Source: Cyclobacteriaceae bacterium (lineage in GTDB: Bacteria; Bacteroidota; Bacteroidia; Cytophagales; Cyclobacteriaceae). From it: a stretch of 63,848 nucleotides of DNA. The position numbers and the translations under genes were made by a program. The notes below the pieces were generated by a model. It saw nothing but the letters and a program-made list of their open reading frames with translations. It had not been told where the DNA came from and searched no databases. This document shows, one piece after another, positions 1-63,848 of this stretch (the first letter of the stretch is position 1; every line of letters begins with the position of its first letter). The DNA is taken from the NCBI GenBank assembly GCA_029858965.1, contig JAOUDZ010000019.1, positions 1-63,848 of the forward strand. The letters run 5' to 3'.

Positions 1-282
1 AATCTGTATCCTGGAGCAAGTAACTTCATGAATTTCAATGTTCGGCTTCATCTCTTTGGCCATGATGCAGAACGGGCAAGGCAGATCATGTCTGAGAATA
101 ACCTCAGGCTGAATGATGATGCTGTGACCCGATGCCCAGCATGCGGATCAAAAAATATTGAACGGGATTTTCCGAAAGAACTAACCTCTACATTTGCCTC
201 TTCGCTGCGTCTCCTATTCTTTGGCCTGTTTTATCCCAGTAAAAAAGTTTATCGATGTTCTGAATGCGAATTTGAATTTTAG
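1..282 (+). CDS. DUF2007-like / zinc-ribbon protein, 3' end only
   Basis: The frame is open from the first base, and the residues before the first Met (N-L-Y-P-G-A-S-N-F) fit the middle of a DUF2007 (putative signal-transducing) domain. The gene therefore almost certainly begins upstream of the window, and Met at position 28 is probably internal. The visible part has the DUF2007-like VRL..FGHDAERARQI segment, then a zinc ribbon with CPACGSKN and a second CSEC pair near the C-terminus, separated by a hydrophobic stretch (LRLLFFGLFYPS). A small soluble or membrane-associated zinc-binding protein is likely. Its function is not known, and the family assignment is from pattern only. Confidence 0.6.
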   Translation, partial: NLYPGASNFMNFNVRLHLFGHDAERARQIMSENNLRLNDDAVTRCPACGSKNIERDFPKELTSTFASSLRLLFFGLFYPSKKVYRCSECEFEF

Positions 283-343
283 GTTGGTTAGGTCTCGTTT
301 TGTTGGTATTCAGCGTAAATTGCATAACTATCGATATTAGACT

Positions 344-853
344 ATGGCACGAATAATTGTAGGCGTAATGGGACCAGGCGAAAATGCCACACCAGAAGAG
401 AATGAGATGGCATACGACCTGGGCAAAGCGATTGCCGAAGAAGGCTGGATAACATTGACCGGAGGGAGAAGTTTTGGCATTATGGATGCATCCATGAAAG
501 GTGCATCAGAAGTTGGCGGATTGACGATCGGCATTTTGCCCGGACAAGATGACAAAGCCGCCTCTGAGAATGCCCAAATAAAAATCATTACCAGCATGGG
601 CAGCGGGCGCAATTACATAAGCGTTTTATCCAGTAATATACTTGTTATTCTTGGCATGACCGCGGGTACGGCATCGGAAGTGGCATTGGCATTGAAGTCC
701 AAGAAAAAAGTAATTCTGCTCAACCAGGATGAGATCACCATCCGGTTCTTCAAAAATTTAGGCACATACAATGTGTTGGTCAGCAAAACTGTTGTGGAAA
801 CCATTGGGCATATCAAGGATTACGTTGGTATGAACAAAAAAATGGTGAAGTAG
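344..853 (+). CDS. LOG-like Rossmann protein (TIGR00725 type)
   Basis: A 169-residue Rossmann-like protein starting at ATG 344. It begins ARIIVGVMGPG and carries EEGWITLTGGRSFGIMDASMKGA and a GMTAGTASEVALALK segment. The latter sits where LOG/lysine-decarboxylase-like proteins have PGGxGTxxE, here keeping G-T-x-x-E. This matches the TIGR00725 branch of the SLOG/LOG superfamily, nucleotide- or nucleoside-phosphate-binding proteins whose members include cytokinin-activating phosphoribohydrolases. The substrate is unknown. It has no signal peptide and is cytoplasmic. It is transcribed towards the next gene (convergent, 27 bp apart), so it is probably monocistronic or co-transcribed with the upstream zinc-ribbon gene. 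Confidence 0.75.
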   Translation: MARIIVGVMGPGENATPEENEMAYDLGKAIAEEGWITLTGGRSFGIMDASMKGASEVGGLTIGILPGQDDKAASENAQIKIITSMGSGRNYISVLSSNILVILGMTAGTASEVALALKSKKKVILLNQDEITIRFFKNLGTYNVLVSKTVVETIGHIKDYVGMNKKMVK

Positions 854-880
854 TACCACGTCCATACCACCGAAGGGTTT

Positions 881-1876
881 CTACTCCACAAGTATTATTT
901 TCGAAGCAAGCTCCCTTATCATTTTAAGTTCTTCATCGCTCAGCGAAAAGCTAAGTGCACGGACGTTGTCTCGCACCTGAGTTTTGTCACGCGCCCCAAC
1001 GAGTACGCAATCCATTGCAGGTTGTCTCGTTGTCCAATTGATAACAAGCTGCGCTAGTGTTGCCCCATGAGCGTCGGCAATAGGTTTTATAGCGTGAAGC
1101 AGTTTGTTGACGTTGTCAACGTTTTTGGCCCTATAAAATTTATTTCCTTTTCGCGTGTCACCTTCATTAAAGGTATGATCACGCTTAATTTTGCCCGTAA
1201 GAAGACCCCTTTGTAAGGGGCTGTATGGAATGATACTCATTCCATTTTTCAGGGCTTGCGGCACCACATCTTTCTCTATACCCCTGTTGACAAGGCTGTA
1301 TGGAACCTGATTTGATACAATGTCTAATGTCTCTAATGCTTCCTCAACTTGTGTTACCGCGTAATTACAAACACCAGCAGCGCGCACCTTTCCCTGCCGT
1401 ATTAATGTTGCTACAGCTTCCATTGTCTCCTGAATTGGTGTCGTAGGATCCGGCCAGTGAATCTGAAACAAGTCGACATAATCCGTTTTCAGCCGCTTCA
1501 GACTGTCCTCACATTCCTGTATCACTTTCGTCCTGCTGGAATTCTTAAATACCCGGACTGGCTTACCATCACCATCGGTAGTATCTAAATGGAATTCACC
1601 TTCAGGAGTCTTCCAGTTCAAACCATACTTGGTTAATATCTGATATTTATCCCTGGGGATACCTTCCATTGCCCGGCCTACAAGACTTTCACTTTTCCCA
1701 AATCCATAAACAGGAGCTGTATCTATGGTGGTGATACCAGCATCAAACGAAGCGCGGATAGCTTCAATCGCAGCTTGCTCTTCCGCGCCTCCCCACATCC
1801 ATCCACCGATGGCCCAGGCGCCAAAAGCAATAGGTGTTACTGCCACAGATGAATTTCCAAGTTGCTTTAATTCCAT
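881..1876 (-). CDS. Aldo/keto reductase
   Basis: An NAD(P)H-dependent oxidoreductase of the aldo/keto reductase superfamily, about 331 residues. The start was set at the ATG at 1876 (MELKQLG), because this is where AKR similarity begins; an 11-residue upstream extension looks spurious. The catalytic tetrad is visible: Asp and Tyr in DTAPVYGFGKSE, Lys in ILTKYG and His in QIHWPDP. The C-terminal cofactor-binding strand VLVGARDKTQVRDN is intact. It resembles YghZ/Tas-like AKRs acting on small aldehydes or sugars, but the substrate cannot be told. It is 66 bp downstream of the CHAT gene on the same strand and could be co-transcribed with it. Confidence 0.9.
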   Translation of the reverse strand: MELKQLGNSSVAVTPIAFGAWAIGGWMWGGAEEQAAIEAIRASFDAGITTIDTAPVYGFGKSESLVGRAMEGIPRDKYQILTKYGLNWKTPEGEFHLDTTDGDGKPVRVFKNSSRTKVIQECEDSLKRLKTDYVDLFQIHWPDPTTPIQETMEAVATLIRQGKVRAAGVCNYAVTQVEEALETLDIVSNQVPYSLVNRGIEKDVVPQALKNGMSIIPYSPLQRGLLTGKIKRDHTFNEGDTRKGNKFYRAKNVDNVNKLLHAIKPIADAHGATLAQLVINWTTRQPAMDCVLVGARDKTQVRDNVRALSFSLSDEELKMIRELASKIILVE

Positions 1877-1942
1877 ATTCGTTTCAGATTCAGGACTAGA
1901 CTGCCCCAAATTTTATTCTGCCTTGATACAGGTGGCATCGCA

Positions 1943-4801
1943 TTACATCCCCATCATCACAAAAGCGCCCCAGTAATAAGGATCCTTGTATTGGGTCATC
2001 AATTGAAGCTGCGCTTGCTTAAATGCCCTTTGCTTGTTGCCCAGTTTGATCCAATTGCTATAAAAATTGGTCATCAGCAGCTGCGTGGCAGCGTCATCCA
2101 CTTTCCATAAACTCATGATAAGTGCGTCTGCTCCTGCTACCAAAAAAGCACGCTGCAGACCGTACACACCTTCTCCGGCCTTAATATCCCCTAAACCTGT
2201 CTCGCAAGCGCTCAGCACAATCAGGTCCGTTCCCTCCAAATTTAAGTTCATTGCTTCATAGGCAGTAAGTATCCCATTATCATTGCTCACCAGGTTGGGC
2301 ATGCGCCGTCCGCTGATTGTACTTGCGGCTTCTGCCAGCATTAACCCTGAACGAAGCAACGGGTTATCATTTGCATTTTCCATATGGACACCAAATGCAA
2401 ACCCCGTTTTTTCAACATCCTGCAAAAAATAGCCATGTGTAGCAATATGCATTACAACAGGACCTTTTACAGATTTTAGATTTGCTTCAGTAGCCGTTTT
2501 TTGCATAAGCGTGCTGACCTGGTAGCCTGACGACTTTAAGATTTTAGCGATAGCATCAACCTCAACTTTGGTTCCGGGAAGCGGAATGATGTCCCCTTTG
2601 CCGTAGTCCGGAAAACCTATAAGCGTAGCATTCTTCTTCGATGCTTTGGCTTTCCTGCTTTTTATTGCAATCAAGTCCTTTGAGTTTCCTACAATAACAA
2701 TATCATACTGATTGATTACGTAATCTGCATTCGGCTTCCTGAATGTATTCAAGTTGAGTTGATTGTACACGCCATCAGGGGAGACATAGATGATTTTTTT
2801 TCCTTTTAACACGGGGTCGACCCGTGACCAATATTGTTCATACGAATATTCATCCTCAACCCTTTGCTGAATGGCATTTTGATAAAACTTTGCATATCGC
2901 GTATCCATCTGCTGTCCGTTATCCATAACGACAAGCCTTGGTATTTCAGTTGTTTTGGTCAGCACCAGTGCTGCATAGCTGGAATTGTTACCAAAGGCTT
3001 GATCGTATTTACGAACATTGATGATCTCTACTGCTGCTTCATTATCACCCAGCAAACTTCTTATTTGCCTGAAACTCATCTTCTGTGATGAATATCCAGA
3101 GGAGAAATCAGCTGAGCGCTCTGATATTTTTCTTTCCAGCGCGTTAGTAGCACGCTCAAGCGAATCAAGATCAATTTTTTGGATTTTTAAATCTTCTTTT
3201 GAATAAGCGTATAGCCTTGCCAATGTTTCCTTTTGGTCAAGCCAGGCGACATAATCCTTAATCAGCTTTACATCACCACTGGAAAGAATACTTTGCTTTA
3301 CTTTGTTGGTAGAGTTCAACAGCAATGCCTTGGTAGCAATCCGGTAATCGAACAGATCCTGAACAATGGAAGGATTTGTTACACTTGCTTCGATGGCGAA
3401 ATTATAAAATCGTTGAAAGCGCGGCGACAGAACATCCCAATACTTGGTCTTTTCCGCCTCACTCATCGGTGGAAAATAACTATTGATGAACTCCAGCGTC
3501 TTGTCCATTACTTCGTGATACGCAGTAATCGCATTTGGCCATGCATTTCGCTTCCAGTTTAGAATTGCGATATCCTCCTGCGACTGAACAAAATGTGGAT
3601 GATTTTTTCCCAGCGTTATTTCGCGTATGGCTAGTGCCTTTTGCAGCAAGGGTTCTGCTTCCGCGTATCGTGCTTTATATCTGTAAAAATTTCCAAGATC
3701 GCTGGCGGACTTTGCATAGGCCGGGTTCTCTTCCCCAAAGCTTGACTTGTAAATGGCAGCAGATTTTTTCAACAATTCTTCTACCTTATCTTCTTTACCC
3801 ATCACCATATACAAGGCTGCCTGATTATTCAGCATGCTTGCATAGTCGGGGTTGGTTTTCCCAAGCCGTTTTTCCATGCTGATATAGATCGATTCAGCTT
3901 CAGCAAATCTGTTCATCTGCCGATAAAGCAGGGCCTGGTTTGACAGAAATTTAAGATGGTTGGTGGATTTGCTGCTTTGCAGTTTTTCTGCTATGCCTAT
4001 GGCTTCTTTGAGTAATTTATCGGCTTCTTCATACCGGCCGATAGCTTGAAAAAGCATCGCCTCGTTGTTCAAGGCGATAGCATATGGCATAGCAGACTGT
4101 AATCCCTTGCCCTTCATAATGGAAATTGCAGTTACAAAATCTTTTTCAGCATCATTGTACCGGGCCAGATTATATTTTAACACGCCATAGTTATTGAGTG
4201 AGGCGGCAACACCCGTATTATTTTCTCCAAACTTCGCCTTCCGCATGGCAAGTGCCTGAGCGGTAAAATCTTCAGCCTGCGTGAAACGGCCCATGGTGGC
4301 GTACAACAATCCCTCATTGGAAATGGTTTTCAGATATCCGATATCCTGCTTTAGCCCGGCTGCTTCATATGCTGTCTTAGCCAAAACAAATTTCTTTTCA
4401 GCCAATGCAAATTTTGCATTGGCATAAAAGACTTCACCCATCTCAAGGTTGAACCGCGCACGTTCCGCCTCTGTAAGTTCTGAATTCTTATAAAACGATG
4501 AGGTGAGGCTTACCATAGAAGTGACCTTGGCACTGCCCTCCCCCTTTTCTTTAACATCGAATAGCCCGGAGTTATCGCTCAACAAGATGGCATAATCAAA
4601 GTCCGTGGAGTCAAATTCGTCGCGGGCCTTCTTCATGTCGTCCAACACGGCCGTGGCAAGCTTATCCCTATTCTCTTTTGTATTTAGCTTTTTCGCCTGA
4701 TCAATAGCTGCTCTTTGGATATCCTTCAAAAGCTGGGCTTTTGTCTGGACAGCCATCGAAAGAAATAATATGAAAGATAAGATTATGGGAATCCCCCTCA
4801 T
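1943..4801 (-). CDS. Secreted TPR - CHAT domain protein (caspase-like peptidase family)
   Basis: A 952-residue protein starting at ATG 4801; the frame opens further upstream only through a TTG. It has a signal peptide (MRGIPIILSFILFLSMAVQTKAQ), so it should be exported or surface-attached. Residues about 100-470 are tetratricopeptide repeats of the kinesin-light-chain-like type (A..Y.eAe.l...al.i), followed by a helical region and a C-terminal CHAT domain (about 640-952). The His-Cys dyad is present: His in HIATHGYF (about residue 789) and Cys in LSACETGLG (about residue 866). CHAT proteins are clan CD cysteine peptidases related to separase and caspases; many bacterial ones are activated through their TPR part. 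No substrate candidate such as a gasdermin or Csx30-like gene lies beside it. Whether it is an active peptidase is inferred from the intact dyad only. Confidence 0.85.
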   Translation of the reverse strand: MRGIPIILSFILFLSMAVQTKAQLLKDIQRAAIDQAKKLNTKENRDKLATAVLDDMKKARDEFDSTDFDYAILLSDNSGLFDVKEKGEGSAKVTSMVSLTSSFYKNSELTEAERARFNLEMGEVFYANAKFALAEKKFVLAKTAYEAAGLKQDIGYLKTISNEGLLYATMGRFTQAEDFTAQALAMRKAKFGENNTGVAASLNNYGVLKYNLARYNDAEKDFVTAISIMKGKGLQSAMPYAIALNNEAMLFQAIGRYEEADKLLKEAIGIAEKLQSSKSTNHLKFLSNQALLYRQMNRFAEAESIYISMEKRLGKTNPDYASMLNNQAALYMVMGKEDKVEELLKKSAAIYKSSFGEENPAYAKSASDLGNFYRYKARYAEAEPLLQKALAIREITLGKNHPHFVQSQEDIAILNWKRNAWPNAITAYHEVMDKTLEFINSYFPPMSEAEKTKYWDVLSPRFQRFYNFAIEASVTNPSIVQDLFDYRIATKALLLNSTNKVKQSILSSGDVKLIKDYVAWLDQKETLARLYAYSKEDLKIQKIDLDSLERATNALERKISERSADFSSGYSSQKMSFRQIRSLLGDNEAAVEIINVRKYDQAFGNNSSYAALVLTKTTEIPRLVVMDNGQQMDTRYAKFYQNAIQQRVEDEYSYEQYWSRVDPVLKGKKIIYVSPDGVYNQLNLNTFRKPNADYVINQYDIVIVGNSKDLIAIKSRKAKASKKNATLIGFPDYGKGDIIPLPGTKVEVDAIAKILKSSGYQVSTLMQKTATEANLKSVKGPVVMHIATHGYFLQDVEKTGFAFGVHMENANDNPLLRSGLMLAEAASTISGRRMPNLVSNDNGILTAYEAMNLNLEGTDLIVLSACETGLGDIKAGEGVYGLQRAFLVAGADALIMSLWKVDDAATQLLMTNFYSNWIKLGNKQRAFKQAQLQLMTQYKDPYYWGAFVMMGM

Positions 4802-4936
4802 GATCAATATGGTTACAACATGCAAAATTAGGCCAAAAACGAGATTTGAGGCTTAAAATTTATCAATTGTTATCCGACAAAAATTTTCTATGAAGACCGC
4901 TTGGTCTTGTTTTTCAAGATAACCCATGTATGCAAA

Positions 4937-5869
4937 TCATTTAACGTCACTTTCCCGGTACGCTTTAATCAATGCTAACTCACCTTCTTTCCCCTCTTTT
5001 GAATTCCCGTGCTCCATTCCCCAAACGCCCCGATAACCCTTGTCATGAACATGCTGGAATATGTTCTTGTAATTTATTTCACCGGTTGTAGGCTCCTTTC
5101 TTCCAGGATTATCACCAATCTGGAAGTAGCCGATTTCTTCATAGCAAAGGTCAATGTTGTTGATGAGATTTCCAGCGTTTCGCTGCATATGATATATATC
5201 AAAGAGGATTTTGCACGATGGGCTGTTAACGGCCTTGCAGATTTGATACGTCTGGTCAGGGTATCGCAGGAAGAGTTCTGGTGTGTCACTCAACGGTTCG
5301 AGCACCATGACCAGTCCATGGGGCTCAAAAATTTCAGCGCCGCGTCGCAATGCATCCACTACATTTGCAGTTTGAATACCCATTGGCATACTGCGTTCGA
5401 AAAAGCCCGGGACTACCGTCATCCATTTCGCGTTTACCCGCTTGGCTAGCTCAACGCAATCTTTGCAAGTCTTTAAAAACAGATCCTTGAACTCCTGTTT
5501 ACCTGTTGTGAGCGATATCTTCCAGTTATCGCCTCCATCCACTACAAAAACGCCCATCGCCATTCCGAGCTTTGACAAGGTGGCCGCAATGCTGTTTTGT
5601 TCTTCTTTGGGACGCGCGAGCATGCCGTTGTCTTCAATGGCCCGAAACCCTTGTTGGTGCATAAAGTTTATCTGTTGGATAAAATCCTTGCCTCCATGAT
5701 TATTAAACATTCCATAATGTGGTGCGAACTTAAGGGTGAATGGTTTCTCGGCAGCCACATCCAAGGCTTTGGTTCCTGTAGTGAATGACGGCGATGCGAA
5801 AACATTTCCCACTGCAACAGAAGAGGCCGCTGCAGTCAGGGAATTACGGAGAAAGTTTCTTCTTTTCAT
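4937..5869 (-). CDS. Exported hydroxypyruvate-isomerase-like TIM barrel
   Basis: A 310-residue xylose-isomerase-like TIM barrel (AP endonuclease 2 family). The start at ATG 5869 gives an N-terminus with an RRNFLR Tat-type motif and a hydrophobic stretch ending near VFAS, so export by Tat is predicted. Metal-ligand regions typical of hydroxypyruvate isomerase are visible: VLEPLSDTP, FDIYHMQRNAGNL, QIGDNPGRKEPTTGEINY and WGMEHGNS. The family includes hydroxypyruvate isomerase (Hyi), tagatose/ribulose epimerases and inosose dehydratases, so the exact substrate is open. Export of such an enzyme fits the periplasmic sugar-oxidation sets common in Bacteroidota, and another exported oxidoreductase lies at 8402-9736. 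Confidence 0.75.
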   Translation of the reverse strand: MKRRNFLRNSLTAAASSVAVGNVFASPSFTTGTKALDVAAEKPFTLKFAPHYGMFNNHGGKDFIQQINFMHQQGFRAIEDNGMLARPKEEQNSIAATLSKLGMAMGVFVVDGGDNWKISLTTGKQEFKDLFLKTCKDCVELAKRVNAKWMTVVPGFFERSMPMGIQTANVVDALRRGAEIFEPHGLVMVLEPLSDTPELFLRYPDQTYQICKAVNSPSCKILFDIYHMQRNAGNLINNIDLCYEEIGYFQIGDNPGRKEPTTGEINYKNIFQHVHDKGYRGVWGMEHGNSKEGKEGELALIKAYRESDVK

Positions 5870-6078
5870 TGTGTTGCCATTAAAGGGTATAATTTCCAGA
5901 ATAGAGCAGACAGAACCCAAGGTAAAACATTCTCTGAAAAAAGCATTCATGGAACGACCTATTTCGCGTTAGATGCCTCAACCCTAACATCCACGAAGCA
6001 TTCGCTCCGATTAAGAACCTCTATGTAATGATTAAGCTGCCAGTTGTATTAACTTGCCGCCGACAACGGAAATACTGA

Positions 6079-7269
6079 ATGAAACTCTATATAAATATCA
6101 CCAGAGCAGTGATCCAGGCGCTCGAAATGATCTTTGAAGGCAACAAGTATGCGGATAAAGTCATCGAAAAAGTATTAAAGCAAAACCCCAAGTGGGGCGC
6201 GCGCGACAGACGTTTCATTGCTGAGACCACATATGACATCGTACGTTGGCAACGTTTATTGCAAAATATTACGGAAGCCGACGCCAATGATTACTGGAAG
6301 TTACTGGGTGGTTGGTGCGTCCTCCATGATATTCCGCTTCCTGCCTGGGTTGAGTTTAGCGGGCTTTCCGAAAAGAAAATTTTTGAACGCCTGGACAAAA
6401 TGAATGCGATCAGAAGATTCAGGGAATCAATTCCCGATTGGTTAGATACATTGGGAGAAGACCAGCTTGGAGATCGGTGGGATGAAGAATTGCATGCCTT
6501 GAATAAAGAAGCCCACGTGATATTGCGTGCCAATACATTAAAAATATCGACCGGGGATCTCCAACAATACCTGAAGGAAACCGGGATCGAGAATACTGCA
6601 CTTCAGGAATTTCCACATGCACTTGTCTTAAAAGAACGTCAAAACGTATTTCGTCATCCTGCCTTTAAAGATGGTCTTTTTGAGGTGCAGGATGCCGCCT
6701 CTCAGCTGATTGCACCATTCATGCGCGTGGAGCCAGGCATGCGTGTAGTGGATGCGTGTGCGGGAGCCGGGGGAAAAACACTCCACATTGCCGCACTGAT
6801 GAAAAACAAAGGCCGCATCATTGGTCTGGATGTAGAACAATGGAAACTCGAAGAACTTCGAAAGCGTGCGAGACGGGCGGGCGTAGGTAACCTTGAAACA
6901 CGGATCATCGAATCTTCTAAAACCATCAAGCGACTGGAAAACTCTGCAGATCGTCTATTGCTGGACGTTCCGTGTTCAGGGCTTGGTGTCCTAAAACGCA
7001 ACCCTGATGCCAAATGGAAATTATCGCCCGAATTTATTACGCAAGTAAAGGAACTGCAGCAGCATATTCTGCAGGATTATGGAAACATTCTAAAAAAGGG
7101 TGGATTGATGGTCTATTCTACCTGCAGTATACTGCCTGCCGAAAATGAACAACAGATTGAAGTATTCCTGTCCAAGAACAAAGATGGATTTGAATTCGTA
7201 GAAGAACGGTACAGTTGGCCATCTGCGGGATTTGACGGGTTCTACATGGCCCTTATCAGGAAAAAATAG
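6079..7269 (+). CDS. RsmB/NOP2-family rRNA (cytosine-5) methyltransferase
   Basis: An S-adenosylmethionine-dependent RNA m5C methyltransferase of 396 residues. The N-terminal roughly 130 residues are the NusB-like RNA-binding helical domain, followed by a PUA-like/linker region and the Rossmann methyltransferase domain. Visible motifs are DACAGAGGKT (SAM binding, about 225-234), LLDVPCSGLGVLKRNPD with the release Cys at about 299, and VYSTCSILPAENE with the catalytic Cys at about 349. RsmB methylates C967 of 16S rRNA in E. coli; the precise target here is inferred. Its 3' end lies about 95 bp before the next gene on the same strand. Confidence 0.88.
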   Translation: MKLYINITRAVIQALEMIFEGNKYADKVIEKVLKQNPKWGARDRRFIAETTYDIVRWQRLLQNITEADANDYWKLLGGWCVLHDIPLPAWVEFSGLSEKKIFERLDKMNAIRRFRESIPDWLDTLGEDQLGDRWDEELHALNKEAHVILRANTLKISTGDLQQYLKETGIENTALQEFPHALVLKERQNVFRHPAFKDGLFEVQDAASQLIAPFMRVEPGMRVVDACAGAGGKTLHIAALMKNKGRIIGLDVEQWKLEELRKRARRAGVGNLETRIIESSKTIKRLENSADRLLLDVPCSGLGVLKRNPDAKWKLSPEFITQVKELQQHILQDYGNILKKGGLMVYSTCSILPAENEQQIEVFLSKNKDGFEFVEERYSWPSAGFDGFYMALIRKK

Positions 7270-7363
7270 TCACGATAATTTTTCTTTTCACCATACAGAC
7301 CATGCAACACCCGTTGCAGGCATGTTCAGATTTCCCTACCTTGAAAGTCCATTTAAGCTTTTG

Positions 7364-8317
7364 ATGTTGAAATCACTTTTGATTGTCTTTTGCCTTTCTT
7401 CTTGCATCCCATCCATTTGCGCTCAGGATTTTAAGCCGTATGAACAACGTATTCCAAAGACCGAAATAACATTCAAAATGGTCCCGATACCGGCTGGCAC
7501 ATTTACGATTGGAAGCCCCTATAGTGAAACCGGGAGAGATCAAGACGAAGGACCGCAAAGAAAGGTGGAAATATCTGCCTTTTGGATGGGGGTACATGAG
7601 GTAACTTTTTCAGAATGGGATGCATTCTTTAAGAATATGGAAGTACCGCAAACCAAAGCGATTGAGGTTGATGCGGTATCCCGCCCAACCGCTCAATATA
7701 TCGATCTGACCTGGGGAATGGGTCGGGATGGAAAACAACCAACGAACAGCATGAGCCAAACGGCTGCCATTATGTACTGCAAATGGCTGTATACACAGAC
7801 AGGAATCTTCTATAGATTGCCTACTGAAGCTGAATGGGAATATGCCTGCCGGGCCGGGACCACAACAGCGTATTCATTTGGAAATGATCCTGCGGCCCTG
7901 GCAGCGTACGGATATTTCAAGGACAATAGTGGTGGGAAATTTCACAAAGTTTCGCAACTTAAGCCAAATCCGTGGGGGCTCTATGATATGGAAGGCAATT
8001 TGAGTGAATGGACCCTGGATCAATATGACGCACAGGCTTATGAAAAGCTTCCCAACAAAAGCAAAAACCCATTAACCCCTCCTGGGTCAAAATATCCGCG
8101 GGTCGTACGGGGGGGGGCTTATACGGAGGCGGCCACTGAGTCGCGTTGCGCCAATCGCATTTCCTCATTGACAGATTGGAATAGACGCGATCCGCAAATA
8201 CCAAAAAGCAGATGGTGGATGACGGATGGAATGACTGTAGGATTCAGGCTGGTTAGACCATTCGAGCAACCCTCAAAGGAGGAAATAGCAGAATTCTTCA
8301 ATGCATACCTGAAATAA
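7364..8317 (+). CDS. FGE/SUMF1-like (formylglycine-generating-enzyme family) secreted protein
   Basis: A 317-residue protein with an FGE-sulfatase (SUMF1/EgtB/PvdO) fold. The start was chosen at ATG 7364 because a clear signal sequence follows (MLKSLLIVFCLSSCIPSICAQ); an LSSC within it could be a lipobox. The domain shows MVPIPAGTFTIGS, GVHEVTFSEW, YRLPTEAEWEYACRAGT, NPWGLYDMEGNLSEW, RVVRGGAY and VGFRLVRP. Only one Cys (SRCANR) lies near the site where true FGE has its catalytic Cys pair, so sulfatase maturation is unlikely. The fold is reused for many carbohydrate- or protein-binding roles in Bacteroidota. No sulfatase gene is adjacent, and the function is unknown. Confidence 0.8.
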   Translation: MLKSLLIVFCLSSCIPSICAQDFKPYEQRIPKTEITFKMVPIPAGTFTIGSPYSETGRDQDEGPQRKVEISAFWMGVHEVTFSEWDAFFKNMEVPQTKAIEVDAVSRPTAQYIDLTWGMGRDGKQPTNSMSQTAAIMYCKWLYTQTGIFYRLPTEAEWEYACRAGTTTAYSFGNDPAALAAYGYFKDNSGGKFHKVSQLKPNPWGLYDMEGNLSEWTLDQYDAQAYEKLPNKSKNPLTPPGSKYPRVVRGGAYTEAATESRCANRISSLTDWNRRDPQIPKSRWWMTDGMTVGFRLVRPFEQPSKEEIAEFFNAYLK

Positions 8318-8401
8318 ACAATGGACCCGCGAGGTCGCTGAAATAGCCAAGTGATAATCTAATAAATCTGGGACAAAAATAAATCTTAAAAACCATATCT
8401 A

Positions 8402-9736
8402 ATGAAAACCAAGGAAACAGGAAAGACTACCCGCAGAGAGTTTGTAAAACAATCCTCTTTGCTGGCCGGTGGTCTGGTAGCAGCTCCGTTGATATCAAAG
8501 GCGGGTTATTTTAATTCGGTAGACGACACCATTAAAGTCGCAGTTATCGGCTGCGGAGGCAGGGGGACAGGAGCGGCAATGCAAGCACTCCTTACCAAGC
8601 AAAATGTAAAACTCGTTGCGATGGCAGATGCATTCCGCGATAGGATTGATGGTTGCTACAAGGCATTAATGAGTGATGATAATGATGAGGGAAGTGTAAA
8701 AGCAAAGGTTGCTGTCACAGAGGATACCAAATTTGTTGGATTCGATGCTTACAAAAAAGCTATTCCGCTGGCAGATGTGGTGATCCTTACAACGCCACCC
8801 GGTTTCAGGCCAATACATTTTGAAGAGGCCATCAAGCAAGGTAAGCATGTGTTTATGGAAAAACCTGTTTCAACAGATCCGGCAGGTATAAAAAAAGTTT
8901 TGGAGATTGCGGAAATTGCCAAGCAGAAAAAACTCAACGTTGTCGTCGGGCTTCAACGCCATTATCAAAATTCCTATCTTGAATTATACAAACGTGTTCA
9001 GGATGGAATGATTGGTGAAATCACATCCGGGCAAGTGTGGTGGAACAATGATGGCGTGTGGGTAAACATGCGCCAACCAGGCCAGACTGAAATGGAATAC
9101 CAGATGCGCAACTGGTATTACTTTAACTGGCTGTGCGGCGATCATATTAACGAACAGCACATCCACAATATAGATGTGATGAACTGGTTCAAGGGAGCAT
9201 ATCCTGTAAAAGCACAGGGTATGGGTGGAAGACAGGTACGTACCGGAAAAGAATATGGAGAAATCTATGACCACCATTATGTAGAGTTCCATTATGCTGA
9301 CGGCAGCATCATGAATAGCCAGTGCAGGCATATCAAAGGAACGTACGCCAAAGTAGACGAATTATTAGTCGGCACCAAAGGTGTTGTAAAATGTGGTGCC
9401 GCTGAGATTTCAAGTCATGGAAAGTCATTGTACCAGTACGATAAGAAATTAGAAAATAATCCGTATCAGACTGAGCACGATGAGCTGTTCGCTGCGATTG
9501 CAAAGGGTGAATACAAATTCGCAAACGCGGAAAATGGAGCAAAGGCGACGATGACGGCAATCATGGGAAGAATGGCTACCTACTCGGGTGAAGTAATTGA
9601 ATGGGACAAGGCCCTTAATTCAGGTATTAGTATCATGCCTGAAAAGTTTGCCTGGGACGCCAATCCACCAACGCTTCCTGACGCAAATGGTTTTTATCCT
9701 ATTGCGACGCCAGGCGTTACCAAGTATTTTTCATAG
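8402..9736 (+). CDS. Tat-exported Gfo/Idh/MocA family oxidoreductase
   Basis: A 444-residue NAD(P)-dependent oxidoreductase. The N-terminus TTRREFVKQSS plus LLAGGLVAAPLIS is a Tat signal, so the protein probably acts in the periplasm with a pre-bound cofactor. The Rossmann nucleotide-binding motif follows (VAVIGCGGRGTGAA), then the family lysine motif (MEKPVSTDPAG) and a C-terminal alpha/beta dimerisation domain with CGDHINEQHIHNIDVMNWF. Bacteroidota carry many such exported paralogues, some of which oxidise glycosides to 3-keto sugars. The substrate here is not determined. A strong intrinsic terminator follows immediately. Confidence 0.88.
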   Translation: MKTKETGKTTRREFVKQSSLLAGGLVAAPLISKAGYFNSVDDTIKVAVIGCGGRGTGAAMQALLTKQNVKLVAMADAFRDRIDGCYKALMSDDNDEGSVKAKVAVTEDTKFVGFDAYKKAIPLADVVILTTPPGFRPIHFEEAIKQGKHVFMEKPVSTDPAGIKKVLEIAEIAKQKKLNVVVGLQRHYQNSYLELYKRVQDGMIGEITSGQVWWNNDGVWVNMRQPGQTEMEYQMRNWYYFNWLCGDHINEQHIHNIDVMNWFKGAYPVKAQGMGGRQVRTGKEYGEIYDHHYVEFHYADGSIMNSQCRHIKGTYAKVDELLVGTKGVVKCGAAEISSHGKSLYQYDKKLENNPYQTEHDELFAAIAKGEYKFANAENGAKATMTAIMGRMATYSGEVIEWDKALNSGISIMPEKFAWDANPPTLPDANGFYPIATPGVTKYFS

Positions 9737-9743
9737 ATTTTTT

Positions 9744-9784
9744 GCCAAACCTGCTAATCATCACAGCAGGTTTGGCTTCTTATT
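9744..9784 (+). terminator. Intrinsic terminator after the Gfo/Idh gene
   Basis: A perfect 12-bp inverted repeat (GCCAAACCTGCT at 9744-9755 and AGCAGGTTTGGC at 9765-9776) with a 9-nt loop begins 8 bp after the stop codon and is followed by a T-rich tract (TTCTTATTAT). It would end rightward transcription of the oxidoreductase gene. Confidence 0.85.
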
Positions 9785-9850
9785 ATATTGGTGCCGTTGT
9801 TGCTACTGTTTTCCATTAAAAACAGCACTATCTAATATCCACAGACTGAT

Positions 9851-10249
9851 ATGCAATTAAAGGCCTTAATCGTTGAAGATGATCCCATCCTTCAAATCCT
9901 GCATCAAAAAATTCTGACGACACTGTCTATTGATTCGGTAATTGCCAGCACAGGAGATGAAGCCATTGAGGCACTAAAGAATTTACAGTTGGATTTTATT
10001 TTGATGGATGTGAACATGCCTGTGCAGGACGGCCTGGATGCCTCACGGTGGATTCGAGATGAAAAGGATCTGAAAAACAGGGATATACTGATTTTTGCCC
10101 TTACGAGTTTTACCACTCCCGAGCATACCAAGGAAATCCTCGAGGCAGGAATGAATGAACATCTCAAAAAACCGCTTGATAGCGAAGAACTTAAAAAGTT
10201 ACTGACAAAATATTTTTGGTCCAAAAATCCCCCTCAACAGGATACATAG
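9851..10249 (+). CDS. Stand-alone response-regulator receiver (CheY-like)
   Basis: A 132-residue receiver domain with no output domain. The acidic pocket is E9-D10-D11, the phosphoacceptor is Asp53 in ILMDVNMP, the conserved Thr/Ser is in LTSFTTPEH and the conserved Lys in LKKPLD. Receivers of this form are common partners of hybrid or TPR kinases in Bacteroidota. No kinase is adjacent; the nearest sensor kinases in the window are at 24301 and 50405. It starts at ATG 9851, about 65 bp beyond the preceding terminator, so it must have its own promoter. It may be co-transcribed with the acyltransferase gene 81 bp downstream. Confidence 0.9.
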   Translation: MQLKALIVEDDPILQILHQKILTTLSIDSVIASTGDEAIEALKNLQLDFILMDVNMPVQDGLDASRWIRDEKDLKNRDILIFALTSFTTPEHTKEILEAGMNEHLKKPLDSEELKKLLTKYFWSKNPPQQDT

Positions 10250-10330
10250 TATTCTCAGCATCCATTTTAGCGCTATTCTTGCATCTTCAGCAAACTTTCG
10301 GAACTTTCGAAGATAATTTATCTGCCCGTT

Positions 10331-11095
10331 TTGAAAATATTCAATTTCATCATCCTGAAACTTTATGCCTTCTGGGTATTTCTCGTCTTTTCGGTATTTA
10401 TGCTACTCCTTCTTCCCGGTATTGTACTTCCCTTTTTCCTTGGCAAAAATTTCAGCTGGATTGGGTATAAATTTTTGTGGCTTTGGTCCTGGATCTTCAG
10501 CATGCTAACTTTCATTCGATACGAATTTCACGGCCGTGAGAATTTTAGAAAGGGCCAATCTTATATCTATGTAAGTAATCACACATCCTTCCTGGATATT
10601 CCCGGCATAAGGCTCATCATTCCCGGGGAATTCAGGCCTTTGGCAAAAAAGGAGCTGAAGAAAATACCCGTTTTTGGATGGATTGCACAGTCGGCGACGG
10701 TGATCGTAGACCGTTCAAGCGGAGAAAGCCGTAAAAAAAGTATGGACAAGCTCAAAAATATACTGCTTGACGGGCTATCCATTTTAATTTTTGCCGAAGG
10801 AACGCAAAACCGTACGAAAGCAATTTTGCAACCTTTGAAGGAAGGTGCCTTTCGTATTGCAATCGATACGCAACAGCCAATTTTGCCTATGGTTGTAGTG
10901 GGCGCAGGTCCACTTATGCCACCTGGCACAATAGCGTTGAGACCTGGCAAGATAAAAATAATTGTAGCACCCGAAATACCTACCGCAGGGCTTACTATAG
11001 AAAATTTACCAGCCCTGAAGCAAAAAACATTTGATATCATGAAGGATATGATTGAACGAAATAAATCCCGGAAACTGAATATAGCAGAATGTTAG
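10331..11095 (+). CDS. plsC: 1-acyl-sn-glycerol-3-phosphate acyltransferase (PlsC family)
   Basis: A 254-residue membrane-associated acyltransferase of phospholipid synthesis that transfers an acyl group to lysophosphatidic acid. The N-terminus holds one or two hydrophobic segments (residues about 7-60). The catalytic HX4D motif is NHTSFLD (His84, Asp89), followed by IVDRSSGESRKKS and the substrate-binding FAEGTQNRT motif (the FPEGT equivalent), then LPMVVVGAG. The start is a TTG at 10331, since no ATG in frame lies between the previous gene and the hydrophobic segment. Substrate specificity within the family is inferred. Confidence 0.85.
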   Translation: MKIFNFIILKLYAFWVFLVFSVFMLLLLPGIVLPFFLGKNFSWIGYKFLWLWSWIFSMLTFIRYEFHGRENFRKGQSYIYVSNHTSFLDIPGIRLIIPGEFRPLAKKELKKIPVFGWIAQSATVIVDRSSGESRKKSMDKLKNILLDGLSILIFAEGTQNRTKAILQPLKEGAFRIAIDTQQPILPMVVVGAGPLMPPGTIALRPGKIKIIVAPEIPTAGLTIENLPALKQKTFDIMKDMIERNKSRKLNIAEC

Positions 11096-11166
11096 CCCTT
11101 ACGGTATTTTAAGAACGGCGCAAACAATAAGCTAAAAAGGGTGCCCATCGATGCTGGAAGTGGGCC

Positions 11167-11796
11167 TTACAGCGGCACATAGACAACTTTTTTCGTCTCG
11201 AAGAATGCTTCCTTAAAATAGTCTGATAAATTAAATACTTTATACGGCCTTTTGAGCTCGGCCATTTCTTCTTCCAGATCGCCACCCTTCAAATAGAGAA
11301 TTCCGTTATCAAGCAAATGCGAAGATTCCTGCTTTACTTTTTTATCAACCCAGCCATAGAATTCCTTTAACCTCGTTACTGCACGACTAACAATAAAATC
11401 GTACTCTCCCTTAATCTGCTCTGCGCGTATTTGTTCGGCCCTGATATTGGTTAGGCCTAATGCTTCTGCCACATTTCTTACCACTGTAATTTTCTTTCCA
11501 ATTGAATCAACCAAATGAAATCGACTTTCAGGAAATAGAATTGCCAATGGTATTCCAGGAAAGCCCCCACCCGTACCGACATCCAGGATATTCGCTCCCG
11601 GATTGAACGCTACCACCTTGGCAATGCCCAAAGCGTGAAGCACATGGTTAACGTAAAGGTTCTCTATATCCTTGCGGGATATGACATTGATCTTTTCATT
11701 CCATTCAGTATAGAGAGGAAGCAATTTACTGAACTGGGTCCGTTGGCGATCTGTGAGATTTGGAAAATAATGGAATACGATTTCAGCAGTTTGCAA
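11167..11796 (-). CDS. rsmG: 16S rRNA (guanine-527-N7)-methyltransferase RsmG (GidB)
   Basis: A 209-residue SAM-dependent methyltransferase. Diagnostic segments are YTEWNEKINVISRKDIENLYVNHVLHAL, the SAM motif ILDVGTGGGFPGIPLAI and YDFIVSRAVTRLKEF, all standard for RsmG, which methylates N7 of G527 in 16S rRNA. The start is apparently a TTG at 11796, because an in-frame stop lies seven codons upstream with no ATG between. It is divergent from the beta-lactamase-like gene (42 bp). Confidence 0.92.
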   Translation of the reverse strand: MQTAEIVFHYFPNLTDRQRTQFSKLLPLYTEWNEKINVISRKDIENLYVNHVLHALGIAKVVAFNPGANILDVGTGGGFPGIPLAILFPESRFHLVDSIGKKITVVRNVAEALGLTNIRAEQIRAEQIKGEYDFIVSRAVTRLKEFYGWVDKKVKQESSHLLDNGILYLKGGDLEEEMAELKRPYKVFNLSDYFKEAFFETKKVVYVPL

Positions 11797-11838
11797 TTGG
11801 TCTGTTTTTGGGTTTACTTCAACTGAATTCCAAAACTA

Positions 11839-12951
11839 ATGAAACTATCAATCCTGACCACGCCCTATTTCTTTTTGCTTGTCGGGCTACTTTGTTGCAG
11901 ACCCAAACCCGGGATTGATGGGTATGCGTTGGCTAACAAGATTGATTCCCTAATAGGCACAGTTCCAGATTTCAGTGGTGTTTTGCTCGTAGCCGACAAA
12001 GGCAATGTTGTTTATCATAAGGCCTTTGGATTTCGCAATTTCGAACTAAAGATTCCCTTGGATACCATGGATATCTTTGAGCTTGCCTCTATCTCAAAAC
12101 AATTCACAGCCATAATTATCATGATGCTGAAAGAGCAAGGCAAGCTTAGTTTTGATGATTCGGTGTCAGCATACCTTCCTGATTTACCATACAGGGGCAT
12201 CACCATTAGACATTTGCTTACCCATACTTCAGGATTGCCAGACTATCAGGCAATCATGGAAAGATACTGGAACAAATCAAAAATCGCCCGCAATGAAGAC
12301 AATATTGAGTACCTCATCCGGTACAAACCTGCTGCGGTGTTTGCGCCCGGAGCGCAATTTGCGTACAGCAATACCGGCTATATGCTGTTGGCTACCATTG
12401 CAGAAAAAACATCAGGTGAAGACTTTGTAGCCTTATGCCGAAACTGGATTTTTAGTCCATTGAATATGACAAACGCCGATATCCGTACGCCTGAAGAAAA
12501 AAGACATATCAGAAATTTTGCACCGGGTTATCTACTCGTTGCCGAAAAACAACGCTATATAAGCGCTGATTCTTTTCCCGAATTCAACTACACGATTTGG
12601 TTAGGGCACAGGAAAGGTCCTGGAAGGATCAGCGCTACAGCCATGGATTTACTTAAATGGGACCGTGCATTATATACTGAAAGACTTGTAAAAAGTTCCA
12701 CTTTAAGCATTGCATTCTCGCCTGTGCAGCTAACGAGCGACAGCATTTCAGCGTACGGTTTTGGATGGTTAATCAGCCACGATGATAAGCTTGGAAGGAT
12801 GGTCTATCATACAGGTGATAATCCGGGATACAAGACTGAAATAATACGCTACATTGATGCTGAGAAAACAATTATTCTGTTGAATAATAATGCACACGAA
12901 AAGAAAGGAGAGATCATTGCTGCAATTAAGAAGATGATAAGCGCCTCCTAG
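11839..12951 (+). CDS. Serine hydrolase, class C beta-lactamase / PBP-like lipoprotein
   Basis: A 370-residue serine hydrolase of the beta-lactamase-related family (AmpC, D-Ala-D-Ala peptidase, EstB). The N-terminal hydrophobic stretch ends with GLLCC, a plausible lipobox, so it is probably a lipoprotein. The catalytic SxxK motif is S84-I-S-K87 (ELASISKQFT), the second motif is YSNTGY and the third is HTGDNPGY near the C-terminus. Members hydrolyse peptides, esters or peptidoglycan fragments; true beta-lactam resistance cannot be assumed. It is convergent with the sigma factor gene 18 bp downstream. Confidence 0.85.
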   Translation: MKLSILTTPYFFLLVGLLCCRPKPGIDGYALANKIDSLIGTVPDFSGVLLVADKGNVVYHKAFGFRNFELKIPLDTMDIFELASISKQFTAIIIMMLKEQGKLSFDDSVSAYLPDLPYRGITIRHLLTHTSGLPDYQAIMERYWNKSKIARNEDNIEYLIRYKPAAVFAPGAQFAYSNTGYMLLATIAEKTSGEDFVALCRNWIFSPLNMTNADIRTPEEKRHIRNFAPGYLLVAEKQRYISADSFPEFNYTIWLGHRKGPGRISATAMDLLKWDRALYTERLVKSSTLSIAFSPVQLTSDSISAYGFGWLISHDDKLGRMVYHTGDNPGYKTEIIRYIDAEKTIILLNNNAHEKKGEIIAAIKKMISAS

Positions 12952-12969
12952 ATTTTCTTCGGAAATAAC

Positions 12970-13578
12970 TTAGATATGATCGCGCTTATTCCTCACCATC
13001 TCAAACATCAATTCGCGCGCACGGTGGAGTTGCGCTTTGACGGTCCCAAGTGGGGCATCCAATTCAACCGCTATTTCTTCGTAAGACAATTCATGAAAAT
13101 AACGAAGGCGCACCAATTTTTGATATTTTGGTGGAAGCTTATCAACAAATATCCTTATAAGTTCCGCTTTCTGCTGTCTGATGGCCTCTTCCTGGGGGTT
13201 TAGATTATCATCCTCCACATCAATAGAAACGGATTGGCCATCATCGTCTGTAAAGGTATTTTCAATGCTTAATGTGTTGAGTTTCTTTTTTCGGATAAAA
13301 TCGATGGTATTGTTTGTTGCAATTCGGAAGAGCCAGGTACTGAATGTAAAATCTTTCTTAAAACGGTGAAGACTTCTGAACGATTTGGCAAACGATTCAA
13401 TGGTAAGATCTTCAGCATCGTCGACATTGCGAACCATTTTCAGGATCATGTGGTATACCGGCCTTTTGTAACGACCAAGCAGTCTGGCATAGGCCTTTTC
13501 GTCACCGCCGACAGCCCTGTCGATTAGCGCAAAATCCTCAAGTGCTTTTGGTGAAAACCGGCTTTCTAATTCTTCCAT
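12970..13578 (-). CDS. ECF-type RNA polymerase sigma factor
   Basis: A 202-residue sigma-70 family factor. Region 2 (about 25-95) includes YKRPVYHMILKMVRNVDDAEDLTIESFAKSF and the promoter -10 reader FSTWLFRIATNNTIDFIRKK. Region 4 (about 140-195) is a helix-turn-helix, LPPKYQKLVRLRYFHELSYEEIAVELDAPLGTVKAQLHRAR. No anti-sigma gene is adjacent. It overlaps the 3' end of the upstream glycosyltransferase gene by 13 bp, so the two are translationally coupled and co-transcribed. Confidence 0.92.
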   Translation of the reverse strand: MEELESRFSPKALEDFALIDRAVGGDEKAYARLLGRYKRPVYHMILKMVRNVDDAEDLTIESFAKSFRSLHRFKKDFTFSTWLFRIATNNTIDFIRKKKLNTLSIENTFTDDDGQSVSIDVEDDNLNPQEEAIRQQKAELIRIFVDKLPPKYQKLVRLRYFHELSYEEIAVELDAPLGTVKAQLHRARELMFEMVRNKRDHI

Positions 13579-14717
13579 TCTACTTTTGATATTACCAATG
13601 CCCGCAGGCCGGTGACAAGATAATAAAAGGCATAAATAAAATCTAAAAGCGGAATAATCCAGATCTCAAACTTCTGCCCGAGTTTTCCGGCAAATACGCG
13701 AATAGTTAGTGTAACGAGGATCATACGCAGTAAGAGCAAGCCTGCTACAACATAATTATTGAAAGAAAAAAAGATAAGCGGAATACCGATAAACCATGTT
13801 AATATCCAGGTAATTGAGAAAACACCTAGTAGCAACTGATGGCTGAAGCGATATCGTTTGCCTACTGAAAGGTGACGCACTTTTTGTTTGTAAAATGTAC
13901 CCCAGGTAGACTCAGGAATTGAAAATACTTGCGAAGGAACTGTAAAGCAGACGGCAGTATTGTTTCCATGCGCATGCTGATTTACAAACAGGTCATCATC
14001 TCCACCAGTAACTTGCAATGCATTATTAAACCCTTTCGCATTGAAAAACATGGATTTTCGATATGCCAGATTGCGGCCAACACCCATGAATGGATTACCC
14101 AGTAGTGCAAATGAAATATATTGAATGGCAGTGAGCAGTGTCTCAAACCTAATGAATGCATTGAGTATTCCCGATTTTTCTAGATATGGAGAATACCCAA
14201 GAACGAACTCCGTAGCGTTACCAAAGCGTGAACTCATTGTACTGATCCAGGCATTTCCGGCTGGGCGGCAGTCAGCGTCAGTCAGTAAAATCCACTCATA
14301 CCGGGCTGCCTTTATTCCCATTGTGAGCGCGTACTTCTTGCTATTTGCATGTGGCGGTGTTCGGTCAATACGAACCATTTTCAGGCGGTGATCTTTAGCT
14401 GTTTCTTTTAGCAGCAGGTCAACTGTAGCATCATTTGACCGGTCATCAACAATAACTATTTCAAACTCAACGTGATCCTGGGCTAACAATATGGGAATCA
14501 ATTCCCGCAAATTATTCTCTTCATCGTGTGCGCAAACTATTACAGAAACAGGCAAGCTCTTCGGTTTTCCCTTTTCCTGTTGAGTCGAAATAGCAATTAT
14601 GAATGCCAGGCAATAAACAATCTGGATTCCTATGATTACATAAAAAGTAATGACAAGCAAATGCAATGGTGTGGGGTAGTTAAAGAAACCACAAATATAG
14701 AAGGCTGCGGCTATCAT
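13566..14717 (-). CDS. Membrane glycosyltransferase, family 2
   Basis: A 383-residue inverting glycosyltransferase of the GT-A fold. An N-terminal membrane segment (about 18-45) is followed by the catalytic domain with SVIVCAHDEENNL, the nucleotide-sugar-binding VDDRSNDATV, the metal motif TDADC and GGDDDLF. The QKVRHLSVGKRY segment resembles the QxxRW-like motif. Two to three hydrophobic helices close the protein, the topology of processive or lipid-linked transferases. The sugar and acceptor are unknown. The downstream sigma factor gene overlaps its end. Confidence 0.87.
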   Translation of the reverse strand: MIAAAFYICGFFNYPTPLHLLVITFYVIIGIQIVYCLAFIIAISTQQEKGKPKSLPVSVIVCAHDEENNLRELIPILLAQDHVEFEIVIVDDRSNDATVDLLLKETAKDHRLKMVRIDRTPPHANSKKYALTMGIKAARYEWILLTDADCRPAGNAWISTMSSRFGNATEFVLGYSPYLEKSGILNAFIRFETLLTAIQYISFALLGNPFMGVGRNLAYRKSMFFNAKGFNNALQVTGGDDDLFVNQHAHGNNTAVCFTVPSQVFSIPESTWGTFYKQKVRHLSVGKRYRFSHQLLLGVFSITWILTWFIGIPLIFFSFNNYVVAGLLLLRMILVTLTIRVFAGKLGQKFEIWIIPLLDFIYAFYYLVTGLRALVISKVEWKN

Positions 14718-15135
14718 TATCGAAGGTTAGCGCAAATAGAAACCTTCCACCTTTTCTTATTCCAAGAATTAGTCATGATGAATGCAGGGTGCAGGAAGGT
14801 CCAAAAGGTAAAAAGGAGCTCTAACCCAACGGTTAAGAAGCAAACAGATGGGAATTCAGGAAATTGGGTCGGCTACCTATCGCTTCAAATGCGGTAATGG
14901 TAGTAAGAGAAAACTGCCTTTGTTTCTACGTTTCCTTAATGACTTCAGGGGTTGACGTTTCTGAATTCCAATGAATCCGGATTGCTCGAAAGGCCAACAG
15001 GAGGCAGAAAAAACATAAATAAAACCGAAGAATCTTTTTAAATGTGCACGCACACATCTAATTTGTGTGCGAAAACATCTTGAGGTTACCGCATGTGACT
15101 TACCTACCTGGTCACAAATTTCAATCAATTTCGCT
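14718..15135. other. Intergenic region between glycosyltransferase and LacI regulator
   Basis: About 418 bp between two divergent genes. No convincing coding frame was found. The right end holds the inverted repeat at 15049-15071, described separately. The rest shows no recognisable RNA gene or repeat and presumably holds the two divergent promoters. Confidence 0.6.
15049..15071. promoter_or_regulatory. Inverted repeat, possible LacI-type operator
   Basis: A perfect 8-bp inverted repeat CGCACACA (15049-15056) / TGTGTGCG (15064-15071) separated by 7 bp, with an overlapping imperfect palindrome starting ATGTGCACG at 15042. It lies 65 bp upstream of the LacI-family start. Autoregulation is an inference, since LacI-family proteins bind palindromes of this size close to their own genes. 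Confidence 0.4.
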
Positions 15136-16203
15136 ATGGACTTTGGAAAAAGTATACGGATTAAAGATATAGCCAAGCTTGCCGGCGTTTCGGTAGGAAC
15201 GGTTGATCGCGTACTTCACAACCGCGGCAGAGTATCTGATAGTGCCCTTCAGAAAGTCACAGCTGTAATGAATCAAATAGAGTACAAACCTAATTTGATT
15301 GCACGTACATTAGGTTCAAACAAGAACTACAGAATTGCGGCACTCATCCCTGATCCGACACTTGATCCCTATTGGGCGCAAACGAATCTCGGAATAATTC
15401 AGGCACAAAAAGAATGGTCGCAATACGGTATTATTGTCGAAACGATTCCATTTGACCTGTATAATAAAGAATCATTTCACAGAATAGCAAGAGAAGTTAT
15501 TGATGATGGCCCGGACGCAATCCTCGTTGCTCCAATTTTTTATTATGAATCTGTATCTGCTTTTGAGCTCTTTCAGCTACGGGAAATACCGTATATTCTT
15601 TTCAATACCAATATTCTTGAAGGTAAACCATTGGGCTTCATTGGTCAAAACCTCACCCAAAGCGGGAGAGTTGGAGCCCAACTCATGAATCTTGGCCAGC
15701 ATGAACCTGCAACTTTTGCCATACTGCACATTGATGAAGATGTCCATGATTCTATTCACTTATTAGAAAAAGAAAAGGGATTTCGGGAATATTTTAAGGA
15801 GCAGCAAAAATCAAAATTTGAGATTGTTGATCTAAGCCTGAACCCACATCAAATTACTTTTGATGATCAAATGCGGTCGTTATTGGAAAGGGTCGATCTA
15901 AAGGGAATTTTTGTCAGCACCTCAAAGGGTACTGCGGTGGCGGCATCATTTGTTGAAACCTACGGCAAAAGCGATATTCGACTAATTGGTTATGATATTT
16001 TACAAGAGAACCTCAAATATCTAAAGTCCGGCACAATTGATTTCTTAATCAATCAAAATCCCAAGCGACAAGCACAGCTTGGAATAAGTCACCTGGCTAA
16101 CCACCTAATGTTTAAGCGGCCAGCTCCGCAAATGGATCTTTTTCCATTGGAAATAATAACCCAACAAAACGTAGATTCATACCTGGAATCGGGTATTCAT
16201 TAA
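15136..16203 (+). CDS. LacI-family transcriptional regulator with sugar-binding domain
   Basis: A 355-residue regulator starting at ATG 15136; an upstream extension through another in-frame codon would place non-conserved residues before the HTH. The N-terminal HTH reads IRIKDIAKLAGVSVGTVDRVLHNRGRVSDSA, followed by a hinge (YKPNLIARTLGSN) and a periplasmic-binding-protein-like effector domain (about 60-355; Peripla_BP_4 type). VGTVDRVLHNRG is the variant seen in regulators of sugar/inositol metabolism. No transporter or catabolic operon is adjacent, so the regulon lies elsewhere. An inverted repeat upstream may be its own operator. Confidence 0.87.
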   Translation: MDFGKSIRIKDIAKLAGVSVGTVDRVLHNRGRVSDSALQKVTAVMNQIEYKPNLIARTLGSNKNYRIAALIPDPTLDPYWAQTNLGIIQAQKEWSQYGIIVETIPFDLYNKESFHRIAREVIDDGPDAILVAPIFYYESVSAFELFQLREIPYILFNTNILEGKPLGFIGQNLTQSGRVGAQLMNLGQHEPATFAILHIDEDVHDSIHLLEKEKGFREYFKEQQKSKFEIVDLSLNPHQITFDDQMRSLLERVDLKGIFVSTSKGTAVAASFVETYGKSDIRLIGYDILQENLKYLKSGTIDFLINQNPKRQAQLGISHLANHLMFKRPAPQMDLFPLEIITQQNVDSYLESGIH

Positions 16204-16264
16204 AGGAATAGACCACTGGTTTATCGTGGAATTGTGGTACCAGAAGGGTATTTTTGCCCCCCGG

Positions 16265-17395
16265 ATGAAATTTCAACTTACAACAACCGATTCGAAGTCA
16301 TCTGCACGTGCGGGTATACTTGAAACGGCGCACGGCGAAATACAAACGCCAATTTTCATGCCTGTTGGTACTGCAGGATCTGTTAAGGCAGTGCATCAAC
16401 GCGAGCTGGAAGATGACGTTCGGGCAGAAATCATCCTCGGAAACACATATCACTTGTATTTGCGCCCGGGAATAGGATTGCTGGAGAAAGCAGGTGGGTT
16501 GCACAAATTCATTGGTTGGAAAATGCCCATACTAACCGATAGCGGTGGTTATCAGGTATATTCTTTGGGTGCAAACCGGAAGATTTCTGAAGAGGGGGTT
16601 GTTTTCAAATCGCACATTGATGGTTCCAAGCACACCTTTACGCCGGAAAATGTGATGGATATCCAGCGATCCATAGGCGCTGATATCATCATGGCGTTTG
16701 ATGAATGTACACCCTATCCCTGTGAATACAGGTATGCAAAAGATTCCATGGCGCTGACGCACCGGTGGCTAAAACGTTGCATAGACCAAGCTTCAAAGAC
16801 CGATCCGAAATACGATTATGAACAAGCACTTTTCCCCATTGTGCAGGGAAGTGTTTACAAAGATCTGCGCGAGGAATCAGCAGCGTTTATTGCGGATCAA
16901 CAACAGCCTGGCAATGCAATAGGAGGACTATCTGTTGGAGAGCCCCCTGAAGAGATGTATGAAATGACCAACCTCGTTTGCAGCATCCTCCCAAGGGATA
17001 AACCACGATACCTCATGGGGGTGGGGACCCCCGAGAACATTCTCGAATGTATTGCGCTGGGTGTCGATATGTTTGATTGCGTAATGCCTACGCGAAATGG
17101 ACGGAATGGAATGTTATTCACCACCGACGGGATTATTAATATCCGCAATGAAAAATGGAAAGACGATCTCTCCCCGATAGATGCGGCACTTGGTGGATAT
17201 GCCAGCGGATCTCATTCAAAATCATATTTACGCCATCTCATTATCAGCAAAGAAATCTTAGGCGCGCAAATTGCATCTATTCATAACCTTACTTTCTACT
17301 TATGGCTGGTCCAAGAAGCCAGAAAACAGATTATTGAAGGTACTTTTACTGTGTGGAAAGAAAAGATGGTAAAAAAGGTCAGCAACAGGTTGTAA
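16265..17395 (+). CDS. tgt: tRNA-guanine transglycosylase (Tgt), without zinc cysteines
   Basis: Exchanges the anticodon guanine for preQ1 in queuosine synthesis. The start at ATG 16265 gives the usual N-terminus (376 residues). The general acid Asp92 is in TDSGGYQVYSLG, the nucleophile Asp271 in FDCVMPTRNGRNG, and the substrate pocket includes FDECTPYP and GGLSVGEP. The C-terminal zinc motif of bacterial Tgt (C-x-C-x2-C...H) is not conserved: the aligned positions are Leu309, Gly311 and Ser314, while the histidine in SIHNL (His340) remains. As far as I recall, Bacteroidota Tgt proteins commonly lack these cysteines, so this is probably a lineage feature rather than inactivation. It is followed by an LptG-like gene 51 bp downstream. 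Confidence 0.93.
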   Translation: MKFQLTTTDSKSSARAGILETAHGEIQTPIFMPVGTAGSVKAVHQRELEDDVRAEIILGNTYHLYLRPGIGLLEKAGGLHKFIGWKMPILTDSGGYQVYSLGANRKISEEGVVFKSHIDGSKHTFTPENVMDIQRSIGADIIMAFDECTPYPCEYRYAKDSMALTHRWLKRCIDQASKTDPKYDYEQALFPIVQGSVYKDLREESAAFIADQQQPGNAIGGLSVGEPPEEMYEMTNLVCSILPRDKPRYLMGVGTPENILECIALGVDMFDCVMPTRNGRNGMLFTTDGIINIRNEKWKDDLSPIDAALGGYASGSHSKSYLRHLIISKEILGAQIASIHNLTFYLWLVQEARKQIIEGTFTVWKEKMVKKVSNRL

Positions 17396-17446
17396 GGATC
17401 CAATTGGGGATGAAAGAATTGTACGCTCACTAATGACAGGTCTTGA

Positions 17447-18580
17447 TTGAAGCTTTTAGATAAATATATTCTCAAACGATTCTTAAGCACATTCTTCTTT
17501 GTTGTGCTGATTCTGCTTGCCATAATCACGATCATCGATCTCACCGAAAAGATGGACAAGTTTGCCCTGGCGGGGCTTAGTGCCACTCAAATTTTGGGTT
17601 ATTACCTGGACTTTATACCCTGGATTGGAAGTTTGCTGGCACCCATAACAATCTTTATTGCTGCGGTATATGTATGCTCCCGCATGGCAGGACACTCAGA
17701 AATAATAGCGATCCTGAGCAGTGGCGTAAGTTTCAGAAGAATACTTTTGCCCTTCTTCGTCGGTGCTACATTGGTTGGCGTTTTGAATTTTGTTCTAAAT
17801 GGCTGGGTAATCCCAAATTCAAATAAATCTAGAGTGTCCTTCGAAGTACAATATCTAAAAAGTAAGTATTACTTCGATCAGCGAAATGTTCACATTCAGG
17901 TGGCCCCGAATACATACCTATACATGCAAAGTTACAACAACAGTACGCAAATAGGATATCACTTTACCCTGGAACGATTTGAAAATAATAAGCTGATGGA
18001 AAAGCTCAGCGCCAATCGCATTGAGTGGGATTCGACTAAATTGAAATGGACCCTGCGTGACTGGTCGCTCAAGAAAGTTGATGGCATATTTGAAATACCG
18101 CAGCAACCAGAAATTGCTGAAGGATTTGAAACAAAGCGTATGGTATCAACAGACACTGTTATTGCGGGTGCTTCACTTGATACGGCACTGGTCATTGAAC
18201 CAAAAGAGTTCGAAAGCGACTACCGCAAATACGATGGTCTTACACTGAAAGAACTTGATGACTTCATCAATACGCTTCGTGCACGCGGCTCAACGGGTAT
18301 AGAAGTCTATGAAGTTGAGAAATACACCCGCTACACCTCTCCATTTACCATTTTTATTCTTGTCTTCATGGGTGTTATTGTGTCTTCACGAAAAAGCCGA
18401 GGCGGAACGGGGCCTCAAATCGTGCTGGGGTTCTTCTTGTCCTTCATTTTCATTTTGTTTTTCACCTTATTCCGGACCTTTGCCGAAACGGGAGCGCTCC
18501 CTCCTCAAATTTCTGTTTGGATTCCAAATATTATCTTTGGCGTTATTTCCATTATCATGTATAAATTCGTGCCCCGGTAA
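17447..18580 (+). CDS. LptF/LptG family LPS export permease (YjgP/YjgQ)
   Basis: A 377-residue inner-membrane permease of the Lpt lipopolysaccharide transporter. It shows the family N-terminus (KLLDKYILKRFLSTFFFVVLIL), three N-terminal membrane helices, a periplasmic beta-jellyroll-like region (about 120-275) and three C-terminal helices. The start is TTG at 17447; the codon immediately before it is an in-frame TGA, so no earlier start is possible. Whether it corresponds to LptF or LptG cannot be decided from one paralogue. The stop overlaps the ATG of the next gene (TAATG), indicating translational coupling. Confidence 0.87.
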   Translation: MKLLDKYILKRFLSTFFFVVLILLAIITIIDLTEKMDKFALAGLSATQILGYYLDFIPWIGSLLAPITIFIAAVYVCSRMAGHSEIIAILSSGVSFRRILLPFFVGATLVGVLNFVLNGWVIPNSNKSRVSFEVQYLKSKYYFDQRNVHIQVAPNTYLYMQSYNNSTQIGYHFTLERFENNKLMEKLSANRIEWDSTKLKWTLRDWSLKKVDGIFEIPQQPEIAEGFETKRMVSTDTVIAGASLDTALVIEPKEFESDYRKYDGLTLKELDDFINTLRARGSTGIEVYEVEKYTRYTSPFTIFILVFMGVIVSSRKSRGGTGPQIVLGFFLSFIFILFFTLFRTFAETGALPPQISVWIPNIIFGVISIIMYKFVPR

Positions 18581-19488
18581 TGGCTTCGCGCGCTGATTAC
18601 CTAAAGCTTCATTTCATTGTTTTTCTCTGGGGCTTCTCAGCCATTCTGGGGAAGCTTGTTTCTATTCCACCAGTAGAAATGGTTTTGTATCGCTCCCTAC
18701 TGGCAGCGCTGGGTTTAAGTGTTGTAATTCTGGCTGTTAACGGATCTTTCCGCGTGACCCAAATGGATCTTACAAAGCTCATTCTCATTGGATTTATTGT
18801 AGCCCTGCATTGGGTTGCTTTTTTTGGCTCGGCACGGGTCTCCAACGTTTCGGTAAGCCTTGTGGGTTTTGCTACTAACTCGCTATGGACGGCATTGCTG
18901 GAACCTTGGTTAAACAGAAGCCGGGTAAAAAAATTCGAATTGCTTCTTGGCCTTGTCGTAATCTTCGGGCTTTACATCATTTTCTCCTTCGACTTCCAGT
19001 ACAAGCTTGGTTTGTTTTTTGGAATCGTAGCCGGTTTTACTTCAGCTTTATTTTCGGTTTTTAATTCTAAAATGGTAAGGCGTATCCCTGCGTTCACCAT
19101 TACATTCTACGAAATGATTGGTGTTTTTCTTGCCCTAAGCATATTTCTGCCACTCTATAAGATAACCTGGGCAAGGGAAAGCGTCTTGCGGCTGTTGCCC
19201 AGCGCAATGGATTGGGTTTACATTGGAATACTGGCGGGTGCCTGCTCGGTATATGCCTATTCCGCAGCTGTTGAACTTATGAAGCGAATAAGCGTCTTCC
19301 TTATTCAATTATCACTTAATCTTGAACCCGTTTACGGTATTATCATGGCCGTGCTAATTTTTGGCGATCAGGAGAAGATGAATTTGAACTTCTACATTGG
19401 CACATTCATAATTCTCACGGCGGTCATACTTTATCCATTCCTCAAAGCAAAGTACGATCGAAGACTTCCTATTGAAGTACACCGGTAG
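18580..19488 (+). CDS. EamA/DMT-superfamily transporter
   Basis: A 302-residue integral membrane protein with about ten hydrophobic helices arranged as two EamA repeats. The first begins LHFIVFLWGFSAILGKLVSIPPVEMVLYRSL and the second FFGIVAGFTSALFSVFNSKMVRR, ending in SLNLEPVYGIIMAVLIFGDQE, the typical second-repeat signature. Members export amino acids or other metabolites; the substrate here is unknown. Its start codon shares a base with the stop of the LptF/G gene. It ends 2 bp before the convergent ispE. Confidence 0.87.
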   Translation: MASRADYLKLHFIVFLWGFSAILGKLVSIPPVEMVLYRSLLAALGLSVVILAVNGSFRVTQMDLTKLILIGFIVALHWVAFFGSARVSNVSVSLVGFATNSLWTALLEPWLNRSRVKKFELLLGLVVIFGLYIIFSFDFQYKLGLFFGIVAGFTSALFSVFNSKMVRRIPAFTITFYEMIGVFLALSIFLPLYKITWARESVLRLLPSAMDWVYIGILAGACSVYAYSAAVELMKRISVFLIQLSLNLEPVYGIIMAVLIFGDQEKMNLNFYIGTFIILTAVILYPFLKAKYDRRLPIEVHR

Positions 19489-19490
19489 CG

Positions 19491-20300
19491 CTATGGAATC
19501 GGGGCGGACCAAACCGTTGCCCCGGGAAACTGGCTTGCCAAATTAACCTCTGCTTCAAAAATACCATACACCGCAGCACCTGATCCACTCATGCTAGCGT
19601 ATAGGGCTCCTAAGGAATACAACTTTTCTTTTATGTCCTCAATGGCGGGATACTTCTTAAATACCGATTCCTCAAAATCGTTCTTGAGGAAAAGTCGCCA
19701 TGTTTCTATCCCGTCACTGACAAGTTGTGCAATGGATTGCAGTGGCTGTCGTGGATGGATACCCCCATATGCCTCTGCTGTAGATACATGAATGCCGGGC
19801 TTCACGAGGACAATATATTTGTTACTTAAGTTGACCTGAATTCCCGACAGGATTTCTCCACGCCCCGTAGCCAGCATGGATTCATCCTGGATAAAAAAAG
19901 AACAATCACTTCCCAACAATGCGGCGTATGCCATTAATCTTTCCTGCGAAAGCTCAAGTTTAAAAATAGTATTCAGTGACCTAAGCGTATATGCACCATC
20001 GGCAGAACCACCCCCCAACCCTGCACCCGTTGGGATAATTTTGTGCAAGTGTATTTTGACTGGCGCCAGCCTGAAATCTTCTTTTAGAAGAGCATAGGCT
20101 TTGACGCAAAGATTCTCTTCCGCAATACCGGGTATAGGATTTCCTGAGCATGTGAAAGAAAAAGTGTCTGCAATAATGACCTCTAAAATATCAGTCCACG
20201 GAACCGGATAAAAACAAGTGATAAGGTTGTGATAGCCATCGGGCCTTTTGTCGATGATGTGTAAACCAAGATTGATCTTGCAGGGCGGGAAAGATACCAT
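19491..20300 (-). CDS. ispE: 4-(cytidine 5'-diphospho)-2-C-methyl-D-erythritol kinase (IspE)
   Basis: The GHMP-family kinase of the non-mevalonate isoprenoid pathway, phosphorylating CDP-methylerythritol with ATP. It has 269 residues, near the family norm. The start region FPPCKINLGLHIIDKRPDGYHNL is diagnostic, the ATP-binding glycine-rich loop is PTGAGLGGGSADGA, and the C-terminal GHMP motif is MSGSGAAVYGIF. It is cytoplasmic and convergent with the EamA gene; fabI lies about 70 bp downstream on the same strand. Confidence 0.95.
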   Translation of the reverse strand: MVSFPPCKINLGLHIIDKRPDGYHNLITCFYPVPWTDILEVIIADTFSFTCSGNPIPGIAEENLCVKAYALLKEDFRLAPVKIHLHKIIPTGAGLGGGSADGAYTLRSLNTIFKLELSQERLMAYAALLGSDCSFFIQDESMLATGRGEILSGIQVNLSNKYIVLVKPGIHVSTAEAYGGIHPRQPLQSIAQLVSDGIETWRLFLKNDFEESVFKKYPAIEDIKEKLYSLGALYASMSGSGAAVYGIFEAEVNLASQFPGATVWSAPIP

Positions 20301-20369
20301 GTAGTAGATTTGAGTAACGACTTCACAGTGCTGGTTGAACCTTGGGTATACAACACCAATAACTATTGA

Positions 20370-21182
20370 TTACTTTGCGAGTCTGTCAATCAGCGCTTGT
20401 GTAATCCCTGTACTTGAAAACCCGCCATCATGCATTAAATTCTGCATGGTTACCATTCGTGTGAAATCAGAAAACATGACCGTTATATAGTTTGCGCAAT
20501 CTTCAGCCGAAGCATTACCCAGTGGTGACATCATTTCTGCAAAATCGTAAAAAACATCAAAACCAGAAATTCCTGCGCCGGCCGTAGTTTTCGTTGGAGA
20601 TTGTGAGATTGTGTTAACCCTGACTTTCTTAAGTTCCGCGAAACGGGCACCGTAGCTTCGCGCAATAGATTCCAGCATAGCTTTGGCCTGCGCCATATCT
20701 GTATAATCCGGATAGGAACGTTGCGCGGCGATGTATGTCAACGCGAGAATCGAACCCCACTCGTTCATGGCATCCAATTTTTCTGCGGTCTGTAATACTT
20801 TGTGAAAAGACAAGGCAGAGATATCAAGTGTCTTCAGATACCAGTCGTAATTCATATCACCATATGACTTCCCCTTGCGTATGTTTGGGCTCATCCCGAT
20901 AGAGTGCAGAACAAAATCCAGTTTCCCGCCAAGCACCTCCATTGATTTTGTAAAGAGATTATTGAGATCCTCTTCCACGGTAGCATCCGCGGGTATGATT
21001 TCTGCATTGCAGGTCTTGGCCAGTTCATTGATTTTGCCTAACCGCATGGCGATAGGTGCATTGGTGAGTGTAAATAAGCCCCCTTCTTCTTTTACTTTTA
21101 TGGCGGTCTTCCAGGCAATCGAATTTTCGTCCAATGCACCGAAAATTATACCACGCTTTCCTTGCAATAAGTTATTAGCCAT
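20370..21182 (-). CDS. fabI: Enoyl-[acyl-carrier-protein] reductase FabI
   Basis: An NADH-dependent enoyl-ACP reductase that completes each fatty-acid elongation cycle; it is the target of triclosan-type inhibitors. The start was placed at ATG 21182 (MANNLLQGKRG), giving 270 residues; the 33 codons upstream are not FabI-like. It has the SDR-like cofactor motif GIIFGALDENSIAW and the catalytic pair Tyr-x6-Lys in YTDMAQAK. NTISQSPTKTTAGAGISGF forms the substrate-loop region. A TAAATTTG box lies 39 bp upstream. Confidence 0.95.
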   Translation of the reverse strand: MANNLLQGKRGIIFGALDENSIAWKTAIKVKEEGGLFTLTNAPIAMRLGKINELAKTCNAEIIPADATVEEDLNNLFTKSMEVLGGKLDFVLHSIGMSPNIRKGKSYGDMNYDWYLKTLDISALSFHKVLQTAEKLDAMNEWGSILALTYIAAQRSYPDYTDMAQAKAMLESIARSYGARFAELKKVRVNTISQSPTKTTAGAGISGFDVFYDFAEMMSPLGNASAEDCANYITVMFSDFTRMVTMQNLMHDGGFSSTGITQALIDRLAK

Positions 21183-21220
21183 GATTTGTAATGTGTCGTT
21201 TCGTAAAGGGTACAATAATA

Positions 21221-21228
21221 CAAATTTA
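21221..21228 (-). promoter_or_regulatory. Putative -7 box (TAAATTTG) for fabI
   Basis: Read leftward, the box TAAATTTG matches the Bacteroidota TAnnTTTG element and would place transcription start about 33 nt before the fabI ATG. No good TTG -33 element was found at the right distance, so support is partial. Confidence 0.35.
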
Positions 21229-21505
21229 TTGACTTCTATTGCAGTATGAAGGGTCAGGGGCAGGCATTGGATTCGGGACAATAAACACTGTTTCCCACCG
21301 GACTACGAAGTCAGTTGCACCTGGCTGGAGATCTTGATTATTCCTCTTGGAGAGCTTCACCCTAAGGTAAAATACATTCGAACTGTAGTAGCCTCAATTT
21401 AGCTGAGGCAACAAAATGGGCAATCAAACCGCAAAAAGAATACATTCTAATGATAATTGGTCCCAATTTTTTCTTAAATTTCCTTATACAAAACTCTTAA
21501 ACCCT

Positions 21506-22243
21506 ATGGAAAGCACATCTACATTTTTAGCGCAATGGGACCAATACATGTTTATTGGTGCGGCAGCGGGTGTAGTCACAGGCATCTTCATTTTGCTTTA
21601 TCATGAATTTAAGGTATTGCAACTCAAAGATCTCAAAGCGAAATATGATTATGTAAACCAGCATGAGATTCAATATTTCTGGTATGCTGTAATCGCATTT
21701 ATCGCTGCTGGTGCAATTTATGCTAATACGCTCGCTACCGGAAAAATACTTAGTGACGGATCGCGATGGTTTTATGTAAGATTATTTATAACCGCCGGTT
21801 TGGGTGTCATCGCGTATATTTTCTTCTACAGCATGGTTCGCATCTATTATCCTCGCTATCTCGAGAAAAGGCTCACAAAACTACGGAACACGCCTCGCAT
21901 TTCACCTGATGGCAATATTATGCGCAAGCTATCGGAATCAGAGGAGGAACATCATTTGGAAGAAGTCATGAGAAAGCAAGGGGAAATTCATACAGTGGAT
22001 TATGATATTTGGATTGACGACAAAACTGGCGCTACGAAAATAGAAAAGTATCCTGCCTATGAGCATGCAGAGGAATGTTCAGAATGCGGGTACTATACGA
22101 TGCGAATCGGCGAGGAAGAAATTGAGCAAGCGCCCACGGCCAACGAAGAAGGCGTTTTGTTGACACACTATGAATGCAGTTATTGTGGTCATAGAGAGCA
22201 GCGCGAAATCAAGGTAGCTAAACTTTCCGCAAACGCTGTCTAG
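21506..22243 (+). CDS. Membrane protein with C-terminal zinc ribbon, unknown function
   Basis: A 245-residue protein, not recognised as a named family. The start was chosen at ATG 21506 (MESTSTFLAQWD); an ATG 90 bp upstream is possible. It has three hydrophobic segments (about 15-35, 58-75 and 92-115 from this start). A charged region with an acidic patch (SESEEEHHLEEV) follows, then a C-terminal zinc ribbon with CSECGYY and, about 30 residues later, CSYCGH. The layout suggests an inner-membrane protein with a cytoplasmic metal-binding tail. It sits between fabI (divergent) and murI (same strand, 60 bp downstream), so it may share a transcript with murI. Confidence 0.7.
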   Translation: MESTSTFLAQWDQYMFIGAAAGVVTGIFILLYHEFKVLQLKDLKAKYDYVNQHEIQYFWYAVIAFIAAGAIYANTLATGKILSDGSRWFYVRLFITAGLGVIAYIFFYSMVRIYYPRYLEKRLTKLRNTPRISPDGNIMRKLSESEEEHHLEEVMRKQGEIHTVDYDIWIDDKTGATKIEKYPAYEHAEECSECGYYTMRIGEEEIEQAPTANEEGVLLTHYECSYCGHREQREIKVAKLSANAV

Positions 22244-22303
22244 CTTCAATCTTCAACGCAAGGGTGCGTCAACCCACCGGGATCAATTATACTGGCGGGT
22301 TGT

Positions 22304-23116
22304 ATGAGTTCAATTTCCGGACAGCCGATTGGGGTTTTTGATAGCGGCATTGGCGGCCTAACAGTTGCGCATGCTATACGCAGCGTGCTTCCACACGAAA
22401 GCATGATCTATTTTGGAGACCTGGCTCATCTACCTTATGGTGATAAATCTGAAGCAGCCATTCAAGCATACTCCATTAGAATTACTGATATTCTGCTCAA
22501 AAAAGGTTGCAAGGTAATCGTGATTGCCTGCAACTCGGCATCATCAGCGGCGTATGAATTGCTCAAGGAATATGTCAGAAAAGATACCCATATTATCAAT
22601 GTCATTGATCCTATGGTGGAGTTTGTCCTGGAAAATTTTCCGGGGAAAGAAGTAGGTTTGATCGGCACAAAACGAACGGTTCAATCAGACGTCTATGCGC
22701 GTAAAATAAGGGAAGGTAAAAAAAATATAAGGCTACGCTCTGTGGCCACGCCACTTCTTGCCCCCATGATTGAGGAGGGTTTTTTCAATAACCAGATTAG
22801 TCACGAGATCATTGCACAATATTTGTCCGACGCTGTATTAGCGAAAATCGAAGTATTAATTCTTGCTTGCACCCATTACCCACTCATCAAAAAGGAAATC
22901 GATTCATTTTACCAGGGTAAAATGCGAATCCTTGATTCAGCTGAGATCGTCGCAAATGCTTTAAAAAAATACCTTGAAGAAGAAGGCTTGCTAAATCGTC
23001 AAACGACACCGCAGCATCATTTTTTGGTGTCTGATTATACAGCATCTTTTGAAGCAGCAGCCAGGATGTTCTTTCATGAAACTATTCAGTTAGAAAGGCA
23101 CCCGTTATGGAACTGA
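22304..23116 (+). CDS. murI: Glutamate racemase MurI
   Basis: Interconverts L- and D-glutamate to supply peptidoglycan synthesis. It has 270 residues. The N-terminus PIGVFDSGIGGLTVAHAI is diagnostic. The two catalytic cysteines are Cys76 in VIACNSASSAAY and Cys189 in LILACTHYPLI, each in its expected motif. It is cytoplasmic. It lies 97 bp before nuoH on the same strand, with no terminator visible between them. Confidence 0.95.
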   Translation: MSSISGQPIGVFDSGIGGLTVAHAIRSVLPHESMIYFGDLAHLPYGDKSEAAIQAYSIRITDILLKKGCKVIVIACNSASSAAYELLKEYVRKDTHIINVIDPMVEFVLENFPGKEVGLIGTKRTVQSDVYARKIREGKKNIRLRSVATPLLAPMIEEGFFNNQISHEIIAQYLSDAVLAKIEVLILACTHYPLIKKEIDSFYQGKMRILDSAEIVANALKKYLEEEGLLNRQTTPQHHFLVSDYTASFEAAARMFFHETIQLERHPLWN

Positions 23117-23213
23117 CATAAAAATGATGTATGTTTCTGCGTGAGAAGTCAAAAATCCAAACGAATAATTTTCCCAATTTTGTGTCCACTTTTATAATAT
23201 CTACCCATACTGC

Positions 23214-24296
23214 TTGACAACACTGCTCTTTATACTACCATTTCTCTTGATCTACACCATTGTTGCCATATATGCAGAGCGAAAAATCTCAGCGTTTATT
23301 CAGGACAGGCTCGGCCCAATGGAAGTTGGGTATTACGGTTTCGCGCAGTCTATAGCCGACTTGCTTAAACTCATTCAGAAGGAAGACATTGTGCCTGCAA
23401 AAGCAGACGCTCCCCTGTTCCGCGTTGCGCCGATTATTATTTTCACGACAGTCTTCGCGGGTTTTGCCGTATTGCCACTCGCTCCATCCTGGACCGGCGC
23501 GCAAATTGATACCGCATTATTTTTTCTGATCGCTATCGTATCCCTGGACGTGGTTGGTATTGTCATCGCCGGTTGGAGTTCGAACAATAAATATAGCATG
23601 CTTGGCACCATGAGATCTGCCGGGCAAATTATTTCATATGAAGTACCGCTGGGTCTTTCTGTTCTGTGCGTTTGTATGGCATGTCAGTCGCTTGATCTGC
23701 AGGAAATTTCATACCAGCAAAGCATTTTCCAAAAAACACCCCAATACCTATTTGGTATTCCATCTCTAGGCATTGAGACGGGTTCCACAGGTGGATTTTT
23801 GCTATGGAATATATTTAGAATGCCAGCCTTACTGTTTGCATGGGTCATCTTTTTTGTTGCGTCACTGGCCGAGTGTAATCGCGCACCATTTGATTTACCG
23901 GAAGCAGAATCTGAATTAGTTGCTGGCTTTCAAACAGAATATTCCGGCTTTCGATGGGCCGTAATAATGCTTGCTGAATATGGAATGATGCTTTTAGTCA
24001 GTATATTGGGAGCAGTTTTATTTTTTGGAAGCTGGAGTACGCCGCTTCCAAACATAGCCTCTTTACCACTTGCCAAATGGACAAGTGGTGAACCAGGTAC
24101 GTTGGCTTCAACCGTATGGGGAATTTTCTGGCTGTTGGGTAAGGCGTTGTTTTTTGTGGCAATGCAAATGTGGGTTCGTTGGACTTTTCCACGCCTCAGA
24201 GTTGACCAACTAATGAATTTATCCTGGAAGTACTTAACACCTATGGCGCTGGTGTTGGTTGTTGTAATAGGGTTTTGGAAATTAATCTTTAGTTAA
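23214..24296 (+). CDS. nuoH: NADH-quinone oxidoreductase subunit H
   Basis: The complex I membrane subunit at the junction with the peripheral arm, forming much of the quinone channel. It has 360 residues and about eight helices. Hallmarks are YAERKISAFIQDRLGP near the N-terminus, SLAECNRAPFDLPEAESELVAGFQTEYSGFRW and MQMWVRWTFPRLRVDQLM. The start is TTG at 23214; no suitable ATG precedes the first helix. It is followed after only 4 bp by a sensor kinase gene rather than nuoI, an unusual order. The genes for the peripheral arm (nuoB-G) are not in this window. Confidence 0.93.
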   Translation: MTTLLFILPFLLIYTIVAIYAERKISAFIQDRLGPMEVGYYGFAQSIADLLKLIQKEDIVPAKADAPLFRVAPIIIFTTVFAGFAVLPLAPSWTGAQIDTALFFLIAIVSLDVVGIVIAGWSSNNKYSMLGTMRSAGQIISYEVPLGLSVLCVCMACQSLDLQEISYQQSIFQKTPQYLFGIPSLGIETGSTGGFLLWNIFRMPALLFAWVIFFVASLAECNRAPFDLPEAESELVAGFQTEYSGFRWAVIMLAEYGMMLLVSILGAVLFFGSWSTPLPNIASLPLAKWTSGEPGTLASTVWGIFWLLGKALFFVAMQMWVRWTFPRLRVDQLMNLSWKYLTPMALVLVVVIGFWKLIFS

Positions 24297-24300
24297 TAGC

Positions 24301-26325
24301 GTGAAAACAAAGTACTGTGTTTTACTAATCCTCCTTTCATTTGCATCTGGCTACACGCACGCCCAGGGCAAAATAGATAGTCTGGAGAACTTATTGAAAG
24401 AAGAATTGCCTGATACATCGCGCATAAGAATTCTGATAGCCCTATCATCCTTAAGCCATTATTCCGACTTCACCCGCAGCCAGGAGTATACAGATGAAGC
24501 ATTGGCCCTGGCTGAAAAACTGGATGATCCGGTTATGAAAGTTGCAGCCTATCAAAGGAAATCGTTTCTACTGACCAGTAATGGTAATTACACAGGGTCC
24601 CTCAAATATGATAATCTTTGTCTCGAAAATGATCTCCTGCTAAAAGATAGTCTTCATATCGCCAGAGACTACAACGATATTGGAGATGACTATTATAATC
24701 TGGGCGAATATGACGATGCCTTTTTCAATTTTACGCAATCGTATCGTATCGCCAGCGCCGTGCATGACACAATCCGCATGCTCATCGCCTATCACAACGT
24801 TGGAAGGGTCTTTAAGGAGCTCGGACAGTACGATCAGGCATTGGATCACCTGAACCTTGCCAAAAAAATGAGCATTCAACAAAAAGATGAGGAGGGCATT
24901 CCCTACGCCTACGATGAAATCGGCGATGTTCAACTCCGGAAGCATGAATATGATTCCGCGCTTAAAACATTGGCCTTGGCATTGAAATTTGCCCGCAAAC
25001 TGGATGTAAGGATACTGCAGCCCAAAATTCATTCAAAGCTGGCTACGGTCTATCTCCGCAAAGGAGACGTTGAAAGAGCACGTGCCTATTATGATTCTGC
25101 TTATGCGCTCAGCAATTTGACAAATGATCGTTTTGCGGTTGCAGAAGTGGAACTCGGGCGAGGAATTCTTTACACAAATGAGGGCCAGTACGATGAGGCC
25201 CTCAATAAAATTGAAGGTAGCCTGACCGTTGCTAAAGAATTAAATGCGCGGGTACTTGAAATCAAATGCTTTAACCAATTATCTCTGCTCTGGGAAATGA
25301 AAGGAGACTTCAAGAAAGCATTGCTGTACTACAAGGAGTATAAGCAACTAGAAGACTCCCTGTTTAGCCAGGAAATGCAGGGCAAGCTACTCCGCGATCA
25401 GTTGCGTTTTGAGACCGAGTCTCGTGATTCCAGGATTGCATTTTTAAGTGAATTGCAAAACATGCAACGGGGTGAGCTGAAGAAACAGGAGTTTGTTAGA
25501 AATATTTTAGTAGTTGTTATGGCGCTCAGTGTCATATTGCTCTTAACAGTCTATCGCAGTGGAAGGAGGAGGCGCCAAATCAATATGTTGCTTTTGCAAC
25601 ATCAGGAAGAGATGGAAAAACGGAGTGAGGAACTTGAACGACTCAACCAGGTGAAGGACAAATTCTTTTCAATCATTTCGCACGATCTCCGTTCACCCAT
25701 TAACGCATTATCGGGACTGTTGGACCTATTGGATAAAGGCGCAGTGAGCGAAGAAGAATTACCCAAACATGTGAAAGAACTTAAGGCCCGGTTTAACCAC
25801 ACCCGAACGCTGCTCAACAATCTACTGGATTGGACACTGCTTCAAATGGACAAATTGAATCTTCAGGCATCCAAAATTGATATCCGTAGTATTGTGGAAG
25901 AGAACATTCAATTACTAAGTTCCGTACAAGTAAAGGACGTTAAGCTGACGAACGAAGTCCCTCAGAATGCCATCGGGTTCGCTGACTCCAACACCATAAA
26001 TCTCGTTATTAGAAACCTGATGACAAATGCTATTAAATTCACGAATGACGGGGGACAAGTAATTGTCAATGCCAAGGATAACGGCGATGAGTGGCTTATC
26101 AGCGTAACGGACAACGGTGTCGGCATTAACCCAGAGGTTTTGGCAATGTTATTCGATAAGACCGCCCCATACACCACCCGAGGAACGGCTAATGAAAAAG
26201 GAACCGGATTAGGATTAATTCTTTGCAAAGAATTCATCGAAAAGAATGGTGGAAAAATTTGGGTAGAAAGCGAAGTGGACAAAGGCAGTAGCTTCCATTT
26301 TACTTTGCCAAAAGCCAAGCCTTAA
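24301..26325 (+). CDS. TPR-containing sensor histidine kinase inside the nuo cluster
   Basis: A 674-residue membrane kinase with a GTG start at 24301. A signal peptide (residues 1-22) is followed by about seven tetratricopeptide repeats predicted to be periplasmic (about 30-360), and a single membrane helix (about 400-418, NILVVVMALSVILLLTVY). A coiled coil (425-452) leads to the HisKA domain with His461 in FFSIISHDLRSPINAL and an HATPase domain with the N box RNLMTNAIKF (571-580), G1 box DNGVGI and G2 box GTGLGL. All kinase motifs are intact, but it lacks a receiver domain. It sits 4 bp after nuoH and 128 bp before nuoI, so it is probably co-transcribed with nuoH. A role in sensing respiratory state is inferred from location only. 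Confidence 0.9.
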   Translation: MKTKYCVLLILLSFASGYTHAQGKIDSLENLLKEELPDTSRIRILIALSSLSHYSDFTRSQEYTDEALALAEKLDDPVMKVAAYQRKSFLLTSNGNYTGSLKYDNLCLENDLLLKDSLHIARDYNDIGDDYYNLGEYDDAFFNFTQSYRIASAVHDTIRMLIAYHNVGRVFKELGQYDQALDHLNLAKKMSIQQKDEEGIPYAYDEIGDVQLRKHEYDSALKTLALALKFARKLDVRILQPKIHSKLATVYLRKGDVERARAYYDSAYALSNLTNDRFAVAEVELGRGILYTNEGQYDEALNKIEGSLTVAKELNARVLEIKCFNQLSLLWEMKGDFKKALLYYKEYKQLEDSLFSQEMQGKLLRDQLRFETESRDSRIAFLSELQNMQRGELKKQEFVRNILVVVMALSVILLLTVYRSGRRRRQINMLLLQHQEEMEKRSEELERLNQVKDKFFSIISHDLRSPINALSGLLDLLDKGAVSEEELPKHVKELKARFNHTRTLLNNLLDWTLLQMDKLNLQASKIDIRSIVEENIQLLSSVQVKDVKLTNEVPQNAIGFADSNTINLVIRNLMTNAIKFTNDGGQVIVNAKDNGDEWLISVTDNGVGINPEVLAMLFDKTAPYTTRGTANEKGTGLGLILCKEFIEKNGGKIWVESEVDKGSSFHFTLPKAKP

Positions 26326-26435
26326 TGAAAATTGGCATTTGGCCTCAACAAGTTGCCTTTGCAGCCCAGTATCGCTATTTTCTCATCTCAGGGCGAATAA
26401 TCCAGCTGAAATAGTACCTAACCTCCTTTTCCTTC

Positions 26436-26443
26436 TATTTTTG
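26436..26443 (+). promoter_or_regulatory. Putative -7 box (TATTTTTG) upstream of nuoI
   Basis: A perfect TAnnTTTG match 10 bp before the nuoI ATG, inside the 128-bp gap after the kinase gene. It would give a very short leader. No clear TTG element lies 17-23 bp upstream, so this is only suggestive of separate transcription of nuoI-N. Confidence 0.3.
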
Positions 26444-26453
26444 TTATCTGAAA

Positions 26454-27131
26454 ATGTCCGGCAACACAATATATTGGCATAACATCAAAAGCTCAATTTA
26501 CGCCATCTATCGCGGAATGAGGTTAACGCTCGTTCACCTGATTCATGCCAGGAAAAATCAAAAAATCTCGTCTATTTCAGCAAGCGATTATTTTGATCAG
26601 CGAGAAGGTATTGCTACCATCCAATACCCCCATGTGATGCTACCGGTTCCGGATACGGGCAGATACAGGCTCCACAATGAAATTGATGATTGTATTGTGT
26701 GCGACAAGTGCGCTAAAGTTTGTCCTGTCGATTGTATTGATATTGAGCCCATCAGGGCAGTAGAAGAATTCGGTAAGACTTCAGATGGAACGCCAAAACG
26801 TATCTATGCAGCCAAATTCGATATCGATATGGGAAAATGCTGCTTCTGCGGACTTTGTACTACCGTATGCCCTACTGAATGTTTAACGATGACCAAGGTA
26901 TATGACTTTAGCGTGACGGATATCAGAGCGCATAACTTCGAATTTGGTGAAATGAGCAGCGACGAAATTGAAGAAAAAAAAGAACTGTTTGATGTGTATC
27001 AAAAAAACAAGGCCACTGCAGCTGCTCAAAGTTCATCCACCGAAGAAAGCAAAGTAACCCCAAATCAGCCAACACCAGCCAAACCTGTCTTCAGACCAAG
27101 AATAAAACCCCCCAGCCCGCCAACATCATGA
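26454..27131 (+). CDS. nuoI: NADH-quinone oxidoreductase subunit I
   Basis: The ferredoxin-like subunit of complex I carrying clusters N6a and N6b. It has 225 residues. Two [4Fe-4S] motifs are complete: CIVCDKCAKVCPVDCIDI and CCFCGLCTTVCPTECL. The C-terminal tail (about 180-225) is a low-complexity Pro/Thr/Ser-rich extension beyond the family core. It overlaps nuoJ by 4 bp (ATGA). Confidence 0.94.
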   Translation: MSGNTIYWHNIKSSIYAIYRGMRLTLVHLIHARKNQKISSISASDYFDQREGIATIQYPHVMLPVPDTGRYRLHNEIDDCIVCDKCAKVCPVDCIDIEPIRAVEEFGKTSDGTPKRIYAAKFDIDMGKCCFCGLCTTVCPTECLTMTKVYDFSVTDIRAHNFEFGEMSSDEIEEKKELFDVYQKNKATAAAQSSSTEESKVTPNQPTPAKPVFRPRIKPPSPPTS

Positions 27132-27634
27132 ACATAGCATCATTCATGTTCTATTTTTTTGAATTTGCAGCAGCATCTTCCGCTTTCGCGTTGATCTTCA
27201 TCCGTAATGTATTTTATGGTGCGCTCCTTTTGATAATCTGCTTACTTGCATTAGCCGGTATTTATGTGTTGGCCTTTGCAGAATTTATTGCTGTAGCGCA
27301 GATACTCGTCTATGCAGGCGGTATTTTGGTGGTAATTATTTTTGGTATCATGTTAACGACCAAGATATCAGGGAAACCCCTGGTAGTAGAACATATGTAC
27401 GAACTTTCTGGTACGTTGGCAGGCCTTTCTTTGCTTGCCCTGCTCATCTATGTTATCTCCAGAGAAACTTCATTTGCTGAGCGTGCCGTATACCAACAGC
27501 AATATGATAGCGTAAATAGAATTGGCATTGACCTCATGAGTGAATTTGTAATGCCCTTTGAAATAGGAGGCATATTGCTACTCATAGCCCTGATTGGAGC
27601 AGCGGTCACCGCCTCAACAATAAAATCAAAATGA
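27128..27634 (+). CDS. nuoJ: NADH-quinone oxidoreductase subunit J
   Basis: A complex I membrane subunit of 168 residues with five predicted helices. The conserved third-helix region FAEFIAVAQILVYAGGILVVIIFGIML is clear. The start ATG overlaps the nuoI stop (ATGA), indicating translational coupling, and nuoK begins 7 bp after its stop. Confidence 0.93.
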   Translation: MNIASFMFYFFEFAAASSAFALIFIRNVFYGALLLIICLLALAGIYVLAFAEFIAVAQILVYAGGILVVIIFGIMLTTKISGKPLVVEHMYELSGTLAGLSLLALLIYVISRETSFAERAVYQQQYDSVNRIGIDLMSEFVMPFEIGGILLLIALIGAAVTASTIKSK

Positions 27635-27641
27635 AGAAAAG

Positions 27642-27947
27642 ATGTTTCCGATAGCGCATTTCTTATATCTTGGGGCATTTCTCTTTTCTGCCGGATTGGT
27701 CATCGTTATTGTCAAGAAAAATATGATCATGGTGCTGTTGGGTATTGAGCTTATGTTGAATGCATCAAATTTGAATTTAGTGACTTTCAATCAACTATAC
27801 CCCGATTCCATTCAAGGGCAGATGTTTGCGCTGTTTGTAATTATCGTTGCAGTTTCCGAAGCCGCCGTCGGACTGGCTATTGTGATTAAAGTGTATCATT
27901 ACTATCAGACTTCTGTACCCGACGAGATCAACGAACTAAAGGACTAA
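27642..27947 (+). CDS. nuoK: NADH-quinone oxidoreductase subunit K
   Basis: A 101-residue complex I subunit with three helices, the standard length. It has the conserved buried glutamates used in proton transfer, in GIELMLNASNLNLV and VSEAAVGLAIVI. It is followed by nuoL after 2 bp. Confidence 0.95.
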   Translation: MFPIAHFLYLGAFLFSAGLVIVIVKKNMIMVLLGIELMLNASNLNLVTFNQLYPDSIQGQMFALFVIIVAVSEAAVGLAIVIKVYHYYQTSVPDEINELKD

Positions 27948-27949
27948 AC

Positions 27950-29896
27950 TTGGCAGCCACTCCATCATACGACACAGCTGTATTCATGGCCTGCGCTTTT
28001 TCAGCCCTGTTTCTTCCTTTGTTTTCGTTTGCCGTATCGCTTCTTATTTCAGAAAAATATTCATGGTTGGTAACATTCACGTCTCCCTTTCTTCTTCTGC
28101 TTAGTACGCTGGCCGCCGGAGTTGTTCTTTATAGTACGTGGAACCAACAGCCATTCACCATGACCTGGAATTGGTTCACTGTCGCCGGATCTACTTTTGC
28201 TGTAGGTGTTTTTCTCAATAATATTTCGGCCTTGATGCTGCTCGTTGTTACCTTGATTTCTTTTCTTGTTAACTCCTATTCCGCCGGCTATATGGCAGGC
28301 GATCCTGACCTTAAGCGATACTTCGGTATGCTCGGCTTTTTTACTTTTTCAATGCTTGGTATTGTCATTGCCGATAATCTTCTTTTGGTTTTTGTCTTTT
28401 GGGAGCTGGTGGGTTTTTCTTCTTTTATGCTTATCGGACATTGGAAAGAAAAGTCAAAAGCCGCGGATGCTGCAAAACGAGCCTTCATATTCAATCGTGT
28501 GGGTGATGTTGGATTTCTTATCGGACTGATGATTCTATGGGCTCATGCGGAATCATTTAATCTTATCACGCTGAGTACTTCTTCCGAAGCCCTTTCCTGG
28601 AAAACGGCCGCTTCGCTATGTATTTTTTGTGGCGTAATCGGAAAATCGGCCCAATTTCCGTTGTTTTCCTGGCTACCAGATGCAATGGAAGGGCCTACGC
28701 CGGTATCTGCCCTCATCCACGCGGCTACCATGGTTGCTGCAGGTGTATTCTTATTGGCAAGGGTATATTTCCTTTTTACCCCCTTCGCGCTCGATTTTGT
28801 AGCGCTTACCGGTTGTATAACGGCACTGCTGGGCGCCTTCGCGGCCCTGGCACAAAACGATATCAAGAAGATACTGGCATATTCAACCATCTCTCAACTT
28901 GGCTTTATGGTCCTTGCCGCCGGAGCAGGCGCGCCGGAAGCGGCAATGCTACACCTGGTTACGCATGCATTCTTTAAAGCCTGTTTGTTTCTTGCTGCTG
29001 GTGCTGTGATTCATGCCCTTCACCAGGCGCAAAACCAATCGCACTTCCCGTTCGACGCTCAGGATATCCGACATCTTGGAGGACTGCGCAAAAAACTTCC
29101 CTTTACCTTCTTTGTTTTTATTGTAAGTGGCAGCGCATTATCAGGGTTGCCCTTTTTCTCTGGGTTTCTTTCGAAAGATGCAATACTAGCATCGCTCATG
29201 GTATGGAAAGGAACTGGTTTTTCCTGGCGATGGCTCATCTTTGGCAGTGCCTTTGTAGTTTCATTTACCACTGTTCTTTACACGTTCCGACTGATCTGGT
29301 CTGTATTTCAGGGTGAAGAAAAGTCGACAGCACATCTCTCCATAACAGAACCTCCACTCTCGATGCGCGTCCCAATGACCGTGCTTGCCATTGCATCGTT
29401 ATGGATAATTGTTTCACCAAACCCTTTTGATTTTTCAGGATGGATCTATGGTGGTTTGCGCTCCAACAGCGAGTATCTTCATATCAGTGCCATTTCCATC
29501 GCTTCGGCTTCGTGGGTGTTGCTTGCCTTGGCTTTCGCATACCTGATAAAAGGGAGGACCATTAGGTCCTCGATGTTGTTAAATGCTTTTTATGTAAATA
29601 GCATATATAAGATAGTAGTTGAAAGGCCTCTTTTCCAACTGGCAGAAATAACCGCACGCACAGATAAAAAGTTGATTGACGGAATTCTGCACACTGCTGC
29701 CTATGCCCAACTAATTATAGCAAATGTTGCAGGCTGGTTTGATCGCGCCATGATCGATGGTGTTGTGGATGACGCAGCCATTTTGGCAAAGGGGGTGGGC
29801 TCTTTTACCCGTTCTTTTCAGGGCGGGAAAATTCAACTTTATATTTTCTGGGCCATTTTTGCAGTTATTATTTTCATAATTTGGACACTGCTTTAA
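27950..29896 (+). CDS. nuoL: NADH-quinone oxidoreductase subunit L
   Basis: An antiporter-like proton-pumping subunit of complex I, 648 residues with about 15 or more helices. Conserved segments include FVFWELVGFSSFMLIGHW (helix 5 glutamate), WLPDAMEGPTPVSALIHAATMVAAGVFLLAR (the lysine/histidine region), DIKKILAYSTISQLGFM and HAFFKACLFLAAG. The C-terminal part should include the long lateral helix. The start is TTG at 27950, 2 bp after nuoK. Confidence 0.94.
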   Translation: MAATPSYDTAVFMACAFSALFLPLFSFAVSLLISEKYSWLVTFTSPFLLLLSTLAAGVVLYSTWNQQPFTMTWNWFTVAGSTFAVGVFLNNISALMLLVVTLISFLVNSYSAGYMAGDPDLKRYFGMLGFFTFSMLGIVIADNLLLVFVFWELVGFSSFMLIGHWKEKSKAADAAKRAFIFNRVGDVGFLIGLMILWAHAESFNLITLSTSSEALSWKTAASLCIFCGVIGKSAQFPLFSWLPDAMEGPTPVSALIHAATMVAAGVFLLARVYFLFTPFALDFVALTGCITALLGAFAALAQNDIKKILAYSTISQLGFMVLAAGAGAPEAAMLHLVTHAFFKACLFLAAGAVIHALHQAQNQSHFPFDAQDIRHLGGLRKKLPFTFFVFIVSGSALSGLPFFSGFLSKDAILASLMVWKGTGFSWRWLIFGSAFVVSFTTVLYTFRLIWSVFQGEEKSTAHLSITEPPLSMRVPMTVLAIASLWIIVSPNPFDFSGWIYGGLRSNSEYLHISAISIASASWVLLALAFAYLIKGRTIRSSMLLNAFYVNSIYKIVVERPLFQLAEITARTDKKLIDGILHTAAYAQLIIANVAGWFDRAMIDGVVDDAAILAKGVGSFTRSFQGGKIQLYIFWAIFAVIIFIIWTLL

Positions 29897-29931
29897 AAGA
29901 TGTGAACAGAAAGCCTAACGCGCAAACTTAA

Positions 29932-31545
29932 ATGCAGGAAATCCTACTATCACTCTTACTTTTTACACCCCTTCTCGCAGCTTTAGTTAGCCTGTTTTTT
30001 CCCGCAACGGCTATTCAACTATTTCGATACACAACCCTTGTCGCAAATATCGCACAAGCTTTTTTTCTCATACTGCTTTTGGGCTCTTATCAGAACTCCG
30101 CTGGTCTTCAGTTTGTGGAGCATCAACCATGGATTACAATGGATCTCGGATCCTGGGGTACGCTGAAAGCTGAATACTTTATCGGTATTGACGGTTTGAG
30201 CATGCCCCTTGTAGTTCTCTCCGTTTTCATCATGCTGATCGCAACAATATCCTCATGGACTATCCTCAAAAATGTTAAGGGTTATTTTATTCTGCTTCTT
30301 ATTCTCAATACCGCTATTATCGGAAGCTTCGTGGCCCTTGACTTCCTGTTGTTCTATCTTTTCTTCGAATTCATGCTATTGCCCATGTTCTTTTTGATAG
30401 CCCTGTGGGGCGGGCCAAGAAAAGAATACGCTTCGATCAAATTCTTTCTGTATACATTATTGGGTTCAATTCTCATTCTGATTGTAATGATTGGTTTGAA
30501 CCTCTCTGTGCATGATCCCAGCATCTCTGGCCAACTGGTGCATAGCTTCAACATCATACACATGAGTTCTCCAATCAATTTTATTTCATTTTCAATATTA
30601 GATCCACATAACGCCTGGCAGATTGGCCTCTACAATGCCCGGCAGTGGGCTTTCTTGCTGCTGTTCTTTGGCTTTGCCATCAAGTTGCCTATGGTTCCCT
30701 TTCACACCTGGCTACCCGATGCGCACGTAGAAGCCCCAACGCCCATTTCTGTTATTCTTGCTGCACTTTTACTGAAGGTTGGTGGCTATGGATTGGCCAG
30801 AATTGCTTTTCCGATCTTCCCGGATGCTACGATTTATTTCGGGGGCTTTATCGGAGTGATGGGTGTAATCTCTATTATTTATGGAGGGCTGAACGCATTA
30901 TCCAGCAAAGACTTGAAGCGGCTGATTGCATACTCTTCAATCTCGCACATGGGTTTTGTTTTGCTCGGCTTTGCCTCACTTACAGCGGAAGGCGTGGTGG
31001 GCTCAATCTATCAAATGTTCAGCCATGGTATAATTTCGGCCATGCTTTTCCTGTTAGCCGGTGTGCTGTATGATCGCACAAACAATCGGATGATTGCCAA
31101 TTATTCCGGTTTGTATAGCAAGATGCCATGGTATGCTGTCATGATCATTGTTGCTTTCTTTGCGTCCATGGGGCTTCCTGGATTTTCAGGTTTTATTGCT
31201 GAGATCATGGTCTTTCTTGGGGCATTTAAGTCCAATAGCGTCCAGGGTCCGTTGCATGAAAGCATAGCCATCACTGCAACACTGGGATTAGTCCTTGCGG
31301 CAGCATATTATTTATGGACATTGCAGCGTATGTTTTTTGGCCCCTTTAATCTAAAAGGAGATATTACCTCGGATCAGATGTTTGATTTAAACAAGCGCGA
31401 GTTTATCATGCTGATTCCATTGGCTGCTGCAGCGCTATTCTTTGGCATATATCCCCAACCTATGATTGCCATCATTGATCCCTTTGCAAAACACTTTGCC
31501 GAATTTGTAATAGGTGCTGGAAAGAGTTTAACGCTAAATCCATAA
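29932..31545 (+). CDS. nuoM: NADH-quinone oxidoreductase subunit M
   Basis: An antiporter-like proton-pumping subunit of complex I, 537 residues. Key segments are YLFFEFMLLPMFFLIALWGG, LPMVPFHTWLPDAHVEAPTPISVILAALLLKVGGYGLAR, DLKRLIAYSSISHMGFVLLG and MFSHGIISAMLFLLAG. ATG start at 29932, 35 bp after nuoL. The last few residues are followed 5 bp later by the GTG of nuoN. Confidence 0.95.
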   Translation: MQEILLSLLLFTPLLAALVSLFFPATAIQLFRYTTLVANIAQAFFLILLLGSYQNSAGLQFVEHQPWITMDLGSWGTLKAEYFIGIDGLSMPLVVLSVFIMLIATISSWTILKNVKGYFILLLILNTAIIGSFVALDFLLFYLFFEFMLLPMFFLIALWGGPRKEYASIKFFLYTLLGSILILIVMIGLNLSVHDPSISGQLVHSFNIIHMSSPINFISFSILDPHNAWQIGLYNARQWAFLLLFFGFAIKLPMVPFHTWLPDAHVEAPTPISVILAALLLKVGGYGLARIAFPIFPDATIYFGGFIGVMGVISIIYGGLNALSSKDLKRLIAYSSISHMGFVLLGFASLTAEGVVGSIYQMFSHGIISAMLFLLAGVLYDRTNNRMIANYSGLYSKMPWYAVMIIVAFFASMGLPGFSGFIAEIMVFLGAFKSNSVQGPLHESIAITATLGLVLAAAYYLWTLQRMFFGPFNLKGDITSDQMFDLNKREFIMLIPLAAAALFFGIYPQPMIAIIDPFAKHFAEFVIGAGKSLTLNP

Positions 31546-31550
31546 CGCCT

Positions 31551-33032
31551 GTGGCCGACCTGAAGGATAAATTGGAGTTGATCGGAATGAGCCTCTCATT
31601 TTTTGTCCCGGAACTGGTCCTCATAGTCGGTATTATATTATTGATCGGCATAGGGCTGCGCAAGAAGCAATACCCACCATTGCTAACGTTTCTCAGCCTG
31701 CTACTTTTTTCGTTTTCCTTTTTATGCTATGTCTTTACCTGGCGCATTTACGTTACCCCCCAGAAAATTTTCAATGGTTTTTTGAGAAGTGATGATTTCT
31801 CGGCATTTCTAAAGATGTTATTTGATGTTGCCGGGATTCTTACCGTCCTGATGACCTGGAGAAAGCAGAAGGAACAGCGCTATCTTCCTGAGTATTATGC
31901 ATTGCTGTTTGCGATTGTCTTAGGCGCTCACCTCCTTGTGATGAGCATGAACCTGATCATGGTTTTTATTTCCCTGGAATTGATTTCAATTAGCGCCTAC
32001 GTACTAACCGGATTCTCCTTTTCAAAAAAAGGGGCCGAAGGCAGCATGAAATATTTTCTTTTCGGATCAGTAGCGTCGGCAGTCATGCTGTATGGGTTCT
32101 CTATGCTGTACGGATTAACCGGGACACTTGATTTTTCTTCTGCTGAATTTATTGATCATCTTTTGGGCAAAAATTCTACCCTGTTTTTCATTGCGGCATT
32201 GATGGCCCTTGCTGGATTCCTGTACAAGATTGCTGCTGCTCCGCTGCATCTCTGGGCGCCGGATGTGTACGAAGCCGCACCAATGCCTATTGTTGCCTTT
32301 TTCTCTGTGGTGCCGAAACTTGCCGGTATCGGCGTGCTGACAAAGTTTATACTTGCGATAAATATTTTTGGTCAATCTGCATTTGACTGGCAATTCATCA
32401 TTTCGCTGGTTTCAATTCTTTCCCTAACTGTGGGTAACTTCTCAGCCCTGCTGCAAAAAAATCCAAAACGACTTATGGCGTATTCCTCCATTGCGCAGTC
32501 AGGTTTTCTGCTGGCAGGGGTTGCAGCGTTTCTGCCTCAAGGCGTTCACTTCATGCTTTTCTATGCCACCGTTTACATGTTCGTGAATTTTCTGGTGTTC
32601 GTTTACCTGCAGTATTTTGAATCCTATGGGTTTAGTTCATTGGAATCATTTTCCGGAGCCGGTAGAACACATGTTTGGCCCTCCATACTTATATTAATTG
32701 GATTCGTTTCCTTAACAGGGCTCCCGCCCACTGCCGGATTCACAGCAAAATTTTTCGTTTTCAGCTCGCTCTGGGAAGCGTATCACCTGTCAGGCAAAAA
32801 CATTCTACTGTGGCTTCTAATTTTCGGCCTGTTAAATACCGTTGTTTCACTCTTTTATTACCTGCGAATTCCTTACTATACCTTCATAAAAGAGGCCGAA
32901 TCTGGCACAAAGACAAATTTTCTTGCTTTTGAAAATCTTCTAGGGTTTGTTTTAGTTTTATTGGTATTCGTTTTATTCTTCTACCCGGGGTTGTTGATGG
33001 GATGGATTAATAAAATTAACTTTGTACTGTGA
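31551..33032 (+). CDS. nuoN: NADH-quinone oxidoreductase subunit N
   Basis: The third antiporter-like proton-pumping subunit of complex I, 493 residues. It shows FISLELISISAYVLTGF, MKYFLFGSVASAVMLYG, APLHLWAPDVYEAAPMPIVAFFSVVPK, NPKRLMAYSSIAQSGFLLAG and FVSLTGLPPTAGFTAKFFVF. The start is GTG at 31551. It is the last gene of the complex I cluster; an intergenic region of 114 bp follows before the PurF-like gene. Confidence 0.94.
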   Translation: MADLKDKLELIGMSLSFFVPELVLIVGIILLIGIGLRKKQYPPLLTFLSLLLFSFSFLCYVFTWRIYVTPQKIFNGFLRSDDFSAFLKMLFDVAGILTVLMTWRKQKEQRYLPEYYALLFAIVLGAHLLVMSMNLIMVFISLELISISAYVLTGFSFSKKGAEGSMKYFLFGSVASAVMLYGFSMLYGLTGTLDFSSAEFIDHLLGKNSTLFFIAALMALAGFLYKIAAAPLHLWAPDVYEAAPMPIVAFFSVVPKLAGIGVLTKFILAINIFGQSAFDWQFIISLVSILSLTVGNFSALLQKNPKRLMAYSSIAQSGFLLAGVAAFLPQGVHFMLFYATVYMFVNFLVFVYLQYFESYGFSSLESFSGAGRTHVWPSILILIGFVSLTGLPPTAGFTAKFFVFSSLWEAYHLSGKNILLWLLIFGLLNTVVSLFYYLRIPYYTFIKEAESGTKTNFLAFENLLGFVLVLLVFVLFFYPGLLMGWINKINFVL

Positions 33033-33146
33033 ATTCGTTAGCCATCAGCCGTTGTCCCGATAATAGTGAGACAAATGCGGTTTAGTCTTGCTATTTTCTG
33101 CCAGAGGATAACCTTAGAATGAACTGAGATTAATACAAACAAGCCG

Positions 33147-35030
33147 ATGAGCGACCAGATCCTTCATGAATGCGGCATTGCAATGATCCGACTGCGAAAG
33201 CCTCTTTCATATTACATCGAAAAATATGGCCCCATGTACGCCGTCAATAAGATGTACATTCTTATGGAAAAGCAGCATAACCGGGGTCAGGATGGTGCCG
33301 GAGTGGCCAATATTAAGATCGATATTGATTCAGGCCACCGCTACATTAGCCGGTACCGTTCCATTAAATCCGAGCCCGTTGCCCACCTATTTAAGAAAAT
33401 CGGGAAGAAATATAAGAAGGCCCAAAAGGAAGGAAAAGAGAAATTCAAAAACGAGCAATGGCTTAAAAGCAACGTAGCTTTTTCAGGCGAATTGTGGCTT
33501 GGACACCTTCGTTATGGGACACATGGCATGAACAGCATAGAAAATGTTCATCCATTCCTGAGGCAAAACAACTGGCGGAGTAGAAATCTGGTCATGGCTG
33601 GCAATTTTAACATGACAAATGTGGACGAACTATTTGATCTGTTGGTTGACCTGGGTCAGCATCCAAAAGAAAAAGTAGACACTGTTACGGTAATGGAAAA
33701 GATTGGTCACTTCCTCGATGAAGAAGTGCAAGGCGTGTTTCAAAAGTATAAGGACCAATACTCTAACCGGGAGATATCCGAGATCATTGAAAACGAACTG
33801 GATCTTCCGCGCCTGCTCCGCAGAGCGTGCAAAGATTTCGATGGAGGATACACTATGGCTGGGATGACAGGTTCCGGTTCTGCCTTTGTAGTCCGTGATC
33901 CGAATGGAATTCGACCCGCATATTTTTATGCGAATGATGAAGTGGTCGTGGTTGCCTCAGAAAAGCCTGCAATTAAAACGGCGTTTAATGTTGACTACAA
34001 TCAAATTGAGGAAGTCAAGCCCGGTCATGCTCTCGTCATAGAGAAAAACGGTGAGTTCGCGCAACATTCCATTGTCCCTACAGGCAATAAAACTTCCTGC
34101 AGCTTTGAAAGAATCTATTTCTCTCGTGGCAATGACCCTGATATTTATAAGGAACGCAAAAAACTTGGTCTCCTGCTGGTCCCTCAGGTGCTTCGCGCCA
34201 TAAACTTCGACATCCGGAATACAGTTTTTTCATACATCCCAAATACGGCTGAAACTGCTTTCTACGGCTTGATGGCGGGAATTGAAGATTACTTAATCAA
34301 TAAGCAGAAAGATATTATCATCGATCAAAAACCTTCTGTTGATTCTTTGGAGGATATCCTCTCGTTCCGTCCGCGCATTGAAAAACTCGTTTTGAAAGAC
34401 GCAAAGATCAGGACGTTCATAACCGATGATGAACATCGCGATGAAATGGTTGCGCACGTATATGACACAACGTATGAGGTAATCCGAAAGGGCATTGATA
34501 CCTTAGTGGTGATTGATGATTCAATCGTTCGCGGTACTACACTGGAGAAGAGCATTCTCAAGATGCTCGATCGTCTGCAGCCTAAGAAGATCGTGGTTGT
34601 TTCTTCCGCACCACAAATACGTTACCCCGATTGCTATGGCATTGATATGAGCAGAATGCGTGACTTTGTAGCTTTTCGCGCAATGATAGCATTGCTTAAA
34701 GACAAAGGAATGGATTATCTCCTCGGAGAAGCTTACGAGAAGTGTATGCGCGCCCGTGGACATGAAAAGCAAGAGAATTATGTAAAACAACTTTACGATA
34801 AATTCACGGATGAAGAAATCTCGTCTAAAATTTCAGAAATCGTGAGGCCCGCGGATATGAATGCAGCGCTCGTGGTGCTCTTCCAAACCGTTGAAAATTT
34901 ACACAAGGCTATTCCTAACCATGTTGGTGATTGGTACTTTACCGGTAATTACCCGACTCCCGGTGGGATTAAGGTTGTCAACCGTTCCTATGCAAACTAT
35001 ATGGAGGGGAAGCTCGTCCGCGCGTATTAG
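33147..35030 (+). CDS. Divergent, long amidophosphoribosyltransferase-like protein (PurF paralogue)
   Basis: A 627-residue protein with an N-terminal Ntn glutaminase domain and a C-terminal phosphoribosyltransferase domain. Cys9 (HECGIAMIR) would be the N-terminal nucleophile after removal of eight residues, and the glutaminase signatures HNRGQDGAGV and LGHLRYGTHG are present. The PRPP motif is LVVIDDSIVRGTT, followed by YPDCYGIDM. It is over 100 residues longer than typical PurF (about 500), with extra basic and helical segments at about 75-110. The region where PurF has PVPDSG and the flexible PRPP loop KNRYVGRTFI is changed (IPNTAETAFYG; LKDAKIRTFITDDEHRDE). It lies outside any purine operon. 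PurF activity is uncertain; a paralogue with a modified acceptor or regulatory role is possible. Confidence 0.75.
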   Translation: MSDQILHECGIAMIRLRKPLSYYIEKYGPMYAVNKMYILMEKQHNRGQDGAGVANIKIDIDSGHRYISRYRSIKSEPVAHLFKKIGKKYKKAQKEGKEKFKNEQWLKSNVAFSGELWLGHLRYGTHGMNSIENVHPFLRQNNWRSRNLVMAGNFNMTNVDELFDLLVDLGQHPKEKVDTVTVMEKIGHFLDEEVQGVFQKYKDQYSNREISEIIENELDLPRLLRRACKDFDGGYTMAGMTGSGSAFVVRDPNGIRPAYFYANDEVVVVASEKPAIKTAFNVDYNQIEEVKPGHALVIEKNGEFAQHSIVPTGNKTSCSFERIYFSRGNDPDIYKERKKLGLLLVPQVLRAINFDIRNTVFSYIPNTAETAFYGLMAGIEDYLINKQKDIIIDQKPSVDSLEDILSFRPRIEKLVLKDAKIRTFITDDEHRDEMVAHVYDTTYEVIRKGIDTLVVIDDSIVRGTTLEKSILKMLDRLQPKKIVVVSSAPQIRYPDCYGIDMSRMRDFVAFRAMIALLKDKGMDYLLGEAYEKCMRARGHEKQENYVKQLYDKFTDEEISSKISEIVRPADMNAALVVLFQTVENLHKAIPNHVGDWYFTGNYPTPGGIKVVNRSYANYMEGKLVRAY

Positions 35031-35151
35031 TAAATTTACTCTATCGATACATTACGGTAACGGCCATCCCAAGAAATAGCCAGTCTTCATTTTTTATATA
35101 TCGTTAACCCAACGCAGTTGTTCCTTAACAACATTCAAGCGTAATTGAGAC

Positions 35152-35925
35152 GTGAAGTATTGGATTCTTATATCTTCCTTTGTGCATATTGCCGGCTTTG
35201 CACAAACGTATCCTCATGAAATTGCCCATGCGCATAATGACTACGCGCAAAACAATCCACTTTTTGATGCTCTTGAGAATGGTTTCACTGGCATTGAGGC
35301 CGATGTTCACCTGGTGCACGGGGCTTTGTTGGTGGCCCATAACCATCCCGGTGACAACGCAAAAACTTTGGATGCACTGTATTTGAAACCCCTCGATAGT
35401 ATTGCCAGGCAAAATGGCGGGTTGATTTATGCCAACCACAATATTCCAGTGGTGTTACTGATTGATATTAAAACCGATGCCGAAGCCACATATAAGGCTA
35501 TAGCGGAGCTGTTATTTGCGTATGAGAAATCTTTGAACACTCCCACCCATAAAGGGGCAATACAAATTGTAATATCCGGCAATAGACCAATTGATTTGAT
35601 CCGCACTGATCCGCGGCATCTTTCAGCCCTTGATGGACGACCTGAGGATATCGGAAAAAGGATGACATCAGCTGAAATGCCCTGGATCAGCGAAAACTAT
35701 AATAAGATTATTAAATGGAATGGAACGGGTTCTCCTTCAGCGTCCGAATATCGGCAGTTGCAGGAGCTCGCGTTACGCGTTCACGCAGAAAATAAAAAAT
35801 TAAGGCTATGGGCCATACCCGACAATGTGAATGCCTGGCGTGTTTTATTGGATGCAGGCATTGATATTATCAACACAGATAAACTACAGGAATTGAACAC
35901 TTTCTTATTGAATGGAAAACTATGA
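35152..35925 (+). CDS. Secreted PLC-like phosphodiesterase (PI-PLC/GDPD superfamily)
   Basis: A 257-residue protein with a short signal peptide (KYWILISSFVHIAGFAQ) and a PLC-like TIM barrel. Active-site features are HAHNDYAQNNP (first catalytic His-Asn), FTGIEADVHLV (metal Glu/Asp) and VAHNHPG (second His). GTG start at 35152. Family members cleave phosphodiester bonds of glycerophosphodiesters or inositol lipids; the substrate is unknown. It overlaps the PhoX-like gene by 4 bp (ATGA), suggesting the pair releases and then uses phosphate outside the cytoplasm, which is an inference. Confidence 0.78.
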   Translation: MKYWILISSFVHIAGFAQTYPHEIAHAHNDYAQNNPLFDALENGFTGIEADVHLVHGALLVAHNHPGDNAKTLDALYLKPLDSIARQNGGLIYANHNIPVVLLIDIKTDAEATYKAIAELLFAYEKSLNTPTHKGAIQIVISGNRPIDLIRTDPRHLSALDGRPEDIGKRMTSAEMPWISENYNKIIKWNGTGSPSASEYRQLQELALRVHAENKKLRLWAIPDNVNAWRVLLDAGIDIINTDKLQELNTFLLNGKL

Positions 35926-37307
35926 AGACAACGCGAAGGGAATTCATACGCTCCTCTGCCATGGTGGGAATAGGTTTTTTGGGCCTGTACAAATATGCAG
36001 TTGCAGATGCATCTGTGATTCCCGCTGAACCAGGCTATGGATACGGACCACTAATTCCTGACCGAAAGAGGATCTTTAATCTGCCGAAAGGCTTCAGCTA
36101 CCAGATTATATCGAAGCAAGGTACACCCATGAGTGACGGGTTGCTTGTTCCTGGCAAGGGCGATGGCATGGCCACGTTCACAGGCAATAACGATCGCACG
36201 ATTCTGATTCGAAATCATGAAAATATACCGAATGATCTGAGAAATGGACCTTTTGGAAGAAGGAATGAATTACTTTTCAAAGTGGATAAACGAAAATTTT
36301 ACGACTATGGAAGCGGGCGATTCCCATGCATTGGCGGAACAACGACATTGGTATATAACCACCAAACTAAAAAAGTTGAAAAAGAATTTCTAAGCCTCGT
36401 GGGCACGATACGAAATTGTGCAGGCGGACCGACGCCGTGGAATTCGTGGATTACTTGCGAAGAAACGTTGGAGAAAGCAAATGGTACACTTGAAAAGGAT
36501 CATGGCTATGTTTTCGAAGTTCCAGCTACGGAGAATGGTGGTCTTGCGGAACCTATTCCGATAAAAGCCATGGGGCGATTCAATCACGAAGCGGTTGCGG
36601 TAGACCCAAAAACAGGAATTGTTTATTTGACAGAAGATGATGCAGAGGGTTTACTTTACAGGTTTATTCCTTCCATGCCGGGTAAACTGCACCAGGGGGG
36701 TACGCTACAGGCTTTGGCGTACAGAGACCAGCGATCTCTTGATACACGGAATTGGGAAGGCATTTCTCCATACACACTGGCAGTCAAGAAGATGTCTCCA
36801 GTACGTTGGATTGACCTTGATGACATTGAATCTCCACACAATGACTTACGCCATAGAGGCTTTGTAAACGGTGCAGCACGCTTTGCGCGTGGTGAAGGAA
36901 TGTGGCATGGTAACGATGAAGTCTATTTTGCGTGCACCAATGGTGGCAAAAAAAAGGCCGGTCAGGTGTTCAGGTATAAACCAAGTCCATATGAAGGCAC
37001 ACCCAGAGAAAACGAAACGCCTGGCGGCATAGAACTCTTTGCTGAACCCAATGATAAGGATATCCTCAAATATTGTGATAACCTCACTATAGCACCGTGG
37101 GGAGATGTAGTTCTCAGTGAAGATGATAATCACCCGTTCCTGGTCGGCATCACACCTGCCGGAGGATATTACAAACTTGGAGAAAATGTCGGATATGAAT
37201 CAGAGTTAGCAGGCGCTGTTTTTTCACCAAATGGCAGGACGCTTTTTGTAAATATTCAGCACGCCGGCTTAACCCTTGCAATAGAAGGACCATGGCAGTC
37301 CCCTTAA
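35922..37307 (+). CDS. PhoX-like phosphatase (DUF839), Tat-exported
   Basis: A 461-residue protein with a Tat signal (TTRREFIRSSAMVGIGFLG) and a beta-propeller-like DUF839/PhoX domain. Characteristic segments are ILIRNHENIPND, GTIRNCAGGPTPWNSWITCEETLE, GRFNHEAVAVDPKTGIVYLTEDD and DNLTIAPWGDVVLSEDD. PhoX enzymes are Ca/Fe-dependent alkaline phosphatases; activity on a particular ester is not shown by sequence alone. It is coupled to the preceding phosphodiesterase gene by a 4-bp overlap. Its stop codon overlaps the stop of the opposing glycosyltransferase gene (TTAA). Confidence 0.82.
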   Translation: MKTTRREFIRSSAMVGIGFLGLYKYAVADASVIPAEPGYGYGPLIPDRKRIFNLPKGFSYQIISKQGTPMSDGLLVPGKGDGMATFTGNNDRTILIRNHENIPNDLRNGPFGRRNELLFKVDKRKFYDYGSGRFPCIGGTTTLVYNHQTKKVEKEFLSLVGTIRNCAGGPTPWNSWITCEETLEKANGTLEKDHGYVFEVPATENGGLAEPIPIKAMGRFNHEAVAVDPKTGIVYLTEDDAEGLLYRFIPSMPGKLHQGGTLQALAYRDQRSLDTRNWEGISPYTLAVKKMSPVRWIDLDDIESPHNDLRHRGFVNGAARFARGEGMWHGNDEVYFACTNGGKKKAGQVFRYKPSPYEGTPRENETPGGIELFAEPNDKDILKYCDNLTIAPWGDVVLSEDDNHPFLVGITPAGGYYKLGENVGYESELAGAVFSPNGRTLFVNIQHAGLTLAIEGPWQSP

Positions 37308-38308
37308 GGCAAATAGAAATCGAAAGTAATATCATTCATGCATCTAAAATGTCGCTTAGGGCATTTTTCAAAACCATGGCTGGAGCACGGACGACATGAA
37401 ACGTTGTTGGTTTCCAATACAGTAAATTTTGTGCGATACGGATATCTTCCAAAAAGCAAAATCGTATTTCCCCATAAACCAAATATTTCTTTTCTAAAAG
37501 CCGATGCAACAGGTATAAAATCATTATCAAATGTAAAAACAGCGCGTGCCTGCTTCACCACGCTGGCCATTTGATTAAAACTAAATTTTCCACAAGCATT
37601 AAATACTATCGTCTTCTTGTTTAGGCTGGCTAATCCTTCTTCCTGGTCCGCAGACAAACCTTTAGCAAAAAAGCGGCTTATGATTTTACCCTGTTCTGCA
37701 TCCTCGTGTGTACCCAGTAAAACAATAGGTCTATTAATTTTATCGCACAATTCTATTGTCTTATTAAGGGGAAGTTTTCGGGTAGCATAAGGAGCACTTA
37801 ACGAAAATACTACAAATCCTTTTTGAAATGCTTCCGGCAACCAATCCAATAATACCTTTTCGTGTTCCGGAAGAAATAAATCCAAACCCAATTCATCACC
37901 CTTAATGCCCAGGGGTTCGACGACTTTTATCATCCTGTCTACCTGATGTACATTTCGAAGGTGGTTTATCTTCAGATTAATCATCAACCAATACTGCCAA
38001 AAATTGGATTGCAGAGAATATGACCTGGTACGAAGTAATAATACGAGAATTGCTGCGCGAAAATCTGTGCGCAAATTTACGATCAAGCCAAAATTCTCTT
38101 CGTTCAACATGCGCCATGTTTTCCAGAATGATGCATCCAATTGATGGATTTTGTCGATATAGGGATTTTCATCCATTAAGAATACTGAAGACGCTGAAAA
38201 AAGCCCGTGAACTTCCACATCCTCCAGCTGCACCTTCAGCGCCCGAATGACCGGTGTGGAAAATACCGTATCTCCTATAGAATCACCGCATATTACTAAT
38301 GCCTTCAT
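37304..38308 (-). CDS. Glycosyltransferase family 9 (heptosyltransferase-like)
   Basis: A 334-residue GT-B glycosyltransferase of the ADP-heptose:LPS type. The start was set at ATG 38308, where MKALVICGDSIGDTVFSTPVIRAL gives the family N-terminus; the frame upstream is not conserved. C-terminal features are VFSLSAPYATRKLP, FTFDNDFIPVASAF and the Cys-rich end CRPCSSHGFEKCPKRHFRCM, also seen in GT9 proteins. It probably adds a sugar to a lipopolysaccharide core or another surface glycan. No partner glycan genes are adjacent. Confidence 0.82.
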   Translation of the reverse strand: MKALVICGDSIGDTVFSTPVIRALKVQLEDVEVHGLFSASSVFLMDENPYIDKIHQLDASFWKTWRMLNEENFGLIVNLRTDFRAAILVLLLRTRSYSLQSNFWQYWLMINLKINHLRNVHQVDRMIKVVEPLGIKGDELGLDLFLPEHEKVLLDWLPEAFQKGFVVFSLSAPYATRKLPLNKTIELCDKINRPIVLLGTHEDAEQGKIISRFFAKGLSADQEEGLASLNKKTIVFNACGKFSFNQMASVVKQARAVFTFDNDFIPVASAFRKEIFGLWGNTILLFGRYPYRTKFTVLETNNVSCRPCSSHGFEKCPKRHFRCMNDITFDFYLP

Positions 38309-38376
38309 TTCTTGCTTTCCCAGCAGGAAAATACAAAGACTATTTACTACTTTGTAAAAGTTAATACACAAAGTCT

Positions 38377-38781
38377 ATGAACTATTGGCTGATGAAAACC
38401 GAGCCCAGCACCTTTTCGTGGGACGACTTGGTGCGGGATAAAAAAACAGGATGGGACGGGGTGCGGAATTTTCAAGCACGCAACAACCTGAAGGCAATGA
38501 AAAAAGGAGATACTGCCTTTATCTATCATAGTATGGACGAGAAATCCATTGTGGGTGTTGCAAAAATAACGAGGGAAAATTATCCGGATCCTTCGGATAA
38601 TAATTGGGTAGCAGTAGAGATTGCTCCCCTTAAAAAGCTTAAAAAACCCGTCACGCTGGCACAAATCAAAGGTGATAAGCGTTTTAACAATATGGCATTG
38701 GTAAGATCTTCACGGTTGTCTGTGCAACCGGTAAGAAAAGAAGAATTCGACTTATTGATGGCGCTAAGTGAGGTCAACTAA
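38377..38781 (+). CDS. EVE domain protein
   Basis: A 134-residue single EVE domain (PUA-related fold, thymocyte nuclear protein 1 family). It has MNYWLMKTEPSTFSWDDL, WDGVRNFQARNNLKAMKKGD, AFIYHSMDEKSIVGVAKI and LVRSSRLSVQPV. EVE domains bind modified bases in DNA or RNA, such as methylcytosine derivatives. Stand-alone bacterial versions are proposed readers of modified nucleic acids, but no target is known here. It diverges from the GT9 gene with 68 bp between starts. Confidence 0.88.
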   Translation: MNYWLMKTEPSTFSWDDLVRDKKTGWDGVRNFQARNNLKAMKKGDTAFIYHSMDEKSIVGVAKITRENYPDPSDNNWVAVEIAPLKKLKKPVTLAQIKGDKRFNNMALVRSSRLSVQPVRKEEFDLLMALSEVN

Positions 38782-38864
38782 ATGTTGCCATATGCCTGGA
38801 AAAAACATTCCACCTCACGTTATAACACTATAAACTAACTTTTAATACTATAACAAAATCATTA

Positions 38865-40478
38865 ATGCGCACTTTCCAATGGACTAAATTGCTTCATTTC
38901 ACGAATATCTTGGTCATCACGTCCATTCTTTTGGGTTTTGCGCTTCCTACCCATGCTCAGCTAACCCAACCGCACCGGTACGAAAAGCTGCAAAAAGGCT
39001 CCGATGAGTATTTCGTGCTGATTTCATTGAAAGAGGAAGGCCTGGCCCTTTTTCGCGAGCTGAATAAGTACAAGAGCGGAAACAAAACATGGGAATTAAT
39101 TTTACTTGATACCGCCCTTCAAGAGAAAAATACAGTTGAACTTGAAATTAAGGACCGTCATAGAATGGTCGCTTATGAACATACACCAGGTCATTTATAC
39201 TTTCTTTTCCGTACTGGAGAAACCACCAAGAACGACTTTGAAATAATTGATGTGGATTTGAAGGGTTTTGAAGCCGAACGGCATCAATTCAAGCCCGACC
39301 TTGATTTTAAGCTCACCCATTTCAATAAAGCCGGAACCAATTTTACCTTGGGTGGCTATGTTAATAATGAACCCGCAGTCGTTCTATATGCATTGCCAGA
39401 AAATCATATTCGTGTTATCCCCGGTTTTTTTCAAAAAGATACGGAATTGGTGGATTTGCGTACAAATCAAAATCAAACATTCAATGCCGTGCTTATTGAC
39501 AGAGGAACGAAGGAGAATCGGAAACTTGTCTTTCGTACCTATGACGAAACAGGAAAACAATTGTTAGAAGATATTGTCCCAATTGATGAACAGAAAACAT
39601 TACAAACAGGCATCACCAGCTCGTTGGTACGAGAAGATCTAGCCATAATGGGAACATGGGGTGAGCGTAACTCAAAACAGTCCATCGGTTTTTACTTTAT
39701 GACGGTTAATCCATTTAAGGAGCAGGAGATAAAATACATAGACTACGGTCAATTGGAACATTACCTTGACTTTATGAACCCAAAACGGGCCGCGCGGATC
39801 AAAGCAAATTCCAGGGATGATCTTGCAGCAGGTAGAATCCCTAATTTTACCTCCTATGTCATGCCCTATAACCTGATAGAATACGAAGACGGTTTCTTGA
39901 TATTGGCGGAAATATATACCCCTGTATCGAATGCCAGCCCATACTATTCCAGTCCATACTATTACAATCCATACTATAGTCCATACGGATGGGCTCCTTA
40001 TTCTCAGGGATATTATTATCCCGGCATGAGCAGGATGTACAGGCCCTACTCGTATGGGGACAATCTAAGAAGCACCGATCAAGTCAAGATTTCCGAAACT
40101 GTAGTAGTTGCTTTCGGCGCTGACGGAAAGGTGAACTGGGATTACAGCTTGAAATTAGACGAAGTCAAGTTGCCCGGCATTGAGCAAGTCGCTGATTTCT
40201 GTCTGCACGAAGGCCAGGTTCACTTATTGTACAAGAAAGAATCTGAACTGAAAACCAAAACAATTGTTTTGACTGATAATGCTGCGAAAGAAGGCACAGA
40301 GAAAATCAGGACTTCCGATGTATCGGATATTATTCGATCTGAGAAGGAGTCTGAAGGGGGTATTCGCCAATGGGTCGGAAACTCCTTTTTCGTATGGGGA
40401 TATCAAACGATCCGAAATTCGACCAAAGCAGAAAAGGTACGCGATGTATTCTACGTTAATAAAATTGTGGTTAAGTAA
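38865..40478 (+). CDS. Secreted protein of unknown function, tandem paralogue 1
   Basis: A 537-residue protein with an N-terminal signal sequence (about 12-32, ending HAQ) and no recognised family. The body is rich in beta-strand-like stretches resembling a propeller (LYFLFRTGETTKNDFEIIDVD, LGGYVNNEPAVVLYALP, EYEDGFLILAEIYTP). A Tyr/Pro-rich insertion at about 358-405 is encoded in part by a short tandem repeat. It ends RDVFYVNKIVV. The next gene encodes a clear relative with the same beginning (RYE...), middle (KNDFE; YGxLExxxxFM) and end (VF[YF][VI]NKI), so this is a tandem duplication that has diverged widely. The two reading frames overlap by 35 bp, indicating co-transcription. Confidence 0.8.
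   Translation: MRTFQWTKLLHFTNILVITSILLGFALPTHAQLTQPHRYEKLQKGSDEYFVLISLKEEGLALFRELNKYKSGNKTWELILLDTALQEKNTVELEIKDRHRMVAYEHTPGHLYFLFRTGETTKNDFEIIDVDLKGFEAERHQFKPDLDFKLTHFNKAGTNFTLGGYVNNEPAVVLYALPENHIRVIPGFFQKDTELVDLRTNQNQTFNAVLIDRGTKENRKLVFRTYDETGKQLLEDIVPIDEQKTLQTGITSSLVREDLAIMGTWGERNSKQSIGFYFMTVNPFKEQEIKYIDYGQLEHYLDFMNPKRAARIKANSRDDLAAGRIPNFTSYVMPYNLIEYEDGFLILAEIYTPVSNASPYYSSPYYYNPYYSPYGWAPYSQGYYYPGMSRMYRPYSYGDNLRSTDQVKISETVVVAFGADGKVNWDYSLKLDEVKLPGIEQVADFCLHEGQVHLLYKKESELKTKTIVLTDNAAKEGTEKIRTSDVSDIIRSEKESEGGIRQWVGNSFFVWGYQTIRNSTKAEKVRDVFYVNKIVVK
39939..39989 (+). repeat. Short tandem repeat encoding PYYxx units
   Basis: Within the preceding gene, near-identical units beginning CCATACTAT occur at 39939 (15 bp), 39954 (15 bp) and 39969 (12 bp), followed by a partial unit at 39981. 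They encode PYYSS, PYYYN, PYYS and PYG. The paralogue downstream lacks them. Confidence 0.8.
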
Positions 40479-41979
40479 GGTTATTGCCCTTGCTATTGCG
40501 ATAGTATTGAATACCTATGCATGCGCGCAACAAGTATTCCAAACCAGCCGCTACGAAATCCCTGCTGCAAAAGATGAAAAATCATTCGACGTAATTCCCG
40601 CTCAAGAAGACGGCGTCATTTTGTACCGGCGGTTGTTCGGCCCTAAAACAGACCAGATTGAAATTGTCAAACTTGACACGACGTTCAAGGAAAATTGGCG
40701 TGGTTATATGCCCGTGGATAGAAAGTTTGTGTTGATGGGGAAAACGGTATCCCAGAATCAATTATATTTTCTGTTGCGCTACCATGACTATTCAAAGAAT
40801 GACTTTGAACTTTACGCACTTGAAGATAGTTCCGGAAAATTCTTTAAGTATAGCATAAAGAATTTCATTCCTTTTGCGCCATCCGAATTTCAGGTTACAG
40901 AAAAGGCAGCCATTATGGGCGGATATTATAATCAGATTCCGGTAGTGCTTTATTTTTCATTTCTCACCGGAAAATCCAAAGTGCTGCCAGGCTTGCTAAA
41001 TGAAAATGGAGAACTTACACAGGTTAAGGTATATCCGGACGGAACTTTTGATGTGCTCATCAGCGCCAAGAATTTCAAGGGACAACAAACTGTTTGGATG
41101 AAAAACTATGATGCAAACGGCGACATTCAAAGCAATTTGGCGTTAGAACCCGATGAAAAGAAGCATCTGATTTTTGCCCGATCAATAAAGACATCAAACA
41201 ATATGCAACTTGTTGCAGGCGTGTTTGGAGGCCGAAATTCAGATTATTCAAGAGGTCTTTTTCTGGCCAGCATAGATCCCTCTGGCGCACAGCAGCTGCG
41301 GTATTACAATTATGGAGATCTGGAGAATTTCTTCAAATACATGAAAGCCAAAAGGGAGAAACGCGTAAAAGAAAGAATAGAAAGAAGAAAAATCAGAGGC
41401 AAAAGAACAAGATTCAATTATCGCTTCCTGGTACACGAAATCGTTCCTTATAAAAATCAATATATTCTTCTGGGTGAAGCTTTCTATCCACGTTATTTGA
41501 GCACAGACGTGGGCAGTTACGGCAGTTTCTTCAGCCCAAATTCAGTTTACCAAAATGCAATCATCCGCAATGGCCGTATTTTCGATGGTTACCACTATAC
41601 CCATGCTGTGGTGATGGGCTTTGACCTTAACGGAAAACTCCTTTGGGATAACAGTTTTGAAATTAATGACGTAAGAACCTTCACCCTCGAACAGTTTGTC
41701 AAGCTTGAGATAGTTAATGATAAAATAGCATTGCTATACCTTTTTGAAAATGAACTACGGACAAAGATCATCCAAAACGACGAAGTATTGGAAGGTAAAA
41801 CGTTTGAGCCAATCAAAACCAAAGCAGAAAATGAGATCGTAAAAAAAGAAGCAACCGATCTCAACAAATTGGATTACTGGTACCGTGATTTCTTCTTTGC
41901 CCACGGCGTTCAGGAAATTACGAACCCGGGCACAGGTAAAAGGAGAGTATTTTTTATTAATAAGATCAGGTACCATTAA
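40444..41979 (+). CDS. Secreted protein of unknown function, tandem paralogue 2
   Basis: A 511-residue protein. The start at ATG 40444 gives a signal peptide (MYSTLIKLWLSKVIALAIAI..., ending CAQ); the open frame upstream overlaps the previous gene and is not conserved. It shares with the preceding protein the segments FQTSRYEIP/RYEKL, NQLYFLLRYHDYSKNDFELY, AAIMGGYYNQIPVVLYF, YGDLENFFKYM, YILLGEAFYP and VFFINKI. In place of the Tyr/Pro-rich insert it has a strongly basic stretch (KAKREKRVKERIERRKIRGKR). No enzyme motif was found. A periplasmic or surface beta-propeller-like protein is a guess. Confidence 0.78.
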   Translation: MYSTLIKLWLSKVIALAIAIVLNTYACAQQVFQTSRYEIPAAKDEKSFDVIPAQEDGVILYRRLFGPKTDQIEIVKLDTTFKENWRGYMPVDRKFVLMGKTVSQNQLYFLLRYHDYSKNDFELYALEDSSGKFFKYSIKNFIPFAPSEFQVTEKAAIMGGYYNQIPVVLYFSFLTGKSKVLPGLLNENGELTQVKVYPDGTFDVLISAKNFKGQQTVWMKNYDANGDIQSNLALEPDEKKHLIFARSIKTSNNMQLVAGVFGGRNSDYSRGLFLASIDPSGAQQLRYYNYGDLENFFKYMKAKREKRVKERIERRKIRGKRTRFNYRFLVHEIVPYKNQYILLGEAFYPRYLSTDVGSYGSFFSPNSVYQNAIIRNGRIFDGYHYTHAVVMGFDLNGKLLWDNSFEINDVRTFTLEQFVKLEIVNDKIALLYLFENELRTKIIQNDEVLEGKTFEPIKTKAENEIVKKEATDLNKLDYWYRDFFFAHGVQEITNPGTGKRRVFFINKIRYH

Positions 41980-42094
41980 CCTAAAAGTCGCGCATCGCCC
42001 CCGCTCAATAGAAAATAAATACCGTAATTAGATTGAACAAATTTCCTGCTAATAAACTACTATTCATTTTGAACTCTTGAAAACTACGCTAACC

Positions 42095-43225
42095 ATGAAA
42101 CTTAACAGGATCACTGCAATCTTCCGCGTTGGATTACTGGTCTTATATATATGGCCGGCCAGTACGATGCAAGCACAGTCAGCTAGCGCATCCCCCATTC
42201 GGTTGGCGGTATCCGGGATAACGCACGGGCATGTTGGTTGGATTTTAGGCAGAAAAGACAAAGGTGACATTTTACTTGTTGGAATATACGAGCCCAACAG
42301 TGCGTTGGCGCAACGGTTTGCCAAGCAATACAACCTTTCCACCACACTATTTTATAACGATTTGAGCAAAATGCTCGAAAGCGTAAAGCCAGAAGCCGTG
42401 GTTGCCTTTGGTTCAATTTATGAACACATGGCTACGGTAGAAGCTTGCGCACCACGTGGTATACACGTAATGGTTGAAAAACCTCTCGCTACGACACTCC
42501 CACAGGCCATCAAGATGGAGCAGTTGGCAAAAAAGAACGGTATATTCCTCCTGACGAATTACGAAACCTCCTGGTACCCCACCACTGAAAAAACCTATCA
42601 ACTCGTTAACGACAGCAATTTCGTAGGCACTGTAAGAAAGGTAGTTATTCATGATGGACACGAGGGTCCCAAAGAAATCGGTGTTGGTAAAGAGTTCCTG
42701 GACTGGCTTACGGACCCCATACAGAACGGTGGAGGAGCATTAATAGACTTCGGTTGTTACGGAGCAAATCTGATGACCTACTTAATGAAAGGCGCGGAAC
42801 CACTGACCGTTACTGCGGTAACCCAGCAACAAAAGCCCGCAATTTATCCAAAGGTTGACGACGAGGCTACCATTGTTGTCACCTACCCCGGAGCGCAGTG
42901 TATAATTCAGGCCTCCTGGAACTGGCCGTTTAGCCGAAAGGATATGGAAGTATATGGTAATACCGGATATATCATCGCGGCCAACAGCACAACCTTGCGG
43001 CTCAGAAATGAGGACTCGGACGAATATACCAGGGAAGTAACCACAAAGGATATAGCTGTTTACCAGGACCCATTTTCCTATTTTGCAGATGTGCTGAAAG
43101 GAAAAATAAAAATGCCGGAAAATGGGTTATACTCGCTGAAGAATAATGTAACCGTTGTACGAATTTTGGACGCTGCCCGAGAATCTGCGGCAACAGGCAA
43201 AACAATTGTTTTAACCGCTAAGTAA
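42095..43225 (+). CDS. Exported Gfo/Idh/MocA family oxidoreductase
   Basis: A 376-residue NAD(P)-dependent oxidoreductase starting at ATG 42095. It has a Sec-type signal (LNRITAIFRVGLLVLYIWP...MQAQ) instead of the Tat type of the other Gfo/Idh protein in this window. The Rossmann start is IRLAVSGITHGHVGWI, the family lysine is in VMVEKPLATTLPQAI, and the C-terminal domain has GGGALIDFGCYGANLMTYLM. The dinucleotide motif is unusual (SGITHGHVG in place of GxGxxG), so cofactor binding may differ. The substrate is unknown. Confidence 0.82.
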   Translation: MKLNRITAIFRVGLLVLYIWPASTMQAQSASASPIRLAVSGITHGHVGWILGRKDKGDILLVGIYEPNSALAQRFAKQYNLSTTLFYNDLSKMLESVKPEAVVAFGSIYEHMATVEACAPRGIHVMVEKPLATTLPQAIKMEQLAKKNGIFLLTNYETSWYPTTEKTYQLVNDSNFVGTVRKVVIHDGHEGPKEIGVGKEFLDWLTDPIQNGGGALIDFGCYGANLMTYLMKGAEPLTVTAVTQQQKPAIYPKVDDEATIVVTYPGAQCIIQASWNWPFSRKDMEVYGNTGYIIAANSTTLRLRNEDSDEYTREVTTKDIAVYQDPFSYFADVLKGKIKMPENGLYSLKNNVTVVRILDAARESAATGKTIVLTAK

Positions 43226-43366
43226 TTTACCGCTTCCAAGTAATTAGTTGAAAACGTCAGCGTGAACAGGATTCATCAATACATGTCGCAGTGATTTTAC
43301 GATGGTACACAACGACTTCTGGTGTGGTTGTCTTGTGGCAATATGCGATCCAGGAATGCATGAAGT

Positions 43367-44305
43367 TCAATTATTTGATTTTGTTAAGATTTCGCTAACA
43401 ATAATCTGCTGCAATTTCTCCGGCTCTTTAGCGGTGAGGTTATGGCCAGTATTTTCAAACAAAAACAATCTTTTCTCCTTGGCTTCCAATGCGGTGTAGT
43501 ACGCTTCTGTAAGTTTGAAGTGGGTTTGGTAATCCAGTTTGCCAACGAAAAAGTAAATGGGGCATTTAATTACCGGTGCAAACTCAAAGAAGTTTACTGC
43601 CGACGCCTCGTTAAACAATGGCAACCATTTTTTTGCCCATGTTTCAACAAAATCCTGCGAAGGAAACTTATTACCCATCAGCTTTGCCAACCAGCTTCTG
43701 TGATAGTACAGTTGATCACCATTTTGAAACGGTATGTTTACTAGCGCCAACTCCATCAGCGCTTGCTCGTTGCTTTGATTTTTTGCTTTGTCAATCATCC
43801 AGGCTAAAGAAAGACGTTCGCTTTCCAGTTGATTTACCATAGGGCTGATCGCCAGATAGGCTTTCAACAATTCAGGGTGCCTGGCAGCTACCCTGAGGCC
43901 CAAGAAGCCACCCCAGGAATGGCCCATTAAAAAAATCTTATCCTGTGAAAACCGTGATCGTAAATAACTAATCATTTCAATAGCATCATCCTCCATTAGC
44001 GCGACAGATAAAGGTTCATCAGACACATTCAATTTTTCGGTTGTGCCACTTTCGCGCTGGTCCCACTGTACAACCACAAAGTGTTCCTGTAATTCGTTAG
44101 TGAAACTGTCTGCGTAACCCATGGCTGAATTACCCGGGCCTCCATGCAGAAAAAGTAAAACAGGATTACTGCGATTTGTACCTTTGATACTGATCCACTG
44201 TTGTATTCCCCCTATCTCTACGGCTTGGCTTATTTTAATAGCTGAAGGGTTTTGCGATGACAAAAGTGGCGTTGTCAAGAGCAGAATAATAATGAAGCGC
44301 ATCAT
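43367..44305 (-). CDS. Secreted alpha/beta hydrolase (proline iminopeptidase-like)
   Basis: A 312-residue hydrolase with a signal peptide (MMRFIIILLLTTPLLSS; start at 44305 or 44302). The oxyanion motif HGGPGNS and VVQWDQRESG, both typical of the proline iminopeptidase family, are present. The nucleophile elbow is GHSWGG, with Asp in FVGKLDY and His in ENTGHNL completing the triad. Aminopeptidase or esterase activity is possible; export is atypical for cytoplasmic PIP enzymes but common in Bacteroidota relatives. Confidence 0.85.
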   Translation of the reverse strand: MMRFIIILLLTTPLLSSQNPSAIKISQAVEIGGIQQWISIKGTNRSNPVLLFLHGGPGNSAMGYADSFTNELQEHFVVVQWDQRESGTTEKLNVSDEPLSVALMEDDAIEMISYLRSRFSQDKIFLMGHSWGGFLGLRVAARHPELLKAYLAISPMVNQLESERLSLAWMIDKAKNQSNEQALMELALVNIPFQNGDQLYYHRSWLAKLMGNKFPSQDFVETWAKKWLPLFNEASAVNFFEFAPVIKCPIYFFVGKLDYQTHFKLTEAYYTALEAKEKRLFLFENTGHNLTAKEPEKLQQIIVSEILTKSNN

Positions 44306-44444
44306 GGATCGTTTTGTCAAAAGTATGCATAACAAGACAGCACTGAAACTATACTTTTGCTAGAATGTCTTAAGCCAGGGCGTAGAAGCTTCTGTGTTCC
44401 CAGTTGTGTATTTCAATATGTGGAGAATCCATTATAGCAAACAA

Positions 44445-44477
44445 TTGGCTTTTTTACTGGGTTAATCACTATATTTG
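44445..44477 (+). promoter_or_regulatory. Putative promoter for pyrR-pyrB
   Basis: TTG at 44445-44447 and TATATTTG at 44470-44477 match the Bacteroidota TTG / TAnnTTTG pattern with a 22-bp spacer. Transcription would begin only a few bases before the pyrR ATG at 44487, leaving an almost leaderless mRNA. Confidence 0.45.
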
Positions 44478-44486
44478 CGCCGGGCT

Positions 44487-45029
44487 ATGCAAAAAAAACT
44501 AATCCTCGATTCGGACCTCCTCGACATCACCATTAGCCGCCTTTGTCAGCAATTGATTGAAAACCATGACGACTTCAAAGACACCGTCATAATCGGCATG
44601 CAGCCACGCGGCATTTTCCTGGCAGAAATCATCCACAAGAAGTTGACAAACAACACAAGGAAGGTCATTCCGCTTGGGTACCTGGATGCTACATTCTATC
44701 GCGACGATTTTAGACGGCGAGAAACACCGGTGAAGGCAAATGAAACGCGGGTTCCCTTTATTATTGAAGGCAAAAAAGTAGTGCTGGTTGACGATGTTTT
44801 GTTTACGGGGCGTTCCATACGTGCTGCTATGGATGCTATGATTGCCTTTGGAAGGCCTGCAACAGTCGAGTTACTCGTGCTTATAGACAGAAAACGAAGC
44901 AGAGAATTACCTATTGCAGCGGATTACGTCGGTAGAGAAGTTAACACCTTGGCATCCCAGCGTGTGCTTGTGGAATTAGAAGCACAGGGCCAAAAGCAAA
45001 ACAAAATCTGGTTGGTTAATAAGGATTAG
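44487..45029 (+). CDS. pyrR: PyrR: bifunctional pyr operon regulator / uracil phosphoribosyltransferase
   Basis: A 180-residue PRT-fold protein starting at ATG 44487. It shows RLCQQLIENHDDFKDTVIIGMQPRGIFLAE, PLGYLDATFYRDDF and the PRPP-binding loop VVLVDDVLFTGRSIRAAMDAM, all typical of PyrR. In Bacillus it binds pyr mRNA to promote attenuation; here no PyrR-type terminator/antiterminator was seen upstream, so RNA regulation is not supported. pyrB begins 4 bp after its stop, so the two form an operon. Confidence 0.92.
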   Translation: MQKKLILDSDLLDITISRLCQQLIENHDDFKDTVIIGMQPRGIFLAEIIHKKLTNNTRKVIPLGYLDATFYRDDFRRRETPVKANETRVPFIIEGKKVVLVDDVLFTGRSIRAAMDAMIAFGRPATVELLVLIDRKRSRELPIAADYVGREVNTLASQRVLVELEAQGQKQNKIWLVNKD

Positions 45030-45033
45030 CGCT

Positions 45034-45957
45034 ATGTCTAAACTCAGTCAAAAGCACCTGCTTGGTATCAAAGACATCACCCGCGAGGACATTGACCTTA
45101 TTTTTGAAACTGCTGATAATTTTAAGGAAGTCATCAACCGCCCAATAAAGAAAGTTCCTTCCTTACGCGATGTTACCATTGCGAATGTCTTTTTTGAAAA
45201 TTCAACGCGCACGAGACTTTCGTTCGAGCTTGCTCAGAAAAGACTATCAGCCGATGTAGTCAACTTCTCGGCGTCCAACAGTTCTGTAAAAAAAGGCGAA
45301 ACGTTGCTCGACACGGTCAACAACATCCTGGCGATGAAAGTGGACATGATTGTTATGCGGCATGCCAGTCCCGGGGCACCACACTTTTTATCCAAACACA
45401 TAAACGCAAAGATTGTAAATGCCGGCGATGGCACCCATGAGCACCCAACACAGGCGCTGTTGGATGCATTTTCAATTCGGGAGAAGTTGGGTGCTATTTC
45501 AGGGAAAAAGATTGCCATAATAGGGGATATCCTGCATTCACGCGTAGCCCTCTCCAATATTTTCGCCCTGAAAAAACTTGGGGCAAAGATTATGGTGTGC
45601 GGTCCACCCACCTTATTGCCCAAGTTCATCGGTCAGCTTGGTGTCGAAGTAGAATTCGATGTCAGAAAAGCATTGCAGTGGTGTGATGTGGCAAATGTGC
45701 TGCGGATTCAGCTAGAGCGACAGCAAATAAAGTATTTCCCATCGTTGCGTGAATACGCTTTGTACTATGGCATCAATAAGAAATTACTTGACAGTTTGAA
45801 AAAACAAATAGTAATCATGCACCCAGGACCAATCAACCGGGGCGTGGAATTAAGCAGTGATGCTGCAGATTCCCAGCATTCCATCATATTAGATCAGGTA
45901 GAAAATGGCGTAGCAATACGCATGGCTGTGCTGTACCTTTTGGCAGGCGCTATATAA
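45034..45957 (+). CDS. pyrB: Aspartate carbamoyltransferase, catalytic chain
   Basis: Catalyses carbamoyl phosphate + aspartate to N-carbamoylaspartate, the first committed step of pyrimidine synthesis. It has 307 residues. The carbamoyl-phosphate site is FENSTRTRLSFE (57-61 STRTR), the 80s loop is SSVKKGETLLDT, and HEHPTQALLD, GDILHSRVALSN and MHPGPINRGVEL follow. No pyrI regulatory gene is adjacent. It is coupled to pyrR. Confidence 0.96.
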   Translation: MSKLSQKHLLGIKDITREDIDLIFETADNFKEVINRPIKKVPSLRDVTIANVFFENSTRTRLSFELAQKRLSADVVNFSASNSSVKKGETLLDTVNNILAMKVDMIVMRHASPGAPHFLSKHINAKIVNAGDGTHEHPTQALLDAFSIREKLGAISGKKIAIIGDILHSRVALSNIFALKKLGAKIMVCGPPTLLPKFIGQLGVEVEFDVRKALQWCDVANVLRIQLERQQIKYFPSLREYALYYGINKKLLDSLKKQIVIMHPGPINRGVELSSDAADSQHSIILDQVENGVAIRMAVLYLLAGAI

Positions 45958-46056
45958 TAGCCGGCTTTAAATTCCTTTGCTTTTCCTTGTTTCAATGGCA
46001 ATTCTGGCACCCATATGGCCATATTTCGTAATTTCGCATGAAGAATAGAAAAAGGC

Positions 46057-47427
46057 ATGATTTATAATTCCATAATTGACACCATTGGTAATACCCCCTT
46101 AGTGAAGTTGAATCACCTCACCAAGGGCATCCCGGGAACGATCGCCGCCAAAGTAGAGTATTTCAATCCTGGGAATTCCACGAAAGACAGGATGGCGCTG
46201 AAAATGATCCTGGACGCCGAAAAGGCTGGTTTGCTCAAACCAGGAGGAACTATTATTGAGGGTACTTCAGGAAATACGGGAATGGGCCTGGCACTGGCCG
46301 CGATTGCAAGAGGTTACCGTTGCATTTTTACCATGGCGGATAAACAATCGCAGGAGAAAATAAATATCCTTAAATCAGTTGGCGCTGAAGTCATTGTCTG
46401 CCCAACGAACGTGGCGCCTGAAGATCCCCGCTCATATTATTCCATTGCAAAGAAACTTAACAAAGAAATTCCAAATTCATTTTACCCTAACCAGTACGAT
46501 AACCTTTCCAATTCCGCTGCGCATTATGAGACCACTGGCCCGGAAATCTGGAATCAAACTGAAGGGAAAATTACACACTATGTTGCCACCGTGGGTACCG
46601 GAGGCTCGATGTGCGGAACGGCCAAATATCTGAAAGAGAAAAACCCAAAGCTGGTAACGATAGGAATTGATACCTATGGATCCGTATTCAAGAAGTTTAA
46701 GGAAACGGGTATCTTCGATGAAAATGAAATCTATCCATACCTAACTGAAGGCTTTGGGGAAGACATTCTTCCTAAGAATGTCAACTTTGATGTGATTGAT
46801 CTTTTTATTAAGGTGACCGACAAAGATGGCGCCATCGGGGCGCGACGCTTGTCGCGTGAAGAAGGTCTTTTCGTGGGATGGTCAAGCGGTTCTGCAATTC
46901 ATGGTGCGCTGGAATACGCCAGGGAGTACCTGAAAAAAGATGACGTCATGGTTATTTTATTTCCAGATCACGGAACACGGTATCTAGCCAAAGTGTACAA
47001 CGACCAATGGATGAAGGATCACGGATTTCTGGAGACACGTGCATTTAGTTCCGCCCGCGATATCATTTCGATTAGAAACGGAAAAGACAGTTTGTTTACC
47101 GTAGCCAAATCAGCAAAGGTCAGTGAAGCCATAATGGTGATGAATCGGGAAGGTATTGATCAAATACCTGTAACTGAAAATGAGAATTTTGTGGGTAGCG
47201 TAAGTTCTTCCAGCCTGCTTGAAAGGATAATACAGGATCCGCAACTCCAAAACAAACAAGTGGGCGAGATTATGGATAGACCCATGCTATTCGTGGCCCC
47301 TGACAGTACATTGGATGTTCTTTCCTCACTGTTGAATAAAGACAACAAAGCAGTGCTGGTTAGAGACGAACGCCACAAGGTGCATATCATTACCCAACAT
47401 GATGTCTTAAGTGCGATGACGCGTTAG
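46057..47427 (+). CDS. Cystathionine beta-synthase / cysteine synthase with CBS pair
   Basis: A PLP-dependent beta-replacement enzyme of 456 residues. The N-terminal catalytic domain (1-330) shows IGNTPLVKLN, the PLP lysine Lys43 in NPGNSTKDRMA, the phosphate/substrate loops GTSGNTGMGLA and GTGGSMCGTAKYL, and SSGSAIHGA. The C-terminal domain (about 345-456) is a tandem CBS pair that could bind an adenosyl ligand. This architecture matches cystathionine beta-synthase. Bacterial members may use serine, O-acetylserine or homocysteine, so the direction of sulfur flow is uncertain. It appears monocistronic. Confidence 0.9.
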   Translation: MIYNSIIDTIGNTPLVKLNHLTKGIPGTIAAKVEYFNPGNSTKDRMALKMILDAEKAGLLKPGGTIIEGTSGNTGMGLALAAIARGYRCIFTMADKQSQEKINILKSVGAEVIVCPTNVAPEDPRSYYSIAKKLNKEIPNSFYPNQYDNLSNSAAHYETTGPEIWNQTEGKITHYVATVGTGGSMCGTAKYLKEKNPKLVTIGIDTYGSVFKKFKETGIFDENEIYPYLTEGFGEDILPKNVNFDVIDLFIKVTDKDGAIGARRLSREEGLFVGWSSGSAIHGALEYAREYLKKDDVMVILFPDHGTRYLAKVYNDQWMKDHGFLETRAFSSARDIISIRNGKDSLFTVAKSAKVSEAIMVMNREGIDQIPVTENENFVGSVSSSSLLERIIQDPQLQNKQVGEIMDRPMLFVAPDSTLDVLSSLLNKDNKAVLVRDERHKVHIITQHDVLSAMTR

Positions 47428-47539
47428 CATGCAGTAAATCAAGTATACAGGCCGCATAGTGATTCAAAATCCGCGTCATGAAATACATTCAAACCACAGG
47501 GCTACTTTGCCACCAACGCTAAACAATCTGCCCGGATAA

Positions 47540-48799
47540 TTAATCCTCCAAGATTTCAATTTCAACGCGTACGTTTTCCTGTGCACGGTTACTCATCTTA
47601 TCGTGAATGGGTTTCTTTCCACCCCAAGCCTTTATTTCCATCCGTTTCAAATCAATTCCGTTGTTTTCCAGATAACGCCGCATGAGCATAGCCCTTTGTT
47701 CCGACAACTCCTTTGCCGTACCAAACCCCTCTTTTGTGTCCCTCAGTGCGAAAAAATTTTGACTATCATCACTCATCGAGATAATCTTTCCAGCCGCATT
47801 ACCATTGGTGTGTCCATGAATCTTGATTTTGTATTTTGGGTTTTCACGCAGCATTTCAAGCAGACTGTTTACTTCATAATTAGATTCAGGGCGCATAATA
47901 GCTGCATCCTTGAAAAAGTATACATGGTACATAATGGCAATATCACCTTTTTTGAGTCGCTCCAATTCAAAAGGAACCACAACAGACCCCGCAGCATCTC
48001 GAATAATACCTTCCCCTGCTTCAGGATCATTATAGTTAATATCCCGTTGCACTTTGCGGTAGCCAAATACGTCACAAACCAGTGATATTTTTCCTGACGT
48101 GCTTTCGGGAGAGGGGACCTTGATTGCCAAATTGCCCTGGTAGGTTCCCATCTTGCGCGTACGATCGACGTCGATAACATCCACGTCACCACGAATCCGT
48201 TTTAGATCAGACTGGCGTGAAATCTTAAAGATGAACTTCGTCCCCTCGGTGCCATCATCAGGCTCCACGCCCAACGCTGCCGCTGGTATAACAAACTCTT
48301 CGGAATCGGAGCTGGTTTCTTCAGTTTTTGCCGGAATTTCAGCAACTACACTTGCTGAATCTGATACGATATTAGGGCTTTCTTCCGCCGCAGGCGGAGT
48401 ATAAATTTCTTCATTTTTGATCTGATAAGGTACGATATCTTCGGAGGCACTGGCATCGTTCATGAACGACCCGCGATATACCCATGTGTCTCTGAATTCG
48501 GACTCCTCTCTAAGTCGTTTTGCCTCTTGCATGGCGAATTCCAAATCGTCCGTGCTCAGTACATATACATAGTACAGATTCCTGCGGAGATTCATTTCGA
48601 ATTTCGCATCAAGCTTCGCATCATTTTGGGCGTGTTTTGTGAACCTGATTGCGTTGGATTCTTTGGCGAACGCACCAATAACAACGTAGTTCGGCATTTC
48701 GTCAAGAGTGGTTTGCTCAAGAAACATGGCTTTGGTAGGCTGAAAAAGTACAAAAATGAAAAACATGCCTACCAGTGCAAAAAATTTCAAAGTCTTCAT
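47540..48799 (-). CDS. OmpA-family outer-membrane protein with SPOR-like N-terminal domain
   Basis: A 419-residue protein starting at ATG 48799 with a signal sequence (MKTLKFFALVGMFFIFVLFQ...). The frame is open for 246 bp upstream, but that part does not look like protein and would bury the signal. An N-terminal SPOR-like repeat (YVVIGAFAKESNAIRFTKHAQN ... YVYVLSTDDLEFAMQEAKRLR) is followed by a spacer and a central beta domain. The C-terminal OmpA peptidoglycan-binding domain (about 295-419) has KIKIHGHTNGNAAGK, LSEQRAMLMRRYLENNGID and NRAQENVRVEIEI. It probably links the outer membrane to the cell wall. Confidence 0.85.
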   Translation of the reverse strand: MKTLKFFALVGMFFIFVLFQPTKAMFLEQTTLDEMPNYVVIGAFAKESNAIRFTKHAQNDAKLDAKFEMNLRRNLYYVYVLSTDDLEFAMQEAKRLREESEFRDTWVYRGSFMNDASASEDIVPYQIKNEEIYTPPAAEESPNIVSDSASVVAEIPAKTEETSSDSEEFVIPAAALGVEPDDGTEGTKFIFKISRQSDLKRIRGDVDVIDVDRTRKMGTYQGNLAIKVPSPESTSGKISLVCDVFGYRKVQRDINYNDPEAGEGIIRDAAGSVVVPFELERLKKGDIAIMYHVYFFKDAAIMRPESNYEVNSLLEMLRENPKYKIKIHGHTNGNAAGKIISMSDDSQNFFALRDTKEGFGTAKELSEQRAMLMRRYLENNGIDLKRMEIKAWGGKKPIHDKMSNRAQENVRVEIEILED

Positions 48800-49234
48800 A
48801 ACACTGGGTTTATTGTGAAGCACAAAAAGTGACACCAAGATACAAAAGTAATGATATAATTCTACTAAAATTCTACCAGCCAGGGATTTGCATTTTGAAA
48901 GTACTCCAGCATGCACCCTCTGGGATTCTTGTGAATCATAGTCCACAGTCATTTTCTTGTATACTATAAAGCGAAAGCCTAAGTCACTTTTTCCTCCTTC
49001 CCAATACCTACCGCCAGGTGCCGTAGGACCATACATTTTTGCCACTAAGAGCGAAGATTGCGGGAATTCCCTGAATAATTTCCTTCCAGGAAATATGCTG
49101 CATACAATAATGCAAGTCAGCAGAAAAATTCAAGAAAATTGTAGGATGCCTCGGACGTAGGAATAAAAAAACAGAATGCATCCAACAGAAATTGAGGTAG
49201 TAACTGTAGCCTAAGCAGGCACAAGTAAATAAAT

Positions 49235-49265
49235 AAAGCCTCTCACCCAGTAAGAGGCTTTTTAT
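49235..49265. terminator. Bidirectional terminator-like hairpin
   Basis: A perfect 9-bp stem AAAGCCTCT (49235-49243) / AGAGGCTTT (49253-49261) with a 9-nt loop, followed by TTATTTTG on the plus strand and A/T-rich sequence in the other direction. No gene ends within 400 bp of it on either strand, so it may end an unrecognised small transcript. Confidence 0.65.
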
Positions 49266-49482
49266 TTTGAGCAACGGGTTATCAAGGAATCACAACCATC
49301 AAACCCGGATACCCAGTGACCTATTCGAATTGATCATTCATGACGTGTGAATGAAGTATCACGAATTTACTAAACCTACTTGGAGCCCGAGGTAGTCATC
49401 CTGGAGAATTCAAAGTTTTATGGTTATGACGTCCTTAATACTTTAAAGATAGGCCCTAACATGCATGCAAGACAATAGGCAA

Positions 49483-49660
49483 ATGCAAAACCCCTGAAAA
49501 CAGGGGGTACCAGATTTCGCATACGTAGTCAATACAGTGGCGAGAAGGCGAATTTCCTGATTTCCGCCATCTGGCATACGTGCCGGAACACCTTGTTCCG
49601 CGATCAAACAATACTAGGATCAGGCTTGGGTTCGCCCAAACATCAACGGAGGTTAACATA
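49483..49660 (-). other. Hairpin-rich segment, candidate structured RNA
   Basis: Four inverted repeats occur within about 150 bp. They are CCCCTG-AAAA-CAGGGG (49491-49506, followed leftward by four T residues on the minus strand), CAGTGGCG (49535-49542) pairing with CGCCAtCTG (49565-49573), CGGAACA-CCT-TGTTCCG (49584-49600) and TTGGG-TTCG-CCCAA (49626-49639). CCAGAT (49510-49515) can also pair with ATCTGG (49569-49574), and GCATACGT occurs twice (49519, 49574). A leftward transcript would end in the first hairpin. I do not recognise a known RNA family; the strand is a guess. Confidence 0.3.
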
Positions 49661-49770
49661 TTTTTTTTTGCGCGAAAAAACAACGGCAAAATGATCGCCA
49701 AACTATCCTGGGGTATTTTACCTCGTGTTTTCAAGGTATCTTTACCGGATAGTTGCTAAGATCTATTGGG

Positions 49771-50415
49771 GTGAAGAAAAAACTTACCATACTCGTTGCT
49801 GATGATCATTTATTTATGCGTGAAAGTCTCCGCGCAATGTTGGAAAAAGCCCCGTTTGTAAAAAACATTTATGAAGTAGAAAATGGTCAACAGGCTGTTG
49901 CGCTGTTGTCGCAACAGCCTGTTGACGTGTTGCTACTCGATATCCGGATGCCCGATGTTGATGGATTTGAGGTAATCGACTACATCCATAATAATAAACT
50001 CCCTACCCGTATCATTGCATTAACCGCTTTTGATGAGGAGGCCATGATTCTTAATCTAATGCGCGCCGGTGTACCCGGAATACTTTTCAAGAAGACCACG
50101 CATCAACAGGAGATTTACACAGCAGTTGCCAGCGTGATGGATGGGAAACATTATTATCATGAAAAAGTAAATATTGTATTGGATTCTAAGCCTGATGGCC
50201 TTGAGCACCCTCCACGCATTAAGTTATCCGCACGCGAGTTTGAAGTGATCGTGCTACTGTGCCATGGATTGAGCACGAAAGATATTGCTGAAAAACTATT
50301 TCTCAGCGAGCACACTATTGAAGGTTATAGAAAAGAAATTATCAAAAAAACAAACACAAGAAATACAAACGAACTTATTCACTACGCGATTACCAACGGG
50401 ATTGTTACTTCATGA
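49771..50415 (+). CDS. NarL/FixJ-type response regulator
   Basis: A 214-residue regulator. The GTG at 49771 (VKKKLTILVADDH) is the preferred start; a TTG 18 bp upstream is an alternative. The receiver domain has phosphoacceptor Asp57 in LLLDIRMPDVDGFEV, Thr in LTAFDEEA and Lys in LFKKTT. The LuxR-type HTH at about 150-214 reads LSAREFEVIVLLCHGLSTKDIAEKLFLSEHTIEGYRKEI. Its partner is very probably the histidine kinase encoded convergently at 50405-51172; their 3' ends overlap by 11 bp. A perfect 17-bp inverted repeat lies inside the receiver coding sequence. Confidence 0.92.
   Translation: MKKKLTILVADDHLFMRESLRAMLEKAPFVKNIYEVENGQQAVALLSQQPVDVLLLDIRMPDVDGFEVIDYIHNNKLPTRIIALTAFDEEAMILNLMRAGVPGILFKKTTHQQEIYTAVASVMDGKHYYHEKVNIVLDSKPDGLEHPPRIKLSAREFEVIVLLCHGLSTKDIAEKLFLSEHTIEGYRKEIIKKTNTRNTNELIHYAITNGIVTS
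49886..49926. repeat. Perfect 17-bp inverted repeat inside the response-regulator gene
   Basis: Arms at 49886-49902 (GTCAACAGGCTGTTGCG) and 49910-49926 (CGCAACAGCCTGTTGAC) are exact reverse complements with a 7-nt loop. They encode QQAV and QQPV segments of the receiver domain. The stem would be very stable in mRNA. Confidence 0.9.
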
Positions 50416-51172
50416 AAGGGCATTCAACCACAAACAGTGTGCCTTTCGCAATAGGTGCCGTTGTAACGGAGGCACCGATCAGCCCTGCTCTTTTTTGAAT
50501 ACCTGGCAGGCCTTTCCCAAGTCCTTTTCGTTCGGCTGAAGGTTTGTCCTTGCCAATGCCGTCGTCCTTTACTTCAATTCGTAACTGTGTATCCGTCCAG
50601 TATAATTTCATGTTAATATGCCAGGCAAGCGAATGGCGCATTGCATTATTTACGATTTCCTGGATAATTCTAAAAAGCAGAAGTTCGACATGGCGGGGTA
50701 GTCTTTTTACCTTACCCATCTCGAGAAATTCGATATGAAAAGAGCGCAGATCTTTTAACTGATCACACATCTTCCAGAGCGCATAAGAAAGTCCTTTTTC
50801 GAAAAGGGCATCAGGAGATAAATTCCAGATTATATTCTGCACACGATTAAGCAGTTCATTAAGGTCATGGTCAATCCGCAATAGTAAACTCTTATTCCGC
50901 TCAGAAAGCGTTGGCTCCAATCGCAAATTTCCCAGCGCCAATCTTGTACCGGCTAATAGTTGGGCAAGGTCATCGTGCAAATCATGACCAATACGTACCC
51001 GCTCCTCCTCCAACAGTTCCTGCTGGTCTTTTAGCACCTGTTTTAACTGATCATTCTCCTTGATAAGGGCCTCTTCATGCATTTGTCTCCTTGCAGCCTG
51101 AATGAAGTACATCACCGCAAAGATGACAAGGAATGCGATTATGGAGAGAATCATAATAATATCGTATCTCAT
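50405..51172 (-). CDS. Membrane sensor histidine kinase, NarX/LiaS-like (HisKA_3)
   Basis: A 255-residue kinase if it starts at ATG 51172 (MRYDIIMILSI...); an earlier start at 51253 is possible. One membrane helix (about 5-25) is followed by a coiled coil and the HisKA_3 dimerisation domain with the phosphoacceptor His66 in RIGHDLHDDLAQLL. The HATPase domain has an N-box-like RIIQEIVNNAMRHS, DDGIGKDK and GLGKGLPGIQKRA. It has almost no extracytoplasmic part, so it senses a membrane or cytoplasmic cue. It is convergent with, and overlaps by 11 bp, the NarL-type regulator gene. Confidence 0.9.
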   Translation of the reverse strand: MRYDIIMILSIIAFLVIFAVMYFIQAARRQMHEEALIKENDQLKQVLKDQQELLEEERVRIGHDLHDDLAQLLAGTRLALGNLRLEPTLSERNKSLLLRIDHDLNELLNRVQNIIWNLSPDALFEKGLSYALWKMCDQLKDLRSFHIEFLEMGKVKRLPRHVELLLFRIIQEIVNNAMRHSLAWHINMKLYWTDTQLRIEVKDDGIGKDKPSAERKGLGKGLPGIQKRAGLIGASVTTAPIAKGTLFVVECPFMK

Positions 51173-51351
51173 TTCGCCAACGTTTGCTGAGTTGAATTCA
51201 ATAGTAAAGATCAGATAAAATGAATCGCGTAACAACCTGAATTCCCGGGCCACTTACCGATTAGAGATCGAAGGTATTGAAATAGGCTTCCTGAAATTGA
51301 TTTCCGCCGCTTTTGTGCGTTAAGTAACGTAACCTTAACACGAAACTATTG

Positions 51352-51383
51352 TTTACCATATAACCCTAAAATTTATATTTTTG
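51352..51383 (+). promoter_or_regulatory. Putative promoter for the MscS-like gene
   Basis: TATTTTTG at 51376-51383 is an exact TAnnTTTG match, with a TTTA element at 51352-51355 20 bp upstream (a TTG lies 3 bp further out). It would give a leader of about 20 nt before the ATG at 51408. Confidence 0.4.
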
Positions 51384-51407
51384 CTGTTCATTTTACAATT
51401 ACAGCAC

Positions 51408-52475
51408 ATGGAAGAATTATTATCAAGAAGCTATTTCAACAATACCATTCAGCAGTATCTTATCGCACTTGGTATCATTCTTTTTGGAATGTTGTTACTG
51501 CGTCTTTTTAGAAAGAAAATACTGCGCAGACTGCATGAATGGGCAGCGACCACTAAGACGGACATAGACGACTACATTGTCAATGGTATTCAGCGATTTG
51601 GAATGCCCATCCTGAATTTCATTATACTCTATATTGGCATTACTTCACTAACCCTGGGTGAAGATGCGGAGAAATATTTGCATGGAGCTGTTACCGCCAT
51701 CGTCATTTATTATGTCATCCGTCTCACATCTTCTACAGCATTGATGTTGCTTGAATCCTTCGTTCGCAAACAAGAAGATGGAGAAGGAAAAGTGAAACAG
51801 TTAGGTGGAATAATGATCCTGCTGAATATTCTCATATGGAGTATCGGAGCACTTATACTATTTGATAATCTGGGCTACGACGTGACTACAATCATAGCCG
51901 GTTTGGGCATTGGTGGTATCGCCATAGCCCTGGCGGCGCAAAACATTTTAGGTGACCTTTTTAACTATTTCGTGATCTTTTTTGATCGTCCATTTGAGAT
52001 TAACGATTTCATTGTTGTCGGGGACAAGAAGGGCACTGTGGAACACATTGGCATTAAAACGACTCGTTTAAAAAGTCTTTCCGGCGAGCAATTGGTGTTC
52101 TCGAACACAGACCTTACCGGTTCACGTATCCATAATTACAAAAGGATGCAGCGCAGAAGAATTTCTTTCTCACTTGGTGTAGTGTATGAAACTTCGCTGG
52201 ATCTGCTGAAGGAAATCCCGGTGATTGTAAAACAAGTAATTGACGACCAAAGTGACGCTACATTGGATCGGGTGCATTTTCTGACCTATGGTGATTTTAG
52301 CCTGCAATTTGAAATCATCTATTTTGTTGAAAGCGCGGAATACAATAAATACGCAGATGTTCAGCAAGCAATAAATCTTCAAATATTTAAAATTTTCAAG
52401 GAAAGAAACATTGCGTTCGCTTATCCATCGCAGACCATATTCCTGGCAAAAGAAACGGCATCTACCAATCATTGA
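51408..52475 (+). CDS. Small-conductance mechanosensitive channel (MscS family)
   Basis: A 355-residue channel starting at ATG 51408. Four hydrophobic segments precede the pore-lining helix with the Gly/Ala pattern TTIIAGLGIGGIAIALAAQNILGDLFNYF, then the beta domain FDRPFEINDFIVVGDKKGTVEHIGIKTTRLKSLSGEQLVFSNTDL and the C-terminal alpha/beta domain. It releases solutes under hypo-osmotic shock. It is probably monocistronic. Confidence 0.92.
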   Translation: MEELLSRSYFNNTIQQYLIALGIILFGMLLLRLFRKKILRRLHEWAATTKTDIDDYIVNGIQRFGMPILNFIILYIGITSLTLGEDAEKYLHGAVTAIVIYYVIRLTSSTALMLLESFVRKQEDGEGKVKQLGGIMILLNILIWSIGALILFDNLGYDVTTIIAGLGIGGIAIALAAQNILGDLFNYFVIFFDRPFEINDFIVVGDKKGTVEHIGIKTTRLKSLSGEQLVFSNTDLTGSRIHNYKRMQRRRISFSLGVVYETSLDLLKEIPVIVKQVIDDQSDATLDRVHFLTYGDFSLQFEIIYFVESAEYNKYADVQQAINLQIFKIFKERNIAFAYPSQTIFLAKETASTNH

Positions 52476-52671
52476 AGGCTTTGTTCATAGCCGGATTCAT
52501 TGATCCCGCAACGACTGATGGGAAAAGCCCCTTTTGAAATCTCAGGCCAAATATTAACCGCAACGATTTGGAGAAAAAATCCGGTCTAAAGGAGCATTGG
52601 AAGCATCACTACACCGTGTGCCCACGTTAAATATTTTACCACATGAGAATGGCTTCCAAATTCAATAATTG

Positions 52672-52709
52672 AAAAAAAACAGACCCTCCATACAGCAAGG
52701 TCTGTTTTT
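52672..52709. terminator. Terminator downstream of the aromatic amino acid operon
   Basis: A 10-bp stem AAAACAGACC (52676-52685) / GGTCTGTTTT (52699-52708) with a 13-nt loop. Read leftward it ends in eight T residues, 17 bp beyond the stop of the DAHP synthase gene. Read rightward it ends TTTTTA and could also stop transcription from the mscS-like gene. Confidence 0.85.
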
Positions 52710-52725
52710 ATATAGCATGACTAAA

Positions 52726-53829
52726 TTAAACTCGCTCCTCTACTTTGTTCATCACTTTCGTTTGAATTTGAATTGATTCCTGGTGAATAAGCTTGAGTAA
52801 ATCGTTTGTAAAATTTGAATTAAGGCCCATGGCTTTCCCCAGCGTTATTCGGGTATCAATAATTTCCTCCCAGCGGCTTACCTGAAGAATAGTGACCCCA
52901 TTCTCCTTCTTGTATTGTCCGATTTTCTCAGAAATCTTCATCCGCGCTGCCATTTTCGACATGATCTCATCATCGAGCTGGTCAATCTGCTCACGCAATA
53001 TACTGAGCGTATCCTTAAAGGTTTTGTTATCAGACGAAACGGTTCGTACGACCAATCCCTGGATAATCTTTGACAAGGAGGAAGGCGTAACCTGTTGCTT
53101 CGCATCGCTCCAGGCTGCATCCGGATCAATGTGACTTTCAACCATTAATCCAACCATATCCAGATCGAGCGCTTTTTGACATATAAAAGAAATAAGTTCA
53201 CGATTACCGGCTATATGGCTTGGATCGCAGAGGATATCAAGCTCAGGAATACGTGTTTTTAATTCAATGGCAATATCCCACATCGGTGCGTTTCTGAAAG
53301 GACCTTTTTCAAAAGAAGAAAACCCACGGTGTATAGCAGCAAGCTTGGTAAGGCCGGCTTTGTTCAAACGCTCGAGGGCTCCAATCCAAAGTTCCAGGTC
53401 CGGATTGATAGGATTCTTCACCATGACCGGAATATCAACCCCTTTCAACGCATCGGCTATTTCCTGAACAGAAAAAGGATTAACTGTCGTGCGGGCACCT
53501 ACCCATAAAATATCAACTCCTGCTTTCAGGCAGGCGTCTACGTGTGCAGCATTTGCTACTTCTGTGGTTACGGGAAGTCCTGTTTCTTTCTTCGCCTGAA
53601 CAAGCCATTTCAATCCTTCTGTTCCGGATCCTTCATATTGCCCAGGCCTCGTGCGCGGTTTCCATATACCGGCACGCAGTGCGTGAACTTTGCCAGTGGC
53701 TGCCAATTGCTTTGCCGTAGCGAGCATCTGCTCTTCTGTTTCAGCACTGCAAGGGCCACTGATGATGATCGGCTTAGTGGCGGTTGGGAGCCATGTTGCA
53801 ATTGATTCAAGTTGTAATGCCTTTTTCAT
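52726..53829 (-). CDS. Bifunctional DAHP synthase / chorismate mutase
   Basis: A 367-residue fusion. Residues about 1-265 form a type I-beta (KDO8P-synthase-like) 3-deoxy-7-phosphoheptulonate synthase, condensing PEP and erythrose 4-phosphate. It has PIIISGPCSAETEEQML, ALRAGIWKPRTRPG, ILWVGARTTVNPFSVQEIADAL, MVKNPINPDLELWIGALERL and CDPSHIAGNR. Residues about 280-360 are an AroQ-type chorismate mutase helical domain (LREQIDQLDDEIMSKMAARMKISEKIGQYKKEN). Fusion of the first shikimate step with the first Phe/Tyr branch step allows joint feedback control. It is the last gene of the pheA operon, 14 bp after tyrA. Confidence 0.92.
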   Translation of the reverse strand: MKKALQLESIATWLPTATKPIIISGPCSAETEEQMLATAKQLAATGKVHALRAGIWKPRTRPGQYEGSGTEGLKWLVQAKKETGLPVTTEVANAAHVDACLKAGVDILWVGARTTVNPFSVQEIADALKGVDIPVMVKNPINPDLELWIGALERLNKAGLTKLAAIHRGFSSFEKGPFRNAPMWDIAIELKTRIPELDILCDPSHIAGNRELISFICQKALDLDMVGLMVESHIDPDAAWSDAKQQVTPSSLSKIIQGLVVRTVSSDNKTFKDTLSILREQIDQLDDEIMSKMAARMKISEKIGQYKKENGVTILQVSRWEEIIDTRITLGKAMGLNSNFTNDLLKLIHQESIQIQTKVMNKVEERV

Positions 53830-53843
53830 ATCTGTTTCAGTTT

Positions 53844-54725
53844 TTAATGTTCTACTTCTTGTTTAGGTTGTTTATGTTCAATTCCATTTAGAATTTCTCG
53901 TATTCGATTTGCCTCAGTCATGGTGCGGTGCAATTCTTTTACATCCCGCTTCATCAGGTAATATTGAAACTTCTGAAGATGCATGATATACTCCAACAGT
54001 GCCTGGCTCAGGTATTCCGCATTCTGTTCAAATATTGGTGCCCACATATCGGGAGAGCTTTTCGCCAACCTTACAGTGGATGCGAAACCACTTCCCGCAA
54101 GGGCGAAGATATTCTTCTCGTCGCGCTCTATATCCAGCACTGTTTGGCCCAGCAAGAAGGCACTTACATGCGATAGGTGCGACACATAAGCCACATGCTT
54201 ATCGTGCTCTTCAGGTTCCATAAAAATGGTATTCATCCCCAGCGTGGCAAACAATTTCTGCGCCACTGCCAAAATCGGCGCTGATGATTTTCCCTTCTCG
54301 CAGATAATATTAGTCTTGTTGCGAAACAACCCTGTAAAGGCGGCCTCAGGTCCCGAGTTTTCAGTACCCGATATAGGATGAGCAGCTACAAACTGTCCGC
54401 GATTTGGATGACTTGATACGGCGCGGCAAATCAGACTCTTCGTAGAACCCGTGTCTATGACAACAGCATCTTTTTTTACAACATCCAAAATGTGTGGAAG
54501 CAATTTACACAAGGCGCTTACCGGAATGGCCAGTATAACCAGATCAGTGGTAGGCAATGATGCATCATCCGATTGAATACTATCAACCAGACCCAGCTCA
54601 AGTGCCTTCAGCGCATTTACCGGATCCGACTCAATGCCTACGAGCTCGGTTGCCAAGCCTGCTTTTCGCAGATCCAATGCCATAGAGCCTCCAATTAATC
54701 CCAAACCGACAACTGTTATTTTCAT
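53844..54725 (-). CDS. tyrA: Prephenate dehydrogenase
   Basis: A 293-residue NAD-dependent enzyme converting prephenate to 4-hydroxyphenylpyruvate for tyrosine. The N-terminal Rossmann motif is VVGLGLIGGSMALDLRK, followed by VILAIPVSAL, VIDTGSTKSLI and the substrate motif AAHPISGTENSGPEAA. The helical C-terminal dimerisation domain holds DKHVAYVSHLSHVSAFLLG. It has no ACT domain, so allosteric control may lie elsewhere in the operon. It is separated from the aminotransferase gene by 11 bp and from the DAHP synthase gene by 14 bp. Confidence 0.94.
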   Translation of the reverse strand: MKITVVGLGLIGGSMALDLRKAGLATELVGIESDPVNALKALELGLVDSIQSDDASLPTTDLVILAIPVSALCKLLPHILDVVKKDAVVIDTGSTKSLICRAVSSHPNRGQFVAAHPISGTENSGPEAAFTGLFRNKTNIICEKGKSSAPILAVAQKLFATLGMNTIFMEPEEHDKHVAYVSHLSHVSAFLLGQTVLDIERDEKNIFALAGSGFASTVRLAKSSPDMWAPIFEQNAEYLSQALLEYIMHLQKFQYYLMKRDVKELHRTMTEANRIREILNGIEHKQPKQEVEH

Positions 54726-54736
54726 CTTTTTATTTA

Positions 54737-55939
54737 TTAAACATTTATCGGTGTTTCGCGATCAAGAACAGATGAACTATTCTTTAGAAATTTTTCAATT
54801 CGAAGGAATGCTTCATTCAGCATTTCCACTGTACAGCACAATGAAATACGGATGTATCTTTTTCCCGCGTCACCAAAAATAAATCCAGGTGTAATAAAAA
54901 CCTTGGTGCCATATAAAATTTCATCGATCCATTTTTCAACGTTTTCAACATGCTCCGGTGCTTTTGCCCAGACAAATAATCCGGCCTGCTTTTCAGCATA
55001 AGAACAACCCAGCACATCCAGAACTTTTGTGGCCATTTGTTTTCTTTCAGCATATACTTTGTTTAAGGAAGTAAACCAGTCATCCCCATTTTTCAATGCT
55101 TCAACTGCTGCATGTTGCAAACCCAAAAACATTCCGGAATCCATGTTGCTTTTTACTTTCAAAACGGCATCTATGTATTCCTTCCTACCTGCAGCCCACC
55201 CGATACGCCAACCAGCCATATTATGCGACTTGCTAAGCGAGTTCAATTCGAGCGCCACCGTGTCAGCTCCCGGTATAGAGAGAATACTCATGGGGCTATC
55301 ATTCAAAATCAGACTGTAGGGGTTGTCGTTCACAATCAGAAATTGATGCTCGCGGGCCAGGCCCACCAACTCCTTCAATTCATTTCGAGAAGCTACTCTT
55401 CCGGTAGGCATATGCGGGAAATTAACCCACATGATTTTAACCTTTGACAGGTCGCTATTTCGCAGCGCGTCAATATCAATGCCCCAGTCGAGATCTTCGC
55501 GCAACGCATAGGGTCTTAGATTCGCGCCAACCAGTGTTGCTACCGATGAATACGTTGGATAGCCCGGGTTCGGAATTAACACCTCATCGCCTTCGTTCAC
55601 AAAAGCCATCATAATGTGCATAATGCCCTCTTTTGAACCCATTAATGGAAGGACCATATGCTCAGGGTCAATTGAAACCTGGTAAAATTTCCTGTAAAAA
55701 TCAGCAATACCTTTCCGCAGCTGCGGAATACCTTTGTAACTCTGATACCCGTGGTTGGCCGGATTGCTTGCCGAAACCGTCAACGCATCAATCGTTGAAG
55801 CGGAAGGAGCCAGGTCAGGACTTCCAATACCCAGGTTTATAACCCTGAGCGTTGGCGAATCCAGGCCTCTGACCTCAGCAAGTTTTCTGCTGAAATAGTA
55901 TTCTTCCACGTTTGAGATTCTGTTTGCTGTCTTTATCAT
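54737..55939 (-). CDS. Class I/II aminotransferase of the Phe/Tyr operon
   Basis: A 400-residue PLP enzyme. It shows LGIGSPDLAPS, MGSKEGIMHIMMAFVNEGDEVLIPNPGYPTY, VNFPHMPTGRVAS (Asn-Pro-like substrate region), VNDNPYSLI and the PLP lysine in NSLSKSHNMAGWRIGWAAG, then the arginine motif YIRISLC. The position between pheA and tyrA points to the final transamination of phenylpyruvate and 4-hydroxyphenylpyruvate. By sequence alone it resembles LL-diaminopimelate/aspartate aminotransferases, so specificity is inferred from context. Confidence 0.88.
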   Translation of the reverse strand: MIKTANRISNVEEYYFSRKLAEVRGLDSPTLRVINLGIGSPDLAPSASTIDALTVSASNPANHGYQSYKGIPQLRKGIADFYRKFYQVSIDPEHMVLPLMGSKEGIMHIMMAFVNEGDEVLIPNPGYPTYSSVATLVGANLRPYALREDLDWGIDIDALRNSDLSKVKIMWVNFPHMPTGRVASRNELKELVGLAREHQFLIVNDNPYSLILNDSPMSILSIPGADTVALELNSLSKSHNMAGWRIGWAAGRKEYIDAVLKVKSNMDSGMFLGLQHAAVEALKNGDDWFTSLNKVYAERKQMATKVLDVLGCSYAEKQAGLFVWAKAPEHVENVEKWIDEILYGTKVFITPGFIFGDAGKRYIRISLCCTVEMLNEAFLRIEKFLKNSSSVLDRETPINV

Positions 55940-55979
55940 TGTTCTCTATTAATATTCCGGAGTCCTTATAGACGTACAT

Positions 55980-56822
55980 CTATTTATACTCTATTTTCCC
56001 CTTTTTATACTCCCCCAATACATTCAAATTCTTCACCTGTCTTAGCACAGCGTGCATTGCATCGTCATAGTTCTTTCTTCGCCTCCATTCAACGTCGATA
56101 TGAATTGAATATTCGCTTGGCTTTCCAATGATCGGAATAGATTGTATTTTGGTCAGGTTGATGCTGTTATTTTTTAATGTCATCAGCGCGTCAGCAAGGC
56201 TTCCAACCTCGTTGGCCACCTCGAAACACAACGACGCCTTATTGCTTTCCGTTTTGCCATTCCCGCGCTTCGTCAGAATCAGAAAGCGGGTAAAGTTCTT
56301 TTTATGCGTTTCAATTCGCTTTTCCAAAACCTGGAGGCCATACTTTTTCGCAGAATACTCATTGGCAATGGCGGCCGTATTTTTCAGCTTCAATTCTTTG
56401 ACGCGCTTTGCTGAAAGCGCTGTATCATCACTTTCCCGGATCTCGACACCGGGCAGCGCTTGCAAATACTCAGCACACTGCCGAATGGCCATGGGGTGGG
56501 ATTCAATAACTTTGATGTCATTCAACTTTACACCCGGGAGAACCAACAAATGCATGTGAATGGGCAAATAAATTTCGCCTACTATGCTGAAATGATACTC
56601 CTGCAAAAGGAAATAGTTCGGCAGAATACTTCCAGCAATTGAGTTTTCAATGGCCATAACTGCCGCATCAGCCTTTCCGTTCTGTAAGCTTTCACATAAC
56701 TGATGAAAGGATAGACACGCTATCGTTTCAACAGGCTCCCGGAAATAGGTGAGTGCCGCTATTTCGTGAAAGCTGGTAGCGATACCCTGGATTGCAATAC
56801 GTGGTTTCTTTTTCTTTGCCAT
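55980..56822 (-). CDS. pheA: Prephenate dehydratase with ACT domain
   Basis: A 280-residue enzyme making phenylpyruvate from prephenate. It has RIAIQGIATSFHEIAALTYF, AVMAIENSIAGSILPNYFLL, IGEIYLPIHMHLL-like and the catalytic TRF triplet in NFTRFLILTKRG. A C-terminal ACT domain (about 195-275) is present, but the Phe-binding ESRP motif is replaced by IQSIPIIGKPSEYSIHID. Allosteric inhibition by Phe may therefore be altered, as in other Bacteroidota as far as I recall. It is the first structural gene of the operon, 89 bp after the leader-peptide stop codon and 22 bp after an intrinsic terminator. Confidence 0.93.
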   Translation of the reverse strand: MAKKKKPRIAIQGIATSFHEIAALTYFREPVETIACLSFHQLCESLQNGKADAAVMAIENSIAGSILPNYFLLQEYHFSIVGEIYLPIHMHLLVLPGVKLNDIKVIESHPMAIRQCAEYLQALPGVEIRESDDTALSAKRVKELKLKNTAAIANEYSAKKYGLQVLEKRIETHKKNFTRFLILTKRGNGKTESNKASLCFEVANEVGSLADALMTLKNNSINLTKIQSIPIIGKPSEYSIHIDVEWRRRKNYDDAMHAVLRQVKNLNVLGEYKKGKIEYK

Positions 56823-56839
56823 TTTTGAAATGTCTATAA

Positions 56840-56870
56840 AAGCAAAAAGTCCCGGTTTTCCGGGACTTTT
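56840..56870 (-). terminator. Attenuator terminator in the pheA leader
   Basis: Read leftward: AAAAGTCCCGG - AAAA - CCGGGACTTTT (56870-56845), an 11-bp perfect stem with an A4 loop followed by TTGCTTTT. It lies between the leader peptide and the pheA start, so it must be conditionally bypassed for the operon to be expressed. Confidence 0.88.
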
Positions 56871-56976
56871 CTGAGGTTTTCGTTATCGTTTAGTCAACAA
56901 CACATCACTCTTAAAGTCCCGCTCGGGTACTAAAAAAGAAGTAATAAAAGTAAAAAGATGTGCTACCGATTTTCAT
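56845..56976 (-). promoter_or_regulatory. Phe/Tyr transcription attenuator (leader peptide, antiterminator, terminator)
   Basis: Three elements occur in the order needed for ribosome-mediated attenuation. They are a leader ORF with eight consecutive Phe/Tyr codons (56976-56911), a segment CGGGACTTT (56921-56913) that overlaps the leader's last codons and stop, and the terminator (56870-56845). The segment is identical to the core of the terminator's right arm and is complementary over 9 nt to its left arm (AAAGTCCCG). A ribosome stalled at the aromatic codons would leave the segment free to pair with the left arm (antitermination). A ribosome reaching the stop codon would cover it and let the terminator form. 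Confidence 0.85.
56911..56976 (-). CDS. pheA operon leader peptide (21 residues)
   Basis: A short ORF from ATG 56976 to TAA 56911. The peptide begins MKIGSTS, then has the aromatic run FYFYYFFF (residues 8-15: five Phe, three Tyr), then STRAGL. It is analogous to the E. coli PheL leader but mixes Phe and Tyr, matching an operon that makes both. It is 89 bp upstream of pheA and ends within the antiterminator segment. The peptide itself probably has no function beyond stalling. Confidence 0.85.
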   Translation of the reverse strand: MKIGSTSFYFYYFFFSTRAGL

Positions 56977-56994
56977 ATCTGCAGTTGAAGGTTC

Positions 56995-57025
56995 CAAAGG
57001 AAAATATTTTTTATTCGAATTGCAA
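56995..57025 (-). promoter_or_regulatory. Putative promoter of the pheA operon
   Basis: Read leftward: TTG (57025-57023), a 20-bp spacer and TTCCTTTG (57002-56995), one mismatch from the TAnnTTTG consensus. Transcription would start near 56989, about 13 nt before the leader-peptide ATG, and the terminated leader RNA would be about 150 nt. Confidence 0.45.
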
Positions 57026-57154
57026 CTATGGAAGCCTTCTTTGATAAAATATTTTCAGAAACTAATGGTTGTTAGTGTTGGCTGGCTTTGCAACCATTCC
57101 TGTTTTGCACAAGCAGTTGGAGGCCCAACAAAAGCAAGCAAAGGAAGTAATGCC

Positions 57155-57162
57155 TACCTTTG
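57155..57162 (+). promoter_or_regulatory. Putative -7 box (TACCTTTG) of the lipoprotein gene
   Basis: An exact TAnnTTTG match 18 bp before the ATG at 57181. No TTG element was found at a normal distance upstream, so confidence is limited. Confidence 0.35.
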
Positions 57163-57180
57163 TAAAAAAAAACTGACCTG

Positions 57181-57636
57181 ATGAAAGCAATAATACAAAA
57201 AGTTCTCTTCATTATCCTGCTCATTGTTACCTGGAGTTGCGGACAGCGTTCGCACAATCACGATGAGCATGATCACGGTTCTGATGAAGCCATTGAAACG
57301 GGAGAAAACCAGGCCTTGTATGACGAAGTCATGACCGTACACGATGAAGTGATGCCCAAAATGAATGACTTATATAAATTAAAAGAAGCGCTCAAAACCC
57401 GGATTACCGATACCCCGGCAATGCCAGCGGATAAGAAAGAGGCGATTGAAGACCTGATCTTGAAACTCGATTCTGCCAGCGAAGGCATGATGGTTTGGAT
57501 GCGCAATTTCAACCCTTTGCCCGACAGTCTCGGAGAAGAACAGGCCAAAGAATATTTGGAGAACGAAATGGTGAAGGTAAAGAAAGTAAGAGCGGAAATT
57601 TATGAAGCTATAGAAAGGGCTACCGACATAAACTAG
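57181..57636 (+). CDS. Small helical lipoprotein with histidine-rich N-terminus
   Basis: A 151-residue protein with a lipoprotein signal (LFIILLIVTWSCG; lipidated Cys at about 20). It is followed by a His/Asp-rich stretch (HNHDEHDHGSDE), which could bind metal, and a mostly helical, strongly charged body with regularly spaced Met residues (DEVMTVHDEVMPKMNDLYKLK, EGMMVWMRNFNP). It is not recognised beyond a general Bacteroidota lipoprotein type. It is divergent from the pheA operon, and the 205 bp between its ATG and the leader-peptide ATG hold both promoters. A metal-related role is speculative. Confidence 0.75.
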   Translation: MKAIIQKVLFIILLIVTWSCGQRSHNHDEHDHGSDEAIETGENQALYDEVMTVHDEVMPKMNDLYKLKEALKTRITDTPAMPADKKEAIEDLILKLDSASEGMMVWMRNFNPLPDSLGEEQAKEYLENEMVKVKKVRAEIYEAIERATDIN

Positions 57637-57952
57637 GGGCCGGATTTACTTCTTAAACAGGAATAAAAAGTAGATACATTCACCAAGAGGCGAACGTGGC
57701 GTTGTCGATGATAGCATGGTACAGTGAAGCGCTATTTTCTTATACACTAATCCATATGCTGTACCAAATAAAAGGCCCTGTCCAAAGTATGCCGGACCAT
57801 GGATAAACCCCGATTTCTCTATCAGCGCTGACCAATCCATGATAAAAGATGTGCACCCATCAAACCAGGGTTTATCGCGGCATGCACCAAAGGCTATTTA
57901 TTCCGTTGCCTTTAAGAAATCTTTTACCTTTGTGCACGCAAAATAATGTCTC
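57637..57952 (+). other. Intergenic region before gcvT
   Basis: About 316 bp. A 64-codon leftward open frame (57840-57646) is present but has no recognisable similarity and no supporting context. The right end holds a promoter-like sequence for gcvT. Nothing else was seen. Confidence 0.5.
57906..57932 (+). promoter_or_regulatory. Putative promoter for gcvT
   Basis: TTG at 57906-57908 and TACCTTTG at 57925-57932 (exact TAnnTTTG), spacer 16 bp, 20 bp before the ATG at 57953. Confidence 0.5.
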
Positions 57953-59035
57953 ATGGAAATAAAGTTGGTACCCCTTAATGATCTGCATATAAAATTGGGC
58001 GCCAAGATGGCCCCCTTTGCCGGCTTTAACATGCCCGTGCGGTATTCCTCTGATATTGAAGAACACATGACTGTGCGGAAAGGTGTTGGTATTTTTGATG
58101 TCTCCCATATGGGAGAGTTCACGCTAAAAGGACCTGATGCACTTGATCTCATTCAGCGTGTGACCAGCAACGATGCCTCGAAATTAGCAGAAGGGCAGGC
58201 ACAATATTCCTGTCTGCCAAATGAAACCGGTGGGATTGTGGATGACCTTTTGGTATATAAGATTAAAGATAATGACTACCTGCTGGTGGTCAATGCGGGA
58301 AACATTGAAAAGGACTGGAATTGGATCAGCAAGTTCAACACCAAAGGTGTGGACATGAAGAATATTTCCAATGAAACGTGTCTTTTTGCAGTACAAGGGC
58401 CGATGGCGACGGCAGTGCTTCAGGCCCTAACCAAAACAGATCTTTCTGCAATCAAATACTATCATTTTACCATCGGTGAAATTGCCGGCATTCCGGATTG
58501 CGTGATTTCCAATACTGGCTATAGTGGCGCTGGTGGCTTTGAGCTTTATGTGAACAGGCAATACGCAGAAAAATTGTGGAACGCTATCTTTGAAGCAGGC
58601 AAGGCGCATGAAATCAAACCTATAGGCTTGGGCGCGCGGGATACGTTGCGCCTGGAGATGGGTTTCTGTTTGTATGGAAATGACATCGACGATACCACTT
58701 CTCCGCTGGAGGCCGGCCTGGGATGGATAACAAAGTTCACGAAAGATTTTACAAACGCTGCGAACCTCAAAAAGCAAAAAGAAGAAGGTATAAAGCGAAA
58801 GCTGGTTGCCTTCAAAATGCTAGACAAAGGCATTCCTCGCCACGATTATAAGATCAAAAATGCGATGGGAACCGATATCGGTAAGGTAACTTCCGGAACA
58901 ATGTCTCCGGTGCTGGGTGTCGGCATCGGGATGGGGTATGTAACCATGGATTATGTTAGTCCCGGTAGTGAAATCTTTATTGATGTGCGTGGCCGGTCGA
59001 TCAAAGCACAGGTAAACAAACTCCCGCTAATCTAA
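57953..59035 (+). CDS. gcvT: Aminomethyltransferase (glycine cleavage T protein)
   Basis: A 360-residue tetrahydrofolate-dependent enzyme of the glycine cleavage system. It releases ammonia from the aminomethyl-lipoyl H protein and forms 5,10-methylene-THF. It has [65 protein letters not shown], the catalytic-region [22 protein letters not shown] and [21 protein letters not shown]. The other gcv genes are not adjacent, which is common in Bacteroidota. Confidence 0.95.
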
Positions 59036-59102
59036 ACTGATCCATGATGGCGGTTATTTCTGCCGGTTGAATGTTGGTTCATCCATAATGCTAAAGTAAA
59101 AT

Positions 59103-59804
59103 ATGCGCGCCATTGATGTTTGTCTTAGTCCTGATCTGATGCATCTCTATCCGGTACAGGATAAAACCGTTGTCGTAGTCGATATCCTGCGTGCCACCTC
59201 GTGTATGACTACAGCGTTTGCCCATGGGATTAAAAGTATTACTCCTTTCGCTAAGTTAGAGGATTGTATGGCAATGAAGGAACAACAATACGTAACTGCG
59301 GGAGAGCGCGATGGAAAAAAGGTTGAAGGGTTTGATCTTGGCAACTCACCTTTCGAGTACATGGACGAAAAATTAAAGGGAGCTAAAATTGCATTTACCA
59401 CGACAAACGGAACACAGGCCATTGCAAAATCTGAGGGTGCAAAAGAAATTATTATCGGATCTTTTCTCAATCTTTCCGCGGTGACGGACTATTTAGCAAG
59501 AGGGGATAACAATGTATTGGTTGTTTGCGCCGGATGGAAAGGCAAAGTAAATTTGGAAGACACAATTTTCGCCGGTGCGGTAGTTGAAATGCTCAAGGAT
59601 CAAATCCATTCGGATTGTGATGCTCCGCTGGCAGCACAACATCTGTATACTTTGGCGATGGACGATTTAGAAGGATTTCTAAAGAACTCCAGTCATGTAA
59701 TGCGCCTTGCCAAATTGAATATTCACAAGGACATCCGCTTTTGCCTGACGCCCGATCAGTATAATGTAGTACCCATGTTGAAAAATGGTGCCCTGGAATT
59801 ATAA
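59103..59804 (+). CDS. comB: 2-phosphosulfolactate phosphatase family protein (ComB)
   Basis: A 233-residue ComB-family protein. Conserved segments are DVCLSPDLMHLYPVQDKTVVVVDILRATSCMTTAFAHG, ERDGKKVEGFDLGNSPFEY, TTTNGTQAIAKS and VLVVCAGWKGKVNLEDTIFAGAVVE. In methanogens ComB dephosphorylates phosphosulfolactate in coenzyme M synthesis. Bacteroidota do not make coenzyme M, so the true role may be sulfolactate or sulfonolipid (capnine-type) metabolism, which is speculation. It lies 67 bp after gcvT on the same strand. Confidence 0.85.
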   Translation: MRAIDVCLSPDLMHLYPVQDKTVVVVDILRATSCMTTAFAHGIKSITPFAKLEDCMAMKEQQYVTAGERDGKKVEGFDLGNSPFEYMDEKLKGAKIAFTTTNGTQAIAKSEGAKEIIIGSFLNLSAVTDYLARGDNNVLVVCAGWKGKVNLEDTIFAGAVVEMLKDQIHSDCDAPLAAQHLYTLAMDDLEGFLKNSSHVMRLAKLNIHKDIRFCLTPDQYNVVPMLKNGALEL

Positions 59805-59882
59805 CCGTTGGCCTGGCCAGATCCCTTCCTGCTCTTCAGGCGAGGCTTGGTGCAAGCATAAACACAGCCAACCATATTTTTC

Positions 59883-60215
59883 TCATGAAAGCTTCGGATT
59901 TTGACCGTGCCGGTTTATATCCCGAGTATTTTTCTTTTCAAGGTTTTTTTGGAAAGCCAATGTAAGGTCAATCCCAGTCTGGTTGGCAAGACAAATCAAT
60001 ACCCACAGCACGTCTGCCAGTTCATCACCGAGATCCTTATCCTTGTCCGATTCTTTTTCAGATTGCTCACCATATTGCCTGGCGATAACTCTGGCCACCT
60101 CACCCACCTCCTCCGTTAGCATGGCCATGTTTGTAAGTTCATTAAAATAGCGCACACCCTTGGTTTTGATCCATTGATCAACTTGCTCCTGGGCCATTTT
60201 CAGTGTAATTGACAT
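59883..60215 (-). CDS. MazG-like nucleotide pyrophosphohydrolase
   Basis: A 110-residue all-alpha NTP pyrophosphohydrolase of the MazG/dUTPase-like superfamily. The metal-binding acidic motifs are intact: EEVGEVARV and, after a charged loop, DLGDELADVLWVLICLANQTGIDL. Enzymes of this size hydrolyse (d)NTPs to monophosphates to clean up aberrant nucleotides. The substrate is unknown. It lies 21 bp after the thioesterase gene, probably in the same operon. Confidence 0.88.
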   Translation of the reverse strand: MSITLKMAQEQVDQWIKTKGVRYFNELTNMAMLTEEVGEVARVIARQYGEQSEKESDKDKDLGDELADVLWVLICLANQTGIDLTLAFQKNLEKKNTRDINRHGQNPKLS

Positions 60216-60236
60216 GGCAGTAATTTTTATAGTTTG

Positions 60237-60665
60237 TTATGTTAGTTTCGCCAGCAAGGATCCCGGTATGCTGGCTATCTTGCTTTTCGCGTAATCAAAG
60301 CATACAATACCAGTCTTGCCGCGGGCCACTTCTTTTTCTGTTTCTTTATTGGTAACGAGATACAGTATATCGAAACCATACTTAGTAAAATCAATTGGCG
60401 CAAGTTGGACAACAAGCACATCTCCCAGAAAAGATTCCGCTTTGTAAATAACAGCGGCGTCGCTAATGATATGACCTACGGTTCCTTCAATACTAACTTC
60501 ATTGGTAAAGCCAAGAGAACGGTAAAACTGCACACGTGCTTCTTGGAGCAACGTTAGCATGGTATCATTGCCCACATGTCCTCCATAATTTATATCGGAA
60601 GCGCGTACGGGAATTTCAGTTCTAAAAAGAAATTTATCAGGAAGGCTAAGGTGAATTCGAGCCAT
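60237..60665 (-). CDS. Hotdog-fold acyl-CoA thioesterase (4HBT family)
   Basis: A 142-residue single hotdog domain of the 4-hydroxybenzoyl-CoA thioesterase family. It has FRTEIPVRASDINYGGHVGNDTMLTLLQEARVQFYRSLGF, with the Asp of the ASDINYGGH segment as the probable catalytic residue, then VLVVQLAPIDFTKYGFDILYLVTNKETEKEVARGKTGIVCFD. It hydrolyses acyl-CoA or acyl-ACP; the substrate is unknown. It lies between the signalling fusion gene (37 bp upstream) and the MazG gene, all on the minus strand. Confidence 0.88.
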   Translation of the reverse strand: MARIHLSLPDKFLFRTEIPVRASDINYGGHVGNDTMLTLLQEARVQFYRSLGFTNEVSIEGTVGHIISDAAVIYKAESFLGDVLVVQLAPIDFTKYGFDILYLVTNKETEKEVARGKTGIVCFDYAKSKIASIPGSLLAKLT

Positions 60666-60702
60666 AAAATAACATCTTCAATTAATTAACAAGTACACTG
60701 GA

Positions 60703-62406
60703 TCAACTGGCGACGACATGATGCTTGTGCACTTTGAAAACATCCAGGGCCTTGGCATTTCCCGGAACAGGCAACGTATCAACATAATCAAAGGTGTATT
60801 TCTTACCCTCCAGCGCGAGGATGGCTGCCACGATCCCCGTTGCATGGATTGATCCGGGCAGTGCAAGTTTATGGAGCCGTTCAACGATTTCGATGGCATC
60901 TCCAGATAATTTTTGCTTTGTCTCTCCGGCATTAATTCGCAAGGGGCCTACATGCATACTGATCCGCACGGTTACCGTTTTTTGAAAAGGCTTCGTCAAG
61001 GTTTTAGAAACAACTTCACAAAACTCGATCGCACTGAAAAGCGTCTTAAATCCGGCAACCATATAATCTTCACGCATATCGAGTACGACAGGCGGAAGTG
61101 AGGATGTTTCCATTTCTGATAAGAGTGCTGTGTTTAGTTTATTATCAGAAGAAAAATCGCAGCATACAAAATAAAGTACAGGGCGGTCAGAAACCGGCTG
61201 CAATGGCAGTGGTTGTTCCGGGGTTATTTCCGGCGCATCGTTCAGAAATACATCCGGATTGACAGTAACATGGTTTTTTTGGAAAGGCCACAAAGCCACG
61301 GTATCGCGTGTACCTCCCATTTTTCTTTTCCGATCCCGTTCGGATAAAACACTTATGAGTGTAGGCTCCTCATGGTTCCCAAGGCTCCGCAGCACAGACA
61401 GTCCGAAAATTATGCTGGTCTGCAGCAAGAAAAGGTCAGCATGTCCTTCGTATGCTTCCTGGGTAAGATAGGTCACCGGATATTTATTAACCAGTCGTGT
61501 AAAACGCTCAACCCAATGTTCCCCTGCAAATCGCACGCTCACATCAATGAAATCCGATTGTTTGAAAGGCAGGAAGAGATTTAATTCTCCGCCAACCTCT
61601 TCCATTGCTTCGGCGAAGAGTATATCCCCGCCACATGCAAGGGAACAGTAGCCAATCTTAGCATTCAACGTACGAAGCGCGTTTAACAGGGCGATCTTTA
61701 CATTTGTCTCTATCTCCGGTGGAAACCGTTTGTGAGATCGATTAGGGTGATCAATCATATGCCCGACGAAGGCGACTACAACGGGAGGACTAAAGGCCTT
61801 AATAACTTCATTTGGCACCGGTAGATAATGCTTCAACAACCACAATTGGTTGTACACAGAATTGATCTTTCCCCAATCCGTAACCGCCAATTTGCGGGCA
61901 TGCAGGTAGGCCTCAACAGCTTTTGGTCGCTCTTTCAGGAGCAGATAAGCCTCCGCCTGTGTAGCCGCTTCCCAAAAATCATTTTCAGGATCCTTCAGTA
62001 CGGACAGAACTTCCTGTGCAATTTCCTTCCCTCTCCTGGATTGTCCCGCCAGCACAGACATGGATGCTGCATTTATACCCGTATAATAGCTTTTTGTTAA
62101 CTGGAAGTTCTTGTCGTATGTATCGCGGGCGAGAATTGCATATTTCGAGCTTTGATTTTTTTTGAACAATTCCTTATAAATACTTCCCAGAATACCCATC
62201 GTTTCCGGATCATCGGGATGGTCACGAATGATCGTTTCCAAATACTCCTGAGCCGCCTCTGGCACACCTGACTTGGACAAGGATAATGCATAGAGTTGTT
62301 TCACCCGCAAATCCGCGCCATTGTGCAACAAATCCTGCGCACGCGTTCGGGCTTCGGCGTAGTGGCCAAGTTGTATAAGATTCTCCAGCTGCGAGATATC
62401 GCTCAT
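60703..62406 (-). CDS. TPR - SLOG-like - degenerate class III cyclase-like fusion protein
   Basis: A 567-residue cytoplasmic protein in three parts. Residues 1-200 are TPR-like helices resembling the TPR-S/TRAFs-binding region (SYYTGINAASMSVLAGQ, FWEAATQAEAYLLL). Residues about 208-375 are a Rossmann-like domain (VAFVGHMID...RFP...ACGGDILFAEAM...LFLPF...GGTRD) homologous to the separate protein at 62904-63473 and resembling SLOG nucleotide-binding domains. Residues about 407-558 look like a class III adenylate cyclase core (CCDFSSD, RISMHVGPL, SGDAIEIVERLHKLA, GSIHATG). The second metal-binding Asp site (GDG) is replaced by VAGF, so catalysis is doubtful and this may be a ligand-binding or regulatory pseudocyclase. 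The combination suggests nucleotide sensing, as in conflict or stress signalling proteins. The actual function is unknown. Confidence 0.72.
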   Translation of the reverse strand: MSDISQLENLIQLGHYAEARTRAQDLLHNGADLRVKQLYALSLSKSGVPEAAQEYLETIIRDHPDDPETMGILGSIYKELFKKNQSSKYAILARDTYDKNFQLTKSYYTGINAASMSVLAGQSRRGKEIAQEVLSVLKDPENDFWEAATQAEAYLLLKERPKAVEAYLHARKLAVTDWGKINSVYNQLWLLKHYLPVPNEVIKAFSPPVVVAFVGHMIDHPNRSHKRFPPEIETNVKIALLNALRTLNAKIGYCSLACGGDILFAEAMEEVGGELNLFLPFKQSDFIDVSVRFAGEHWVERFTRLVNKYPVTYLTQEAYEGHADLFLLQTSIIFGLSVLRSLGNHEEPTLISVLSERDRKRKMGGTRDTVALWPFQKNHVTVNPDVFLNDAPEITPEQPLPLQPVSDRPVLYFVCCDFSSDNKLNTALLSEMETSSLPPVVLDMREDYMVAGFKTLFSAIEFCEVVSKTLTKPFQKTVTVRISMHVGPLRINAGETKQKLSGDAIEIVERLHKLALPGSIHATGIVAAILALEGKKYTFDYVDTLPVPGNAKALDVFKVHKHHVVAS

Positions 62407-62903
62407 CGTTTAAAATATGCGTTTATTTATGTTATGTCCTTGGTTTCAGATTATTTAGCTCACGGCAGAACGGTGTGCGTAGCCTAAAAATCAAAAAGAT
62501 AAATTAGTTTTCTAAAAATTTCTTATAAAACCTTTCCCATCGAACTTAAAAAGCCTGGGGCTTTTGCCCTCATCGCATTTAAAGGCTTTCACTCGCCTCA
62601 GCTTGAAGGCTATATCCTGAATCCATAAATCAACATGGATGTAATCAGCAAAATAGTAGATTTATTTCTCAACTGCCTAATATAACACCAAATAGAAACT
62701 GCTTCTGCATGATCACCAAACGCTGCTAGCGTCCGATCAGAAGTTACAAAACCCTATCGAACTGATTGTCCAGACGACCGCTTAGCTGCTAAATATAAGG
62801 AAGTGGTATGTCTATTGTGAACGAAACAAAAGAAATAACTGAATACCATAAAAGATGGGTGCAAAATCAAATCTACGATTAAAGTGATAGCAGCGGCAGC
62901 ATT
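62407..62903 (-). other. Intergenic region between the two SLOG-like genes
   Basis: About 497 bp with no convincing gene. A short hairpin AAAAGCC-TGG-GGCTTTT (62549-62565), followed leftward by TTAAG, could be a weak terminator for the upstream gene. That would separate its transcript from the fusion gene, whose own promoter would then lie at 62410-62540. Confidence 0.5.
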
Positions 62904-63473
62904 TTACCCCGGCCAGATCTTCTTTATCATTATCCCTCTTGCATGCATGCTGTTTACAAAATCCGCAGTTCCCCCTGTTTCCGTGCCCGTTGAATTATTC
63001 ATCAACGCAAGGGCTAATACTTTTTTTGGTTCAAGGTTTGAATGTTCCAGCGCATAATTCAGCATCGCTTCATTGCAAGAAGCGTAACAGACACTCAACT
63101 CATCGGTGCATTCAAGCTCGTGAACCTCGGCCGCCTGAGACAACACATAGTGAAAATGGTCTTCCCATTCTTTCGGATCCTCACCGGGAATGCCCTTAAC
63201 GTATTTCACTGAAGCTGCAAGAAACATCTCTTGCTCAAACGGAATGAATATAACCAATGGAATTTTTCGCTTCAGTACGCCTTCCGCAAAGATCATGTCA
63301 CCCCCTGCAGCGAGACTGGAAACGGCAACTGTTGGAGACGCTAATTCCAGCTCATCAAGAGCTTCTTCAATAGTATGCTGTACTTTTTGTATCAGTCCAA
63401 AAGGAAATCGCTCGCTTTTGCGGTCAATTGGGTCAATTAAATGTCCGGTAAATAGCAGGACGTTACACTTCAT
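62904..63473 (-). CDS. Stand-alone SLOG-like nucleotide-sensor protein
   Basis: A 189-residue Rossmann-like protein. It shares with the middle of the fusion protein at 60703-62406 the pattern LLFTGHLID...RKSERFP, AAGGDMIFAEGVL, LVIFIPFEQEMFLAASVKY and, near the end, TGGTADFV. It resembles the SLOG superfamily of nucleotide-derived-ligand sensors and processing enzymes. It has no signal peptide or membrane helix. The stand-alone copy beside a multi-domain copy suggests either a shared ligand or a producer/sensor pair. This is inferred from homology between the two and context, as no function is known. Confidence 0.7.
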   Translation of the reverse strand: MKCNVLLFTGHLIDPIDRKSERFPFGLIQKVQHTIEEALDELELASPTVAVSSLAAGGDMIFAEGVLKRKIPLVIFIPFEQEMFLAASVKYVKGIPGEDPKEWEDHFHYVLSQAAEVHELECTDELSVCYASCNEAMLNYALEHSNLEPKKVLALALMNNSTGTETGGTADFVNSMHARGIMIKKIWPG

Positions 63474-63532
63474 TCCTCTTACTTGTTTACTTTAAGGCAC
63501 TAAAAGTAACACCTTCCTGGAATATTTTCTTT

Positions 63533-63848
63533 TTATTCTTTTTTCTTCTCCAAACTATAATTAATAAATAAGGTTGCCATGTGGGCTTCCAATCCATCAG
63601 AACGCCTGTAAAACGCATAGCGCAATTCAACCGCGTTAAATGTTCGTCTGCGCTTTCGGTTGAAAGGCGCATACCGAAAGCTCAAGCCGGGTTTGATTGA
63701 GTAGAATTTTGACAAGTCGTAGTCCGACGTATAGAAAGCCTGCGAAATGTCATGCGCTTTGTATGGATGGAAATAGTTCGCACTGTTTTGCGAATACAAT
63801 CGGAAGAAAGTTGATACCGTGAATACGGGGGTGATTTTAAGGGATGTC
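63533..63848 (-). CDS. C-terminal end of an outer-membrane beta-barrel (DUF3570-like), partial
   Basis: The frame stays open to the right edge of the window, so only the last 104 or so residues of a longer leftward gene are visible. The codon at 63799 that could be read as a start is a TTG inside continuous coding sequence. Alternating aromatic/polar strands (ITPVFTVSTFFRLYSQ, LSFRYAPFNRKRRRTFNAVELRYAFYRR, LEAHMATLFINYSLEKK) and the terminal aromatic strand are typical of an outer-membrane barrel. The pattern resembles DUF3570 proteins of Bacteroidota. Confidence 0.65.
   Translation of the reverse strand, partial: TSLKITPVFTVSTFFRLYSQNSANYFHPYKAHDISQAFYTSDYDLSKFYSIKPGLSFRYAPFNRKRRRTFNAVELRYAFYRRSDGLEAHMATLFINYSLEKKKE

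Follow-up and report, generated by a model that had tools for sequence, protein, structure and literature searches.

The window analyzed here (the whole stretch of 63,848 nucleotides from contig JAOUDZ010000019.1 of a Cyclobacteriaceae bacterium) carries on its minus strand an operon of four genes: pheA, encoding a monofunctional prephenate dehydratase (55980–56822; PF00800, 2.5e-57), a gene for a class I/II aminotransferase (54737–55939; PF00155, 1.7e-60), tyrA, encoding prephenate dehydrogenase (53844–54725; NF006307, 343 bits with a cut-off of 295), and a gene for a DAHP synthase/chorismate mutase fusion (DAHPS/CM; 52726–53829; PF00793 and PF01817). The Pfam and NCBIfam matches bear out the gene identities assigned in the original prediction, and the same gene order is found in 68 of 78 related loci. 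The ATG of pheA lies at 56822, and the gene on the far side of the leader promoter region (57181–57636) is divergent, so that the terminator described below serves only the pheA transcript and no upstream gene on the minus strand.

All leader features lie on the minus strand. The leader peptide ORF, MKIGSTSFYFYYFFFSTRAGL, spans 21 codons (56976–56911; ATG at 56976, TAA stop at 56913–56911), has aromatic counterparts in relatives and holds eight consecutive Phe/Tyr codons, FYFYYFFF (56955–56932); the ORF and its aromatic run before pheA, on which the original prediction was built, are thus real. Region 1 (CCCG, 56927–56924) supplies the CCC predicted to pair with the GGG of region 2, as seen in the alignment and by RNAalifold. 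Region 2 (CGGGACTTT, 56921–56913) lies over the last leader codons and the stop and, from its pairing and the folding series, is the predicted 5′ arm of an antiterminator, whose 3′ arm, region 3 (56869–56861; placed by the alignment), also lies within the 5′ arm of the terminator; the 9-nt complementarity claimed between these two stretches is likewise real. An inner stem in the stretch from region 2 to region 3 (56910–56873; folding series and spacer z-scores) lengthens the antiterminator; it is made up of GAG (56910–56908) with CTC (56875–56873) and a hairpin of 56902–56895 with 56888–56881. Regions 3 and 4 together form an intrinsic terminator of 12 pairs with a 4-nt loop (56859–56856) and a U-rich tail (56871–56844; hairpin scan and alignment), which ends 21 nt before the pheA ATG; a terminator had been expected here as 11 bp at 56870–56845, 22 bp before pheA, and it is present but longer. 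The terminator search of this kilobase gave one match, with 0.9 expected from shuffles, and the folding of the window's leader beats all 200 shuffles (z = −3.56).

The promoter-like TTG-N20-TTCCTTTG claimed upstream of the leader is found 18 nt before the leader ATG. It comprises a putative −33 element, TTG, of the Bacteroidetes type (57025–57023; 8 of 9 for the window in the spacing scan) and a putative −7 element, TTCCTTTG (57002–56995; consensus TAnnTTTG), at whose position several near relatives have TATCTTTG. Promoter scores of 8 or 9 out of 9 were obtained at 18 of 67 loci and in 7.4% of shuffles, a comparison that lends moderate support only to the putative promoter.

The comparison drew on 78 pheA relatives from genome records, including Chryseolinea, Ohtaekwangia and many Cyclobacteriaceae and Cytophagales MAGs, 76 of which were used (L073 starts within the gene and the match of L079 begins at residue 54). 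Within 330 nt before pheA, the scan sought a short ORF and counted aromatic residues per nine codons. At least seven aromatics in nine codons were present in 71 of the 76 relatives, in 0 of 660 random windows from the same loci and in 0 of 760 shuffled upstream regions; with at least six, the counts were 74, 2 and 4, respectively. The window has a single run of eight TTY/TAY codons, and 100 shuffles gave none. The 5.1-Mb genome has two such runs and four matches to the reversed control pattern, so that the aromatic run alone is not rare genome-wide, and its weight comes from place and conservation. The second genomic run lies antisense inside a coding gene and hence is no further leader. Among 783 codon comparisons between loci with an identical run peptide, all 147 differences fell at the third codon position, with 0 at the first and 0 at the second. 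Separately, the run of L054 seems one base short when set against that of L055, a close relative, and this puts the leader out of frame, through either sequencing error or decay.

Across 70 loci, the runs contain 297 Phe, 230 Tyr, and 18 Trp codons, the Trp codons standing inside the run in several subgroups (FYFWFYF). This composition bears on the idea that the leader effectively senses one amino acid, Phe, in keeping with the first gene being pheA, with Tyr codons hardly stalling the ribosome. Phe codons do outnumber Tyr codons, and proteobacterial pheA leaders are Phe-rich, but Tyr codons come close in number and are found again in leaders from other families, and tyrA usually resides in the same operon; we consider Phe-only sensing unlikely. 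Under the preferred reading of a mixed aromatic leader, shortage of either amino acid should give read-through, because the Phe and Tyr codons are mixed.

The pairings were analyzed in 70 of 77 sequences, after removal of two duplicates (L044 and L047), one sequence with no start (L013), L075, before whose pheA a leader was looked for and none was visible, and L026, L048, and L052, in which the simple terminator scan missed the hairpin (a bulged one is visible in L026 and L048). The alignment comprised 67 of these 70, without L008, L042, and L070; its sequences are kin, and shuffles therefore overstate significance. In the terminator columns, 98.7% of the cells are paired, and 40 cells are changed on both sides, compared with a shuffled mean of 5.8 and 17 in the best slid version: the terminator arms covary. 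The match between regions 2 and 3 is better than in shuffled spacers at the 0.05 level in 71 of the 77 loci, and 84.2% of its aligned cells are paired (at most 58.8% when slid by 1 to 3 columns), the last pair being mostly absent. Nine 2:3 cells are changed on both sides with a shuffled mean of 2.4, but a slide by +1 gives 13, so that these double changes are not specific; counts of doubly changed 2:3 pairs and of pair types showed no excess over shuffles, and covariation of the antiterminator itself is weak. The covariation sought for both pairings thus holds for the terminator (3:4), whereas the mutually exclusive 2:3 antiterminator is conserved as a pairing in relatives with few double changes. 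Folding of the spacer that separates regions 2 and 3 is more stable than that of its shuffled versions, with a mean z of −1.48 over the 70 loci, a z below −1 in 47 of them, and −3.5 in the window. The 1:2 hairpin, the candidate protector, is present in 97.5% of the cells, no more than in shuffles and with no double changes; with a mean of −3.9 kcal/mol it is a short helix, and it does not dominate when the RNA is folded with no ribosome. Unaided, RNAalifold recovers the terminator and the 1:2 hairpin, but not 2:3. Conservation in relatives had been named beforehand as the test that could refute the prediction, and the relatives retain the mini-ORF as well as both pairings (2:3 and 3:4) and the spacing.

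Because the aligned loci are kin, the arms were also compared between families, using 27 hand-picked representatives with a leader: 23, counting the window, spread over 16 families, plus 4 relatives (G072, G099, G230, and G238, which failed the terminator scan, are not among them). Leaders of other families combine different arm sequences with the same anatomy, the arm pairs varying, for example, as AGTCAGG/CCTGACT, GTCAGGATTGTG/TACAATCCTGAT and GGAGGCGGGA/TCCCGCCTCC. The arms of one and the same leader score 20.9 on average and swapped arms 14.9, a result reached by 0 of 10,000 permutations. For 10 of the 27 representatives no swapped arm equals the own arm, and for 8 of them at least 8 of the 26 swapped arms do.

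Ribosome positions were modeled with the ribosome reaching 16 nt beyond the first base of the P site, and distances of 13 and 19 nt were also tried for the whole-genome loci described below. In the window, the model predicts that an aromatic codon in the A site leaves region 2 free, the last such codon exactly so. For each stall tried in the range of codons 8–15, the window RNA up to region 3 is predicted to form one long hairpin of about −23 kcal/mol, whose energy drops to −13.4 kcal/mol at codon 16 and to −1.7 kcal/mol at the stop. In all 70 loci, made up of the window and 69 relatives, the antiterminator is predicted to be able to form while the ribosome sits on the aromatic codons and to disappear within two codons of the last one. 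At that last aromatic codon 93% of the folding energy remains; most of it disappears at the following codon in 64 loci and one codon later still in 6, and a ribosome with the stop codon in its A site leaves an average of 3% and a maximum of 23%. Among whole-genome loci, 30 of 33 from 15 families show the loss 1 to 3 codons past the final aromatic codon, with about 26% for shuffled spacers. In the model, then, the codons are placed such that a stall would free region 2 and a ribosome at the stop would mask it. In 55 of the 70 loci, the antiterminator is already the predicted fold of RNA ending at region 3 when no ribosome is present, so that an untranslated leader may read through; the E. coli trp leader differs, read-through not being expected when it is untranslated. 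In each state tried, the terminator, once complete, is more stable than the alternative fold, and antitermination must consequently be kinetic.

From this anatomy and its conservation, we infer the following course of events. RNA polymerase would start near 56990, with the leader ORF translated behind it. When charged tRNA-Phe or tRNA-Tyr is short, a ribosome would wait at the aromatic run with its leading edge at or before the start of region 2; the free region 2 could then pair with region 3 in a 9-bp helix prolonged by the inner stem, the terminator would not form in time, and the whole pheA-aminotransferase-tyrA-DAHPS/CM operon would be transcribed. When both tRNAs are charged, the ribosome would reach the stop and cover regions 1 and 2, and region 3 would join region 4 as the terminator. 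Genes of the Bacteroidia largely do without Shine-Dalgarno sequences. Such sequences are likewise largely absent in Flavobacterium psychrophilum (PMC9723704).

A run of product codons thus lies in a short ORF before the first gene, and a terminator lies between this ORF and pheA. Together with the comparative conservation, the codon constraint, the covariation of the terminator and the modeled geometry, this supports the original reading of the pheA leader as, very probably, a ribosome-mediated transcription attenuator. An ordinary partial terminator accompanied by a fortuitous T-rich ORF, or a sensor of translation rate lacking amino-acid specificity, is improbable: T-rich runs do arise elsewhere in the genome by chance, as the two matches and four control matches illustrate, but codon conservation at the amino-acid level, the sharp geometry at the last aromatic codon and the matching of own arms in other families all oppose a fortuitous ORF. 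A ligand-binding riboswitch, T-box or RNA-binding-protein attenuator can practically be dismissed, for although these are also found before amino-acid operons, no Rfam family, T-box included, was detected in the window at the gathering score, the relaxed list for the leader contained only matches under gathering scores with no T-box among them, and little sequence is conserved outside the leader and the pairing arms.

The distribution of such leaders was assessed in a whole-genome set of 151 loci, among the matches listed (G323, G406, G528, and G529 were left out); this set and the set of relatives overlap, and some assemblies are probably common to both (e.g., G049 and L033). An ORF with at least six aromatics in nine codons precedes pheA in 38 of the 151 listed loci: 3 of 7 from the window's own family, 12 of 77 from the order, 23 of 38 from the class, and 0 of 29 from further off. 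Conversely, no aromatic leader was found in 65 of the 77 listed loci of the order or in any of the 29 of the wider phylum. The leader was present in 36 of 39 listed loci with a DAHPS/CM gene downstream and in 0 of 53 without one, a comparison covering the 92 loci with enough downstream sequence (59 of the 151 were skipped). One of the three exceptions, G297, has a looser leader, with five aromatics in nine codons, and a terminator; G516, a locus of the order skipped for its short downstream sequence, has an ORF with six aromatics. By family majority, 14 families have both leader and DAHPS/CM, 3 only DAHPS/CM, 0 only the leader, and 19 neither. The association is confounded by kinship, yet the window's own family holds both states, with 3 of its 7 whole genomes having leader and DAHPS/CM and 4 having neither. 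Loci of this family with no leader and no DAHPS/CM in the stretch examined are L115, L116, L150, and L200, in three of which pheA directly follows another coding gene. A Trp-like candidate, GWPWPLC, before pheA in G076, G111, and G194 of the same family was rejected, being by eye an alternate frame of the 3′ end of the upstream gene; the true frame of that gene holds a motif that we take to be that of EPSP synthase.

The window carries a single module, a module being an aromatic leader ORF with a terminator-like hairpin of its own behind it. A scan of up to 600 nt upstream of pheA at 278 loci in all, from partly overlapping assemblies, revealed 2 such modules in tandem, with leader starts 125 to 173 nt apart, at 8 of 31 loci in one family of the order (f2; the 31 come from 46 genomes with a match) and at 13 of 27 in one family of the class (f8), and at 0 of the 220 other loci. 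The loci scanned in these two families include L180 and L258–L286 (f2) and L287–L313 (f8). In f2, G072 and G581 have two leader ORFs each, but miss the hairpin or the codon criterion. Of the 42 tandem modules, 24 reach significance at 0.05 for the 2:3 match, so not every module is convincing alone. Modules within one locus have a likeness of 0.52 compared with 0.46 between loci, a difference too slight to establish recent duplication.

Taken together, these data make it likely that an old and widespread family of mixed aromatic (Phe/Tyr, sometimes Trp) attenuators gates the aromatic pathway in Bacteroidia, present where DAHPS/CM belongs to the pheA operon and missing elsewhere, and paired in series with the same codon specificity in two families. 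A single mixed leader seems to control both end products as well as the shared first enzyme, and a serial pair, if acting as such, would multiply two termination steps and so give a steeper response.

Leaders for other amino acids were seen in the same genome and speak for the attenuator reading at pheA. A His leader, MKKVINTISHHHHHIKHNVRGRAVV, with a terminator-like hairpin (by eye) stands before hisG (L254; contig C123 of G000, near 65,690, minus strand), and a Trp leader, MVRFTKIAWWWHKSNVDV, also with such a hairpin by eye, before trpE (L255; contig C136 of G000, before 2420, plus strand). A pattern search for four His codons proved insufficiently selective, with 55 matches and 14 for the reversed control, and the His leader was found via hisG. 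At the ilvD loci L257 and L256 no clear leader was seen; a coding frame ends shortly before L256.

The proposed mechanism is classical and its kind known. The closest known systems include pheL and the Rfam family RF01859 (Phe_leader), which have the same first gene, a leader peptide with Phe codons, alternative hairpins, and a terminator, whereas the run in the window is mixed Phe/Tyr(/Trp) and tyrA and DAHPS/CM belong to the same operon; RF01859 scored 20.2 bits against the window's leader, under its gathering score of 55. Two older comparative studies of attenuation are those of Vitreschak in 2004, whose abstract reportedly mentions candidates in Bacteroidetes/Chlorobi, and of Lopatovskaya in 2010. 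Leader-peptide systems were described in 2010 as shown only in Proteobacteria and Actinobacteria (PMC2965389), in a main text where neither "Bacteroid-" nor pheA occurs; the accessible text of PMC2864571 and PMC4833913 has nothing on pheA. Short ORFs reminiscent of leader peptides have been noted in Bacteroides thetaiotaomicron (PMC7366714). Table 7 of a 2005 paper (PMC1173090) lists, from a web database, a putative attenuator before the pheA > hisHb > aroA-aroQ > tyrA operon of B. thetaiotaomicron, that is, a predicted attenuator before the same genes in the same phylum, although the entry gives no leader peptide, codons or comparative test. In F. psychrophilum, a structured 5′ element precedes the same gene, pheA, and clues for leader-peptide attenuation of amino-acid operons were reported in 2021 (PMC9723704); that text describes no pheA peptide, and the conservation claimed there is for other genera of the Flavobacteriaceae.

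The statement in the original prediction that no Phe/Tyr attenuator had been described in Bacteroidota consequently needs narrowing: a putative pheA attenuator and a structured pheA element were known (PMC1173090, PMC9723704), whereas a mixed Phe/Tyr leader in this phylum had no description among the matches listed, subscription journals being largely outside the literature search. The same search, with the same coverage, listed no description of tandem attenuators for one signal. The leader of the window is a well supported member of this kind, which takes a notable tandem form in relatives, and the results suggest that leader-peptide attenuation is a regular control of amino-acid synthesis in many Bacteroidia. 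The tandem relatives, though not the window itself, resemble the Salmonella mgtCBR leader, in which two short ORFs in one leader mediate attenuation in tandem (PMC3641672). The two mgtCBR ORFs sense different signals, ATP and proline, whereas in the tandem relatives both modules are aromatic, each with its own terminator-like hairpin. These loci lend themselves naturally to testing the contribution of a second serial attenuator.
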